Below, piece after piece: positions 1 through 42,946 of a stretch of DNA of 42,946 nucleotides. The notes under the pieces were generated by a model. The model was not told where the DNA came from and did no database searches. It saw only the letters and a program-made list of their open reading frames with translations. Made by a program: the position numbers and the translations under genes. Numbering within the stretch: the stretch's first letter is position 1; every line of letters starts with the position of its first letter. The stretch is from a virus: positions 1 through 42,946 of the IMG/VR virus record IMGVR_UViG_3300032006_000021; one strand, given 5' to 3'.

Positions 1-42
1 TTGCAGGGAACTAACTTAGACCGGCGGAAACAAACAACCCGT

Positions 43-88
43 CCACCGTTGGCCGATCGGTCGACGGTGGGCGGTGGGCGGTTTTTTT
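43..88. other. Hairpin with T-run, terminator-like
   Basis: CCACCGT (43-49) is repeated inverted as ACGGTGG (64-70) around the palindrome CCGATCGG (53-60). A GC-rich stretch and seven T (82-88) follow. The T-run does not directly abut the stem, so this is only terminator-like. It may separate whatever lies to the left from the small-gene cluster. Confidence 0.3.
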
Positions 89-117
89 GTCGGCCTGGAC
101 GGTTGGCCGATTTTTGA

Positions 118-155
118 CGAGCGAGCGATAACGAGCGAGCGCCACCGAGCGAGCG
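118..155. repeat. Three CGAGCGAGCG direct repeats, 14-bp spacing
   Basis: CGAGCGAGCG occurs at 118-127, 132-141 and 146-155, just upstream of the first gene. Shorter GAGCGA copies recur in every gap up to the serine recombinase (about 597, 1000, 1247, 1293, 1428 and 1442), so the motif marks this accessory segment. Confidence 0.7.
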
Positions 156-180
156 CCACAAACCCTGTTCCAATTGGAGA
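156..180 (+). repeat. Repeated leader element, copy A
   Basis: The 17 bases CCACAAACCCTGTTCCA (156-172), followed after two bases by TGGAGA, precede the ATG at 189. The same 17-mer and TGGAGA recur at 618-642 before the next gene. TGGAGA is the probable ribosome binding site. Confidence 0.75.
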
Positions 181-188
181 TTTTGACG

Positions 189-599
189 ATGAAGATGACA
201 ACAATTGTGCGAGGGATTACGACCGAAGCGACGATTTGTGGGAGCGATTCAACCGCCAGCGGGCGGGCCGGTTGCGACGTGCGGACGATAATTCACGAGG
301 TTGACCGGTACATTGTCGATTTTGCGACCGACTTCCAGTCGGAAGGTTGGCAGCAGTTCGATACCGACCAGGACGCAGCCTACTTTGGCGTCTGGATCAA
401 CCCGCGGACGTTCCAGGTGCTGACGTACGCGGAAGGTGACTGGACGTTAATCGATTGCCACGATCGCGACCGATACCGTGTCGAGGTTCAACGGTTGATC
501 GACTTCCACTCACCTGGCGAGATTTGCACGGTGATCGATTCGAAGACCGGCAATGTGACTATCGTGCGGCAAGACCGGTCTGCGTTTTTGAGTGAGTGA
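189..599 (+). CDS. Conserved-looking hypothetical protein, 136 aa
   Basis: No function recognised. The middle of the protein carries a patch of the form YFGVWINPRTFQVLTYAEGD, followed by a short Cys/Asp segment and a helix. This resembles small hypothetical proteins of plasmids and phages, an impression not checked by search. An upstream in-frame ATG at 174 exists, but the ATG at 189 has TGGAGA at a better distance (176-180) within the repeated leader shared with the next gene. It is first in a run of three small genes ahead of a serine recombinase, all on the plus strand. No signal peptide or membrane segment is visible. Confidence 0.6.
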   Translation: MKMTTIVRGITTEATICGSDSTASGRAGCDVRTIIHEVDRYIVDFATDFQSEGWQQFDTDQDAAYFGVWINPRTFQVLTYAEGDWTLIDCHDRDRYRVEVQRLIDFHSPGEICTVIDSKTGNVTIVRQDRSAFLSE

Positions 600-600
600 G

Positions 601-642
601 CGATACTGCGATTCAACCCACAAACCCTGTTCCAGATGGAGA
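601..642 (+). repeat. Repeated leader element, copy B
   Basis: This leader joins two repeated blocks. The first 23 bases (601-623, beginning CGATACTGCGATTC) are identical to 1017-1039 before the third gene. The second block, CCACAAACCCTGTTCCA plus TGGAGA, matches copy A before the first gene. The blocks overlap in CCACAA. Confidence 0.8.
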
Positions 643-650
643 ATTGATCG

Positions 651-992
651 ATGAGAATCACATTTAACGAACTACCCGCCGTTAATAGTGGCGACGATGT
701 GACGACTTACGAGGTCGACACGTCGCAGCCCGGGTGGCGGACTGGGCTGCTGGATTCCGACGTTTCCGCGATCGAGACGTGTGAGCGATTGGGAAAGGTC
801 GTCACGATGGGCGCGATGATCGTCCATCCGTCCGAAACCGGCCATGAGATTGCCGAACCAGACTATCCGTTGGCCGATTGCGATCACGAACTGGTAGCCA
901 GGGTTTCCGATGCCGGTGACGATTTCACAACGTGCAACAAATGCGGCGGTCACTGGAGCGGCGCACCGACAACGAATCCCGAATATTGCTAG
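651..992 (+). CDS. Hypothetical protein with C-terminal zinc-ribbon-like motif, 113 aa
   Basis: Unknown protein. The C-terminal part has CDHE (from C77) and CNKCGGHW (C95, C98), a spacing that suggests a small metal-binding ribbon. The rest is acidic and without recognisable motifs. The ATG at 651 is preceded by the repeated leader with TGGAGA at 637-642. It lies between two other small genes with related leaders, so the three may be co-regulated accessory genes. Confidence 0.6.
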   Translation: MRITFNELPAVNSGDDVTTYEVDTSQPGWRTGLLDSDVSAIETCERLGKVVTMGAMIVHPSETGHEIAEPDYPLADCDHELVARVSDAGDDFTTCNKCGGHWSGAPTTNPEYC

Positions 993-1016
993 ACCGAACG
1001 AGCGACGAGCATAATT

Positions 1017-1039
1017 CGATACTGCGATTCAACCCACAA
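1017..1039 (+). repeat. Repeated leader element, copy C
   Basis: These 23 bases are identical to 601-623. After this copy the sequence diverges into CCATACTGCGG and an A8 run, leading to the ATG at 1058. The ribosome binding site is therefore different from copies A and B. Confidence 0.8.
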
Positions 1040-1057
1040 CCATACTGCGGAAAAAAA

Positions 1058-1246
1058 ATGAACACGCGAGACCAACTAGTAGCTGCGCTTCACGTTTGTC
1101 TGGACTACATCCAGGCAACGAGCGACATCGACGGTATCTGGGAAGTCAACGACCAGGAATCACTCGACAACTGGCGGAAGGCTCGCGATGAGGTCACTGA
1201 GGTCGTTCGCGCGGCTTTGGCGGCGGATAACGCGGCACGCAACTGA
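1058..1246 (+). CDS. Small hypothetical protein, 62 aa
   Basis: A short helical acidic protein beginning MNTRDQLVAALHVCLDYI, with no recognised family. A longer reading from 932 would overlap the preceding gene in another frame. The ATG at 1058 directly follows GCGGAAAAAAAA and is preferred because the repeated leader (1017-1039) lies before it. Function unknown; the context groups it with the two genes upstream. Confidence 0.5.
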   Translation: MNTRDQLVAALHVCLDYIQATSDIDGIWEVNDQESLDNWRKARDEVTEVVRAALAADNAARN

Positions 1247-1261
1247 ACGAGCGATTTTCGA

Positions 1262-1421
1262 CGCCCGAGGATGCCCTGTAACGGCATCGGACGAGCGACC
1301 TTGACTGTTGGGTCGCGGAAAATTACACACTGCACAGCCGCCGGACAGGGACTGGAACCCCCTCTGAGCCCCACTGGGTAATCAAATCTCCCCGGTGACG
1401 GCGAGTCCGGCGGCATTTTTT
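1262..1421 (+). ncRNA. Structured leader RNA ending in an intrinsic-terminator-like stem and U-tract
   Basis: The gap before the serine recombinase folds into several exact helices. Hairpin 1 is GATGCC/GGCATC (1270-1275/1283-1288). Hairpin 2 is GCGACC/GGTCGC (1295-1300/1311-1316). A 10-bp perfect closing stem, GCCGCCGGAC/GTCCGGCGGC (1337-1346/1405-1414), is followed by A and six T (1416-1421). Inside it AGGG/CCCT (1347-1350/1360-1363) and CACTGGG/CCCGGTG with one G-U pair (1372-1378/1391-1397) would make a three-way junction. The shape resembles a riboswitch or attenuator, but no known class was recognised. The recombinase ATG is 13 bases downstream. Confidence 0.5.
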
Positions 1422-1433
1422 GGATGAGCGAGC

Positions 1434-2138
1434 ATGACAAAGCGAGCGATCCTCTACGCCCGATTCAGCCCCCGCAAAAACGCAGACGAGTGCGATAGCG
1501 TTGACCGACAGTTGACGGCACTCCACGAGTATTGCGACGAGAAGGGCATCGAAGTGATGGCCGAGTTCAGCGACGAAGCGCTCTCCGGTGCCGACTACGA
1601 TCGGCCTGGGTTGTGGGACGCGGTCGCAGCATTGAAACGCGGCTGGATTTTGTTGTGCCGCGATTATCAGCGCCTGGCTCGCGACACGACGCTGGCTATG
1701 GTGATCGAGCAGAAGATCAAGGCTCGCGGCTGCAGCCTCATGTCGATGGAAAACGGCGACCTGGTCGACCGGCACGAAGATCCGTCGATGAAGATGATGC
1801 GAACTATTATGCACGCTTTTGCGGAGTTCGATCGCGCCGTTCGCAACGCCAGGACCCGGGCCGGTATGCTCCGCAACCAGCGCAACGGGCGACGACAATC
1901 GGCTGTAGTCCCTTACGGTTGGCGGAGCGATCCCGACTCCGATTTGAACGAGTACGGGCGTCCCAGCGGCATGCTGCACGACGACGCGGAGCAGCGAGCG
2001 ATCGAGCGTATGCGTGAGCTTCGCGAATCCGGCCAGTCGTACCGGCAGATCTGCGAGGTCTTGACCACCGAAGGCCACCCGCCACGAGGTGGCGGATGGC
2101 ACCCGGGATCGGTTCAGCGGATTCTCAAGCGGCGTTGA
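1434..2138 (+). CDS. Serine site-specific recombinase (resolvase/invertase family)
   Basis: The N-terminal resolvase domain (about 1-145) opens with ILYARFSP, Ser12 being the expected nucleophile, then SVDRQL. RDYQRLARD carries the conserved arginines and HAFAEFDRAVRNARTRAGM the family's connecting helix. Residues 155-234 (PYGW, GQSYRQICEVL, GGGWHPGSVQRIL) match only the first part of the 'Recombinase' domain. There is no zinc ribbon or coiled coil. At 234 aa it is far shorter than large serine integrases. It could resolve multimers, invert DNA or come from a transposon; no target site was identified. It follows a structured RNA with a U-tract and overlaps the 3' end of the convergent tyrosine integrase by 14 bp. 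Confidence 0.9.
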   Translation: MTKRAILYARFSPRKNADECDSVDRQLTALHEYCDEKGIEVMAEFSDEALSGADYDRPGLWDAVAALKRGWILLCRDYQRLARDTTLAMVIEQKIKARGCSLMSMENGDLVDRHEDPSMKMMRTIMHAFAEFDRAVRNARTRAGMLRNQRNGRRQSAVVPYGWRSDPDSDLNEYGRPSGMLHDDAEQRAIERMRELRESGQSYRQICEVLTTEGHPPRGGGWHPGSVQRILKRR

Positions 2139-3450
2139 GTTCGTCCAAACTTTCGACGACTCGCCGCAGTTCGTCTTTGGTCAACTTGGCGTAATTCGTC
2201 GTCATCGTGATCGACTTGTGGCCCAGCAACGCCTTCGCGTCCTGCAGACGCCCCATTGCCCGCAGCGCCGTGGCAATCCCGTGACGCAATTGGCCAGGCG
2301 ACCAGCGCTTGAGCTTTTCACCGCTGGCCTCTGCTTTTTGAAAAGCGTAGGCGACGGCTTTGCCGTATGAATTCAGGCTGTAGGACGGATTGATTGTCCG
2401 TTGCCACTTTTTGTAACGAGTGGCCTTTCGGATCTCCCGAGCTTTCAGTTCGCTCGGGTAGACGGGACACTTCCGATCTTCACGCCGACCGGCCTTCTCC
2501 ATCTGGTTCGCGCGCCACTCCATTGCGTAGATCGGGCGGAACACATGATCGCCCGGGTCACTGCACATCTCGACAAATGGGCGAATGGCATCTTGCGCCT
2601 GTGGACCCAATGCCTTGTACAGGTCGTATTCGCTTTCTTCGTCGTCGTCGTCGATGAAACGGTCGACCTTGTTCTCCCAAGGCTCATAGAACCAACACGC
2701 ATCATCGGACATGTCGAGTTCACCGAGCGTGATTTCGCACACCTCGCTGGGACGCATGCCGCCCCAGTACTGGACCGTCACCATTGCCGCGATGACTGGC
2801 GACATGAAGGGCAGGATCGGAGTCACCTGGTCCCAAGTGACTGGTATCTTTCGTTTCGCTTCGAGAATCGGCGGGCCGCTCTTGCGCTTGTTTCGCTTTT
2901 CTTTCTTCACCGGCCCGACATCAAGAAAGTCGTGGTGCAACTTTCGACTAATCAGTTCGTTGACGTGGCACCACTTCATCCAGGCACGCACCTCGCCGCA
3001 GATCTTGTTTATCCGATTTCGAGTCCGACGTTCCTTGATCAGTGCCTTCTGCAGGCGCTTGTACGCCGCTGTGCCGAACTCCGACCAGAAGATGTCCCCA
3101 ACGTGTCGCAGGACATGGTCGACGACGAGGCGTTTGTTCTTCGCCTCGTTCTTCGTGTGCTCTTCCCGCATCTCAGCGAGATAGCGCTCGCCGAGCTCCC
3201 GCAACGTCAGTTCGTCGGTGATGTCGGGGCTCAGACCGGCGGCTGCGTGCCAACCGGTTGTGTTCGTCGCCTGGCGAACCTTGTTGGCAACGGACGCCTG
3301 AATCCATTCGGCTTTCCAGATGGCATACCGTATCTCGGCTTGCTCTTGATTGTTGCCAAAATACTCCGATGTCTCGTGACCGTTCCTTTCCCAGCGAGCA
3401 CGATACTGACCCAGGGCCTTGTCGAATTTTAGCTCGGGAACCTTACGCAT
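2125..3450 (-). CDS. int: Tyrosine recombinase / phage integrase
   Basis: A 441-aa integrase expected to recombine attP with a host tRNA-Asn gene. A basic N-terminal arm-binding part and a SAM-like core-binding region (about 80-185) precede the catalytic domain. Visible active-site residues are Arg233 (GGMRPSE), Arg389-His390 (GQLRHG), His411 (LLGHKS) and Tyr420 (TTNYAK). The first His of the usual HxxR box is Gly386, a tolerated but less common change. The ATG at 3450 has AAAGGAG 8 bases upstream. A tRNA half-gene and repeat array lie directly behind it, the normal int-attP arrangement. A dyad over the putative promoter suggests repression. Confidence 0.95.
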   Translation of the reverse strand: MRKVPELKFDKALGQYRARWERNGHETSEYFGNNQEQAEIRYAIWKAEWIQASVANKVRQATNTTGWHAAAGLSPDITDELTLRELGERYLAEMREEHTKNEAKNKRLVVDHVLRHVGDIFWSEFGTAAYKRLQKALIKERRTRNRINKICGEVRAWMKWCHVNELISRKLHHDFLDVGPVKKEKRNKRKSGPPILEAKRKIPVTWDQVTPILPFMSPVIAAMVTVQYWGGMRPSEVCEITLGELDMSDDACWFYEPWENKVDRFIDDDDEESEYDLYKALGPQAQDAIRPFVEMCSDPGDHVFRPIYAMEWRANQMEKAGRREDRKCPVYPSELKAREIRKATRYKKWQRTINPSYSLNSYGKAVAYAFQKAEASGEKLKRWSPGQLRHGIATALRAMGRLQDAKALLGHKSITMTTNYAKLTKDELRRVVESLDELNAA

Positions 3451-3460
3451 TACACATAAC

Positions 3461-3512
3461 TCCTTTGGTATACTTGGTTGAACAGTATACCGTAACGGTT
3501 ATGTGTATATAA
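3461..3512 (-). promoter_or_regulatory. Integrase promoter/operator region with two dyads
   Basis: Read leftward, a TATACT -10 box (3484-3489) has a poor -35 (TTATAT, 3507-3512) at 17 bp. A perfect inverted repeat GGTATAC-N11-GTATACC (3467-3473/3485-3491) covers the -10 and the start-point region. The palindrome ACCGTAACGGT (3489-3499) abuts it and recurs, as the equivalent ACCGTTACGGT, at 35057-35067. A weak -35 and two overlapping dyads suggest tight regulation; the protein is unknown. Confidence 0.55.
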
Positions 3513-3524
3513 GTGTTTTGGGAG

Positions 3525-3567
3525 AGCGGTTAACAGCCGCTCGCTCTACCGATTGAGCTATCGGGGA
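3525..3567 (-). other. attP: attP: 5' half of a tRNA-Asn(GUU) gene
   Basis: The minus strand reads as the 5' half of tRNA-Asn. It has an acceptor strand TCCCCGAT, a D arm closed by GCTC/GAGC, and an anticodon stem AGCGG/CCGCT around loop CTGTTAA with anticodon GTT (3534-3532). The match ends at the anticodon stem. No variable loop, T arm or 3' acceptor strand follows; the sequence runs into the integrase control region. This position next to int is typical of an attP identity block. Unusually the 5' rather than the 3' part of the tRNA is carried, so integration would give the restored tRNA a phage-derived upstream region. Confidence 0.8.
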
Positions 3568-3576
3568 AAACGCAGT

Positions 3577-3603
3577 CTAAGTGCTACCTTGTACAGTACT
3601 TAG
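3577..3603. repeat. Inverted repeat beside attP
   Basis: CTAAGT (3577-3582) is repeated inverted as ACTTAG (3598-3603) across 15 bases, 10 bp beyond the end of the tRNA half. It could be a recombination directionality factor or regulator site. Confidence 0.45.
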
Positions 3604-3650
3604 GTCGACTCCGCAATCCATCATACACTCACATACACGTCAAAAAATCC

Positions 3651-3694
3651 GGCTAGTATCCGGCTAGTATCCGGCTAGTATCCGGCTAGTATCC
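3651..3694. repeat. Four tandem 11-bp repeats, candidate arm-type sites
   Basis: GGCTAGTATCC is repeated exactly four times (3651, 3662, 3673, 3684). The 11-bp period places copies on one face of the helix, about 85-125 bp from the tRNA half. That suits integrase arm binding or Xis binding. No gene lies here. Confidence 0.8.
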
Positions 3695-3750
3695 GCCCTA
3701 ACCTATCGGCAAACGGCCCGCGAAAGTCCAATTCCCGGGCCCAGAAACGA

Positions 3751-4011
3751 CTACTTCTTCTTCCACTTCGCCTGTACGACGGCCATTTCGACCTTCGCCT
3801 GGTAGGTCGTCAGCAGGTCGTTGGCGCGGTCGAATTTCGTCACTGAATCGACGCGGATCTCGTCCAGACCCAGGTCCGTCACCTGATCGACGATCGCTTT
3901 GAGCGCCGCCGCGTGTTTCTCCATGATCTCGATTTTTTCTTCGAGATCTGGGATCGTGATCGTTCCCCACCGCAACTGGTTGGGGATTGAGCCTCCGCGT
4001 GCCTTCGCCAT
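3751..4011 (-). CDS. Small coiled-coil hypothetical protein, 86 aa
   Basis: No family recognised. The protein is basic at both ends (MAKARGG, QAKWKKK) with a central helical part rich in Glu/Lys/Leu (PDLEEKIEIMEKHAAAL) that could form a coiled coil. It lies on the integrase strand, beyond attP and its repeats, and divergent from the early operon. An excisionase or DNA-binding accessory role is possible from position only; no helix-turn-helix is evident. TAGGAT lies upstream of the ATG at 4011. Confidence 0.55.
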   Translation of the reverse strand: MAKARGGSIPNQLRWGTITIPDLEEKIEIMEKHAAALKAIVDQVTDLGLDEIRVDSVTKFDRANDLLTTYQAKVEMAVVQAKWKKK

Positions 4012-4147
4012 TTTGAAATCCTATTCACAGTGGGGCATCTTGCCCGACAAACGTGCAGAGAAAACCGATATCCGATTTCCTGACTCTACTTTTACAGACT
4101 CGTGAACATCTTCACAACTAATCATATCGGATTTTGCCAAAAACTTC

Positions 4148-4188
4148 TTGATTCCGTTTGTGTAACCGTTGATATGTCTGAAACGGTT
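4148..4188 (+). promoter_or_regulatory. Putative early-operon promoter with AACCGTT/AACGGTT operator
   Basis: TTGATT (4148-4153) and GATATG (4171-4176) are separated by 17 bp and point at the gene starting at 4222. AACCGTT (4164-4170) sits against the -10, and its inverse AACGGTT lies at 4182-4188. The same sequence forms the ACCGTWACGGT palindromes at the integrase and capsid promoters, so a common regulator is plausible. Confidence 0.5.
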
Positions 4189-4221
4189 ATGTAGTTTCAC
4201 TCTCCACACAAGGAGGGTGAG

Positions 4222-4494
4222 ATGCACACCGACGAACAACTGCCGACCTGTTTGACCTGCCCCCGCGTGGGCGTGAGACGAGGACTCTGCCACCGATGCT
4301 ATCAAGCCTGCTGCACGCAGGTGAGGCGTGGCAATTTGACTTGGGATGAGGCCGAGGCCGCTGGCCTGGCTCGACCGGCGCGAAAGCGTGGACCCTGGCT
4401 CGACAAGTTCCGCGAGGTGATTCCGGCCAAGTCCCGCCCGCCGCAAGATGTGGCGAGACCGGCGGAGCCGGGGGCGGGCATCTCAGCCGAGTAA
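4222..4494 (+). CDS. Small cysteine-rich protein at head of early operon, 90 aa
   Basis: Function unknown. C10, C13, C23 and C26 (CLTC, CHRC), followed by a further Cys pair, suggest a zinc-binding N-terminal half. The C-terminal half is basic and proline-rich. The start has a strong AAGGAGGG binding site. As the first gene after the putative early promoter it could be a regulator, but no DNA-binding fold can be named. CsrA follows after 11 bases. Confidence 0.6.
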   Translation: MHTDEQLPTCLTCPRVGVRRGLCHRCYQACCTQVRRGNLTWDEAEAAGLARPARKRGPWLDKFREVIPAKSRPPQDVARPAEPGAGISAE

Positions 4495-4505
4495 GGAGGC
4501 GAACC

Positions 4506-4691
4506 ATGCTGGCACTGGGTTTGCGTGAGGGAGAACGTGTTGTGCTGCTGCTGCCGGATGACCGGCAGATCGATGTCGTCGTCGGTCGCTGCACCAACGG
4601 CAAAACGAAACTGGCCATTGAAGCTCCGCAAGATATCGAAATTTTGCGAGAGACACTGTTAGACCCGAAACGAGTGAGGATGACTTCATGA
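4506..4691 (+). CDS. csrA: CsrA/RsmA-family RNA-binding translational regulator
   Basis: This 61-aa protein follows the CsrA pattern throughout. It has a start MLALGLREGERV (family MLVLxRKxGExI), then DDRQIDVVV, a turn with NGKTKLAIEAP (family GNxVRLGIxAP), and DIEILRETLL, where the Arg after the last strand corresponds to the RNA-binding Arg of CsrA. CsrA dimers bind GGA motifs in mRNA leaders and change translation or stability. Here it could regulate phage or host messages; AAGGAGG leaders in this operon are possible targets. AAGGAGG lies 6 bases before the ATG and the stop overlaps the next start (ATGA). Confidence 0.85.
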   Translation: MLALGLREGERVVLLLPDDRQIDVVVGRCTNGKTKLAIEAPQDIEILRETLLDPKRVRMTS

Positions 4692-5464
4692 GTGTGCTTG
4701 AAAAAATCACGACGGAGGTCGCCAGTCGGCCATCGGCCATGTTCATTATGGGACCACCGGGTATCGGCAAGAGTACGTTGGCCGGAAACATCCCGGGCAT
4801 CGTGGTTCAGCCGTTTGGCCGCGAGGATACCTGGAGTCTCTTGAAACAGGCTGGCGCGGTTCCCGCCGACCTGCCGGTCCTGCCACGAGCGACGAAGTGG
4901 CTCGATCTGATGATGAATCTCAACGCCCTGGCGAGCGAAGAGCACGCATACAAGGGCGTTGCGATCGACACTGCGACCTGTGCCGAATCGCTTTGCCACG
5001 AGCACGTGACCGACAGCCAGTTCGGCGGATCCTGGGATTCGTTCATGGCGTATCACAAGGGGTACGAAATCGCAGCCAATTCCGATTGGGTCGATCTTCT
5101 CGACAAGCTCGATGCCTGTCGTGACCGGGGCATGAGCGTCGTCCTTCTGGGACACACCCGCGTCGCCCCCTTCAAAAACCCAGAGGGCGAGGACTACGAC
5201 CGGTTCCAGCCGGATCTGCACAAGAAGACCGCAGCCGCTCTCACTCGATGGGCCGACGCGGTGTTGTTTGCCAACTACTACACCGAAGTGGAAGACGGCA
5301 AAGGCAAAGGCGGCAAGAGTCGCGTGCTGTACACCGAGTACAGCCCCGCCTTCGATGCCAAGAACCGGTTGGGACTTCCGCCCGTGCTGGACATGGGCAG
5401 CAACGGCACCGAAGCCTGGTCGAATCTTGTGGGAGCAATCAAGGAGGCACGATCAAATGGCTAA
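4688..5464 (+). CDS. Phage AAA/RecA-like ATPase (AAA_24, Sak4-like)
   Basis: A 258-aa P-loop protein with Walker A GPPGIGKST (22-30) and a Walker B-like strand ending GVAIDTAT (Asp94). It lacks other domains. Length and motifs fit the phage nucleotide-binding AAA_24 group, whose members include Sak4-type recombination ATPases. These commonly sit beside a gene for a single-strand-binding protein, as here (5668-6198). The likely role is annealing or loading of single-stranded DNA during phage replication. The start overlaps the csrA stop, and the stop overlaps the next gene. Confidence 0.85.
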   Translation: MSVLEKITTEVASRPSAMFIMGPPGIGKSTLAGNIPGIVVQPFGREDTWSLLKQAGAVPADLPVLPRATKWLDLMMNLNALASEEHAYKGVAIDTATCAESLCHEHVTDSQFGGSWDSFMAYHKGYEIAANSDWVDLLDKLDACRDRGMSVVLLGHTRVAPFKNPEGEDYDRFQPDLHKKTAAALTRWADAVLFANYYTEVEDGKGKGGKSRVLYTEYSPAFDAKNRLGLPPVLDMGSNGTEAWSNLVGAIKEARSNG

Positions 5465-5675
5465 AAAGGCTAAAAAACAAATGTCCACGAGCCAACGCCG
5501 CAAAATGAGCGAAATCATGAAAAGGCGGTGGGCCGATGCTAAACGCGCGAAAGCGGGAATCGGCGTAGAGCAATACCTCGCCGCACACCAGTTGTGCGAG
5601 CAACTTCTTGAGATCGTGGATGTCGACAACGCCGTCGCGATTCTCACCGGAATCAAGGACAGGAAAGATGCCTGA
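5457..5675 (+). CDS. Small basic hypothetical protein, 72 aa
   Basis: The N-terminal 35 residues are highly basic (MAKKAKKQMSTSQRRKMSE), and a short helical C-terminal part follows. AAGGAGG stands 9 bases before the ATG at 5457, which overlaps the end of the ATPase gene, so the two are translationally coupled. Its place between the ATPase and the SSB-like gene suggests a nucleic-acid-related role. No family recognised. Confidence 0.7.
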   Translation: MAKKAKKQMSTSQRRKMSEIMKRRWADAKRAKAGIGVEQYLAAHQLCEQLLEIVDVDNAVAILTGIKDRKDA

Positions 5676-6198
5676 ATATCAACAGGGCAAGTACATCGCC
5701 GTCGTCGAGTCGCAGGGCTTCGACCGAACCACAAACGGAAAAGAATTTTTCGGCCTGGTCGTTCGACCGATCTGGTACGTCATCGACGGAGTCCAGGGTG
5801 GCGAACGGGAACGAGTGACGAACCCGTTTCCGCGAACCGTCAACTTCTGGCTGACGACCGACAAGGCGAGGGGGTTTGCAAAGGCAAAACTCAAACATTG
5901 TTTCAATTGGGAAGGTGGCAGTTGGTCCGACCTGAGCCCCGACACTCCCGGCTACACCGACTTTCACGGCCAAGAGGTCAGCGTGATCAACACGCACAAG
6001 CCCGGCACTTCGAACCCCGACAAGCTCTACGACAATTTCGACATCCAGTTGCCGCGCAAGGCCGAGATCAAAAACGACGGTGACATCGCTACACGGTTGG
6101 ACCGACTGGGTGGCAGCGTGGCTACGCCAGCACCAGCGCCTGTCGCCGCACCGGCACCAGCACCAGCGCCACCGGCCACCGATGAGGTGCCGTTTTGA
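5668..6198 (+). CDS. Single-stranded-DNA-binding-like protein
   Basis: A 176-aa protein. The body (about 1-140) is a beta-rich domain with YIAVVESQGF and FFGLVVRP strands, resembling the DUF669-type proteins that accompany AAA_24 ATPases. A flexible Pro/Ala linker (PAPAP repeats, about 147-168) follows, then the acidic tip TDEVPF. A linker ending in an acidic D-[DE]-x-P-F tip is the hallmark of bacterial SSB C-termini, used to recruit partner proteins. The ATG at 5668 is chosen because AGGACAGGA precedes it and upstream codons belong to the overlapping gene. Confidence 0.75.
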   Translation: MPEYQQGKYIAVVESQGFDRTTNGKEFFGLVVRPIWYVIDGVQGGERERVTNPFPRTVNFWLTTDKARGFAKAKLKHCFNWEGGSWSDLSPDTPGYTDFHGQEVSVINTHKPGTSNPDKLYDNFDIQLPRKAEIKNDGDIATRLDRLGGSVATPAPAPVAAPAPAPAPPATDEVPF

Positions 6199-6530
6199 AT
6201 CATCAACGTGCAATGAAATTTGAACTCGACGGACTGGTCGATCGGGCCAACCCGCCGTTTCAGGGCCACTCGCCAACGTCGCGTGCGGCTGCGCAGCAGA
6301 TCGCGTCTCCGGCCAGGTCGTTGAAGAGTCGGGTTCACGATTTCATCGCACGCCGTGGTGACTCTGGATGCACAGACGAAGAGATCCAGATCGCTTTGGA
6401 GATGAACCCATCGACTCAGCGGCCACGCCGTGTGGACCTTGTCCGTGACGGCGTGGTCGAGGATTCGGGACGACAACGCAAAACACGCAGCGGTCGCAAC
6501 GCGACCGTCTGGGTGATTCGAGAAACATAG
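6195..6530 (+). CDS. Winged-helix DNA-binding protein, 111 aa
   Basis: The C-terminal two-thirds reads as a winged helix. SLKSRVHDFIARRG is the first helix, CTDEEIQIALEM and TQRPRRVDLVRDGVVED the helix-turn-helix, and a basic hairpin ending NATVWVI the wing. It could be a replication accessory or transcription factor. The start is uncertain: TTG at 6195 overlaps the SSB stop (TTGA), suggesting coupling, but ATG at 6213 is possible. The hairpin array begins immediately after its stop. Confidence 0.65.
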   Translation: MNHQRAMKFELDGLVDRANPPFQGHSPTSRAAAQQIASPARSLKSRVHDFIARRGDSGCTDEEIQIALEMNPSTQRPRRVDLVRDGVVEDSGRQRKTRSGRNATVWVIRET

Positions 6531-6740
6531 CCCGCCAAACAGGGCAACACGGTTAGTCGCCGAGCCTCGACCGGTATCGACTGAGGCGGGAAGCGCACGG
6601 CAGTGATACCGGCCCTGCGGGGAAAAGTCACTGCGAACAAAGCGCCCGCTGTGGAGTGTGAGCCCGCCCCCTGGCCACAGCATCAAGGGAAGTCGTGCAG
6701 ACAGAGAGAGAAGTGTTTCTCTCCCCTGCAGCGCCAGGGG
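6531..6740 (+). ncRNA. Hairpin array, candidate structured or regulatory RNA
   Basis: This non-coding gap inside an otherwise tightly packed operon holds successive perfect stems. They are GCCTC/GAGGC (6564-6568/6583-6587), GCAGTGA/TCACTGC (6600-6606/6628-6634), GCTGTGG/CCACAGC (6648-6654/6675-6681), GAGAGAA/TTCTCTC (6706-6712/6717-6723) and CCCCTG/CAGGGG (6723-6728/6735-6740). CCCGCC (6531-6536) could also pair with GGCGGG (6585-6590). No long T-run follows. Several GGA triplets, some in single-stranded stretches, would suit CsrA binding, which is an inference. Confidence 0.45.
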
Positions 6741-6764
6741 GGTGCTAGCGAGAAAGAAACAAGG

Positions 6765-6959
6765 ATGGAAGAAATCTATCGAATTGCGGCAACGACCAGC
6801 CCAGATTCGTTTGTTGATCCCGCCGATTTCGAAAAACACGTCTGGTTGCTCGTCGAGTGCGAACGCTTGATGGTCGAGAACAACCGACTTTTTCACGAGG
6901 CATTTAACAGGGATCGCGAAATCATTCGACTACTGGCGAGGTTGAATAGTGCTGAGTGA
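6765..6959 (+). CDS. Small helical hypothetical protein, 64 aa
   Basis: An acidic helical peptide starting MEEIYRIAATTSPDSF. The frame is open from 6603, but that part is the hairpin array, and the ATG at 6765 after AAACAAGG is the more sensible start even though the binding site is weak. Its end overlaps the next gene by 11 bp. No function recognised. Confidence 0.5.
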   Translation: MEEIYRIAATTSPDSFVDPADFEKHVWLLVECERLMVENNRLFHEAFNRDREIIRLLARLNSAE

Positions 6960-7458
6960 AGGCAGGGATGTCGTGATGACAGGAACGGATAACGCGATGG
7001 CGATATACCTCGCCTACCCCAGGAAGGTTGGTCGCGGTGCAGCGCTCAAGGCGATATCGAAAGCCCTGCAGCTAGTCCCGTTCGATCAATTGCTCGAAGC
7101 CGTCGAAGCCTACGCCAAATCCCGTGTCGACGAAAACGGCCAGTTCCGAGACGACAGAAAATACACGCCACATCCGAGCACCTGGTTCAACCAGCAACGG
7201 TGGGCCGACGACCCCGAGGAATGGGCCGTCGCTGTGCAGATTAACAGTGCCGACGCTTTCGAGAAGTTGCGCCTTGCGATCCGCAAGCACGGGCTGATGG
7301 GGCGTGTCGCCGCTGCTGAAGACCTCGACGAGATGGTCATGGCGGCGGCGGTACGGATCGGCTGGCAACGTCTGTGCGAGATGACGGAGTTCAACCGGGA
7401 CAGTCTTTTTCGACTGTTTGATTCGACACTTCAAGCAGTAGCGAGGGGCGACGAATGA
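6949..7458 (+). CDS. Replication-organiser / helicase-loader-like protein
   Basis: This 169-aa protein contains the pattern YPRKVGRGAALKAISKAL, an AYAKS helix and then HPSTWFNQQRWADD. This series recurs in the C-terminal domain of phage replication proteins of the O/DnaT type, thought to load helicase; that assignment is from memory of the family. It is the only initiation candidate here, as no polymerase, primase or helicase was found. The start is GTG at 6949 with GCGAGG upstream; ATG at 6976 after GGCAGGG is the alternative. The stop overlaps the methyltransferase start. Confidence 0.6.
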   Translation: MLSEGRDVVMTGTDNAMAIYLAYPRKVGRGAALKAISKALQLVPFDQLLEAVEAYAKSRVDENGQFRDDRKYTPHPSTWFNQQRWADDPEEWAVAVQINSADAFEKLRLAIRKHGLMGRVAAAEDLDEMVMAAAVRIGWQRLCEMTEFNRDSLFRLFDSTLQAVARGDE

Positions 7459-8078
7459 AGCCGTTTGACGTGGTCAGTCTGTGTGACCTCACCGGCAACA
7501 TGGTCATGCCCTGGGCCGAGGCTGGCTATCGATGCTTGTGTCTCGACATCGCCCACAGTATTCGGCGCGAGCGTGAAACCGAAGTCGGATCAGGTTCGAT
7601 CGTCTACCGCTGGGCGAATGTAAGAAGCCTCACACCATCGGATCTTCCTCGTGACCCGGTGATCACGTTTGCGTTTCCGCCCTGTACGAATCTGGCCGTT
7701 TCGGGGGCGAGGGACTTCAAGCAAAAAGGAATTCGCGGGTTGATTGACGGTCTCGAACTGGTCGAAGCGTGCCGCCAGTTGTGCGAGTTCACCACTGGTC
7801 CCTGGATGTTGGAGAATCCCGTTAGTCGACTTTCGTCCTGCTGGCGAAAGCCAGATCACACGTTTCACCCGTGGATGTACGGCGATAACTACACGAAGAA
7901 TACCTGCCTTTGGACAGGCAACGGTTTTCTGATGCCGCAACCGACGATCGATGAACAACCGGAAGACTGTGACCAGCGAATCTGGCTGATGAGTCCCGGT
8001 CACGGTCGTGCGGCCAAACGATCGGAAACACCGATGGGTTTTGCAAAAGCCGTTTTTGAGGCGAATCATGATCAATAG
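7455..8078 (+). CDS. Minimal C5-cytosine DNA methyltransferase-like protein
   Basis: At 207 aa this is shorter than standalone C5 methyltransferases. It shows the cofactor loop DLTGN (11-15), FPPCTN with the nucleophile Cys77 and LENPVS with Glu120. A late MGFAKAVFEAN helix resembles the C-terminal motif X region. A QxRxR motif VIII and a separate target recognition domain are not evident, so specificity cannot be guessed. It could protect phage DNA from host nucleases or start a larger base modification. It overlaps the nuclease gene that follows. Confidence 0.8.
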   Translation: MKPFDVVSLCDLTGNMVMPWAEAGYRCLCLDIAHSIRRERETEVGSGSIVYRWANVRSLTPSDLPRDPVITFAFPPCTNLAVSGARDFKQKGIRGLIDGLELVEACRQLCEFTTGPWMLENPVSRLSSCWRKPDHTFHPWMYGDNYTKNTCLWTGNGFLMPQPTIDEQPEDCDQRIWLMSPGHGRAAKRSETPMGFAKAVFEANHDQ

Positions 8079-8406
8079 CCGCAACAAGGGAAAACGCGGA
8101 GAGTTGGAAGCCGCGAAAGTCTGGTCGAAACTGTTCGGCGTCGAGATGCGTAGATCGCAGCAGTTCTGCGGTCGATCAGACGAGAGTGACGACATCATCG
8201 GCCAGCCAGGCGTCTCGTTCGAGGTGAAACGAACCGCCCGCACCAACGTCCAGCGAGTCGTTGCCAAGGCCGTCGAGGACGCCGCAGAGGGGCGTGTGGC
8301 CGTCGTCCTCCACCGGGGCGACCATCAGCCCTGGCTCGTCAGCCTGCAGCTACACGACCTTCCAGACCTGGTGGCGACCCTGTTCCAAACCCTGGCGGAT
8401 AACTGA
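8068..8406 (+). CDS. PD-(D/E)XK nuclease, Holliday-junction-resolvase-like
   Basis: A 112-aa nuclease of the archaeal-Hjr type. NKGKRGELEAAK contains the first acidic residue (Glu12), SDDIIG the central Asp41/42 and SFEVKR the Glu52-x-Lys54 pair. A basic helix follows. Such enzymes resolve branched DNA before packaging. It overlaps the methyltransferase by 11 bp, so restriction-modification is a formal alternative, but the resolvase reading is more usual in phages. The ATG at 8068 is chosen because upstream codons lie in the methyltransferase frame. Confidence 0.8.
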   Translation: MINSRNKGKRGELEAAKVWSKLFGVEMRRSQQFCGRSDESDDIIGQPGVSFEVKRTARTNVQRVVAKAVEDAAEGRVAVVLHRGDHQPWLVSLQLHDLPDLVATLFQTLADN

Positions 8407-8570
8407 TGCCTCGCACTGTCGTAATCGCAGAACCAAATGTTCCGACCCGTGTCGGTGATATTCGTGTGACCGTAAAGCTCGAACGTTTGAACCGGTGCAT
8501 CGTGTACATCGACCATCCACCCTTTGTGATTGACAACCGTGACGGTGACGGAGATGATGACGACAGTTGA
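8406..8570 (+). CDS. 54-aa peptide with possible degenerate CsrA fold
   Basis: This short gene starts on the last base of the nuclease stop codon (TGATG) and ends 19 bases before a strong terminator. Its middle, DIRVTVKLERLNRC then IDHPP and VIDNRD, aligns without gaps to the CsrA core (DDIxVTV, GN, IxAP, V-x-x-x-R-E). The first strand differs and the tail is a run of acidic residues (GDGDGDDDDS). The resemblance is by eye and may be chance. Confidence 0.45.
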   Translation: MPRTVVIAEPNVPTRVGDIRVTVKLERLNRCIVYIDHPPFVIDNRDGDGDDDDS

Positions 8571-8589
8571 ATCGCGAATCGGTAACCAG

Positions 8590-8628
8590 CCCGCGCGAGT
8601 CCCCGAGAAGGACCGCGCGGGTTTTTTT
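8590..8628 (+). terminator. Strong intrinsic terminator
   Basis: An 8-bp perfect GC stem CCCGCGCG/CGCGCGGG (8590-8597/8614-8621) is extended by GTCC/GGAC (8599-8602/8610-8613), then T7 (8622-8628). It closes the replication operon. The frame of the next gene is open across it from 8554, so it might also act as an attenuator. Confidence 0.85.
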
Positions 8629-8631
8629 GTC

Positions 8632-8904
8632 ATGGACGACATCGAGCAACGATTGCTTCGAATTGAGGAACGTCTGAAGGTCGAATTGGGCCAGGACGGA
8701 TTCGACGGTCAGTTATGGAAAACACTCGACGCCCACAGCCAGCGACTCACGTCGATCGACAACACGATCTACCGTGGCAACGGCAAGGATTCGTTGGTCA
8801 CGCAGATCACAAAACTGCGTACCGAAATGCGAACGCTCGCCGGAATACTTGGCGTGTTGATTCCGGTTGGTTTCAAAGTGGTCGACATCTGGCTCTCTTC
8901 CTGA
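8632..8904 (+). CDS. Holin-like / XhlA-like membrane protein, 90 aa
   Basis: An N-terminal amphipathic coiled coil (MDDIEQRLLRIEERL, about 1-60) leads to a single hydrophobic C-terminal segment (LAGILGVLIPVGFKVVDIWL, about 68-87). This is the layout of haemolysin XhlA-type phage lysis proteins and of some holin partners. The ATG at 8632 directly follows the terminator T-run with no binding site. An ATG at 8554 with GGAG would add 26 residues encoded by the hairpin itself. The stop overlaps the protease frame. Confidence 0.55.
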   Translation: MDDIEQRLLRIEERLKVELGQDGFDGQLWKTLDAHSQRLTSIDNTIYRGNGKDSLVTQITKLRTEMRTLAGILGVLIPVGFKVVDIWLSS

Positions 8905-9767
8905 TTATCGCCGCAACGGCGGTGGCCGAAGAGCCGGTGTGGGTGCGTGCCAGCATCCAGGTCGATGGGTGTTCGGGAACCGTGATCAGTCCAGACGGCT
9001 ACGGCGTCGGTGCCGGTCACTGTGCGAAGGTCGACCGCAAGTTGACCTGGGTCGGCTACGACAACAAGACCACGGGCAAAGGGCGGTGGCTGTACGTCGA
9101 TGAGAAACGTGATTTGGCGTTGTTCAAGATCGACAAGCCAATCGCTCACGTTCGAGTTCCGCGACGGTTACCGGCGGGTCCGATCACCGGATGCGGGTGG
9201 CCTGAAGGCTCGGGGCCGGAACGATTGCGGCTGCGTTATTCAAACAGAGAAGAGTTTTCCAACCTGACCGGTGCGCGATGGGTGTTCGCGGTAGAAGCTG
9301 GCAAGTTCCGTTCTGGCAACTCAGGTGGCGGGGTCTTCATCGGGGCCGATCTCGTCACCGTCATGACCCACGGGGTTGACGACCAATGGGTCTACGGGTG
9401 CCGTCACGAGGAGTTTTTGGCCTTCCTCGCGGACGCGGAACAGGCAACCAGGGCGGTCTTCCTTCCGCCGCCAGGCGTTGCCAAACCGCTCGCCCTCGGC
9501 ACCGGTTGGGGAGACGACGATCGAACTCGGGAGATCAAGGCGCTGCAGAAACGTGTCGCGGCTCTCGAAAAACTGCTGAGTAGTAAACAGTCGCCGGTTC
9601 CCGGTCCTCCCGGGCCTCCTGGACCCCGCGGGGAACCGGGACCGGTTGGCTCGACGGATACGGGGCTGAACGATCGAATCATTTCACTCGAAGAATGGCG
9701 CGACAACTTCAAAGCGGTGATCCGCGTGAAGATCGCGCCGAACAAGGAGAAGACCGATGGCAAGTAG
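8901..9767 (+). CDS. Secreted trypsin-like serine protease with collagen-like tail
   Basis: Counting from 8901, a signal peptide (LFLIIAATAVA) is followed by a chymotrypsin-fold protease with triad His40 (GAGHC), Asp71 (RDLALFKID) and Ser141 (SGNSGGG). GNSGG replaces the usual GDSGG. A coiled coil (EIKALQKRVAALEKLL) then leads into about 16 residues of Gly-x-y (GPPGPPGPRGEPGPVG) and another short coil, a trimer-like stalk. No ATG, GTG or TTG lies near the signal peptide in this frame. CTG at 8901 overlaps the preceding TGA; CTG at 8889 or a -1 shift from the upstream gene are alternatives. It may attack envelope proteins during lysis. Confidence 0.8.
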   Translation: MIIAATAVAEEPVWVRASIQVDGCSGTVISPDGYGVGAGHCAKVDRKLTWVGYDNKTTGKGRWLYVDEKRDLALFKIDKPIAHVRVPRRLPAGPITGCGWPEGSGPERLRLRYSNREEFSNLTGARWVFAVEAGKFRSGNSGGGVFIGADLVTVMTHGVDDQWVYGCRHEEFLAFLADAEQATRAVFLPPPGVAKPLALGTGWGDDDRTREIKALQKRVAALEKLLSSKQSPVPGPPGPPGPRGEPGPVGSTDTGLNDRIISLEEWRDNFKAVIRVKIAPNKEKTDGK

Positions 9768-9951
9768 TGTTGACCTGCAGGCGTTGCTGGAAGCGGCAAG
9801 CGGCGAACGACTGGCGCAGCAGAGCGCCGCGAACAATTCGCTTCTGCAACTGATGGACCGTGCCTTTTTGAAGAACATGGCTGAAGTCGACACGGGTGAG
9901 GCATTCGCCAGCCGCGTGCTGATCCAGTCGAAGGATGGTCCGTCCGCTTGA
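9757..9951 (+). CDS. Small hypothetical protein, 64 aa
   Basis: A helical, Ala/Leu/Gln-rich peptide (MASSVDLQALLEAASGERL) with no membrane segment. It overlaps the end of the protease gene by 11 bp and has AAGGAGAAG upstream of the ATG, so it is clearly translated in the lysis cluster. The role is unknown. Confidence 0.6.
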   Translation: MASSVDLQALLEAASGERLAQQSAANNSLLQLMDRAFLKNMAEVDTGEAFASRVLIQSKDGPSA

Positions 9952-10148
9952 TCGACATCCAAACTGAAGCAGACCGATTGATCGCATTGGATCAAACGGG
10001 ACGTGATCGCGAAATGGTCGTCATGGCCCTGCGGCTCGGACAAGAGTCGCAGAGGTCGTGGGACCAATTGCATGCGTTGGACCTGGAGTTGATCGATGAA
10101 TTCACCCGTGATCGAAAAGGGGATGGCGGCGCACCTGAAGGCGCGTAA
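9948..10148 (+). CDS. Small hypothetical protein with TTG start, 66 aa
   Basis: An acidic helical peptide (IDIQTEADRLIALDQTGRDR). The start is TTG at 9948 overlapping the preceding stop (TTGA), with AAGGATGG about 10 bases upstream. Its 3' end overlaps the following gene by 53 bp in another frame, which is long for this phage. No function recognised. Confidence 0.5.
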   Translation: MIDIQTEADRLIALDQTGRDREMVVMALRLGQESQRSWDQLHALDLELIDEFTRDRKGDGGAPEGA

Positions 10149-10524
10149 TCGGTTGAAGAACATGTGGTTGCACGACCTGACCAATCGCCTGCAAATCCGC
10201 CGCAAGGCTCTCGCGCGGGACGCTGGCCTCGACGAAAGCTACGACGTTGGAACGTACCCGGGCGAATCGACGACCGTGATCCAGGGTGGTCCTGGCATGG
10301 TCAAAACGTCATTGCTCACCGCAGCCCTCATGGGTCTCGGCGGCGCGGGAGTCCTGGGAGCCAGTCAATTACTGGACGCGCTTCCATCCTCACGGGTGCG
10401 GCCAGTAGATGCCCAGCCCCCCGCCGTCGTGGCTCCTGCGGAACCTGCCGAAACTGAATTCGATATCACCGTCGAGACCGTTGACGGCCAGCTGAAAGTG
10501 ACCGGTGTAAAAGAGGTCGAGTAG
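10096..10524 (+). CDS. Single-pass membrane protein, 142 aa
   Basis: A positively charged N-terminal region (about 1-45) precedes one hydrophobic segment at 71-93 (SLLTAALMGLGGAGVLGAS). A Pro/Ala-rich linker and a small acidic beta-like tail (FDITVETVDGQLKVTGV) follow. Topology would be N-in, C-out. In this cluster it could be a holin, spanin-like or accessory lysis protein; no lipobox is seen. The ATG at 10096 has GGAG at 10084-10087 and is preferred to the ATG at 10123. Confidence 0.6.
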   Translation: MNSPVIEKGMAAHLKARNRLKNMWLHDLTNRLQIRRKALARDAGLDESYDVGTYPGESTTVIQGGPGMVKTSLLTAALMGLGGAGVLGASQLLDALPSSRVRPVDAQPPAVVAPAEPAETEFDITVETVDGQLKVTGVKEVE

Positions 10525-10528
10525 AGTA

Positions 10529-11095
10529 ATGGATTACTCGTTAGTACGCGACGACATCAATAACGGTGACGTGCTGGCGTTCGGCTACGTCCGCACATCG
10601 ATCTTCAGCCAACTGATCAGCCTGGTCACCCGCAGCCGAATCAGTCACGTCGGGATCGCGATCCGTTTCTACGGTCGCCTGTGCGTGATCGAGGCGCTGG
10701 AGGGACACGGGGTCCGCGTGTTTCCGATCAGCACGCTGCTTCGAGAAGGCCGGAAGATCTGGTGGTATCAGCTTCGATTGCCACAGAAGTTGCGGCGGTT
10801 TGAGCTCTGCGAGTTTGCCTTGCGGCACTGGGGCAAACGCTACGCGAGCCCCTGGCAGTTCGTTCGCACCTTCAGCCTGGTCACACGCCGTATCTGCGAT
10901 CTGTTGAAGATCAAACGTGACACGAACGAGGACCGGTTCTTTTGTAGTGAGTTCGTTGTTAGCGCCTTGAAGCACGCTGGGGTCGAAATCGAAGTCGATG
11001 CCGCATCGATGTCGCCCGCCGACGTGATCGAATTGCCGTGTCTCTTGCAGCGGGGAATCCTTGAATGGACTACCGATTTAAGGCAACCGTCCTAA
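10529..11095 (+). CDS. Permuted NlpC/P60 (YiiX-like) cysteine hydrolase
   Basis: A 188-aa protein with the order His before Cys typical of circularly permuted papain-like enzymes. His40 lies in SRISHVGIAI, Glu55 in VIEALEG and Cys139 in FFCSEFVVSALKHAG. NlpC/P60 relatives cleave peptidoglycan cross-peptides or amide and ester bonds. Because no lysozyme-like or amidase endolysin is present, this is the best candidate for the cell-wall-degrading enzyme of the phage. There is no signal peptide, so export would need a holin. The last 31 bp overlap the thermonuclease gene. Confidence 0.75.
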   Translation: MDYSLVRDDINNGDVLAFGYVRTSIFSQLISLVTRSRISHVGIAIRFYGRLCVIEALEGHGVRVFPISTLLREGRKIWWYQLRLPQKLRRFELCEFALRHWGKRYASPWQFVRTFSLVTRRICDLLKIKRDTNEDRFFCSEFVVSALKHAGVEIEVDAASMSPADVIELPCLLQRGILEWTTDLRQPS

Positions 11096-11427
11096 AAATT
11101 GTCGATGGTGACACGGTCGATTGTCGCATTCGCCTGGGCTTCCACGTTGAAGTCGTTGAGCGGCTGCGGTTGTGCATGAGCGACGGGGTCGGCCTGAACG
11201 CACCAGAAGTTCGTGGTGCGGAGCGTGAAGCCGGATTGGCCAGCAAGCTCGCTCTGAGGAACCTGCTGGCACGATACACGGAAGACGACGAAGTCATCGT
11301 GCAGACCTTTCGCGGCACCGCACAGGGCAAATATGGCCGGTTCCTGGGGGCGTTGGAGACCAGTGAGGGCGTAAAGATCTGCGATCTACTGGTGGAGAAT
11401 GGACATGCCGTCAGAAAGGCATACTGA
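11065..11427 (+). CDS. Thermonuclease (SNase-like) homologue
   Basis: A 120-aa protein showing the staphylococcal nuclease plan. VVDGDTVDCRI-type metal-binding residues sit near 13-22 (here IVDGDTVDCRI). RLRL and LNAPEVRG (Glu48; Asn replaces the usual Asp of GIDAPE) follow, then GKYGRFLGAL with Arg92 and a final LLVENGHAV. No signal peptide is present, so it probably acts inside the cell, perhaps on host DNA, or in the virion. It lies between the hydrolase and a small acidic gene, overlapping both. Confidence 0.85.
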   Translation: MDYRFKATVLKIVDGDTVDCRIRLGFHVEVVERLRLCMSDGVGLNAPEVRGAEREAGLASKLALRNLLARYTEDDEVIVQTFRGTAQGKYGRFLGALETSEGVKICDLLVENGHAVRKAY

Positions 11428-11587
11428 TGACCTGGAAGTTCCCGAAGGCGAGCCCACGCCCGAGGAAATCCGCGAGATGTGTGAAGAAATCCGCAAGGAG
11501 TGGAAGCACATCAAGGCCCGGGACGCACGCAAAGCGGAAATAACGCCATATCGGACGATTATTTTTAAGCGTCCTAAAGATATTTAG
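11405..11587 (+). CDS. Small charged hypothetical protein, 60 aa
   Basis: An acidic helix (PEEIREMCEEIRKEWKHI) followed by a basic end (YRTIIFKRPKD). It overlaps the nuclease gene. GGTGGAG lies 7 bases before the ATG at 11405; the ATG at 11399 is also in frame but too close to the binding site. No function recognised. It is the last gene of the cluster. Confidence 0.55.
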   Translation: MPSERHTDDLEVPEGEPTPEEIREMCEEIRKEWKHIKARDARKAEITPYRTIIFKRPKDI

Positions 11588-11701
11588 TGTTGCGCGCGTG
11601 AGTATTCCCCGCTTGCGTGGTTGGTTTGATATCGGAATGCGCTGATGTTAGCATTTTGTCAAACCGTATTGGACATGTTGACGGAGAGTTAGGGGGGGGG
11701 C

Positions 11702-12865
11702 ATGAAAAACACAACCGGAACGGTCTTCCAATGGTACGTTGAGCGCAACGGAGACCCGCAAACCAGGCGTTCGTTTACTTCGGAATCGCTCGCCCAGGAG
11801 TACGCGAGCATTTACGACCGCATCTCCGATGGTGACACGACGACTCGGATCTACCTTGCCCCGACGATCGAGATGGTTGAGATCGCAAAAGAGGTGGGCG
11901 AAGAACACTCGCTGAAAGGCGTCTACGCGGTCGTCGAGGAATCGGTTAGCAAGCACAAACCCAAGAAAGCCAACGGACGACCTTGGTTTCCGACAGTCGT
12001 CGTTTCTCTGCTTCTGGTCGCCTGCGCGGCTTTGGGTTTCGGGGTGACCCCTTCGAGGCCGACAAAAACACCGCCTTCCCAAACGGTCAAGTGCCCAATT
12101 TCGGGCATCGATCTTGTGTTGGTGCCATCAGGAACCGTCACGATGGGATCGTCTGAGGCGGATCGAAATTACGTTCTGAACAACGTCGACTTGCAGCGAT
12201 GGAACAAACTGCGAGTGCAGTCGGAATTGCAACGGCTGGCTGACGTACCCCGGTTCTATCTTGCGACGACCCCGGTGACGATCCGGCAGTTTCGACAATT
12301 CGTGACTGCGACAGGTCACATCACCACCGGTGAAAGCGACGATGAGGGCGGCTGGGGACGTGTCAACAACGCCTGGGTGAGGTCAAACGATTACACGTTC
12401 GACAATTTGGGCGAAGACATCGAGATTGATGATCGCATGCCCGCCATGAACATCAGCTACCGGGACGCTCTCGAATACTGCTTATGGTTGTCCAACGAAA
12501 CCGGTCGGACGTATCGTCTGCCCACCGAGGCGGAATGGGAACACGCCGCTCGCGGTGGAACAGACACTCGATGGCACACCGGCAACGACCTGCTCAACGC
12601 CACCAATTGCGGCTGGACGGCGGCTTCAAGTGGTGGAATCCCGCACCCCGTTGCGTCTTTCGAACCCAACGAGTTCGGCCTGTACGACATGATCGGTGGG
12701 GTCTGGGAATGGTGCGGTGATCATTTCTCCGACGACCGACCGTGGAGGGTTCTCAAGGGCGGTTCCTTTCGGGCAACCCCCTGGCTCGCTCGCTCCGCTT
12801 CTCGCAGCGGACTGAGAGAGGACTACGTCGGAGCCAACGGTTTTCGCGTGGTGCTGGAACCCTAA
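11702..12865 (+). CDS. Membrane-anchored formylglycine-generating-enzyme-fold (SUMF1) protein
   Basis: The N-terminal 90 residues are unrecognised and cytosolic in style. A hydrophobic helix (about 95-114) and a Thr/Pro linker follow. Residues 135-387 form an FGE-sulfatase domain: VLVPSGTVTMGS, PVTIRQFRQFVTATG, RLPTEAEWEHAARGG, NEFGLYDMIGGVWEWC, VLKGGSF and GFRVV. True FGE enzymes carry two cysteines near the C-terminus; here RSASRSGLRED occupies that place without Cys, so enzyme activity is doubtful. A binding role is more likely, as for related C-type-lectin-fold proteins. It stands alone and may be a lysogenic-conversion gene. G8 precedes the ATG. Confidence 0.85.
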   Translation: MKNTTGTVFQWYVERNGDPQTRRSFTSESLAQEYASIYDRISDGDTTTRIYLAPTIEMVEIAKEVGEEHSLKGVYAVVEESVSKHKPKKANGRPWFPTVVVSLLLVACAALGFGVTPSRPTKTPPSQTVKCPISGIDLVLVPSGTVTMGSSEADRNYVLNNVDLQRWNKLRVQSELQRLADVPRFYLATTPVTIRQFRQFVTATGHITTGESDDEGGWGRVNNAWVRSNDYTFDNLGEDIEIDDRMPAMNISYRDALEYCLWLSNETGRTYRLPTEAEWEHAARGGTDTRWHTGNDLLNATNCGWTAASSGGIPHPVASFEPNEFGLYDMIGGVWEWCGDHFSDDRPWRVLKGGSFRATPWLARSASRSGLREDYVGANGFRVVLEP

Positions 12866-15800
12866 CGCCTGGCCCCCGCTCGACCGATCCGCCGCCGTCG
12901 TGGTTCACGACCACTGAAGATCCGACGCATGTTGTTGAGCCGTTCACCCAGCGCCTTGGTGATCCGTGGCACCTTGCGTGGCCGATACGGTCGACCGAGA
13001 CGCTTCTGAGTTCGCTCGGCTTCCATGTTGCTGCGGCGTAGGGCTTCCTGCTTGATGAGGCTTTCGATCTCCCTGATGCCACGACCGTTGGCCTGGAGGA
13101 TCTTCAGTTCATCAGACTTCAACGGTTCCTCGAAGCTTGGGTTGGTCAACTGCCAAGCGATGGCACCCAGGTACAGATCCGGTACGTTCGCCACAGGGTT
13201 GGACATCACATCTTTGGTGACGACCGATAACTGCTCGCGCAACTGCTGCACGGTTTGTTCGTCACCCGCTTGAGCGGCCTCGAGCATCTTTTCGCGGGCG
13301 GGCATGTAGGTCATCGACCTCCACTTGTTCAGGACCATCAGTTCCTGTTTGCCGTCCTCGTCGAGCAGGTGCTGGGTGTGGCTCAACAGGTATTGCCGAC
13401 CGTTGGCGTTCCGCACCGTTTTGGGCAACTGCAACCGGAACGCAGCCGCGTCTGCCCGCTCATTCTCCATCGCCATCCAGTGCCGGTCTTGCATGCCCCG
13501 CTGACTCACCCGCAGGAACCGTTGCAGCACGGGAGTCGACCGGAGGACCGTGGTCGTTTTGAATTGCTCTTCGGTATCGTCAAACGCATCGCCCAGGATT
13601 GGGCCGGTGAACGGGTGAACGACCGTGTTGATAATCCCCGTCTTCTTGATCGTCCAGGCGAGCATCTTGCGGTTCGATTCCCATCCCCCGGCTTCCCAGT
13701 GTGACCGGGGAATAATGTCGCCCTTGTAGAACCGGTCGCGTGGATTCATTCCGGTTGCGTACTGCCGCCAAGCGTCTGCGATATCAATGTACGGGTTCAG
13801 GTTGGGACGCATATTGGTGTCGATGGACTCAAGCAGATCCTGCAACGCTGCCGGTGATGTACCTGCCTCCGTCTCCACATCGGTTGTCGCTTCCACAACA
13901 GCGTCCATGGCGTTGCCCCACATCTGGGCGAGGAAACTGCGAGTCTCGTCACGCGGGATCGTGAGTCCCACGGCGTGCCGTTTCCCATCGACCTGCGTCG
14001 TCCCCAACGGGATCACGTCGTAGTTGTCGACGAAGTACCGGGAGAACAACTTGTACCACTCTTGCAGTTCGTCACCGACAGGTCCGAGAAACCCAAGCGC
14101 CCCGTACCCTGCCATCTTCACGACCGTCGTCGGTGCCAGGGTCCACACCACCTGGTGCATGATCCACGCCGCACGGGTCTTCGGCTGGTCACCCTTCAGC
14201 AACTGGTAGTCCCGGTGCAGTGAGTTCCATCGCACCTTCGAGTACATCCACATGAAGTTGGTCAGGGTGGTGACCAACCCCCGCTGCATGAAGTCGGGTG
14301 TCCCCGTGTCCTTCCTGGTCATCAAGGCTCGCTGGCGGGTATCGACGCCCCGCTGCTTCATCAGGTTGTAACCGGTCATCTTTCCGGCGAGTTCCTGGGC
14401 CTCGGCATAGGACTTCAATCGTTCCGCACCGAGAACCTCAAACGCATGCAGCATGTGGCCCCATGCTGGCAGTACCTTTGACTTGAACTTCTCCAGCATC
14501 GAGGGGTCGTCGAGTTCACGCAGACGCTTGATTTCTTTGGCCGCTCGTTCTCGCGGTGACAAATCCGCTTCCAAAAAACCGGGAAGCATTTGTCCTGTCT
14601 GTGATTCGATGTCGGTCAACGGAATCGCATAAGCGTGTTCGTCCATCATCTCTTCGATTTGTTTTTTCACCTCCTCGCTCGCTTGACCTCTCGCAAATTG
14701 TCTGGCTGGACCGGCCTTCAACGCACCTCCGCTCAAGAATTGGGCCACCCTCCCCCAACCCATCAGCTTGTGACGTTCCTTGAGAATATCGAGAAGGCCA
14801 ATTCGCATTTTCCGGCCCATTGCCTCAGCCTGAGCCACCTCTATTTGGTTGGGTTCCCGACCGTGTGTATCCCGAATGTCTTGCAAATGTGCCTGGGCCG
14901 TTTCGTATTCCAACCGTTTCGACTGAGCACCGAGGTTCCGGTGTGTCCGCTGTACGTCCTTCAACCAGTTCCCGGCGATAAAGGAAGGGTTGTACGTCAC
15001 AAATAGCGGATGGAATCTCTTGTACACCTGCGAACTCAACAGGCCGGAAATGCTCTGCAGCGTTCCGATGTCGTGCTGCATGAACATCTTCACGATTGCC
15101 TTGTCGACGGAGTAATACTTCATGTCTCCATCGCGGAGCACTTTCAGGATCTCCCGATTTGGATCTTGTGGTGGGTCGGGTTCCCGCAGGGTTCCCTTGG
15201 GGCCTGGCTCCGGTTTCAGTTCCTCAAACTCTTCGTCGAAATACTTTTCCATCCATTCGACAATGCTTTTCTTTGTCCCGTTGATCTGGTTGAAGCGGTG
15301 CAGCGTCACCATCTTCAGCATCGTCGCGTTGAACGGGTTGGCTATCTCGCCAAAAGTACCGACCTGCTTCTCCAGCATCGGACTGATTCGCTCGTCGGTG
15401 GTGATGTACTTCAGCACCAGAAACGTCGAGTAGTTGTCGATGTTCTCGCGAAGACCACCTGGTCCCTCGACCTTGTCGCGGTTGTAGACTCCCGCCTCGA
15501 CGGCGTTCTCAACAATCGGAAACACGATTTCACGGTGCCACCGCAACGACATCTCTTCGAGAAGCTCGAATTGCGTCATCGTGCTGCCATTGATCGGATG
15601 CGTAATCTCGGCGCTCAGGTTTCGCTGGAGTTGGTTTATCGCTTCCGCAGCCGTTTCGGCGGTGGTCCCCAAGGGGTTGAAGAACTCGGATCGCTCCATG
15701 ATGACCCGGAGCATCATCGTGTACTCACCAAACTGATCCATCGACACGCCAGCCGCCTGCAACGGTTCCACGATCTCGCGTTGCGTCCGCATCACCAGGG

Positions 15801-18800
15801 CATGGACAGGGGCGTCGACCGTGAACAACTCGTCCAGCAGCGCCTCGAAGTTTCGGGACTCCTTGACCGAAGCACCCCGGTCCCGTGCTCGCTTCGCCAA
15901 CTTCTTGCCAGGTGCAAACCGATCGAGGATGCCTTGGGTCGCAAACTGAACAAGCGTGTCCCACCCGCTCATGCGAGCGCCCTCGCGTGCCGCTGCGACC
16001 GAAAGCAACGCCTCCTCGCTGCTCTGGAACCCCGCCAGCACTCGCCCGCTTCGGTGTTTCAGCAACTTCTCGGAGTCACCGGCCAGCAAGTCCTGCAGTT
16101 CCTGGTACTCCTTGAGGAACTCAGGTTTTCGCGAAACGTATGCCATGAACCCCCGCCAGAATTCGGGGGCGCGGTCCTTCAACTCCTTCGGCGCGACCAG
16201 CAGAACGCTCAACGCCTGGGCGAAGAGTTCTTTGTCCTCATGCCGGTAGTTGCGGTACGCATCCGTCGCAGTCGATTCGTCATACGGTGTCCACCAGTAC
16301 GACAGTTCGATCAACTCCTCCCGCAGGCTGTTTTGGCTGAGTAGTTCCCGCTTGCGGACTTCCTCTGCTATTAACTCGTGATACTGCTTAAGGATTTCCT
16401 CCTCGGAGGCAGACAACGGCTGGCCTGTACTTGCAGACTCAACTGCACTTTGCAGTTTCGGAATGTCATGCGGCACCACTCCACTGAGTGCAGCTTTTAC
16501 AACGGAATGTTTTGTTTCATTCGGCAGTTGCTTGAACCACTTCATCAGAACTGGGTGGATGTCGGTGTCTTTCGACGCACGAAAGATGTCGACAATGTCT
16601 TTTGCCGTAAATCCGTACTCGTCAGCGATCTCCTGTTCGATATCGGGGTTCGTCAGCAGTCGCCTGGCTTCCTTCCGTAGACGTGCTTTCTCGCTGGCAT
16701 CCAACGGAGCAGGACCGCCGATCGTGCCAGCCAAGTAATCGGACGTGTACTTCTGCAGACCCCTGAGTCTCCCCAGGATGTTCCCGCGTTCCGTAGTGGC
16801 TTCACCCAACGCATCGTCGTGGGGCAGGTAGTCGATGAGGTGACCAATCTCGTGGGCAAGGATCTGGGTGGCTTCCATGATGTTTTTGGCATACGCCGGA
16901 TTCATCAGGATCGCGGCAGAAGTCAGTTGGCCATCGGCTCCCTTGAACATCCCCGCCACCACTCTCAGCCGCTCACTCATTTCGGGGGCGCGCCCCTCGA
17001 GCAGGTTGGTGGCTAGCTCGACGAGTTCCGGCAACGCAAACCCGTACAGTTCCAACGCCTCGCCGGTGCCAAACTCTGCGGTGGCGGGGCCGGTGTCGAC
17101 ATCCTGTTGACCGTACTCGCCAGGTGCTCCACCGCGTGCGGCTGCGCCTTCCTCGTCTGCTGCGGTCGGGGCTTCCGCTGCAACAGGTTCCGCCGCAACC
17201 GGACCCTCGACAACCGGAGCCGCTGCCGGTTGCCCAACCGGGGGTTGCATCGTCTCCATCCCCGCAACCCCCCCCATACCGACGGTGCCGAACCGTTGGA
17301 TAGGTTGCCCTTCCATTTCGGCCTGTCCGATCGCCTCCAACTGCTGGACTGCGGGTTGCAGGCCCAGTGTCGCCTCCCCCGTCACGATCGCCCGCAGGGA
17401 ATCCTGGTACTCGGTGATCGTCTCGGAACCCTCACCCTCGGCCAGCGCCGTTCCCGTCAGTCGCTTGAACTCGTCGTTGGAGACCTCCGACGCCTGGCTC
17501 AACTCCCTCGCCGCTGACGGGTACTCCAGCAACAACTGCTGGGGTGTTCGGCGTTGACCGGATTCGGTCTCCGGTACACCGGCCACCTGGACCCGAATGG
17601 TGTTCAACTCCTCCAGCGTGATCCCCTCGCGAAGGATTGCTTCGCCCGGGTTGTCCTCGGCCAGGAGCATCTCCAAACGATACAGAAGTCCCTTGAACAC
17701 CTGTGACGTGCCCGGGGCATTCCCCTCGGCTACCACGACCTGGGCGACTTCAGCCACCTGTGTCTTGAATTCTTCGGGGGCCGCAGCAACCTGCGCATCG
17801 ACTTCCTGCAACATCCGTTCGGCTTCCGGCCTGACCGCCGCACGGTGGCTCCCCTTGCTGGGATCGAAGTCCACTTCCTCGCCATCGATCACAACGGTGT
17901 TCGGCAACCGCTGTCGAATGCCCGGGTCGAGCTTGTTGTAGTTCCCGCGACTCTGGCTGTTCAGGAACTTTTCGAGGCGCTGTCGCGGCGTGTCCATGCC
18001 TTTCGCGTATCGTGATGCGTTGGGCAATGCGAAGGCAGCACCGAAGGCCCCGAAGGCCAGGGACTCGGAAGCGAGTTGGCTCCAGGCGGCTTTGACGACC
18101 TCTGGGTCGTCGCTGAAAATGCGTTGAATTACACCATAGTCTTCGGACAGTCCCGTGAGACCATGCAGCAGTTCATCGAATCGTTCTTCCTCAAGTTCAC
18201 CCAACATGCCGGTCCAGCCAATACGTTCTCGCGTCTGCTGGATCTTCTGGAGTGTCGCTCCCGGTTTATTTAACCGATCGGCAATAATCGTGTTTTTCAG
18301 CGCCCGAATTCCCGGCATGCGGCTCAAGGCTTTTGCCGTCATTCCCCCTGCAAATTCGCTGCTTAAGGTAATCCATGCGGAAAGCGGACCCTGCCAAAGT
18401 GCGTTTGCGAATGCTTCGTCGTCACCAGCAAATGCATTTTCGACCGCTTGTCTCGTTGTCGCGTCGGCCACTCGCCACGGATTCATCGCGGTAAGTGCTG
18501 CACCGCCAACAGCGAGTCCCGCCACCTCCCCAACGCCGCGTGTTGCCGCCATCGCTGCCCTGGCCGTTCCGCGTTTGCCAACGGCTTTGAGAACACGGCG
18601 CTTGACCATCTTCTCTGCAACTTCGGTCATGGTTTTGCGGACCATCGCTCGTCCGCCTGCCATCGCACCACCTGTCGCATAAAGCTCCGCTGCGTAACCA
18701 GGCATCTCCAAGAGAATGTCGTAGAAGTTGTCGAGGATTCCCAAGTCGCCTTGGCGTTGGGCTTCCGCCGTTGCCGCCGCAAATAACTTTGCGTCACTTT

Positions 18801-19221
18801 TCCAATATTCGCCACGTTGGAATCTTTCCGTCGCGCGAAATAGTTCCATTGCTGACGATGCACTGAGGAATCCGCCAAGAAACGGAACACGTTGCGCACC
18901 TCGCCACGTCCTCTCGGACAACTCGTTTTCACGTTCTCGAAAACCGACGACCTCGTCGGCCACGAGCGAGAAAAACCTGTCTCTGTCCTCGACCTGTTCG
19001 TCTCGGGTGTACCGATTCAACTCCTCATCGCTACCGATCAGTCCTGAAGCCGGAAGTGATCGCAACGCCCAATCGGGAATCGGGTCGACTTCCTCCACCG
19101 GTGCTGGCGCTTCACGGTAGGTTTCGGGTGGCGGGAGATCGGGTGCAACAACCCGGGTTGGTTCTGGCAGGTCTCCCAAGCCGTCGTCTGCGTATTCCCA
19201 CCAAGGTCGTCCCTCGGGCAT
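12862..19221 (-). CDS. Giant ejected internal virion protein with zincin motif (polyvalent protein)
   Basis: At 2119 aa this is by far the largest gene. It lies last in the late series, where podoviruses encode proteins ejected with DNA. The N-terminal 400 residues contain Ala/Gly-rich hydrophobic stretches (GYAAELYATGGAMAGGRAM). Residues 640-690 are a low-complexity Ala/Pro/Glu linker. HEIGHLIDYLPH at 790 is an HExxH zincin motif, so a metalloprotease is predicted. A later region (about 1570-1690: LPAWGHMLHAFEVLGAERLKS then RGLVTTLTNFMWMYSK) resembles large-polyvalent-protein domains such as LPD38. The stop overlaps that of the convergent FGE-fold gene by 3 bp. Confidence 0.8.
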   Translation of the reverse strand: MPEGRPWWEYADDGLGDLPEPTRVVAPDLPPPETYREAPAPVEEVDPIPDWALRSLPASGLIGSDEELNRYTRDEQVEDRDRFFSLVADEVVGFRERENELSERTWRGAQRVPFLGGFLSASSAMELFRATERFQRGEYWKSDAKLFAAATAEAQRQGDLGILDNFYDILLEMPGYAAELYATGGAMAGGRAMVRKTMTEVAEKMVKRRVLKAVGKRGTARAAMAATRGVGEVAGLAVGGAALTAMNPWRVADATTRQAVENAFAGDDEAFANALWQGPLSAWITLSSEFAGGMTAKALSRMPGIRALKNTIIADRLNKPGATLQKIQQTRERIGWTGMLGELEEERFDELLHGLTGLSEDYGVIQRIFSDDPEVVKAAWSQLASESLAFGAFGAAFALPNASRYAKGMDTPRQRLEKFLNSQSRGNYNKLDPGIRQRLPNTVVIDGEEVDFDPSKGSHRAAVRPEAERMLQEVDAQVAAAPEEFKTQVAEVAQVVVAEGNAPGTSQVFKGLLYRLEMLLAEDNPGEAILREGITLEELNTIRVQVAGVPETESGQRRTPQQLLLEYPSAARELSQASEVSNDEFKRLTGTALAEGEGSETITEYQDSLRAIVTGEATLGLQPAVQQLEAIGQAEMEGQPIQRFGTVGMGGVAGMETMQPPVGQPAAAPVVEGPVAAEPVAAEAPTAADEEGAAARGGAPGEYGQQDVDTGPATAEFGTGEALELYGFALPELVELATNLLEGRAPEMSERLRVVAGMFKGADGQLTSAAILMNPAYAKNIMEATQILAHEIGHLIDYLPHDDALGEATTERGNILGRLRGLQKYTSDYLAGTIGGPAPLDASEKARLRKEARRLLTNPDIEQEIADEYGFTAKDIVDIFRASKDTDIHPVLMKWFKQLPNETKHSVVKAALSGVVPHDIPKLQSAVESASTGQPLSASEEEILKQYHELIAEEVRKRELLSQNSLREELIELSYWWTPYDESTATDAYRNYRHEDKELFAQALSVLLVAPKELKDRAPEFWRGFMAYVSRKPEFLKEYQELQDLLAGDSEKLLKHRSGRVLAGFQSSEEALLSVAAAREGARMSGWDTLVQFATQGILDRFAPGKKLAKRARDRGASVKESRNFEALLDELFTVDAPVHALVMRTQREIVEPLQAAGVSMDQFGEYTMMLRVIMERSEFFNPLGTTAETAAEAINQLQRNLSAEITHPINGSTMTQFELLEEMSLRWHREIVFPIVENAVEAGVYNRDKVEGPGGLRENIDNYSTFLVLKYITTDERISPMLEKQVGTFGEIANPFNATMLKMVTLHRFNQINGTKKSIVEWMEKYFDEEFEELKPEPGPKGTLREPDPPQDPNREILKVLRDGDMKYYSVDKAIVKMFMQHDIGTLQSISGLLSSQVYKRFHPLFVTYNPSFIAGNWLKDVQRTHRNLGAQSKRLEYETAQAHLQDIRDTHGREPNQIEVAQAEAMGRKMRIGLLDILKERHKLMGWGRVAQFLSGGALKAGPARQFARGQASEEVKKQIEEMMDEHAYAIPLTDIESQTGQMLPGFLEADLSPRERAAKEIKRLRELDDPSMLEKFKSKVLPAWGHMLHAFEVLGAERLKSYAEAQELAGKMTGYNLMKQRGVDTRQRALMTRKDTGTPDFMQRGLVTTLTNFMWMYSKVRWNSLHRDYQLLKGDQPKTRAAWIMHQVVWTLAPTTVVKMAGYGALGFLGPVGDELQEWYKLFSRYFVDNYDVIPLGTTQVDGKRHAVGLTIPRDETRSFLAQMWGNAMDAVVEATTDVETEAGTSPAALQDLLESIDTNMRPNLNPYIDIADAWRQYATGMNPRDRFYKGDIIPRSHWEAGGWESNRKMLAWTIKKTGIINTVVHPFTGPILGDAFDDTEEQFKTTTVLRSTPVLQRFLRVSQRGMQDRHWMAMENERADAAAFRLQLPKTVRNANGRQYLLSHTQHLLDEDGKQELMVLNKWRSMTYMPAREKMLEAAQAGDEQTVQQLREQLSVVTKDVMSNPVANVPDLYLGAIAWQLTNPSFEEPLKSDELKILQANGRGIREIESLIKQEALRRSNMEAERTQKRLGRPYRPRKVPRITKALGERLNNMRRIFSGREPRRRRIGRAGARR

Positions 19222-19231
19222 CGCGTCACCA

Positions 19232-21412
19232 TTACCTTACAGGTTGGGCCGGAAAACCAGGCACCGGAGGTTGTGTCTGACCGTGATGCCGCAGCAAGTA
19301 ACTTCTTCGGGCTGCGTCGATCGCAAACTGGGTCACGACAAAGATTCCGTCTCGCGGAGTCAGGAACACATCACCGGGACGAATGGGTGGAAAAGTGGCA
19401 TACCGGCCTGACGTGCCCACACCAGCAACACGCGATTCAAATGTTCTTTGATCCATGATTGGCAGATTGGCGATATCCGGTCTCTCGCCTGGGGGAGTTG
19501 CACGCACCGCCGCTGCGGCGACTTTGGTGACAAAATCACGCTTCCGATCGAACACGTCATTCGTCTTAAAGAACTGTCGCAGTTCTTTCTGTGTGAATAA
19601 CCCTTTTCCCGTGGCGAGTTTGTGCGCTCGGTCTGGGTCGGTTTTGAACATTTTGCGAAGCACATCGGGTATACGTTCTGTTGGTATCTGGTCTGGGTCG
19701 GTGAAACCGCCCCCCCCCGCGTATCCGCCAATGGTCTGTCTCGCCTTGTCGTCGAATTCCTTAATGTTTTTCTGCAGGAGTTTCGCTTCCTCAGTTGCCA
19801 TAAGCGGGCCAACCATCGCCGTGTCGGGAGTCTTCCCAAAATCTTCGGCCTTACGCCCCGATCGAACGTAACGCTGGAACAAGTCCATCAGTCCGGTCTG
19901 CTGTCGCCCCTCTGATCCAAGCAGTTCCGTCAAACCACGATGAGTGGCGGCACCGGTTTCAGATTCAAAATGCGCGGCACGTTCATGCTTTCTGTTTTTG
20001 GGATCGTAGGCTACTTGCTTGCCGTCTACTGAAATGATTTCTCCCGGGCGAGGTGTTCTGCCCGCACCACGAATCTTTTGTATTGCAATGCCGCGTGCTT
20101 CCTCTTGGACCTGGATCATTTCTGGTGACCGGATCGGCTCCACCCGCTCAGGCGGCAACGGCGCTGGTTGCGTTGGAAGAGTTGGAGTAGTCGGCATTGC
20201 CTGTCGTGGCGTAACCGCAGCCCCCGGTTGTTGACCCAGACCCGGTGCCGGTTGAGCCGGACGAGGCAATTGCGGTTGGGCAGGTACACCGACGCCAACG
20301 GGTGCCGGACTGCCAATCAGGGAAGAAAAGCCAGGGTACTGGGATTTGACCCATTCCTCTGCATCGTGGCGAGTGGGTCGCGGCGGAATCCTGGCCGGGA
20401 CCATTATCGACCCTTTACCCAGTGGATACCCCTGAGCCCGTAACTCCTCTGAAGTTAGTGGGCGATAATACTTTCCGTTCCGTTCAATTGTCCCAACCTG
20501 ATTCGGTTCATACTTCGCCTCTTCCCCGTACCGCTTTTCCCAATCGGTCGTCATGATGTTATGACGGTTGTCGATATATCCCTGGAGCGTGTTGGCATCC
20601 TTCATAATCTCCATCGGAGTTCGGGTTCCCGGCGTCGTGCCCGTCCCGCCTCTGGGACGAATATCGAAGTGGTGAACCTTCCCCTTTGGGTCCATCCAGA
20701 GTCTGTATGCCGGATTACCATTCGCATCCGTGACAGTGATTTCATGTTTATTGTATTGCTCCTGCGGATTCGTCCCTGGAGTCGCCTCCCCCTCTTCTTG
20801 CAGAATGCGAGAAATCTCGCCCACGACTGCTGATTCATTAAATTTAAAATCAGAATTTCGAATGCGGTCCCAGATGGGTTGGAGACGCGATTGGACGCGA
20901 GCGTTGTGGTGCTCTTTCCCCATCAACCTGTTGCGTAACGTGTTTTCCGCTTGCCGCTTGACCGCCTGTGGGCTACCAAACAGGTCATACGCGGCTTTCG
21001 CACGACTGGCGTTTCCGAGATTGTTGACCATCGCATCGACCTGCCGTCGATCCAACGATCCGATATATGCCCCACGCTGCTCCTCGTTCAGGTGCGGGTA
21101 CAACTGCTGGATGTACGGGTCCAGCGCAGGGATCATCGCCTGGGTGAACTCGGTATCCTTCTGCAGCTGCTGCGCAGCCTGGCTCTCGATGAACCCCTGC
21201 CGCTGGGCAAACTGGGCCTGCTGCTGCCACATGTTGCCGATCGACATCCCGAGATTCGAACCGGCCTGAAACCCGCTCATCAGAGCGTTGGTCTTCATCT
21301 GGTTCGATCGGGCGTTGTACTCAGCCAACCACTGGTTGTAACGGCCCTGTCCCGCCGCTTGCGCAACCTGGGCTATGCCGACAATGCTCGGATAACTTTC
21401 AACTACCGGCAC
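19232..21412 (-). CDS. Internal virion / ejection protein, 726 aa
   Basis: The N-terminal 110 residues are Gln/Ala/Asn-rich and helical (GRYNQWLAEYNARSNQMK, QQQAQFAQRQGF), like DNA-ejection channel proteins. The central part has a Pro/Gln-rich linker (about 370-430), and the C-terminal third is basic and soluble. No enzyme motif is evident. It sits between the 562-aa and 2119-aa proteins with 9-10 bp spacing, so the three probably form an ejected complex similar in place to T7 gp14-gp15-gp16. That comparison is positional, not by sequence. Confidence 0.6.
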   Translation of the reverse strand: MPVVESYPSIVGIAQVAQAAGQGRYNQWLAEYNARSNQMKTNALMSGFQAGSNLGMSIGNMWQQQAQFAQRQGFIESQAAQQLQKDTEFTQAMIPALDPYIQQLYPHLNEEQRGAYIGSLDRRQVDAMVNNLGNASRAKAAYDLFGSPQAVKRQAENTLRNRLMGKEHHNARVQSRLQPIWDRIRNSDFKFNESAVVGEISRILQEEGEATPGTNPQEQYNKHEITVTDANGNPAYRLWMDPKGKVHHFDIRPRGGTGTTPGTRTPMEIMKDANTLQGYIDNRHNIMTTDWEKRYGEEAKYEPNQVGTIERNGKYYRPLTSEELRAQGYPLGKGSIMVPARIPPRPTRHDAEEWVKSQYPGFSSLIGSPAPVGVGVPAQPQLPRPAQPAPGLGQQPGAAVTPRQAMPTTPTLPTQPAPLPPERVEPIRSPEMIQVQEEARGIAIQKIRGAGRTPRPGEIISVDGKQVAYDPKNRKHERAAHFESETGAATHRGLTELLGSEGRQQTGLMDLFQRYVRSGRKAEDFGKTPDTAMVGPLMATEEAKLLQKNIKEFDDKARQTIGGYAGGGGFTDPDQIPTERIPDVLRKMFKTDPDRAHKLATGKGLFTQKELRQFFKTNDVFDRKRDFVTKVAAAAVRATPPGERPDIANLPIMDQRTFESRVAGVGTSGRYATFPPIRPGDVFLTPRDGIFVVTQFAIDAARRSYLLRHHGQTQPPVPGFPAQPVR

Positions 21413-21421
21413 GGGATGCTC

Positions 21422-23107
21422 CTACCACGGTACCCAATCTGTAACTGCGTCCCAAGTATCTTCAAGAAAGTCACCAATATCATCGAGGACATTTCCGCCC
21501 GCAGCCGCAACGGACCCAAGCACCCCACCTGCCACAGCGCCAATTGGTCCTAATGCGCTGAACAACAGCGGCGTGGCAACTCCCAGAGCAGTACCCAACA
21601 ACGCACTGGTCGTCGTACTCGGTGCCTCGGGAACCGCAGCCCCCGCACCGCCCTCGCCAAACGCCTGGTACAGGTTCGCGTACTCCATCGGATGCATCGT
21701 GCGGTATTGGATCGAGTTCAACGCATTGACGATTCCGCCAATGCCCTGCTGGTACGTCTGGATTTTCCTGCCCGTGATCGCGTCCTGAACATTCAAATAA
21801 TCCTGCATCGACTGCTCGCCTGCACCACGCATCATCGCGTCGTACACGGTGGTCCCGGTCATGCCGCGGGATGCCAGGCCCGCTCGACCTCGACCGACGT
21901 TTCGCAGGTAGTTCTTGGCGACTTCCTGCATGGCTCCGCGACCGTAATCCTGAATCATGTCCATCGAGCCGAGGAAGCCCTGGTTGGCCAGGTTCAGAAT
22001 GTCAGCAGCTTGGGTCCGCGTTTGAAACTCGGCGCGTTGGCTATGGTCCTCGCCCATCTGGGCCAATGCTGGCGCGCGAAAATCTTCATGTTTTTCCTGC
22101 AACCACGACGCCGGTTGCGTCGCCATGAAATCCAGAATGTCCTGATCACTTTTTACGTCCCATCCTTCACGTTCGCGGAACGTGCCTTCTGTCGCGCCGG
22201 GAACCGACCAGTTGTGTTCGGCTCGCAACGACCTGATTATCTGGTCATTCGTGTAATCGGTGAATGTGCGACGGTCGCCTGGCACTGGATACTGTGGTTC
22301 CGGCAGGTTGAAACCGGGGTTGTATGAGTACCCCCCGCCTTGATTCATCCCCCAACCGCCAAAAAGGTTTTGGTAAGTCAACGGCATGTCAGTCGTCCCC
22401 GCACCTGTCGTGCCTGTTAGGCCAACAACCGAATCGTCGGTCGTCGTCACATCGGTGACTGGCGTGTCACCGGTGGTTGTCACCTCGGTCGCTGTTCCGC
22501 CGGTGGTGTCGGTGATTGTCGTATCGCCAACTGTGGTTTCACCGGTCGTCGTGTCCGTCGTTGCGTCACCGACGGTTGTCGTGGCGTCTGGACTCTCACC
22601 CGCTGTCAGCGACGATTGAGATGGAGTCGTTCTGTAGACAAACCCAACATCGCCTTGGCGCACAATGTCGACCATCGACCCTGTGCGCGGGTCGAAATAT
22701 CGTTGCGCACTATCCGGCCCATAACTCATGTCAGTGTTTATCCGGCCAGCAGTGGTCGGCCCGCTTACACTGGCGTGTTCAGGTGCTGCTCCAATATGCA
22801 CCAACCCGTAAGGGTGATGCAGAGTGCCCCCGGGCGAAGTGAAACCCGATCTGTTTCCCTGGCCACCCCACGACATCCACTCCTCGCCTTGGAAAAGCAA
22901 AGGCTGAAACGTCGAACCCGAAAACGCGGGGTGTGTTTCCAAGGCTTGTTCGACATCCCCGAAGTACGAGGGGCCGAGATACCCACCTCCCTGGTCGCTC
23001 GATTGTGGCCACAACGTCCCCAACCGTTGCGATGACCAGTCAAGTTGGTTTTGGAGTGACGGGTCGTTTGTCTGCAACCAATCGTTCCAATTGCGTTCAA
23101 ATGCCAT
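21422..23107 (-). CDS. Virion protein with Thr-rich linker, probably internal/ejected, 561 aa
   Basis: An N-terminal aromatic-rich region (ERNWNDWLQTNDPSL) is followed by a long Thr/Val/Asp/Gly low-complexity linker (about 170-240). A Gln/Ala-rich helical part comes next (GSMDMIQDYGRGAM, QDYLNVQDAITGRKIQ), then a hydrophobic Ala/Gly stretch (TSALLGTALGVATPLLFSALGPIG) near the end. The latter could insert in membranes. The ATG at 23107 overlaps the upstream TGA (TGATG); a GTG one codon earlier is the alternative. Probably an ejection protein or tail component. Confidence 0.55.
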   Translation of the reverse strand: MAFERNWNDWLQTNDPSLQNQLDWSSQRLGTLWPQSSDQGGGYLGPSYFGDVEQALETHPAFSGSTFQPLLFQGEEWMSWGGQGNRSGFTSPGGTLHHPYGLVHIGAAPEHASVSGPTTAGRINTDMSYGPDSAQRYFDPRTGSMVDIVRQGDVGFVYRTTPSQSSLTAGESPDATTTVGDATTDTTTGETTVGDTTITDTTGGTATEVTTTGDTPVTDVTTTDDSVVGLTGTTGAGTTDMPLTYQNLFGGWGMNQGGGYSYNPGFNLPEPQYPVPGDRRTFTDYTNDQIIRSLRAEHNWSVPGATEGTFREREGWDVKSDQDILDFMATQPASWLQEKHEDFRAPALAQMGEDHSQRAEFQTRTQAADILNLANQGFLGSMDMIQDYGRGAMQEVAKNYLRNVGRGRAGLASRGMTGTTVYDAMMRGAGEQSMQDYLNVQDAITGRKIQTYQQGIGGIVNALNSIQYRTMHPMEYANLYQAFGEGGAGAAVPEAPSTTTSALLGTALGVATPLLFSALGPIGAVAGGVLGSVAAAGGNVLDDIGDFLEDTWDAVTDWVPW

Positions 23108-23424
23108 CACGCACCCCCGTCATTGATCGTCAAATCGATCTGGTTCAACTGGTCCTCGATCTCCAGGCGTGCCGCATCGACGGCTGCGTCCTTCGCGGCC
23201 CGAATCCCCGCCGCTCTGATCACGTCCTTGATGTAATCCATGATCCGGTGGATCGTGAATTCGATTTCCGATTCGGGGTTCGGGATCTCGTTTTCGTCTT
23301 CATCAAGGATCGTCGCTTCGTACTCGTACTGTGCCGCGAACGCAGCCGGGGCATCACCCGCCATGTCGTCGGGAAATTCGATCGTGATGTCCTTGTCCCA
23401 GGCACTGATCGTGATCTGGCCCAT
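23107..23424 (-). CDS. Small acidic protein in virion cluster, 105 aa
   Basis: A beta-rich N-terminal part (MGQITISAWDKDITIEFPDD) is followed by acidic and helical segments (DYIKDVIRAAGIRAAKDAAV). No family recognised. It sits between the tail fibre and the ejection proteins and is translationally coupled to the latter. It may be a chaperone or minor structural protein. About 145 non-coding bases separate it from the fibre gene. Confidence 0.55.
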   Translation of the reverse strand: MGQITISAWDKDITIEFPDDMAGDAPAAFAAQYEYEATILDEDENEIPNPESEIEFTIHRIMDYIKDVIRAAGIRAAKDAAVDAARLEIEDQLNQIDLTINDGGA

Positions 23425-23571
23425 CGTTTAGCTCCACACCGAAATATGTCTTGTGTGACCCTCGACATTCATCTCAAAACACCTTCATTTTGCGAAAGCA
23501 GAATGGTGGCCAGCACAAGAAATTGAACGACGACCACTGTCTTTGCAGATAAGAGTTCATGACCCACTGGT

Positions 23572-26103
23572 TTACGGACCTCCACCCCCACCCATCCCGC
23601 CGCCGCCCGTCTCTTCGTAAAGCGGAAGAAAGTATTGAGATCCGGCGACTTTGACCTCCAACACTTTTGAGGCGTATTGATAGTCGGTTCCGCTATCTGT
23701 CTCGGCAGCTAGCTTGAAGTCCAAAATCTTATCGTGCCGAATTTTCAACACCTCGGCCCATCCATTGACGCTTGAGCCAGACGAGCCAACTGGAGAGGTG
23801 TAAAACCGAATGTCCCCACCCTCGCCGTTGCCCGTCGATTTGCCACCCTTGATGAAAATGTCTTTGCCTGCGCGGTTGGTCCCGCTTTCCGGCTCGACGT
23901 GAATCTCGCGGTCGCCACCCAACCCCAACCGGATACTGCCCCCCTGGTCGATCATCAGCAGGTTGTCACCGGAGTTGTCCTGGCACTGCACCAGGTCCAC
24001 AGACTGGCTACTTGCTCCCTTGATCGTGCAGGGAACCGCACTCGCACTACCGGTCACACACAACAGGCTGTTGCCGTCGAAGGTCAGATTGGCCTCGCCA
24101 ATCAGTGCGTCGGCTCCAGTCACGGTTGCCACCGTGTTGTTGGTCGACCCACTGAGCGATACCCCGCCACCACTCACCGTCTGCCAACTGCATGTGCCGT
24201 CGCCATCCTCTCGCAAAAACTTGGACCCGCCAGTCTCACCAGTCGACTTCAGTTCCGTGCCTTCCAGGTCGCACGAGATCGTGAGGTCATACGGGTCGCC
24301 ATCCGTTCCGTTATCTGTATCGGTCCAGTCGACATCGATCCCAGTCCCCTCAACGATCTTCACCTCCTTGTTCTCGGTGATGGTGACTTCTGTGCCGTCT
24401 CCGTCTTCAAGGACGAACCCCGACCCCATCGTGTTTGCGGTCATGTCATCGACCACGAGATCAATCGTTCCATCGCCATCCTGGTAGGTGGCAGAAATCC
24501 TAGTCTCGGTATTGGACGAGAACATTGCCCCGACAATGTCTTGAACTTGTTCCGTCGACAACTGGGTGTTGGTATCGGTGGAGGTGATCGTCAGGGTGTC
24601 GCCAGACATTGCGGTAGTGACGTTGGTGCCGCCAGCAATCGTCAAGGTGTCGCCGGGAGTGATCCCGGTAGACCCACTGTCTCCAGCCACCGTGGTGTCA
24701 GATACGGTGAAGGTGAGATCGTAAGGATCAGCGTCTGTGCCGTTGTCCGTGTCTGTCCAGTCGATGTCGATCCCGCCACCCTCGATGAACTTAACCTCTT
24801 TGTTCTCGGTGATGGTGACCTCGGTGCCGTCACCGTCCTCGAGAACGAAACCTGAACCCATCGTGTTTGTGTCGGCTGACGTGATCGTCAGGGTGTCACC
24901 GGACATGGCCGTTGTGACGTTGGTCCCACCAGCGATGGTGAGCGTATCCCCAGGCGTAATGGCCGTTGACCCACTGTCGCCCGCGACGGTTGTGTCAGCC
25001 ACTGTGAACGTGAGATCGTATGGGTCCGCATCCGAGCCTGTAGAGGTGTCCGTCCAGTTGATATCGATGCCACCCCCCTCGATAAACTTCACCTCCTTTG
25101 CGTCTCCAATTTCCACCTCGGTGCCATCACCATCCTCCAGGAAGAAACTGGACATGCCGCCGCTTCCGCTGACCGTCTGCCAACTGCACGTTCCGTCACC
25201 GTCTTCTCGGAGAAACTTGCTGGCACCAGTCTCGCCAGTCGACTTGAGTTCTGTCCCCTCCAAGTCCACGGCAAAAGTGAGGTCATACGGATCACCGTCT
25301 GTGCCGTTGTCCGTGTCTGTCCAGTTGATGTCGATGCCCGTGCCTTCGACGAACTTCACCTCCTTGGCGTTGGATATCGCAACCTCAGTGCCGTCCCCGT
25401 CCTCCAACTGAAAACTGGTCATTCCGCCAGCAGCCAGCGATGTGCCGCTCGTTATCTGGATGTCGTTGCCAGCATCCGTGGTGAAATACAACTCGTTCGG
25501 CGTGGCTGTCTTGACCCACACCTGGCCATAAGCTGCCACATCCGAATCGGCTGATGACTGTTCTTTGAGGGTGACTGCGCCTTCCACGGTCAACTTTGTG
25601 GACGGATCGTTCATTCCGATGCCCATGTTGCCGGAACTGTCGAGCCGCAGCCGCTCGACCAACCCGCTACCGCTGGCCAGTTTCAAGACCATGCGAACCG
25701 GAGCACCGAAAGCCGCATCGGTCACCGACCCGTCCACCTCGAAACGGAAGTCGCCAAGCGTCTGGTAACCGTTGTTCGCTCCGACGTAGCCCTCGACCAA
25801 CAGGTCGCCCAAGTTGTCGTCGTCCGCGATAACCACTTTTGCGTCGAGGTCGCCCCTGGACTTTCGCAGGATTACAGCAGCCGGATTGGCATTCGTCTGG
25901 ATTCGCTCGACCATCAATGCACCGCCACTCTGCTCGGAGAGAATGTGCATCGTTTTTTCAGGGTCGTTGGTTCCGATCCCGAGTTCCCGCAACACAGAGT
26001 GCTTACCGGCCAGGTTGTTCTGGCTCCGGCGCATGCGAGCCACCCCGCCGCCAGCGATGTCGACGAACCGGCCTTGTTCATACCCTCGGTTGATAACGCC
26101 CAT
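23572..26103 (-). CDS. Tail fibre protein with tandem repeats, 843 aa
   Basis: The N-terminal part (about 30-200) has the GIGTNDPEKTMHIL and GNMGIGMNDPSTKLTVEG type motifs common in fibres. Residues about 230-640 hold four copies of a module beginning F-x-LEDGDGTEV followed by KEVKFIEGGGIDI and DPYDLTF, some with a GDTLTIAGGTNVTTAM insert. The C-terminus ends in a Gly-rich tail. Repeated beta modules between an anchoring N-terminus and a variable tip are typical of trimeric fibres that contact the host surface. No chaperone domain is recognised. The ATG overlaps the preceding stop. Confidence 0.75.
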   Translation of the reverse strand: MGVINRGYEQGRFVDIAGGGVARMRRSQNNLAGKHSVLRELGIGTNDPEKTMHILSEQSGGALMVERIQTNANPAAVILRKSRGDLDAKVVIADDDNLGDLLVEGYVGANNGYQTLGDFRFEVDGSVTDAAFGAPVRMVLKLASGSGLVERLRLDSSGNMGIGMNDPSTKLTVEGAVTLKEQSSADSDVAAYGQVWVKTATPNELYFTTDAGNDIQITSGTSLAAGGMTSFQLEDGDGTEVAISNAKEVKFVEGTGIDINWTDTDNGTDGDPYDLTFAVDLEGTELKSTGETGASKFLREDGDGTCSWQTVSGSGGMSSFFLEDGDGTEVEIGDAKEVKFIEGGGIDINWTDTSTGSDADPYDLTFTVADTTVAGDSGSTAITPGDTLTIAGGTNVTTAMSGDTLTITSADTNTMGSGFVLEDGDGTEVTITENKEVKFIEGGGIDIDWTDTDNGTDADPYDLTFTVSDTTVAGDSGSTGITPGDTLTIAGGTNVTTAMSGDTLTITSTDTNTQLSTEQVQDIVGAMFSSNTETRISATYQDGDGTIDLVVDDMTANTMGSGFVLEDGDGTEVTITENKEVKIVEGTGIDVDWTDTDNGTDGDPYDLTISCDLEGTELKSTGETGGSKFLREDGDGTCSWQTVSGGGVSLSGSTNNTVATVTGADALIGEANLTFDGNSLLCVTGSASAVPCTIKGASSQSVDLVQCQDNSGDNLLMIDQGGSIRLGLGGDREIHVEPESGTNRAGKDIFIKGGKSTGNGEGGDIRFYTSPVGSSGSSVNGWAEVLKIRHDKILDFKLAAETDSGTDYQYASKVLEVKVAGSQYFLPLYEETGGGGMGGGGGP
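24180..25425 (-). repeat. Tandem repeats within the tail fibre gene
   Basis: The LEDGDGTEV modules begin near 25420, 25145, 24855 and 24425. The second and third share the long TVAGDSGST/GDTLTIAGG insert almost base for base, while the first and fourth end in the same GTELKSTGETG/KFLREDGDGTC block. Such shuffled blocks suggest copy-number change by recombination. Confidence 0.8.
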
Positions 26104-26573
26104 CAGATGCTCGCGACGAAGAGTTCTAGATCACATGACGCCGTATCCGCATCCGCCGTGATGTCGACAAGATCCCCCAGCGACAGGCTCAGTCCGGTGC
26201 CATCGATGGCATCCATCGTGTCAACGACGCCACCGGCAAGGTCGCCGTTGTAGATAAAGGACTGCCCCTTATCCAATTTCACTGCGAACTCATCGTTGTT
26301 CTCGTTCCTGAAAGTCAGGACGACGTGGTTTGTGTCGTCGAGGTTGGTGATCCGCATGTAGACGACCTTGTCTTCCAGAAACTGGCCTGCTGCCACGGCG
26401 GTCCCAAAAGCCAAGATGACCTGCTCGGTTGTCGTAGCCGTAACAATCCGTTTACTAATCTCGTTCACCGACGCGATCGTCATCGTGTTCGTCGCACCCT
26501 GGTCGGAACCGTTGAGCGTGATCGTCTCGGTGATCTTCACCGTCAGCGTGGCAGCGGTAACTGTACTGGTCAT
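26103..26573 (-). CDS. Structural protein, 156 aa
   Basis: A beta-rich, Thr-rich protein (MTSTVTAATLTVKITETITL) ending in an acidic ITADADTASCDLELFVASI. It looks like a small capsid- or tail-associated beta-sandwich protein; no named family. It sits one base from the stop of the nozzle-like gene and overlaps the fibre start (TGATG), so it is probably made with them. A fibre adaptor is possible by position. Confidence 0.5.
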   Translation of the reverse strand: MTSTVTAATLTVKITETITLNGSDQGATNTMTIASVNEISKRIVTATTTEQVILAFGTAVAAGQFLEDKVVYMRITNLDDTNHVVLTFRNENNDEFAVKLDKGQSFIYNGDLAGGVVDTMDAIDGTGLSLSLGDLVDITADADTASCDLELFVASI

Positions 26574-29500
26574 CTAGAACGTCCTCGCAAAACGTGCCGA
26601 CGTTTCCTGGTACTCGCACTCGACGTGCTCCATTGCCCATGTCTGGCTGGCCGAGGTGTTCCCGTATTTCAGGTACACCGCGTGAGCAGTCGTCTTTCGA
26701 CGCTCCGCTGCGTTGTTCCCCGCCGACAATGTCGACGTGAAAAATGCCGACGAAGAGTTGTATGCGTCCTCGGGGTTGTCTCCCCGGTACACCGACATGG
26801 TCACATTCGATGAGCCCTTCGCGACCACGTTGCGGATCTCGTTGATCCGTATCGCCATTGGACCCTTTGCCGCAATCGGGCCGAGGTAGACGTGACTGCT
26901 GATCGCTGTCCCGTCGTCATCGGTTGCCGCCAGATCCCACTTCCGCAGGTATCCGTCCAGGCCACCGAGAAGGATTGCGCGGTCGTTCGCGTCGTCACCG
27001 TCGAACACATGAACGGAACGAGGGTCGTGGTTCGTGTTGGCAAACTTGTCGATCCACCACGACTCGTTTCGCACGTCGTAGAAATAGTGTTCGACGCTAC
27101 TGTCACCGACCGTCAACGGCGTAACGAAGATATGCACTCCCCGCTCGCGTTCGTTCCACGCCAGGCGGATCAGGTTCGTGTCGAGGTTGATAGCCGCCAA
27201 ACGCTCCTCGATGCGACCGGTCGTGATCTTTGTCAGTCCCTGGCCAACCGAACCGCGATACACGCCACCGCGCGTGCCGAAAATGTAGAAATTACGGGAA
27301 GAGTCTTGGCACCACGGTCTGCCCCACGGGGTTCCCACTCCCTCGGCAATATTGTCGTAGCGACCACCCATCATGGGGTTGCCGCTCAATTGCCAAATGG
27401 AATGGTCGCAACCAAATGCGATGACATCATCACTAAGCGGAATGATGCAACGGATTACGTCGGGACATTTTCCTGCTGGCGTGTACGTCCCAGATGCGGC
27501 CTGGTCTTCGGACAACACTGTTGGGGAATAATTCCAATCGAAGGGATCAAGGATCTTCGACATGTACCATTCTTGGGGGTCGCCTGAGACTCCCGACAGT
27601 ACCACCCGACTGCACCACGCTTCGATTAGCGTGGCACGACGCCCCTCGGAGTCCACAGGCAGTGAACCCGACGTTGGCGTCCACGTCGTCATCGCAGCCG
27701 TTTGCCCCTTGTAATACTTGACGTTCTTTCCATCAGCAAAAAATAGGTTTTGCCCGACTGGAACTGACATTATCACCGGGGCATTGCGGTCCAGTGCAGG
27801 GTCTGAGAAGTCCCCGCCACTGGTCACCGAATACCAACCTTCGTCATCGAACTCCTTGACGATTCCCGAACACACCGCTACCCGCTTGGTCATCCGTTGG
27901 GCAACGGCGTTTTCCATGTCCAACGCATATGCCGTTGAACAGGTCGCGCCGTCCTGCTTGTTGCCGCCGTAACTCGAAACCCAATCCAGTGCCGGTGTCG
28001 TAGCGGATGTCATGCGGGCAATGTTGTCGCTCGCATTGTTTCGGAAGATTCGGAAGCCACCGGATTCATCCGCATCAATAGCGTTCCAGATTGCCGTACC
28101 GTTTGCATCCTGCGAATTGATCTTTGCACCGTCCGAAACCTGGATCGTTCCGAATGAATGGGTACTGCCATAAATGCTTCCCCCGACCGCACCCAATCGG
28201 CCATTCACCGGATCGTAGGAGATGGCAAGCGTTGTGCCGGCGTTCGCCTGGGTCCACGAAACGGCCCCCGCCGAAGTCACCTTTGCCACCTGGTGCGAAT
28301 AGGTCGACGCCGCACCCGATATGTCGGGGATGGTTCGGGTCAGGGTGTAAAACGTACCCATTCCGTCAGACGTGATGTCCAGTTCCTGGTTGGTCTGCTT
28401 GACCGCCTGGCCGGATGCATACGGGGCATACGACATCAGTTCCACGCACCGGACCTGCTTGCCCAGCAGGATGTCCATCATCTGCAACGACAACCGTTGG
28501 TCGTGGGTCAGCGTGAAGTTGCCGCTACCCGTTGCAGACGTGATGGACATCTTTGTGTTCTGAAATGCGTTGCCCGTCTGCGTCACGGCGATCGTGATGT
28601 CGCTCGCAACGGTGCCCCCCTCCACGAGGGCGGCAACATCCTGCAGGCCAAGCGTCCCGGTGAACTCGACGATGACCGCCGCAGTATTCAGCGGGCCACC
28701 CGTGCAACTGACGCGAACATCCTCGCCATCAGTCGACAGGTGCGACACATTACGCAACGCCGTTTGCACATCCGCTGCTGATGCGTTTGCTGCGATGTTT
28801 GCTGTCGTCGTTCCCGTGGTGCTCACTTCCCTGGCAGCGGCGCTGTTGTTGACCACCAGCATCCCGAGCATCCCGCTGTCGGAAACCATCAGGTTCTGCG
28901 GCTTAGCGGTGTAGCCGCTGGACGGATAGAAGTCTTTGAACTTCGCCGTGCTCTGGTCCTGGGAGACCAACCAGTAGTCCGTCTGCGAACCGTTACCGCT
29001 GGTCGTCTCGAAGATCTTCCCGTTCGATGTGTTGATTCGGTAAATCGCTTCGCCGTTGACCCCGTCGATGTCGGACAACCAGACGTACAACACGTTGCCC
29101 CAGACGGTCATGCCCCGAACCTGGCGGGTAGCCGACGACAACTGCACCACCGGCATATTGGCACTTGTCCACTCCCACAACGCCGTCCCGTTCTTGTTGT
29201 ACTTTCGCAGGAGCAGTTGGTGTGACCCGTTGACCGTCGCCAAGTACCCATACCCGTCACGGCCCCACGCCGACAGGTTGTAGGTCTCGCTGGCAGCACC
29301 GAGGTTGCTGCCGGTCTGGGTTCCAGTGTTGTTCACCAGAACACCCGATCCGCTGCTGGTCGCAGCCATGATGGAATCGCCGCGACCCTGGACCGACTGG
29401 AACTGCGGATAGATCAGGTGGTTGATGTCCTGAATCCGCCCGTTCGTCGTATGCACTGACGAATTGTACTTCGACAGCCCCGCTCGCTGACCACCTCGAT

Positions 29501-29672
29501 CACGTCCCGAACTCTTGGAGTTCAAACCGCTGGCGACATCCGGCGAGCTTGCCGGAAACGGACGCACGTTCTGCGCGTCAACGGTCGTCAGGGGTGGTTG
29601 GTCTTCATAGGCCAACCCCTCGACGATCCCCTTGACCGGGAATTCCAGTTCCCGAGACAACCGACGCGGCAT
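26574..29672 (-). CDS. Tail nozzle-like / large tail structural protein, 1032 aa
   Basis: The start MPRRLSRELEFPVKG and a long beta-rich body follow the manner of podoviral nozzle proteins. Residues about 650-900 hold the informative part: SGDPQEWYMSKILDPFDWN, ALLxDxxIAFGCDHSIWQLSG-like strands, then YFYDVRNESWWIDKF and DGYLRKWD. These are consistent with a beta-propeller platform as in tail-tubular-B/gp10-type proteins. The assignment comes from layout and gene order (adaptor upstream, fibre downstream). Length exceeds T7 gp12, so extra domains are present. Confidence 0.5.
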   Translation of the reverse strand: MPRRLSRELEFPVKGIVEGLAYEDQPPLTTVDAQNVRPFPASSPDVASGLNSKSSGRDRGGQRAGLSKYNSSVHTTNGRIQDINHLIYPQFQSVQGRGDSIMAATSSGSGVLVNNTGTQTGSNLGAASETYNLSAWGRDGYGYLATVNGSHQLLLRKYNKNGTALWEWTSANMPVVQLSSATRQVRGMTVWGNVLYVWLSDIDGVNGEAIYRINTSNGKIFETTSGNGSQTDYWLVSQDQSTAKFKDFYPSSGYTAKPQNLMVSDSGMLGMLVVNNSAAAREVSTTGTTTANIAANASAADVQTALRNVSHLSTDGEDVRVSCTGGPLNTAAVIVEFTGTLGLQDVAALVEGGTVASDITIAVTQTGNAFQNTKMSITSATGSGNFTLTHDQRLSLQMMDILLGKQVRCVELMSYAPYASGQAVKQTNQELDITSDGMGTFYTLTRTIPDISGAASTYSHQVAKVTSAGAVSWTQANAGTTLAISYDPVNGRLGAVGGSIYGSTHSFGTIQVSDGAKINSQDANGTAIWNAIDADESGGFRIFRNNASDNIARMTSATTPALDWVSSYGGNKQDGATCSTAYALDMENAVAQRMTKRVAVCSGIVKEFDDEGWYSVTSGGDFSDPALDRNAPVIMSVPVGQNLFFADGKNVKYYKGQTAAMTTWTPTSGSLPVDSEGRRATLIEAWCSRVVLSGVSGDPQEWYMSKILDPFDWNYSPTVLSEDQAASGTYTPAGKCPDVIRCIIPLSDDVIAFGCDHSIWQLSGNPMMGGRYDNIAEGVGTPWGRPWCQDSSRNFYIFGTRGGVYRGSVGQGLTKITTGRIEERLAAINLDTNLIRLAWNERERGVHIFVTPLTVGDSSVEHYFYDVRNESWWIDKFANTNHDPRSVHVFDGDDANDRAILLGGLDGYLRKWDLAATDDDGTAISSHVYLGPIAAKGPMAIRINEIRNVVAKGSSNVTMSVYRGDNPEDAYNSSSAFFTSTLSAGNNAAERRKTTAHAVYLKYGNTSASQTWAMEHVECEYQETSARFARTF

Positions 29673-29684
29673 CCGACACTCCCA

Positions 29685-30059
29685 TTATCCGGCAATGATC
29701 TCGTCGTAGACGACGACTCCGTTCAGCCCATCGGTCGCACTGGTGAGGTTCAACGCTTCGCCCACACTCGTCTCGCACCATCCCGCCGGATTGAACGGCA
29801 GCACGAACGGATTGTTGGCACTGGGCATCGCACCGGTCAGAGCCGTCGAGCCGCTCTTGAACTGCGCCGTCCCGGGTGACCCACCGCTCTGCACGTTGGC
29901 CAGGACTGCAGCGAGGACGCGAAACTTCTTTCCCGTTGATGCTGCCGCGATTGCGACAGTTCCTGCCGAACCTTGTGCGACCGACGTGTACTTCTGGCCA
30001 CCACCGGAAAAGACGGTGGTGCCCAGTTCACCTAGGGCCGTTGTTGTCGAAGAAACCAT
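29685..30059 (-). CDS. Small structural protein, probably decoration, 124 aa
   Basis: Gly/Ala/Thr/Ser-rich beta protein. The part ending WCETSVGEALNLTSATDGLNG with a final VVYDEI matches a pattern seen in small phage surface proteins, where a beta-barrel closes with GExLxLxxS and NGxxxY. No enzyme motif. It lies between an 83-aa and a nozzle-like gene. Confidence 0.5.
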   Translation of the reverse strand: MVSSTTTALGELGTTVFSGGGQKYTSVAQGSAGTVAIAAASTGKKFRVLAAVLANVQSGGSPGTAQFKSGSTALTGAMPSANNPFVLPFNPAGWCETSVGEALNLTSATDGLNGVVVYDEIIAG

Positions 30060-30070
30060 TCGCCACCTCG

Positions 30071-30322
30071 TTATGTTTGAACCTTAAGTCCGTCGATGTT
30101 GCTGTCGGTGGCCGATCCGAGGTTGATGAAGATATGCGCATCATCGTCGTCGTCAGCAGCACCCGAATTGATGATGATGCAACCTTTGGCGTAACCGGCA
30201 GTGCCATCTGCGGGGGCATCGGCACCCGCCGCACCCAGATTCTCGACCACGATCAATTTGTTGCCTGCTTCGTCGGAGGCAATCACACCAGTGCCATCGT
30301 GAAGTTTGTGTCGTCCAGACAT
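30071..30322 (-). CDS. Small structural protein, 83 aa
   Basis: A short beta protein with GYAKGCIIINSG and IFINLGSATDSN, a recurrent pattern in small virion proteins of tailed phages. An acidic D5 loop (about 56-62) lies between the strands. Function is likely decoration or a tail-associated role. The next gene is 11 bp away. Confidence 0.5.
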   Translation of the reverse strand: MSGRHKLHDGTGVIASDEAGNKLIVVENLGAAGADAPADGTAGYAKGCIIINSGAADDDDDAHIFINLGSATDSNIDGLKVQT

Positions 30323-30332
30323 TGCGATCTCC

Positions 30333-31364
30333 TTACGAACCTTGACCCTTGTAGGTCACCCCGCTGCCGTAAAGCAGCAATCGATGATGCGAATACATTT
30401 CCCGGCCCTCGGAGTCGTCGGAGTTGTAACCGAGCACCTCGGGTTTGTTGTCCTGCTGATCCCTCAACACTGACGACGTGAGCAGTTCCATGAACTTCTC
30501 GAACATCACTCCGCGTTCGCCGTCCATTCGCCGTTCCGCTTCAGCCAGGCATGAGTACAAAACTGTCTCAGCGTGCATTGGCATGCCTGGGACGTAGTCG
30601 TTGAGACTGATCGGCTTGCTGACTGCGACACGATAGCGGTAGCTGATCGTCCCCGAGGAAGTGATAGCGGGCCAGAACAGCACTTCGGAACGTGTCCCAA
30701 TGTTCACGTCCGTCTTGTTCTTCGCGCGAATCGCCGCAAACTGCGGATCACCACTGGCGAAGTTCTGGTTGAAGTCCCGTTGCCGCAACTCGCGTATCCG
30801 GTTTTCCCCGACCACCTTGCAGGCGTACCAGGCGTTGTCCTTCTGGGCAAAACTGAACGATCCGATGATTGACCCGAAGTCGTCGGGCAGGTCGTAGTCG
30901 TCCTTGTGCAGGTCGTAACTGGTACTCGCAGCCACGTCCGCACCCGGGTTGTTGTTCGACTCCAGCAGGATGACCGTGTCACTGATGCGGGTGGCGACCG
31001 CATAGTCCACACCGTCAATTTCCAACATGCCTTCCGCTGCCCATGACGGCCAGGTGCCTCCGCTCAAGGTGACCTGGAGTTCGTGCGTGCCACCCGTGTG
31101 GTCATACGCAATCGTCCCGGTGGCGTAGTTGTCCTGCAACGTGATCGAGTTCTGCTTGTACAGAAACGACCAGTCATGCACTTTGCCGTTGATCGGAGGC
31201 GGTTGGTAAATCTGGCGCAAACCGGACTCACCGATAGATCGCACCAGGCCTTTCTTGTCGTCGTCGGTTTCGTTGGTGTAGCCGTCTTCTCCCCCGCCCA
31301 ACGTGTACTGGTACACGCGGTTGAGGATTTCGCCCCAGTTCATTGACAGGGTCGGCTCAGGCAC
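30333..31364 (-). CDS. Head-tail adaptor / tail tubular A-like protein, 343 aa
   Basis: Begins with a helical N-terminal part (WGEILNRVYQYTL, IGESGLRQIYQ) typical of adaptor proteins. A beta insertion (about 75-155) and a C-terminal helical bundle (HAETVLYSCLAEAERRMDGE) follow. The order after capsid and before nozzle agrees with podoviral tail-tube A proteins. No direct sequence identity is claimed. Confidence 0.5.
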   Translation of the reverse strand: MPEPTLSMNWGEILNRVYQYTLGGGEDGYTNETDDDKKGLVRSIGESGLRQIYQPPPINGKVHDWSFLYKQNSITLQDNYATGTIAYDHTGGTHELQVTLSGGTWPSWAAEGMLEIDGVDYAVATRISDTVILLESNNNPGADVAASTSYDLHKDDYDLPDDFGSIIGSFSFAQKDNAWYACKVVGENRIRELRQRDFNQNFASGDPQFAAIRAKNKTDVNIGTRSEVLFWPAITSSGTISYRYRVAVSKPISLNDYVPGMPMHAETVLYSCLAEAERRMDGERGVMFEKFMELLTSSVLRDQQDNKPEVLGYNSDDSEGREMYSHHRLLLYGSGVTYKGQGS

Positions 31365-31581
31365 TGGGAATCACCTCGACCTTTTTCTTTTTCGGAATCG
31401 CCTGCTGTTTGGCAGGCTTGTTTGCGGTTTCCGCAATCAAGGCCAGCACCCACGGGTCGGGATGACTTGCCCCTCCCATTGCGTCCACTCGCTTCTTGAT
31501 GCGATCAAACCTTTTCTCGACTGCCGGGGGGATATCCCCGCCAACCAGGTATTCCAACTGCGATCTCGTGTATGCGTCCAT
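31357..31581 (-). CDS. Small basic-tailed protein, 74 aa
   Basis: A helical protein from MDAYTRSQLEYLVGG to a basic end (PKKKKVEVIPSA). The ATG at 31581 follows the U-tract of a terminator with no binding site between. An ATG at 31623 would give 88 aa, but its first 14 residues would be encoded by the hairpin; GAGGGG would then be its binding site. It overlaps the adaptor gene by 8 bp. Function unknown. Confidence 0.5.
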   Translation of the reverse strand: MDAYTRSQLEYLVGGDIPPAVEKRFDRIKKRVDAMGGASHPDPWVLALIAETANKPAKQQAIPKKKKVEVIPSA

Positions 31582-31584
31582 GTG

Positions 31585-31632
31585 AAAAAAAAGAGGGGCG
31601 GGGCGAGGCTGCGTTGTCCCCACCCCTCTTTT
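31585..31632 (-). terminator. Intrinsic terminator downstream of 276-aa structural gene
   Basis: On the minus strand AAGAGGGG-x-GGGG pairs with CCCC-x-CCCCTCTT (31618-31632 with 31591-31604), followed by an eight-base U-tract (A run 31585-31592). It lies 17 bp past the upstream stop, so it probably reduces tail-gene transcription relative to capsid. Confidence 0.8.
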
Positions 31633-31649
31633 CCAGAGAGTTCAGGTTG

Positions 31650-32480
31650 CTACTCTTCGACTGCCAGCGCCCACCAATCGAGCGTAGCTGCCACTTCATC
31701 GTCATCACCCGATTTCACGGCAAACAGGAGTGCCAGTTCCTCGTCATCGGGGAACGTGGCGGCTTCCATTTGCGTTTGGGTAACGTAGACCGACTCTTCC
31801 ACACCATCGACAAACAGTTTGATCTGTTTGTCGGCAGGGTGGTTGATGGGGTCGTACAGGAAGCCCACCTTCATGTAGGTGTTTGCGACAATCGTGTGAA
31901 TGTTCGCATGCTCCTGAATCGTCTGACCCGACTTTTCCCACGCGAAGTCCAACTCGGAGTTGGCGTCGTGCTTCGCCCTGAACCCGACGAAGTCCTTATC
32001 AGCCAACTCGCCAGAGTTATCGAGAAGGGTGTTCTGTGCAGCAAGCCCCTCCTCGGCCAGGCCAATGAAGAACGCAAGATCGTCAGCAGCGACGGTATCG
32101 ATCTTCAGTCGAGCCTCGAAAGCGATGCGGCCAGAACCAGTCGCGTCAATCGCAACCATTCCACCTTGGTTTCCGCCGGTGGTAATACTTCCCTCGTCGT
32201 TGTCGGCATCGTTGCCAGCAATGACCAGAGCGCCAGTCGCTTCAGTAGCGGATTGCTTCAGCGTCACACCGGTATCGATGTAGGTGGCGTAGTTACCGAT
32301 GGTCTGCGCACTGATGTGCGCCGGATGGTTCAGGAAGTCGTCAAAGAAATAACGACCACCCAGGCCGACGCTGAAATTCTTGATCGGCAGGTTGCCGAAA
32401 ATTCGCGGCGACAACAGACGGCTGCTCAAGCCCTTGTGCATTACGTTGGATGTCACTGTCGTGTCTCCCGATACTGCCAA
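31650..32480 (-). CDS. Capsid-associated or head fibre structural protein, 276 aa
   Basis: The N-terminal 50 residues are basic and Ser-rich (HKGLSSRLLSPRIFGN). The rest is a beta-sandwich with FFDDFLNHPAH, GRIAFEARLKID, FFIGLAEEG, DFVGFRAKHDAN, LDFAWEK and VGFLYDP strands, a jelly-roll-like (concanavalin-type) series seen in abundant virion proteins. It is isolated by a 13-bp hairpin upstream and a terminator downstream, consistent with high expression next to the major capsid gene. Confidence 0.6.
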   Translation of the reverse strand: MAVSGDTTVTSNVMHKGLSSRLLSPRIFGNLPIKNFSVGLGGRYFFDDFLNHPAHISAQTIGNYATYIDTGVTLKQSATEATGALVIAGNDADNDEGSITTGGNQGGMVAIDATGSGRIAFEARLKIDTVAADDLAFFIGLAEEGLAAQNTLLDNSGELADKDFVGFRAKHDANSELDFAWEKSGQTIQEHANIHTIVANTYMKVGFLYDPINHPADKQIKLFVDGVEESVYVTQTQMEAATFPDDEELALLFAVKSGDDDEVAATLDWWALAVEE

Positions 32481-32493
32481 TCCCGGTGAAATC

Positions 32494-32531
32494 CCTCCCG
32501 CCCCGCATGGCAGTGATAGCGGGGCGGGAGG
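32494..32531 (-). other. 13-bp perfect hairpin between capsid and next gene
   Basis: CCTCCCGCCCCGC (32494-32506) is fully complementary to GCGGGGCGGGAGG (32519-32531) around a 12-base loop. No U-run follows on either strand, so RNA stabilisation or processing is as likely as termination. Confidence 0.7.
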
Positions 32532-32552
32532 TAACAGGTTTCAGTCAGTCGA

Positions 32553-33590
32553 CTACTTACTGAGGACGAAGTTCCTTCGCCGGTCCTGGCAAAAGAAGTT
32601 GTACGAGCAGTCGATGAATTGAGTGATAGTCCTGTGGTGCAGCGGATGCGGCGCGACCTTGGTTTCCTTCATGTACTCGCCACTCAGGAAGCACGGCTTG
32701 AACACGGTCCAGTTGATCCCGTAGATCGGGTTGGTCGTGTCCACGGTGCCGCTGTTGTTGTCGAACCACGGAACCCACTCGACAGGAATACGACGGAACT
32801 GAACCGCCCCATCCTTCGACGCAACGTCGTTGCCGAGGTTGTCGTTCTGCGCTTCCAACACTTCTTCCAGGGTGCCCAACACCGTGTAGTCGGTGTAGAA
32901 GCCCCACTGGTTGCCCATGTTGTTGAACGGACCATCCACGGGCGGGCGGAACTCACACTTCGTTGCAGCTTCGCGCCACAATCGAATTGCGTCGCTTTTT
33001 CCGACCGAGGAATACTGCCCCGTAAAGTTGGCCCATCGTGGGTACGTCGTCTGGCTCAGACCACCCACGTCAGAGAACCCACTCGGGTGTCCACCGTTGA
33101 ACCCCGTGGTGTTGTTCTTGACGATCCAGTACGGAACGCCGTATGGCGAGAGTTCGTCCGACGAACTGCTGGGAGCACCCCAGAAGTTGCCTTCCATCAA
33201 CTCGGCCAGGTCGGTCATAGCGTCGACCCGGGAAGTCTGCAGAAGGTTGACCAGGCGGGCCGGTGAACGGTTCATCGAAATGACCCGCTCTTCGAGCGCC
33301 CAGTGAGTTTCACTGTGCCGCCACGGAATGTTGCCCGTCTTCTGCGTGTCAGCAGTTGTCGGGTTGTCAGTCTCGTTGAGCTTGACGTTCCGTGCAGCGT
33401 TGTTGGAGAAGACGCGGACGTTGAACTGGTGTCCGTAACCGGAACCGAACTGGACCGCTTTCTTCTTCAGGATCTTCGGCATAGCGATATGCCGCTGGTT
33501 GTCCACGACGATGTCTGCCCACGTCGATTTCTCAAGGTGGCGCAGGGTTGTCGTTACGAGATCTGCATAGTCGTCAGCCTGGTAAGGCAT
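32553..33590 (-). CDS. Major capsid protein (HK97-like)
   Basis: 345 aa. MPYQADDYADLVTTTLRHLEKS begins the typical N-arm of podoviral capsid proteins. Motifs such as TDNPTTADTQKTGNIPWRHSE, EERVISMNRSPARLVNLL and ELMEGNFWGAP follow, then a P-domain-like series (RLWREAATKCEF, FYTDYTVLGTLEEVLEAQND). It follows the scaffold gene by 15 bp, the usual pairing. An alternative is a fibre-like protein, but size and place favour capsid. Confidence 0.75.
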   Translation of the reverse strand: MPYQADDYADLVTTTLRHLEKSTWADIVVDNQRHIAMPKILKKKAVQFGSGYGHQFNVRVFSNNAARNVKLNETDNPTTADTQKTGNIPWRHSETHWALEERVISMNRSPARLVNLLQTSRVDAMTDLAELMEGNFWGAPSSSSDELSPYGVPYWIVKNNTTGFNGGHPSGFSDVGGLSQTTYPRWANFTGQYSSVGKSDAIRLWREAATKCEFRPPVDGPFNNMGNQWGFYTDYTVLGTLEEVLEAQNDNLGNDVASKDGAVQFRRIPVEWVPWFDNNSGTVDTTNPIYGINWTVFKPCFLSGEYMKETKVAPHPLHHRTITQFIDCSYNFFCQDRRRNFVLSK

Positions 33591-33605
33591 TTCGGACCTC
33601 CCCTA

Positions 33606-34604
33606 TTAGTTGGGGAAGGCGCTTGAGATATCATCGGAACCGAAGTTCTCACGTTGCCAATTGGCGGCTGCTCGGACTGCGGCTTCGTAGCCACGATCCG
33701 ACGTGTCCTCCTGGCGTGTGGGAACGGCAGAACTCTGCCCTGCGATCTTCCGTGATCTCTGGGACGCCTCCTCCAATGCGTTTTGAGTAAACTTTTCACC
33801 GAACAATGAATTGGCCGCACGCTGCGCCAATTCCGACAGGGAGGGCATTTGCCCACCTCCCTGAGCGTGAACCTGTCCAAGGCGAGCAGCTTCATTCGCT
33901 ACCTGGATTCGGTTCGAGCCGACATCTTCGGGAACATCGTTCAACCGACCGCGGCCAAAGATCTTCTCGTCCATCGAGTTGAAGATCGTGTCGAGTTCCC
34001 TCGACGCGATGTCCTGTTGGACGAGTTGATGTTGTTGCATCAACGCCTGGTTCTGCTGCATCACAGCATTCATTCGCGCTTCCATCTGCTGGAACCGCTT
34101 GTTCGTGTTGTCGTTGAGCTTGAGAACTCCGTCGTCGTAATCGTCGGGTTCTTCAAAAGTGAAGTCGGAAACCAGTTCGGGTTGTTCGACCTGCTCATTT
34201 CCCGCAGCCTGCTGTTGCTGCTGTGCCTGCTGGCGCTGGCGGGCTTGCAACGCCCGATTGGCTATTCCACCGATCACGCGATCGAATGCCTCGGGGTCAC
34301 CAAACGCTTTCACGTCTTCGACGCTCATGCCCAGAGCATTGGCCAGGGCAAACTGGTTGTTCGTGAACTGCGGCTCTCCCGCGAGGGGATCTTCTGGCTC
34401 GACGACTTCGGGCTCTGGCTCGGGTTCCGGCTCCTCCATCGCCAGCATTTCGATCTGATTGATCGCAGGTTCTTCCTCGACGATGTCATGCGGTTCGACT
34501 ACGGGTGGAGCTTCCTCGGCAACCGGAGTTTCCTCGACTTCGGCAGTCTCCACCGGTGTTTCTTCAACCGGCGCTTCGGGGGTTTGGGTTGTCTCTTCTG
34601 GCAT
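33606..34604 (-). CDS. Scaffolding protein, 332 aa
   Basis: A very acidic Glu/Pro/Val N-terminus (about 1-80), a Gln-rich helical middle (RQRQQAQQQQQAA) and helical C-terminal half with basic residues. This composition is characteristic of tailed-phage scaffolds, and it sits directly before the capsid gene. No protease motif is evident, so scaffold removal may rely on exit through the capsid rather than cleavage. Confidence 0.75.
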   Translation of the reverse strand: MPEETTQTPEAPVEETPVETAEVEETPVAEEAPPVVEPHDIVEEEPAINQIEMLAMEEPEPEPEPEVVEPEDPLAGEPQFTNNQFALANALGMSVEDVKAFGDPEAFDRVIGGIANRALQARQRQQAQQQQQAAGNEQVEQPELVSDFTFEEPDDYDDGVLKLNDNTNKRFQQMEARMNAVMQQNQALMQQHQLVQQDIASRELDTIFNSMDEKIFGRGRLNDVPEDVGSNRIQVANEAARLGQVHAQGGGQMPSLSELAQRAANSLFGEKFTQNALEEASQRSRKIAGQSSAVPTRQEDTSDRGYEAAVRAAANWQRENFGSDDISSAFPN

Positions 34605-34607
34605 TGA

Positions 34608-34757
34608 TCACTCGCCCTCTGGTTCGGGAGCGTCCTGCTCGATGAGTTGTCCATTGCGACTCAGCGTCACAACCTTCGATTCCACGGGTGCTGCCTTCGG
34701 CTTTGGTTTTCTGACTGCCTTGGGCTTTGGTTTGGCAGCGACTTTTTTCTTTGCCAC
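34608..34757 (-). CDS. Small Lys/Pro/Ala-rich protein, 49 aa
   Basis: A GTG start at 34757 with GGAG 7 bases upstream gives VAKKKVAAKPKPKAV, a basic Lys-Pro repeat, then an acidic tail (EQDAPEPEGE). An ATG at 34796 is in frame, but the sequence before the GTG is a terminator hairpin. The gene ends 3 bases before the scaffold start. It may bind DNA or capsid; family unknown. Confidence 0.5.
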   Translation of the reverse strand: MAKKKVAAKPKPKAVRKPKPKAAPVESKVVTLSRNGQLIEQDAPEPEGE

Positions 34758-34779
34758 GACATCGCTCCAGTTGTGGGAT

Positions 34780-34821
34780 AAAAAAAAGGGGGCCAACGTG
34801 GTTTCCCACGCGGCCCCCTTT
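34780..34821 (-). terminator. Intrinsic terminator/attenuator before 49-aa gene
   Basis: On the minus strand GGGGGCC (34812-34818) pairs with GGCCCCC (34788-34794), with an inner CGTGG/CCACG stem, followed by eight U (34780-34787). It lies between the 38-aa and 49-aa genes, early in the capsid transcript, and could reduce read-through. Confidence 0.75.
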
Positions 34822-34909
34822 ACGGGCAGCGACGGTAAAGGCGTCTAACGGATCGCGACTTCCGTTTCAGCCGTTGTGGTGCCGGTGGAAAACCACTGGC
34901 CCCCTTGGT

Positions 34910-35026
34910 TTATTTCTTTCGTCGTCTCGCTCTGGCTTTCTTGTTCATCGCAGCGGCTTTTTTTCTGCCCTTCTTCGTGTAAGGGGCTTTTTTGACTTTT
35001 CCGCTGGCCGTTCTGTATGTCGGCAT
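34910..35026 (-). CDS. Very basic 38-aa peptide
   Basis: Starts at ATG 35026 after GAGGGAC and reads MPTYRTASGKVKKAPYTKK then a Lys/Arg-rich tail (RARRRKK). Small Lys/Arg-rich peptides near portal and scaffold genes are common in tailed phages. It is the first gene after a near-consensus promoter. Possible DNA-condensing or RNA-binding role; no function proven. Confidence 0.7.
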   Translation of the reverse strand: MPTYRTASGKVKKAPYTKKGRKKAAAMNKKARARRRKK

Positions 35027-35043
35027 AACGTCCCTCAATGCAG

Positions 35044-35072
35044 ATATTCCACACAAACCGTTACGGTGTCAA
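35044..35072 (-). promoter_or_regulatory. Capsid-operon promoter with ACCGTTACGGT palindrome
   Basis: On the minus strand TTGACA (35067-35072) and GAATAT (35044-35049) are 17 bp apart, pointing at the ATG at 35026. The palindrome ACCGTTACGGT (35057-35067) lies in the spacer next to the -35. Its continuation TTTGTGT resembles the integrase site (TTATGTGT), suggesting one regulator. Confidence 0.6.
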
Positions 35073-35088
35073 TGACATCACCGTACTG

Positions 35089-35379
35089 TCATGAAAAGTA
35101 AGCGTCCCGGTTGTGCATGCCGATCTTCCGAAGATAGGCACGCTGTTGCCGATGGCTATTGAAATGCGGTCGACCTTCCGAATCGAAGTCGATGGCAAAC
35201 CCGTGCTTGCGGGCGTGTTCTTCGGCTTTCTTGCGGTCCTTGGGATGTACCGCAGCCCCCTCGCTGACAATCGTCTGCTTCGGGGTGTACGGCATCCGCA
35301 CTCGGCCCGCACCGCGCGGGTTGGTGTTGAAGGCTTTTCGGCTGACTGTTTCGCCGTTGATCTTGTATACGACTCCCAT
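35089..35379 (-). CDS. Hypothetical protein, 96 aa
   Basis: Starts MGVVYKINGETVSRKAF; later VHPKDRKKAEEHARKHGFAI and DSEGRPHFNSHRQQRAYLR, a pattern common in small phage proteins between portal and capsid, function unknown. Basic, probably virion-associated or a packaging accessory. It ends 17 bases before the capsid-operon promoter. Confidence 0.6.
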   Translation of the reverse strand: MGVVYKINGETVSRKAFNTNPRGAGRVRMPYTPKQTIVSEGAAVHPKDRKKAEEHARKHGFAIDFDSEGRPHFNSHRQQRAYLRKIGMHNRDAYFS

Positions 35380-35388
35380 GTGCGTGTT

Positions 35389-36522
35389 CTAGTAGCCTCC
35401 GGTCGGTGGCAGGTTGCGAGACATTGGTGGTGCTGATGGATCTTGTGGCGCGCCTAAACTCGGGAAGAGTGCGTCACCGATGTCACCAAGGATGTCGGAC
35501 AACGGGGGAATCCCGGGAATGCCGCCACCGCCACCGCTTGGATAGTTGGCGGGGTTCAAAAGGGGTGGAAGCCCCATTTCCGTCGTTGCAGGTGTCCCCT
35601 TTGTCATGAGCGGCTTTCCTGGGTCAAGCAGATTTGGGAGGGGTATATTCGAACCCGGGAACGTTCGCACCACAGGCGGTTGAGCCGGAACGTGAACGGT
35701 CGTTGGCGTAAGGCCTTGCACCAGATCCGCCATACCGAGAAAAATCGCCTGGTCCATCCACGGATGTACTTTGTTTCGATAAAAGCTTTCCGTCATCCGC
35801 TCTTCTGCAATCTCTGCTCCTCTTTTTTCGCTGAACCCTGCTTCGCTAGCAGTCGGTCGCGTGTAGTCGAACATGACTTGCGGGTCGACGTGCGTTGGGC
35901 TTATTCGCCCTGATGCATAATCGTCGTGGTATTGCCTGACAAAATCCTCGGTCGGTGGCGTTGGGAAAGGTGCGATGTCTTGGAAAATCGCTTGCGGGTG
36001 GCCTGGTGGATATTGAGGAGGCTCAGGCACCCCGTAGTCGAATTCGGAAAAGTCGACTGGATTAGGAAACGGACCTTGGGCGGCTGTTGGTGGTGTGCGG
36101 CCAATACCGCGAGCATCACCGGGGGAACCTGCTGTCCCGGGAAAGATGTGCGTTCCCGGTTCAGGACCGGGGACCGAACCCGCCGGTGGCCGAGAACCGG
36201 GAACACGTCCCGGCACTGGTATATTGGTTTGTGCTGGAGTCGCTGGTCGGCTTCCACCGCGACCTGGAAAAAACGGGTCCGTTCCACCGGGATCACCGGG
36301 GATCATTGCCATGCCAGGATTGTCAGGGTCCCATATCATGCCTGGGGGCAGGTGGCCGGGATGGCTCCCCGGGGGAAGGATTCGTCCCGTAGCCGGATCG
36401 TAAATAACTTGCCGTGGGCCGCTTCGCTGACGATATGGGCCAGAACGTCCCCGAACAATCACGGAATCCGTATACGGCGCGTAATCAGGATCTGCAGGCT
36501 GCGGTCGAAACGGTGGAGGCAT
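35389..36522 (-). CDS. Proline/glycine-rich protein, 377 aa
   Basis: Nearly the whole protein is low-complexity Pro/Gly (PGSHPGHLPPGMIWDPDNPG, PGRGGSRPATP). One folded-looking helical region lies around 195-265 (TEDFVRQYHDDYASGR, KRGAEIAEERMTESFYRNK). It sits between portal and capsid together with another proline-rich gene and overlaps it at the start (ATG/TGA). Could be a flexible scaffold or minor head protein; no family recognised. Confidence 0.6.
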   Translation of the reverse strand: MPPPFRPQPADPDYAPYTDSVIVRGRSGPYRQRSGPRQVIYDPATGRILPPGSHPGHLPPGMIWDPDNPGMAMIPGDPGGTDPFFPGRGGSRPATPAQTNIPVPGRVPGSRPPAGSVPGPEPGTHIFPGTAGSPGDARGIGRTPPTAAQGPFPNPVDFSEFDYGVPEPPQYPPGHPQAIFQDIAPFPTPPTEDFVRQYHDDYASGRISPTHVDPQVMFDYTRPTASEAGFSEKRGAEIAEERMTESFYRNKVHPWMDQAIFLGMADLVQGLTPTTVHVPAQPPVVRTFPGSNIPLPNLLDPGKPLMTKGTPATTEMGLPPLLNPANYPSGGGGGIPGIPPLSDILGDIGDALFPSLGAPQDPSAPPMSRNLPPTGGY

Positions 36523-37121
36523 TACCTAACTCCCGGCATCATCATGTTTCCGATGTCGCCCAGCGATGGGTACATGCCCCCAACCGGCGAAATCGAAGCG
36601 GGCAACAACGGTGTCGAATTGGGCATTGGGCGACGGTTGAACGGTATGAACGGCGGATACCACGGCATGTCTTCAAACGTCGGGTTGCGAGGAGGAATCG
36701 TCGGCACATGACCGCTGCCGCGATGGGTCGGAGCCGGGGTGCCGGTGGCTGGCTGACCTGACGACCTGTTCACACCAGGTGCGCCGGGACTCATGTTCCG
36801 AGGACCAACCGGCATGTTCGGGTTGTAGCCGCGACCGAAGTAATGCCGCTGCGGTCTCACATGCTTCATGCTCATGTTCGGTAGCGGCATCTCAGCGACA
36901 TAGTCTCCAGGCGGTGGCAATGTCGGCCCAAGCGGAATCGGTTGCAGACCAGCGGGCGGAACCATGTGAGGGATCAGCTTGAAATCTGGGTCCGCTGGAG
37001 TCGGACTTGGGCCGGGAGTCGCTGGCGGAAGCCTCGGAGGAAACCCAGGCGCTGCCGGTGGCCACAGCGGGTTCAAACGGCTTCCCGGGTCAAACGTGTC
37101 GCGTCGTGGTGTCAGCGCCAT
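36522..37121 (-). CDS. Proline-rich protein, 199 aa
   Basis: Pro-rich throughout (PPAAPGFPPRLPPATPGP), with few charged residues and no predicted fold. The C-terminal stretch PSLGDIGNMMMPG is echoed in the adjacent 377-aa protein (DILGDIGDALFPSLG), suggesting a shared short binding motif or duplication. It lies 7 bp after the portal gene. Confidence 0.6.
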   Translation of the reverse strand: MALTPRRDTFDPGSRLNPLWPPAAPGFPPRLPPATPGPSPTPADPDFKLIPHMVPPAGLQPIPLGPTLPPPGDYVAEMPLPNMSMKHVRPQRHYFGRGYNPNMPVGPRNMSPGAPGVNRSSGQPATGTPAPTHRGSGHVPTIPPRNPTFEDMPWYPPFIPFNRRPMPNSTPLLPASISPVGGMYPSLGDIGNMMMPGVR

Positions 37122-37128
37122 TTCTCAC

Positions 37129-38907
37129 CTACATCAACGAATCAGCGGTTTGACCGGTGCCCGACATCAACTGGCTGATCATGCTCGAGTCAGCGTTTTG
37201 CCGACTCGCGGCACCAGGCCGGTTCACTCGCACGTTCTCACGACTGGTCACCGGGGACTGTCGAGGACGGTTGCGGTCAGAACCAGGAGAGTCACCACCC
37301 ATCGACTCCATCGGTGCTTTCGCCTGTTGCTGGACGATGTCCTTCAACTCGGGCAAGTTGGCGTACTTCGAGTAAATGTCCATCAACGCCGTCATGTTCA
37401 GTTCCATCCCCTGCTGTTGAAGCAACGGCATGGCCGGAACCACGATGCCCTGGACAATCTGGTTGATCGTTTGCAACCGCTCGCCAGGCGACTGGTGCTG
37501 CATCGAGTACGCTTCGATCTGCACCTCGTGTTCGTAAACCGAATGACCACGCCGCTCTTCGGGAGTGACTTGCATCTCCAGCGGACGGATTCCCTCGAAC
37601 TCCACCGTCACCGGATAGGTCTGCAACGGGTCTTGCCACAGGTGGTAGCCAAAGTCCCTGATCAGGTCGCGGGTGAATTCCATCACCTTGTCCTGCATGC
37701 CAGCGATCCGCTGGTTCGCAGCCGCAAACAACAACTTGTCCTGGCCGACTGTCTCCGACTGCGGTCCCAGTCCACCGAGGGCATCAAGGTTTCCGGCTAG
37801 CCAACTGAACAGGTCGCGGCTCTGCAGCATGAACGCAAAGTTGCGCTGATCGATGCCGCCGAAACTCTTCTCCTGCACGGCGTCGGGGTTGTCGACAGCG
37901 ACAATCTCCCCGTCACTGGTTTGGCGGATTCGCTCGGCATCCCCCGCATCCGCACCACGGGTGACCCCGATGTGCTTCACGCGGTTGGCCTGGCGTTCCA
38001 GCTTCCGGTACAGCCCGTTGACGATCTGGTGCAAACCCTGCCACAGCATCGCCGGGGCCAACGGCATCGTGTTGCCGTCTACCTCGTTGAACCAGAGCAT
38101 GTGAAACGGGCCAAGATGACGATCCGGCCCATCCCAATCAACGACCCGCAACGGCGGTTGGCCTTCCATCGGGGACAACGTGACCAGCTTCCTCTCGTGC
38201 GGTAGCCAGATCTCCCACAGTTCGATCGTGTCCTCAAGCGCCGTTTCGACGCGACTGCTGCCCGAGGCCAACGTCCCGATCCGCTCGTCCCCGCCGTTCT
38301 CGTTGAAGTTGTAGTTTTCTTCGGGGCGTAGTTCGTCTCGAACCGACTTCTTGAACTGCTTGTTTTTCTTCGCTTCCGAAAGCCGCATCCGGTAACGATG
38401 ACCACAGTACGCGACCTCCTCCATGTGCCGTGCCGACATGTCGTGGACCCAGTCGTCCAACAACACGCTGCGAACATACGGTTGGGTCTGGGCGAACTTG
38501 TAACCCTGGACCTCGACCTCGCCGCTGGTCTCGACGCCGACCTTGCAGATGCCGACCGAGAACAACGCCTGCTTCACGCAACGCTGGATCTGCGTATGAA
38601 TCCGGTTCTTGATCAACTGCTCGTTGAGCATCCGCTCGTACTTAACGCCAACCGGACGCAGTTCACGGTTTCGCGTGAGCACCAATGCCTGGGGTGGTCG
38701 GGCACTCAGGTTTCGCTCGTAAACCTGTGCCGCCAACTCCATCAGGTTGACGTGGACCGGACGCTGGGCAGCATCGTCGGAGTAATACACACCGACGTAC
38801 TGCTCTACCGCCTGACGATGGCGGGTCCGAAATGGCTCCAGTTTCCGGCGAGACGCTTCAACAGAACGTCGTAACCGCTGGAGATCTTCCGTTTTGCTGG
38901 GATTCAA
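37129..38907 (-). CDS. Portal protein, 592 aa
   Basis: Large helical protein between terminase and scaffold. Motifs include RHRQAVEQYVGVYYSDDA, LLDDWVHDMSA, WEIWLPHERKLVTL, a clamp-like LFSWLAGNLDALGG region and Gln-rich QDKVMEFTRDLIRD. The C-terminus (about 520-592) is low-complexity Ser/Arg/Gln. Size and order fit podoviral portals that form the 12-mer through which DNA is packaged. Confidence 0.8.
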   Translation of the reverse strand: MNPSKTEDLQRLRRSVEASRRKLEPFRTRHRQAVEQYVGVYYSDDAAQRPVHVNLMELAAQVYERNLSARPPQALVLTRNRELRPVGVKYERMLNEQLIKNRIHTQIQRCVKQALFSVGICKVGVETSGEVEVQGYKFAQTQPYVRSVLLDDWVHDMSARHMEEVAYCGHRYRMRLSEAKKNKQFKKSVRDELRPEENYNFNENGGDERIGTLASGSSRVETALEDTIELWEIWLPHERKLVTLSPMEGQPPLRVVDWDGPDRHLGPFHMLWFNEVDGNTMPLAPAMLWQGLHQIVNGLYRKLERQANRVKHIGVTRGADAGDAERIRQTSDGEIVAVDNPDAVQEKSFGGIDQRNFAFMLQSRDLFSWLAGNLDALGGLGPQSETVGQDKLLFAAANQRIAGMQDKVMEFTRDLIRDFGYHLWQDPLQTYPVTVEFEGIRPLEMQVTPEERRGHSVYEHEVQIEAYSMQHQSPGERLQTINQIVQGIVVPAMPLLQQQGMELNMTALMDIYSKYANLPELKDIVQQQAKAPMESMGGDSPGSDRNRPRQSPVTSRENVRVNRPGAASRQNADSSMISQLMSGTGQTADSLM

Positions 38908-38924
38908 ATGTCATACCAGCAGCC

Positions 38925-40694
38925 TCATTCCCACTCGATATTGTCGACAGACTCTCGAACCCGCTCCCTCCGTCGCCACTCAAACGACATCACCGGAACC
39001 TGGTTCTTCTCTCTCTGTTTCTCTCTGCTCGCACGCTCTCGCAATATCTTCGCACACAGGGCATCGGCTATCACCACGTCCCCGTGATTGTCCCGGCTGT
39101 CGCTGGGATCAATCGTCTGTGACGCACCTCCATGCTCAACCCGCCCACTGGGAAGATAAACGAATTCACCCGCTTGTATCAATGATTTCTCAGATGGGTT
39201 CAGGAACTTGCCGGTGACCAAGGCGTCCCGGTAGTTCATCAACAAGTCCTTTTTCCCCTCGCCGGTTGAGAACCATCCAGGCCGATCCGACTGCTTTCGA
39301 CGCAAGCTCATCTCGTCGGTTTTGAAATAGATATTGGCGTATTCGCAATCCTCGACCACCGTGCGGCCAAACGTCCGACCCGGGCCAGTCGCCTCCCAGA
39401 TCAGGTACGCACCCCGGTCGTTCGGACCACGGAACATCCGGCACAACGCCACTGCCAACTCCGCAAACCGGTTGGCCGAGATCCGGTTGCTGCACAATTC
39501 GGCCACCTTCTCACCGCTGAGACGGTCCACCACCGACATGGCCGAATCACTCGCCCCCGTCCCCTGGCTGATATCACAACCGACGACATACTCCCGGTCC
39601 TTCGGCGGACACAGGTCTCGGTCCAGTTCGCACCACAGTTTCAACAACCCGACATCGTCCTCGACAAACCGGGGCTCATATCCGTCCTCGACGTACAGGC
39701 TTCCGACGTGGTTCGGACGGCGAGCGTAATTGGTCTTCAGTTGCTCGAGCGTCTTGGGGTCAAAGAACGGGTACGCAGAACCCTGGTAATCGATGTCCAA
39801 CTGCGTGGCGATCTCGACCTCGTGTGCCCGCCGTTTCTTTTCACCGATATACCAATCACTCTGCGGTTTGCCTTCATCGTCGTACCACAGTCCAGCCGCC
39901 TTTTCGGGATGCTCCGACCAGTGGAACCGCAGCCGTGGAGTACCGGCCTGGCGTTGTGCGTAAAACGCATTCGCCGTACCCGCTGGCGTCGAATTGAATA
40001 TTCGCGAGTTGGTGTTGTCGGCTGTCGCACTCAGCACGTCGTAGCCGCCACCCTCAAACGCAGCAAACTCGTCGATCAGCATCGCGGTACGTCGACCACC
40101 ACGACCGATGTTGTCTGTCGTCGATTCTCCCTCGATCTTTGAACCATTGGTCAGGTTGAGCAGTTTCAACTTGTTCCGGCGTATTTCGGGCATCAACCAG
40201 GACGGCAGGTTCTTCTGGATGAAGTCGATATGTGCGAACAGGGAGTCCCCTGTACCGTCCACCAATCCCTCCTTCCGCGAGACCATCAGAAAACTCTGCA
40301 GTTCCCTGAAATGCCAACGCCACTCGAACAGCGTCAGACAGATCCAACTCGCCCCCATGTCCCGGCTTTTCTCGATCAATACGTCCGACTTGCCGATCGA
40401 CTCGTTGAGTGCCAGGAACGCATCATCCTGATAAGGCCAGGTGATAAACGGCAACTTTGGACTCTGCCCGTCAGCGATCTTTCGGGGGTCGTAGGTCCAC
40501 ACGAAAGCGTTGATGTAGAACAACAGATCCCGTGAACAGGCCAGCCAGATGTTCTGCTGTGCCTCCCGGCTGTTCGCAGCCTCTTCCAGCAGATTCCGGC
40601 GATACTCCAGGTTCGCCTCGAAATCCTTCGGAACCGCTTTGTAACAAGGGGTGTCGATGGTCCCAGTCGGTTTCAGGATCGGTGCTACTGGCAT
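38925..40694 (-). CDS. terL: Terminase large subunit
   Basis: 589 aa. A Walker A-like loop EKSRDMGASW (108-117) and Walker B TAMLIDEF (203-210, Asp208-Glu209) mark the ATPase domain. The RNase-H-like nuclease domain starts at YVVGCDISQGTGASDSAM (Asp374). It packages genome ends into the procapsid with the portal. The ATG at 40694 has no good binding site and an A/C-rich tract upstream. No adjacent small terminase was found. Confidence 0.9.
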   Translation of the reverse strand: MPVAPILKPTGTIDTPCYKAVPKDFEANLEYRRNLLEEAANSREAQQNIWLACSRDLLFYINAFVWTYDPRKIADGQSPKLPFITWPYQDDAFLALNESIGKSDVLIEKSRDMGASWICLTLFEWRWHFRELQSFLMVSRKEGLVDGTGDSLFAHIDFIQKNLPSWLMPEIRRNKLKLLNLTNGSKIEGESTTDNIGRGGRRTAMLIDEFAAFEGGGYDVLSATADNTNSRIFNSTPAGTANAFYAQRQAGTPRLRFHWSEHPEKAAGLWYDDEGKPQSDWYIGEKKRRAHEVEIATQLDIDYQGSAYPFFDPKTLEQLKTNYARRPNHVGSLYVEDGYEPRFVEDDVGLLKLWCELDRDLCPPKDREYVVGCDISQGTGASDSAMSVVDRLSGEKVAELCSNRISANRFAELAVALCRMFRGPNDRGAYLIWEATGPGRTFGRTVVEDCEYANIYFKTDEMSLRRKQSDRPGWFSTGEGKKDLLMNYRDALVTGKFLNPSEKSLIQAGEFVYLPSGRVEHGGASQTIDPSDSRDNHGDVVIADALCAKILRERASREKQREKNQVPVMSFEWRRRERVRESVDNIEWE

Positions 40695-40743
40695 GTCAAA
40701 CTAACCAAACGAAAGAAAACGAAACGAAACAAAACAAAAACGT

Positions 40744-40853
40744 GACTGCACGGGACTGCACGGGACTGCACGGGCGACTGCACGGGCGACTGCACGAGTC
40801 CGCACGAGTCCGCACGGGCGACTGCACGGGACTGCACGGGCGACTGCACGGGA
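40744..40853. repeat. Ten near-identical 10-12-bp direct repeats beside terL
   Basis: GACTGCACGG repeats with 10-bp spacing, some units lengthened to 12 by GC (GCGACTGCACGG) and two varied to GAGTCCGCAC. All lie about 50 bp upstream of terL. Such iterons resemble small-terminase/pac or initiator binding arrays. Spacing alternates, so some phasing is present. Confidence 0.8.
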
Positions 40854-40860
40854 CGTTTTG

Positions 40861-40999
40861 TTCGGTGAACCATAAAGGGCTGCGAAATAAGTAACTGACC
40901 GTTCGGTGAACACCCAACCGAACGCCTGGATATCCCTTGTTTTGCGGTGAAAGCAGTGTTCGATCGTTCGACAAGTGTTCATCGAACACGCCGAACGGT
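40861..40999. promoter_or_regulatory. Cluster of GTTCG/CGAAC dyads
   Basis: TTCGGTGAAC occurs at 40861 and 40902. A 9-bp perfect inverted repeat GTGTTCGAT/ATCGAACAC spans 40956-40964/40981-40989, and inside it GTGTTC-ATC-GAACAC (40975-40989). CCGTTCGGT (40899-40907) is the reverse complement of ACCGAACGG; CCGAACGGT also occurs at 40991-40999. Dense related half-sites suggest binding of a dimeric protein. Confidence 0.6.
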
Positions 41000-41130
41000 A
41001 GTGTCGTAACTACGGACTTCTTACGACAAACCGGATTTTTCAGAAAATCCGCTTTTACGTTTTCCCCCGTAAAACAAGCCTGGTTTCAACATCCGCTTTA
41101 AAATCCGCCCCATCCGCTTTGCGAAAAGCG

Positions 41131-41190
41131 CATCCAAAAGCGCCTTTGCGCGCATTCGAGCGCGCACTGGCGCGCACTGGCGCGCACTTT
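41131..41190. repeat. CGCGCACTGG direct repeats and GC-rich inverted segments
   Basis: Around 41158-41190 the sequence GCGCGCACTG is repeated with a 10-bp period (three copies, the last degenerate). Just upstream, GCGAAAAGCGC and AAAGCGCCTTTGCGC segments make short stems. Confidence 0.6.
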
Positions 41191-41279
41191 TGGCGGGGAA
41201 TGGAGACTATTTGCGTTTTGTGGAGCAAAACCGGAGCCTTACCGTAGATACGCCGAATGCAGTTATTCACGAAAACCTC

Positions 41280-41354
41280 CCGTGAACAGGCCGTGAACAG
41301 AAAACCCCGTATCCTTGCACCCAAAGCAATGTCCCGTGAACAGCCCGTGAACAG
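41280..41354. repeat. Two pairs of CCGTGAACAG repeats at 11-bp period
   Basis: CCGTGAACAG occurs exactly at 41280-41289, 41291-41300, 41334-41343 and 41345-41354. Members of each pair are 11 bp apart and pairs are 54 bp apart. It differs by one base from the CGGTGAAC core of the region to its left. Confidence 0.85.
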
Positions 41355-41449
41355 CAAAACCTTCAGCTACACCTGCAGGTACACCCACAGATACGCCCAA
41401 AATTCGTTTCGCGCACTTAAGGGGAGGGAGTCTGCGCGAAACGAATTGT

Positions 41450-41698
41450 TTATGTTTGATCCGCACCACAGTTCTCGTAACCGCCGTCAACTTGGTATCC
41501 GCTGTGATCGGTGTGGAAACCGAACGTGTTTCCGGTTCGCCCCCTGTTCTTCAGGCCGCTTGATTCCCACAGTTTCCGGTAATGACCCTTCGGGATTCGC
41601 TCGCCACAGTCCAGGCACGTCAATATGCACTCCCGGTCCACCTTGCACAGGGCGCTGACGTTCAGGCGGGTTCGGCCCATATGACGGCAATCAGTCAT
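41450..41698 (-). CDS. Small cysteine-rich protein, 82 aa
   Basis: MTDCRHMGRTRLN with later CILTCLDCGERIPKGHYRKLW; a C-x2-C-x2-C pattern suggests a zinc ribbon. It is the last gene before the repeat-rich region and starts inside the stop region of the gene upstream (ATGACTGA overlap). No function recognised. Confidence 0.6.
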   Translation of the reverse strand: MTDCRHMGRTRLNVSALCKVDRECILTCLDCGERIPKGHYRKLWESSGLKNRGRTGNTFGFHTDHSGYQVDGGYENCGADQT

Positions 41699-42042
41699 TC
41701 GTTTTCCTCGAAGAAAAACGGCACCTTCAAAACGGGTTGCAAAGAGGCAATGCCGACAGGCACTTCAATCCCGGTGCGGACGAAATACCCGTTCTCGATG
41801 AACTGCTCTACGAGACCCGAGTTCTCCGAATAGGTCTTGGCAACAAACTCGTCATTTTTCAGTTTGAGGACGATGTCAACATCTGCACTGAGGGTGGCGT
41901 ATCGCAAACCGTCCTCGTCGTTGAAATCAACTTTCAAGTTGCCGTTCTTGTACCTGTAGAATTCCAGTTCGCCTTTGAGGATCTTGTGCCGGTGGTAAAC
42001 CCAAACGGCTTTCTTCCCGTCAGTTTGCTTGCGATCAGTCAT
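41695..42042 (-). CDS. Hypothetical protein, 115 aa
   Basis: Starts at ATG 42042 (MTDRKQTDGKKAVW) within an ATGACTGA overlap with the upstream gene, and ends in the same kind of overlap with the 82-aa gene. The body is beta-rich (GELEFYRYKNGNLKVDF, YATLSADVDIVLKL), ending in an acidic FFFEENE. No family recognised. The repeated overlap structure shows tight translational coupling. Confidence 0.6.
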   Translation of the reverse strand: MTDRKQTDGKKAVWVYHRHKILKGELEFYRYKNGNLKVDFNDEDGLRYATLSADVDIVLKLKNDEFVAKTYSENSGLVEQFIENGYFVRTGIEVPVGIASLQPVLKVPFFFEENE

Positions 42043-42562
42043 TCCCGGCCCCGTTGTCGACGAAACCTCCGTTTTCCGCAGAGTTAGGGGGGTTTCGCCG
42101 ACACGCCCCCTCGTTTTCGACGTATTCGCCACACCAATCGTCGTGCCGTGTCACGGTGGGAGAGTTGTCGTCGGTCGACTCATCCGTGTCGTTCCTCGTC
42201 GGCGGATAACGATGGCACCACCCCGTCCAGTCCATCGGTGCGCCCGACATGTTGTAAAGCGGAAACACCCCGTCCAGTTCCTCCCAAAAACCGCAATTGA
42301 GACACGTCTTGTCCTGGGACCGCTCCTCTCGCCACAACTTGCGCTGGGCAGCACCCGCCTCGTGACCGTATTCCGCGCACACTTCCCAGCCGTTGTCCTT
42401 GAAGACCTTGCGGCCCATTTCATGTTCCTCGCTGATCGGCGCTTTCGACAACATCGCCTCCAGCCGGTCCACCTCACCCAGTAGCCATTCCACCTCCTCG
42501 GGCCAAAACAGCTTCGATTCCAGCTTCACCCGACGCCGAATGTCCTTCAGTCGTTCACTCAC
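42035..42562 (-). CDS. Zinc-ribbon-like protein, 175 aa
   Basis: A GTG start at 42562 overlaps the upstream stop (TAGTG) with AGAGGACA upstream; a longer reading from 42640 is less likely. The N-terminal half is a charged helix (ERLKDIRRRVKLESKLF, EVDRLEAMLS). CLNCGFWEEL, WCHRYPP and DWCGEY provide Cys/His ligands. This ribbon-like pattern occurs in small uncharacterised phage proteins. Confidence 0.6.
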   Translation of the reverse strand: MSERLKDIRRRVKLESKLFWPEEVEWLLGEVDRLEAMLSKAPISEEHEMGRKVFKDNGWEVCAEYGHEAGAAQRKLWREERSQDKTCLNCGFWEELDGVFPLYNMSGAPMDWTGWCHRYPPTRNDTDESTDDNSPTVTRHDDWCGEYVENEGACRRNPPNSAENGGFVDNGAGND

Positions 42563-42765
42563 TAACTTGTCCTCTGCAAGCCAAGACGCATGCGATACGT
42601 CAGGTTCGTGTTCGGAGCAGGAGGCTGGCCAGGGTCGCATTCCTCGCAGTAATTCAACTGCTTCAACCGGTCACCAGAAACACGCAACGCTTCGCCGCAA
42701 CGATCACAAAAGTCGCGGTAACAACGTGAACCGGGGATGCGTTGACCGACCTGAAGCTCACTCAT
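42562..42765 (-). CDS. Zinc-ribbon protein, 67 aa
   Basis: CDRCGEAL (C20, C23) and YCEECDPG (C40, C43) make a four-Cys ribbon. The ATG at 42765 has GAGG 8 bases upstream; ATG 42771 would be too close to it. Overlaps neighbours on both sides (TAGTG and a 27-aa gene). Role unknown, perhaps nucleic acid or protein binding. Confidence 0.6.
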   Translation of the reverse strand: MSELQVGQRIPGSRCYRDFCDRCGEALRVSGDRLKQLNYCEECDPGQPPAPNTNLTYRMRLGLQRTS

Positions 42766-42841
42766 CGTCATCCTCACACCACGGGCAACTCGTCCGCGTT
42801 CCAGACACTGTCCGACCACACTTGTCACACTTCCACGTCAT
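42758..42841 (-). CDS. 27-aa zinc-ribbon peptide
   Basis: ATG at 42841 after a strong GGAGGGG site. It begins MTWKCDKCGRTVSG and ends CPWCEDDDE, so it has two CxxC pairs at 12-residue distance. The reading ends 8 bases into the next gene. Its length is typical of a minimal ribbon; the strong binding site and overlapping context support it being real. Confidence 0.65.
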   Translation of the reverse strand: MTWKCDKCGRTVSGTRTSCPWCEDDDE

Positions 42842-42945
42842 TGCCCCTCCTCATCCTCCAGCCCGAAACTCGGCCAGGGATTCTCCTGCAGGTTCACAGT
42901 CGGGGTCTCAAAAGCCTCCAGGAGGTCGTCACCAGGGGCAAAACT
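42838..42945 (-). CDS. 3' end of a gene running off the window
   Basis: The frame is open from the window end to a TGA at 42840-42838 that overlaps the next ATG (ATGA). The 35 visible residues include DDLLEAFETPTVNLQENPWP and an acidic tail. No family can be called from this fragment. Coupled to the small zinc-ribbon genes that follow. Confidence 0.45.
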   Translation of the reverse strand, partial: SFAPGDDLLEAFETPTVNLQENPWPSFGLEDEEGQ

Positions 42946-42946
42946 C

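Follow-up and report, generated by a model that had tools for sequence, protein, structure and literature searches.

The probable attachment region and its neighbours

The window, i.e., the whole stretch of DNA analysed here, comprises the 42,946 bases of a virus record, which encodes an integrase, a terminase large subunit and a major head protein. There are no end repeats in the record, so it may not be a complete free phage. The features around the integrase gene (int) are collected in Table 1. The start of int lies 75 bp beyond a 43-base block that reads in the same direction and corresponds to the 5' half of a tRNA; int does not overlap the block (3525-3567), which places the putative attachment site outside the gene. 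On the other side of the block, 183 bp away from it, is the conserved small gene gp3751, for which no match to a known family was found.

Read on the minus strand from 3567 to 3525, the block is TCCCCGATAGCTCAATCGGTAGAGCGAGCGGCTGTTAACCGCT and matches nt 1-43 of the planctomycete tRNA-Asn(GUU), comprising the acceptor 5' strand, nt 8-9, the D arm, nt 26 and the whole anticodon arm. All 43 of the 43 bases are intact. Right past the anticodon stem the window diverges from the tRNA and reads CTCCCAAAACACTTATATAC toward int; the sequence past nt 43 is not tRNA and the 3' half is absent. Across the 42.9 kb record, which may be incomplete, ARAGORN called no full tRNA gene. When the block was relaxed to a 29-base pattern, the window matched it once and 100 shuffled windows did not match it at all, so the block is not due to chance. 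Exact copies of the 42-base core are present in 93 stretches of the GTDB genome set, mainly from Planctomycetota with a few from Chloroflexota, and all genome copies, unless cut by a contig end, run on as AGGT... to form a complete tRNA-Asn. The original prediction of a minus-strand tRNA-Asn(GUU) 5' half that breaks off beside int, with matching tRNA-Asn genes in bacterial genomes, is thereby borne out.

Table 1. Features of the attachment region and of the Paludisphaera soli element.
Feature	Position	Strand	Basis or remark
int, tyrosine recombinase, 441 aa	2125..3450	-	Pfam PF00589 E 6e-13; phrog_1 integrase E 8.5e-31
int leader, 24-nt inverted repeat around the ribosome-binding site	3451..3507	-	sequence; fold
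Probable attP identity block, tRNA-Asn(GUU) nt 1-43	3525..3567	-	exact copies of the 42-base core in 93 genome stretches
Anticodon arm AGCGG-CTGTTAA-CCGCT; presumed core sites flanking a 7-bp overlap (3530-3536)	3525..3541	-	sequence; crossover inferred
Sequence directly before the tRNA half, resembles that of L095 (13/18)	3568..3585	-	no promoter recognised
About 4.5 direct repeats (11 bp) of ATCCGGCTAGT, presumed arm-type integrase sites	3647..3695	.	counterparts in L097, L098
Conserved small gene gp3751, 86 aa, upstream of the tRNA half	3751..4011	-	relatives at the same place in L097, L098
P. soli tRNA-Val fragment and intact tRNA-Val	L144, L450; G012 C114:85150 and C115:110299		

The direct repeats between the block and gp3751 have counterparts at the same place in the viral relatives L097 and L098, with a similar period and another sequence. 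Repeats that change together with the integrase are as expected of arm-type sites, and we infer such a role for them.

Several other features of the record are worth describing. A serine resolvase-type recombinase (window 1434-2138), also present in L097, is arranged tail to tail with int and overlaps its end. The sequence AACGGTTATGT precedes int and recurs before the rightward genes (window 3494-3504 and 4163-4192), possibly as a shared operator; at the latter place TAACCGTT and AACGGTTA make up an inverted repeat. Farther away, a phage gene at window 11702-12865 has a sulfatase-modifying-factor (FGE) domain.

Integrase relatives in Planctomycetota

We sampled the integrase family as 37 homologues in Planctomycetota genomes. 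A complete tRNA was found near int in 27 of the 37, and in 26 of these 27 it is upstream of int and on the int strand; the remaining homologues mostly have a tRNA 3' part there, and one has a 5' part. For two cases the DNA beyond the element was retrieved and the displaced fragment detected, i.e., nt 31-75 about 36 kb away in L126 and nt 33-75 in L145. With starting points at nt 31 and 33, both fragments are identical to the tRNA from the anticodon loop to its 3' end. The window has the anticodon-arm core and the int direction of the family, but here it is the stretch from the anticodon stem to the 5' end that is identical to the tRNA.

That the 3' half is the one usually carried by attP, as had been claimed beforehand, agrees both with these relatives, nearly all of which are of the 3' mode, and with the Islander collection, in which 3' fragments are found in 3760 and 5' fragments in 159 of 3919 islands (PMC4383910). 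A prophage with a relative of the AAA gene of the window (L316) has the conventional tRNA-int order as well; other prophages with relatives of the AAA gene mostly have no integrase match near that gene. Viral contigs hold at least one clear case of a 3'-only tRNA-Asn among the 80 matches listed, too few for a ratio. Close relatives of the integrase were found neither in the viral contigs nor in the phage collection.

Integration model and simulated junctions

We consider the block very probably to be the attP of a temperate phage that inserts in the host tRNA-Asn(GUU) gene and rebuilds it with the phage-borne 5' half; the host probably belongs to the Planctomycetota. The integrase would most likely bind both halves of the anticodon stem, and the crossover would fall in the 7-bp anticodon loop (3530-3536), because the fragments of the relatives and the exact edge of the block both point there. 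Integration would then give two junctions, one consisting of the host promoter, the host 5' half and int, and the other of phage DNA, the phage 5' half and the host 3' half, i.e., an intact tRNA-Asn. The restored tRNA would be separated from its own promoter and would have to be transcribed from phage DNA.

When the phage 5' half was joined in simulation to the host 3' half, a tRNA-Asn was called for 86 of 86 genome copies, and for none of the 86 when the reciprocal junction (host 5' half and int side) was simulated. The tRNA calling on simulated lysogen junctions thus supports the original prediction, and two of its further claims are given by the geometry: the restored tRNA would have phage DNA on its upstream side, and the displaced host tRNA promoter would be directed toward int. 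A lysogen of this phage, searched for as a 5' half not followed by A, was found neither in 398 Planctomycetia genomes nor in the viral contigs; the matches to this pattern were all complete tRNA-Asn genes with another base at nt 44 or copies cut by a contig end. Please note that four observations count against the attP model: no lysogen was found, no promoter is recognisable, a tRNA piece is lacking at this place in the viral relatives L096-L098, and the tRNA of the phage contig L095 is reversed.

The lack of a tRNA piece between int and the small gene in L096-L098, which nonetheless presumably integrate, would be explained if the tRNA half were a captured, decaying piece of a host tRNA and the working attP core were another short sequence nearby. 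We regard this as unlikely, given that the 43 bases are without a single change and that the edge of the block is exactly at the anticodon stem, where members of the family recombine. It is also conceivable that the site is a junction of an integrated prophage (attL or attR) or was created by chimeric assembly, and the missing end repeats of the record would fit with this. The comparison of window 1247-5373 with L097 makes it very unlikely: the gene order resolvase, int, site, gp3751, gp4222 and AAA is kept, and the flanks of int and the att site have 78% and 76% nucleotide identity, whereas the integrases are merely 34% alike. As both flanks are conserved in L097, and in order, the site is internal to the phage genome and hence an attP, not an attL or attR. 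Seemingly, int and the att site form an exchangeable module, and the integration module looks swapped relative to L097.

In tRNA-dependent lysogeny, a whole tRNA-Asn would be located on a part of the phage outside the record and no rebuilding at the junction would be needed. The record may be incomplete and L095 does have a nearly whole tRNA-Asn, but the 42.9 kb at hand contain no tRNA, and the known cases share just ~10 bp with attB (PMC10865867), as opposed to 43 bp that rebuild a tRNA here, so that such an arrangement is highly improbable.

Transcription of the restored tRNA

Under the attP model the restored tRNA would need transcription from the phage side, and a phage-supplied promoter had been proposed in 3568-3750. 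This proposal found no support: no consensus promoter was recognised in 3568-3750 upstream of the tRNA half; close to the tRNA start, the top-scoring sigma-70-like site does not outdo those of shuffles (p 0.77), and in 3568-4222 the top score is below the shuffle median. The tRNA might be transcribed from a local promoter of unrecognised type or by read-through from gp3751 (3751-4011); as there is no terminator-like site in 3400-3800, including the stretch between gp3751 and the tRNA half, read-through from gp3751 is possible. The same read-through would also transcribe the 43 nt as a 5' tRNA-half RNA with a role of its own, a speculative part of the original prediction that we find hardly credible, since neither a promoter or terminator for it nor an Rfam match was found in the window and its location beside int is accounted for by attP.

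The 18 bases directly before the tRNA half agree with those of L095 at 13 of 18 positions, as compared with a mean of 5.7 (sd 2.0) for 92 tRNA-Asn upstream sequences. We also considered that the window carries a host promoter region and rejected it, the best match to a genome tRNA-Asn upstream sequence being 11/18.

On the other side of the block, the int leader has a fold of -23.1 kcal/mol (z -4.7), which could dampen the translation of read-through transcripts. Strong leader folds are also common in conventional members of the integrase family, and the int ribosome-binding site of the window is just about half paired in the ensemble; the leader fold is therefore not tied to the 5' mode, and the hairpin was discarded as a special device against read-through from the host tRNA gene.

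Two relatives suggest that a promoter is able to travel with the element. The first is the phage contig L095, in which tRNA-Asn nt 1-71, i.e., a nearly whole tRNA, sits at the same place in the opposite direction. It lies between two pairs of TTGTGTCA (L095:229-487; copies at 229, 252, 457 and 480), which are the only four in 13.1 kb, and upstream of the tRNA is TTGCAG-17-TAAACT (p 0.0045 against shuffles of L095 itself). The second is Paludisphaera soli, in which an integrase of the family (L144) is preceded by a 5' fragment, nt 1-46 of tRNA-Val(TAC). A second contig has an intact tRNA-Val with the same 46 nt and with 98 of the 100 bases upstream of them, and past this repeat there are genes frequent in phages, namely those for a DNA methylase, a PAPS reductase domain and DUF5131. 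The gene that precedes the P. soli fragment has an uninterrupted tRNA-Val(TAC) immediately after it in 11 relatives. On the simplest reading, the P. soli element integrated in the 5' mode and appears to have brought ~100 bp of tRNA promoter DNA with it; the two ends are on separate contigs, and no synteny with the relatives retrieved is seen in the far flank.

From these cases we consider it possible, though at somewhat less than even chances, that within one planctomycete integrase family elements changed over from 3'-half to 5'-half restoration, with the anticodon-loop core and the int direction retained, and that the 5' kind carries its own tRNA promoter in the attachment site, as the P. 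soli element appears to do.

Significance and relation to known systems

A resident prophage would, in the 5' mode, govern how a host tRNA gene is transcribed, with the host tRNA promoter driving into int; if this is true, decay of the prophage at that end would affect the tRNA too. With 3'- and 5'-restoring members in one integrase family that use the same core, it becomes testable how an element changes mode. In annotation, the ends of such elements would be misplaced by prophage finders that look for a 3' fragment.

Among the closest arrangements are the 5'-tDNA islands in Islander, in which the 5' half likewise belongs to the element, so that the host 5' fragment ends up displaced and an intact tRNA is found at the opposite end (PMC4383910); anticodon-centred sites are common among them (PMC4383910). 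Those islands are integrated and were detected by their two ends, whereas the present case is known from the phage form alone. The archaeal plasmid pTN3 has 41 bp in common with the 5' half of a tRNA-Leu, and upon rebuilding this tRNA is separated from its promoter (PMC5495485); a similar situation has seldom been encountered in bacteria according to a review (PMC8371274). The present virus is bacterial, and it resembles pTN3 in the ~41 bp of tRNA 5' half and in the separation of the rebuilt tRNA from its own promoter (PMC5495485, PMC8371274); it differs in that the att site of pTN3 is inside int, which is split by integration, while here the site is 75 bp upstream of an intact int. The planctomycete integrases at complete tRNA genes (L126, L145 and others) are of the same family and share the tRNA on the int strand upstream and the anticodon-loop core, but with them it is the 3' half that is restored and the host promoter is kept. 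In the tRNA-dependent lysogeny of actinobacteriophages, tRNA function in the lysogen also needs transcription from phage DNA (PMC10865867); there, a separate whole phage tRNA is needed and the junction rebuilds none (PMC10865867). The present phage is thus very probably an instance of a rare mode that is already documented, and would add one to the 5'-restoring elements. Since the 5' arrangement is rare but known, it is less surprising than the original prediction implied; less to be expected is that the mode seems to have changed within a single family of integrases.
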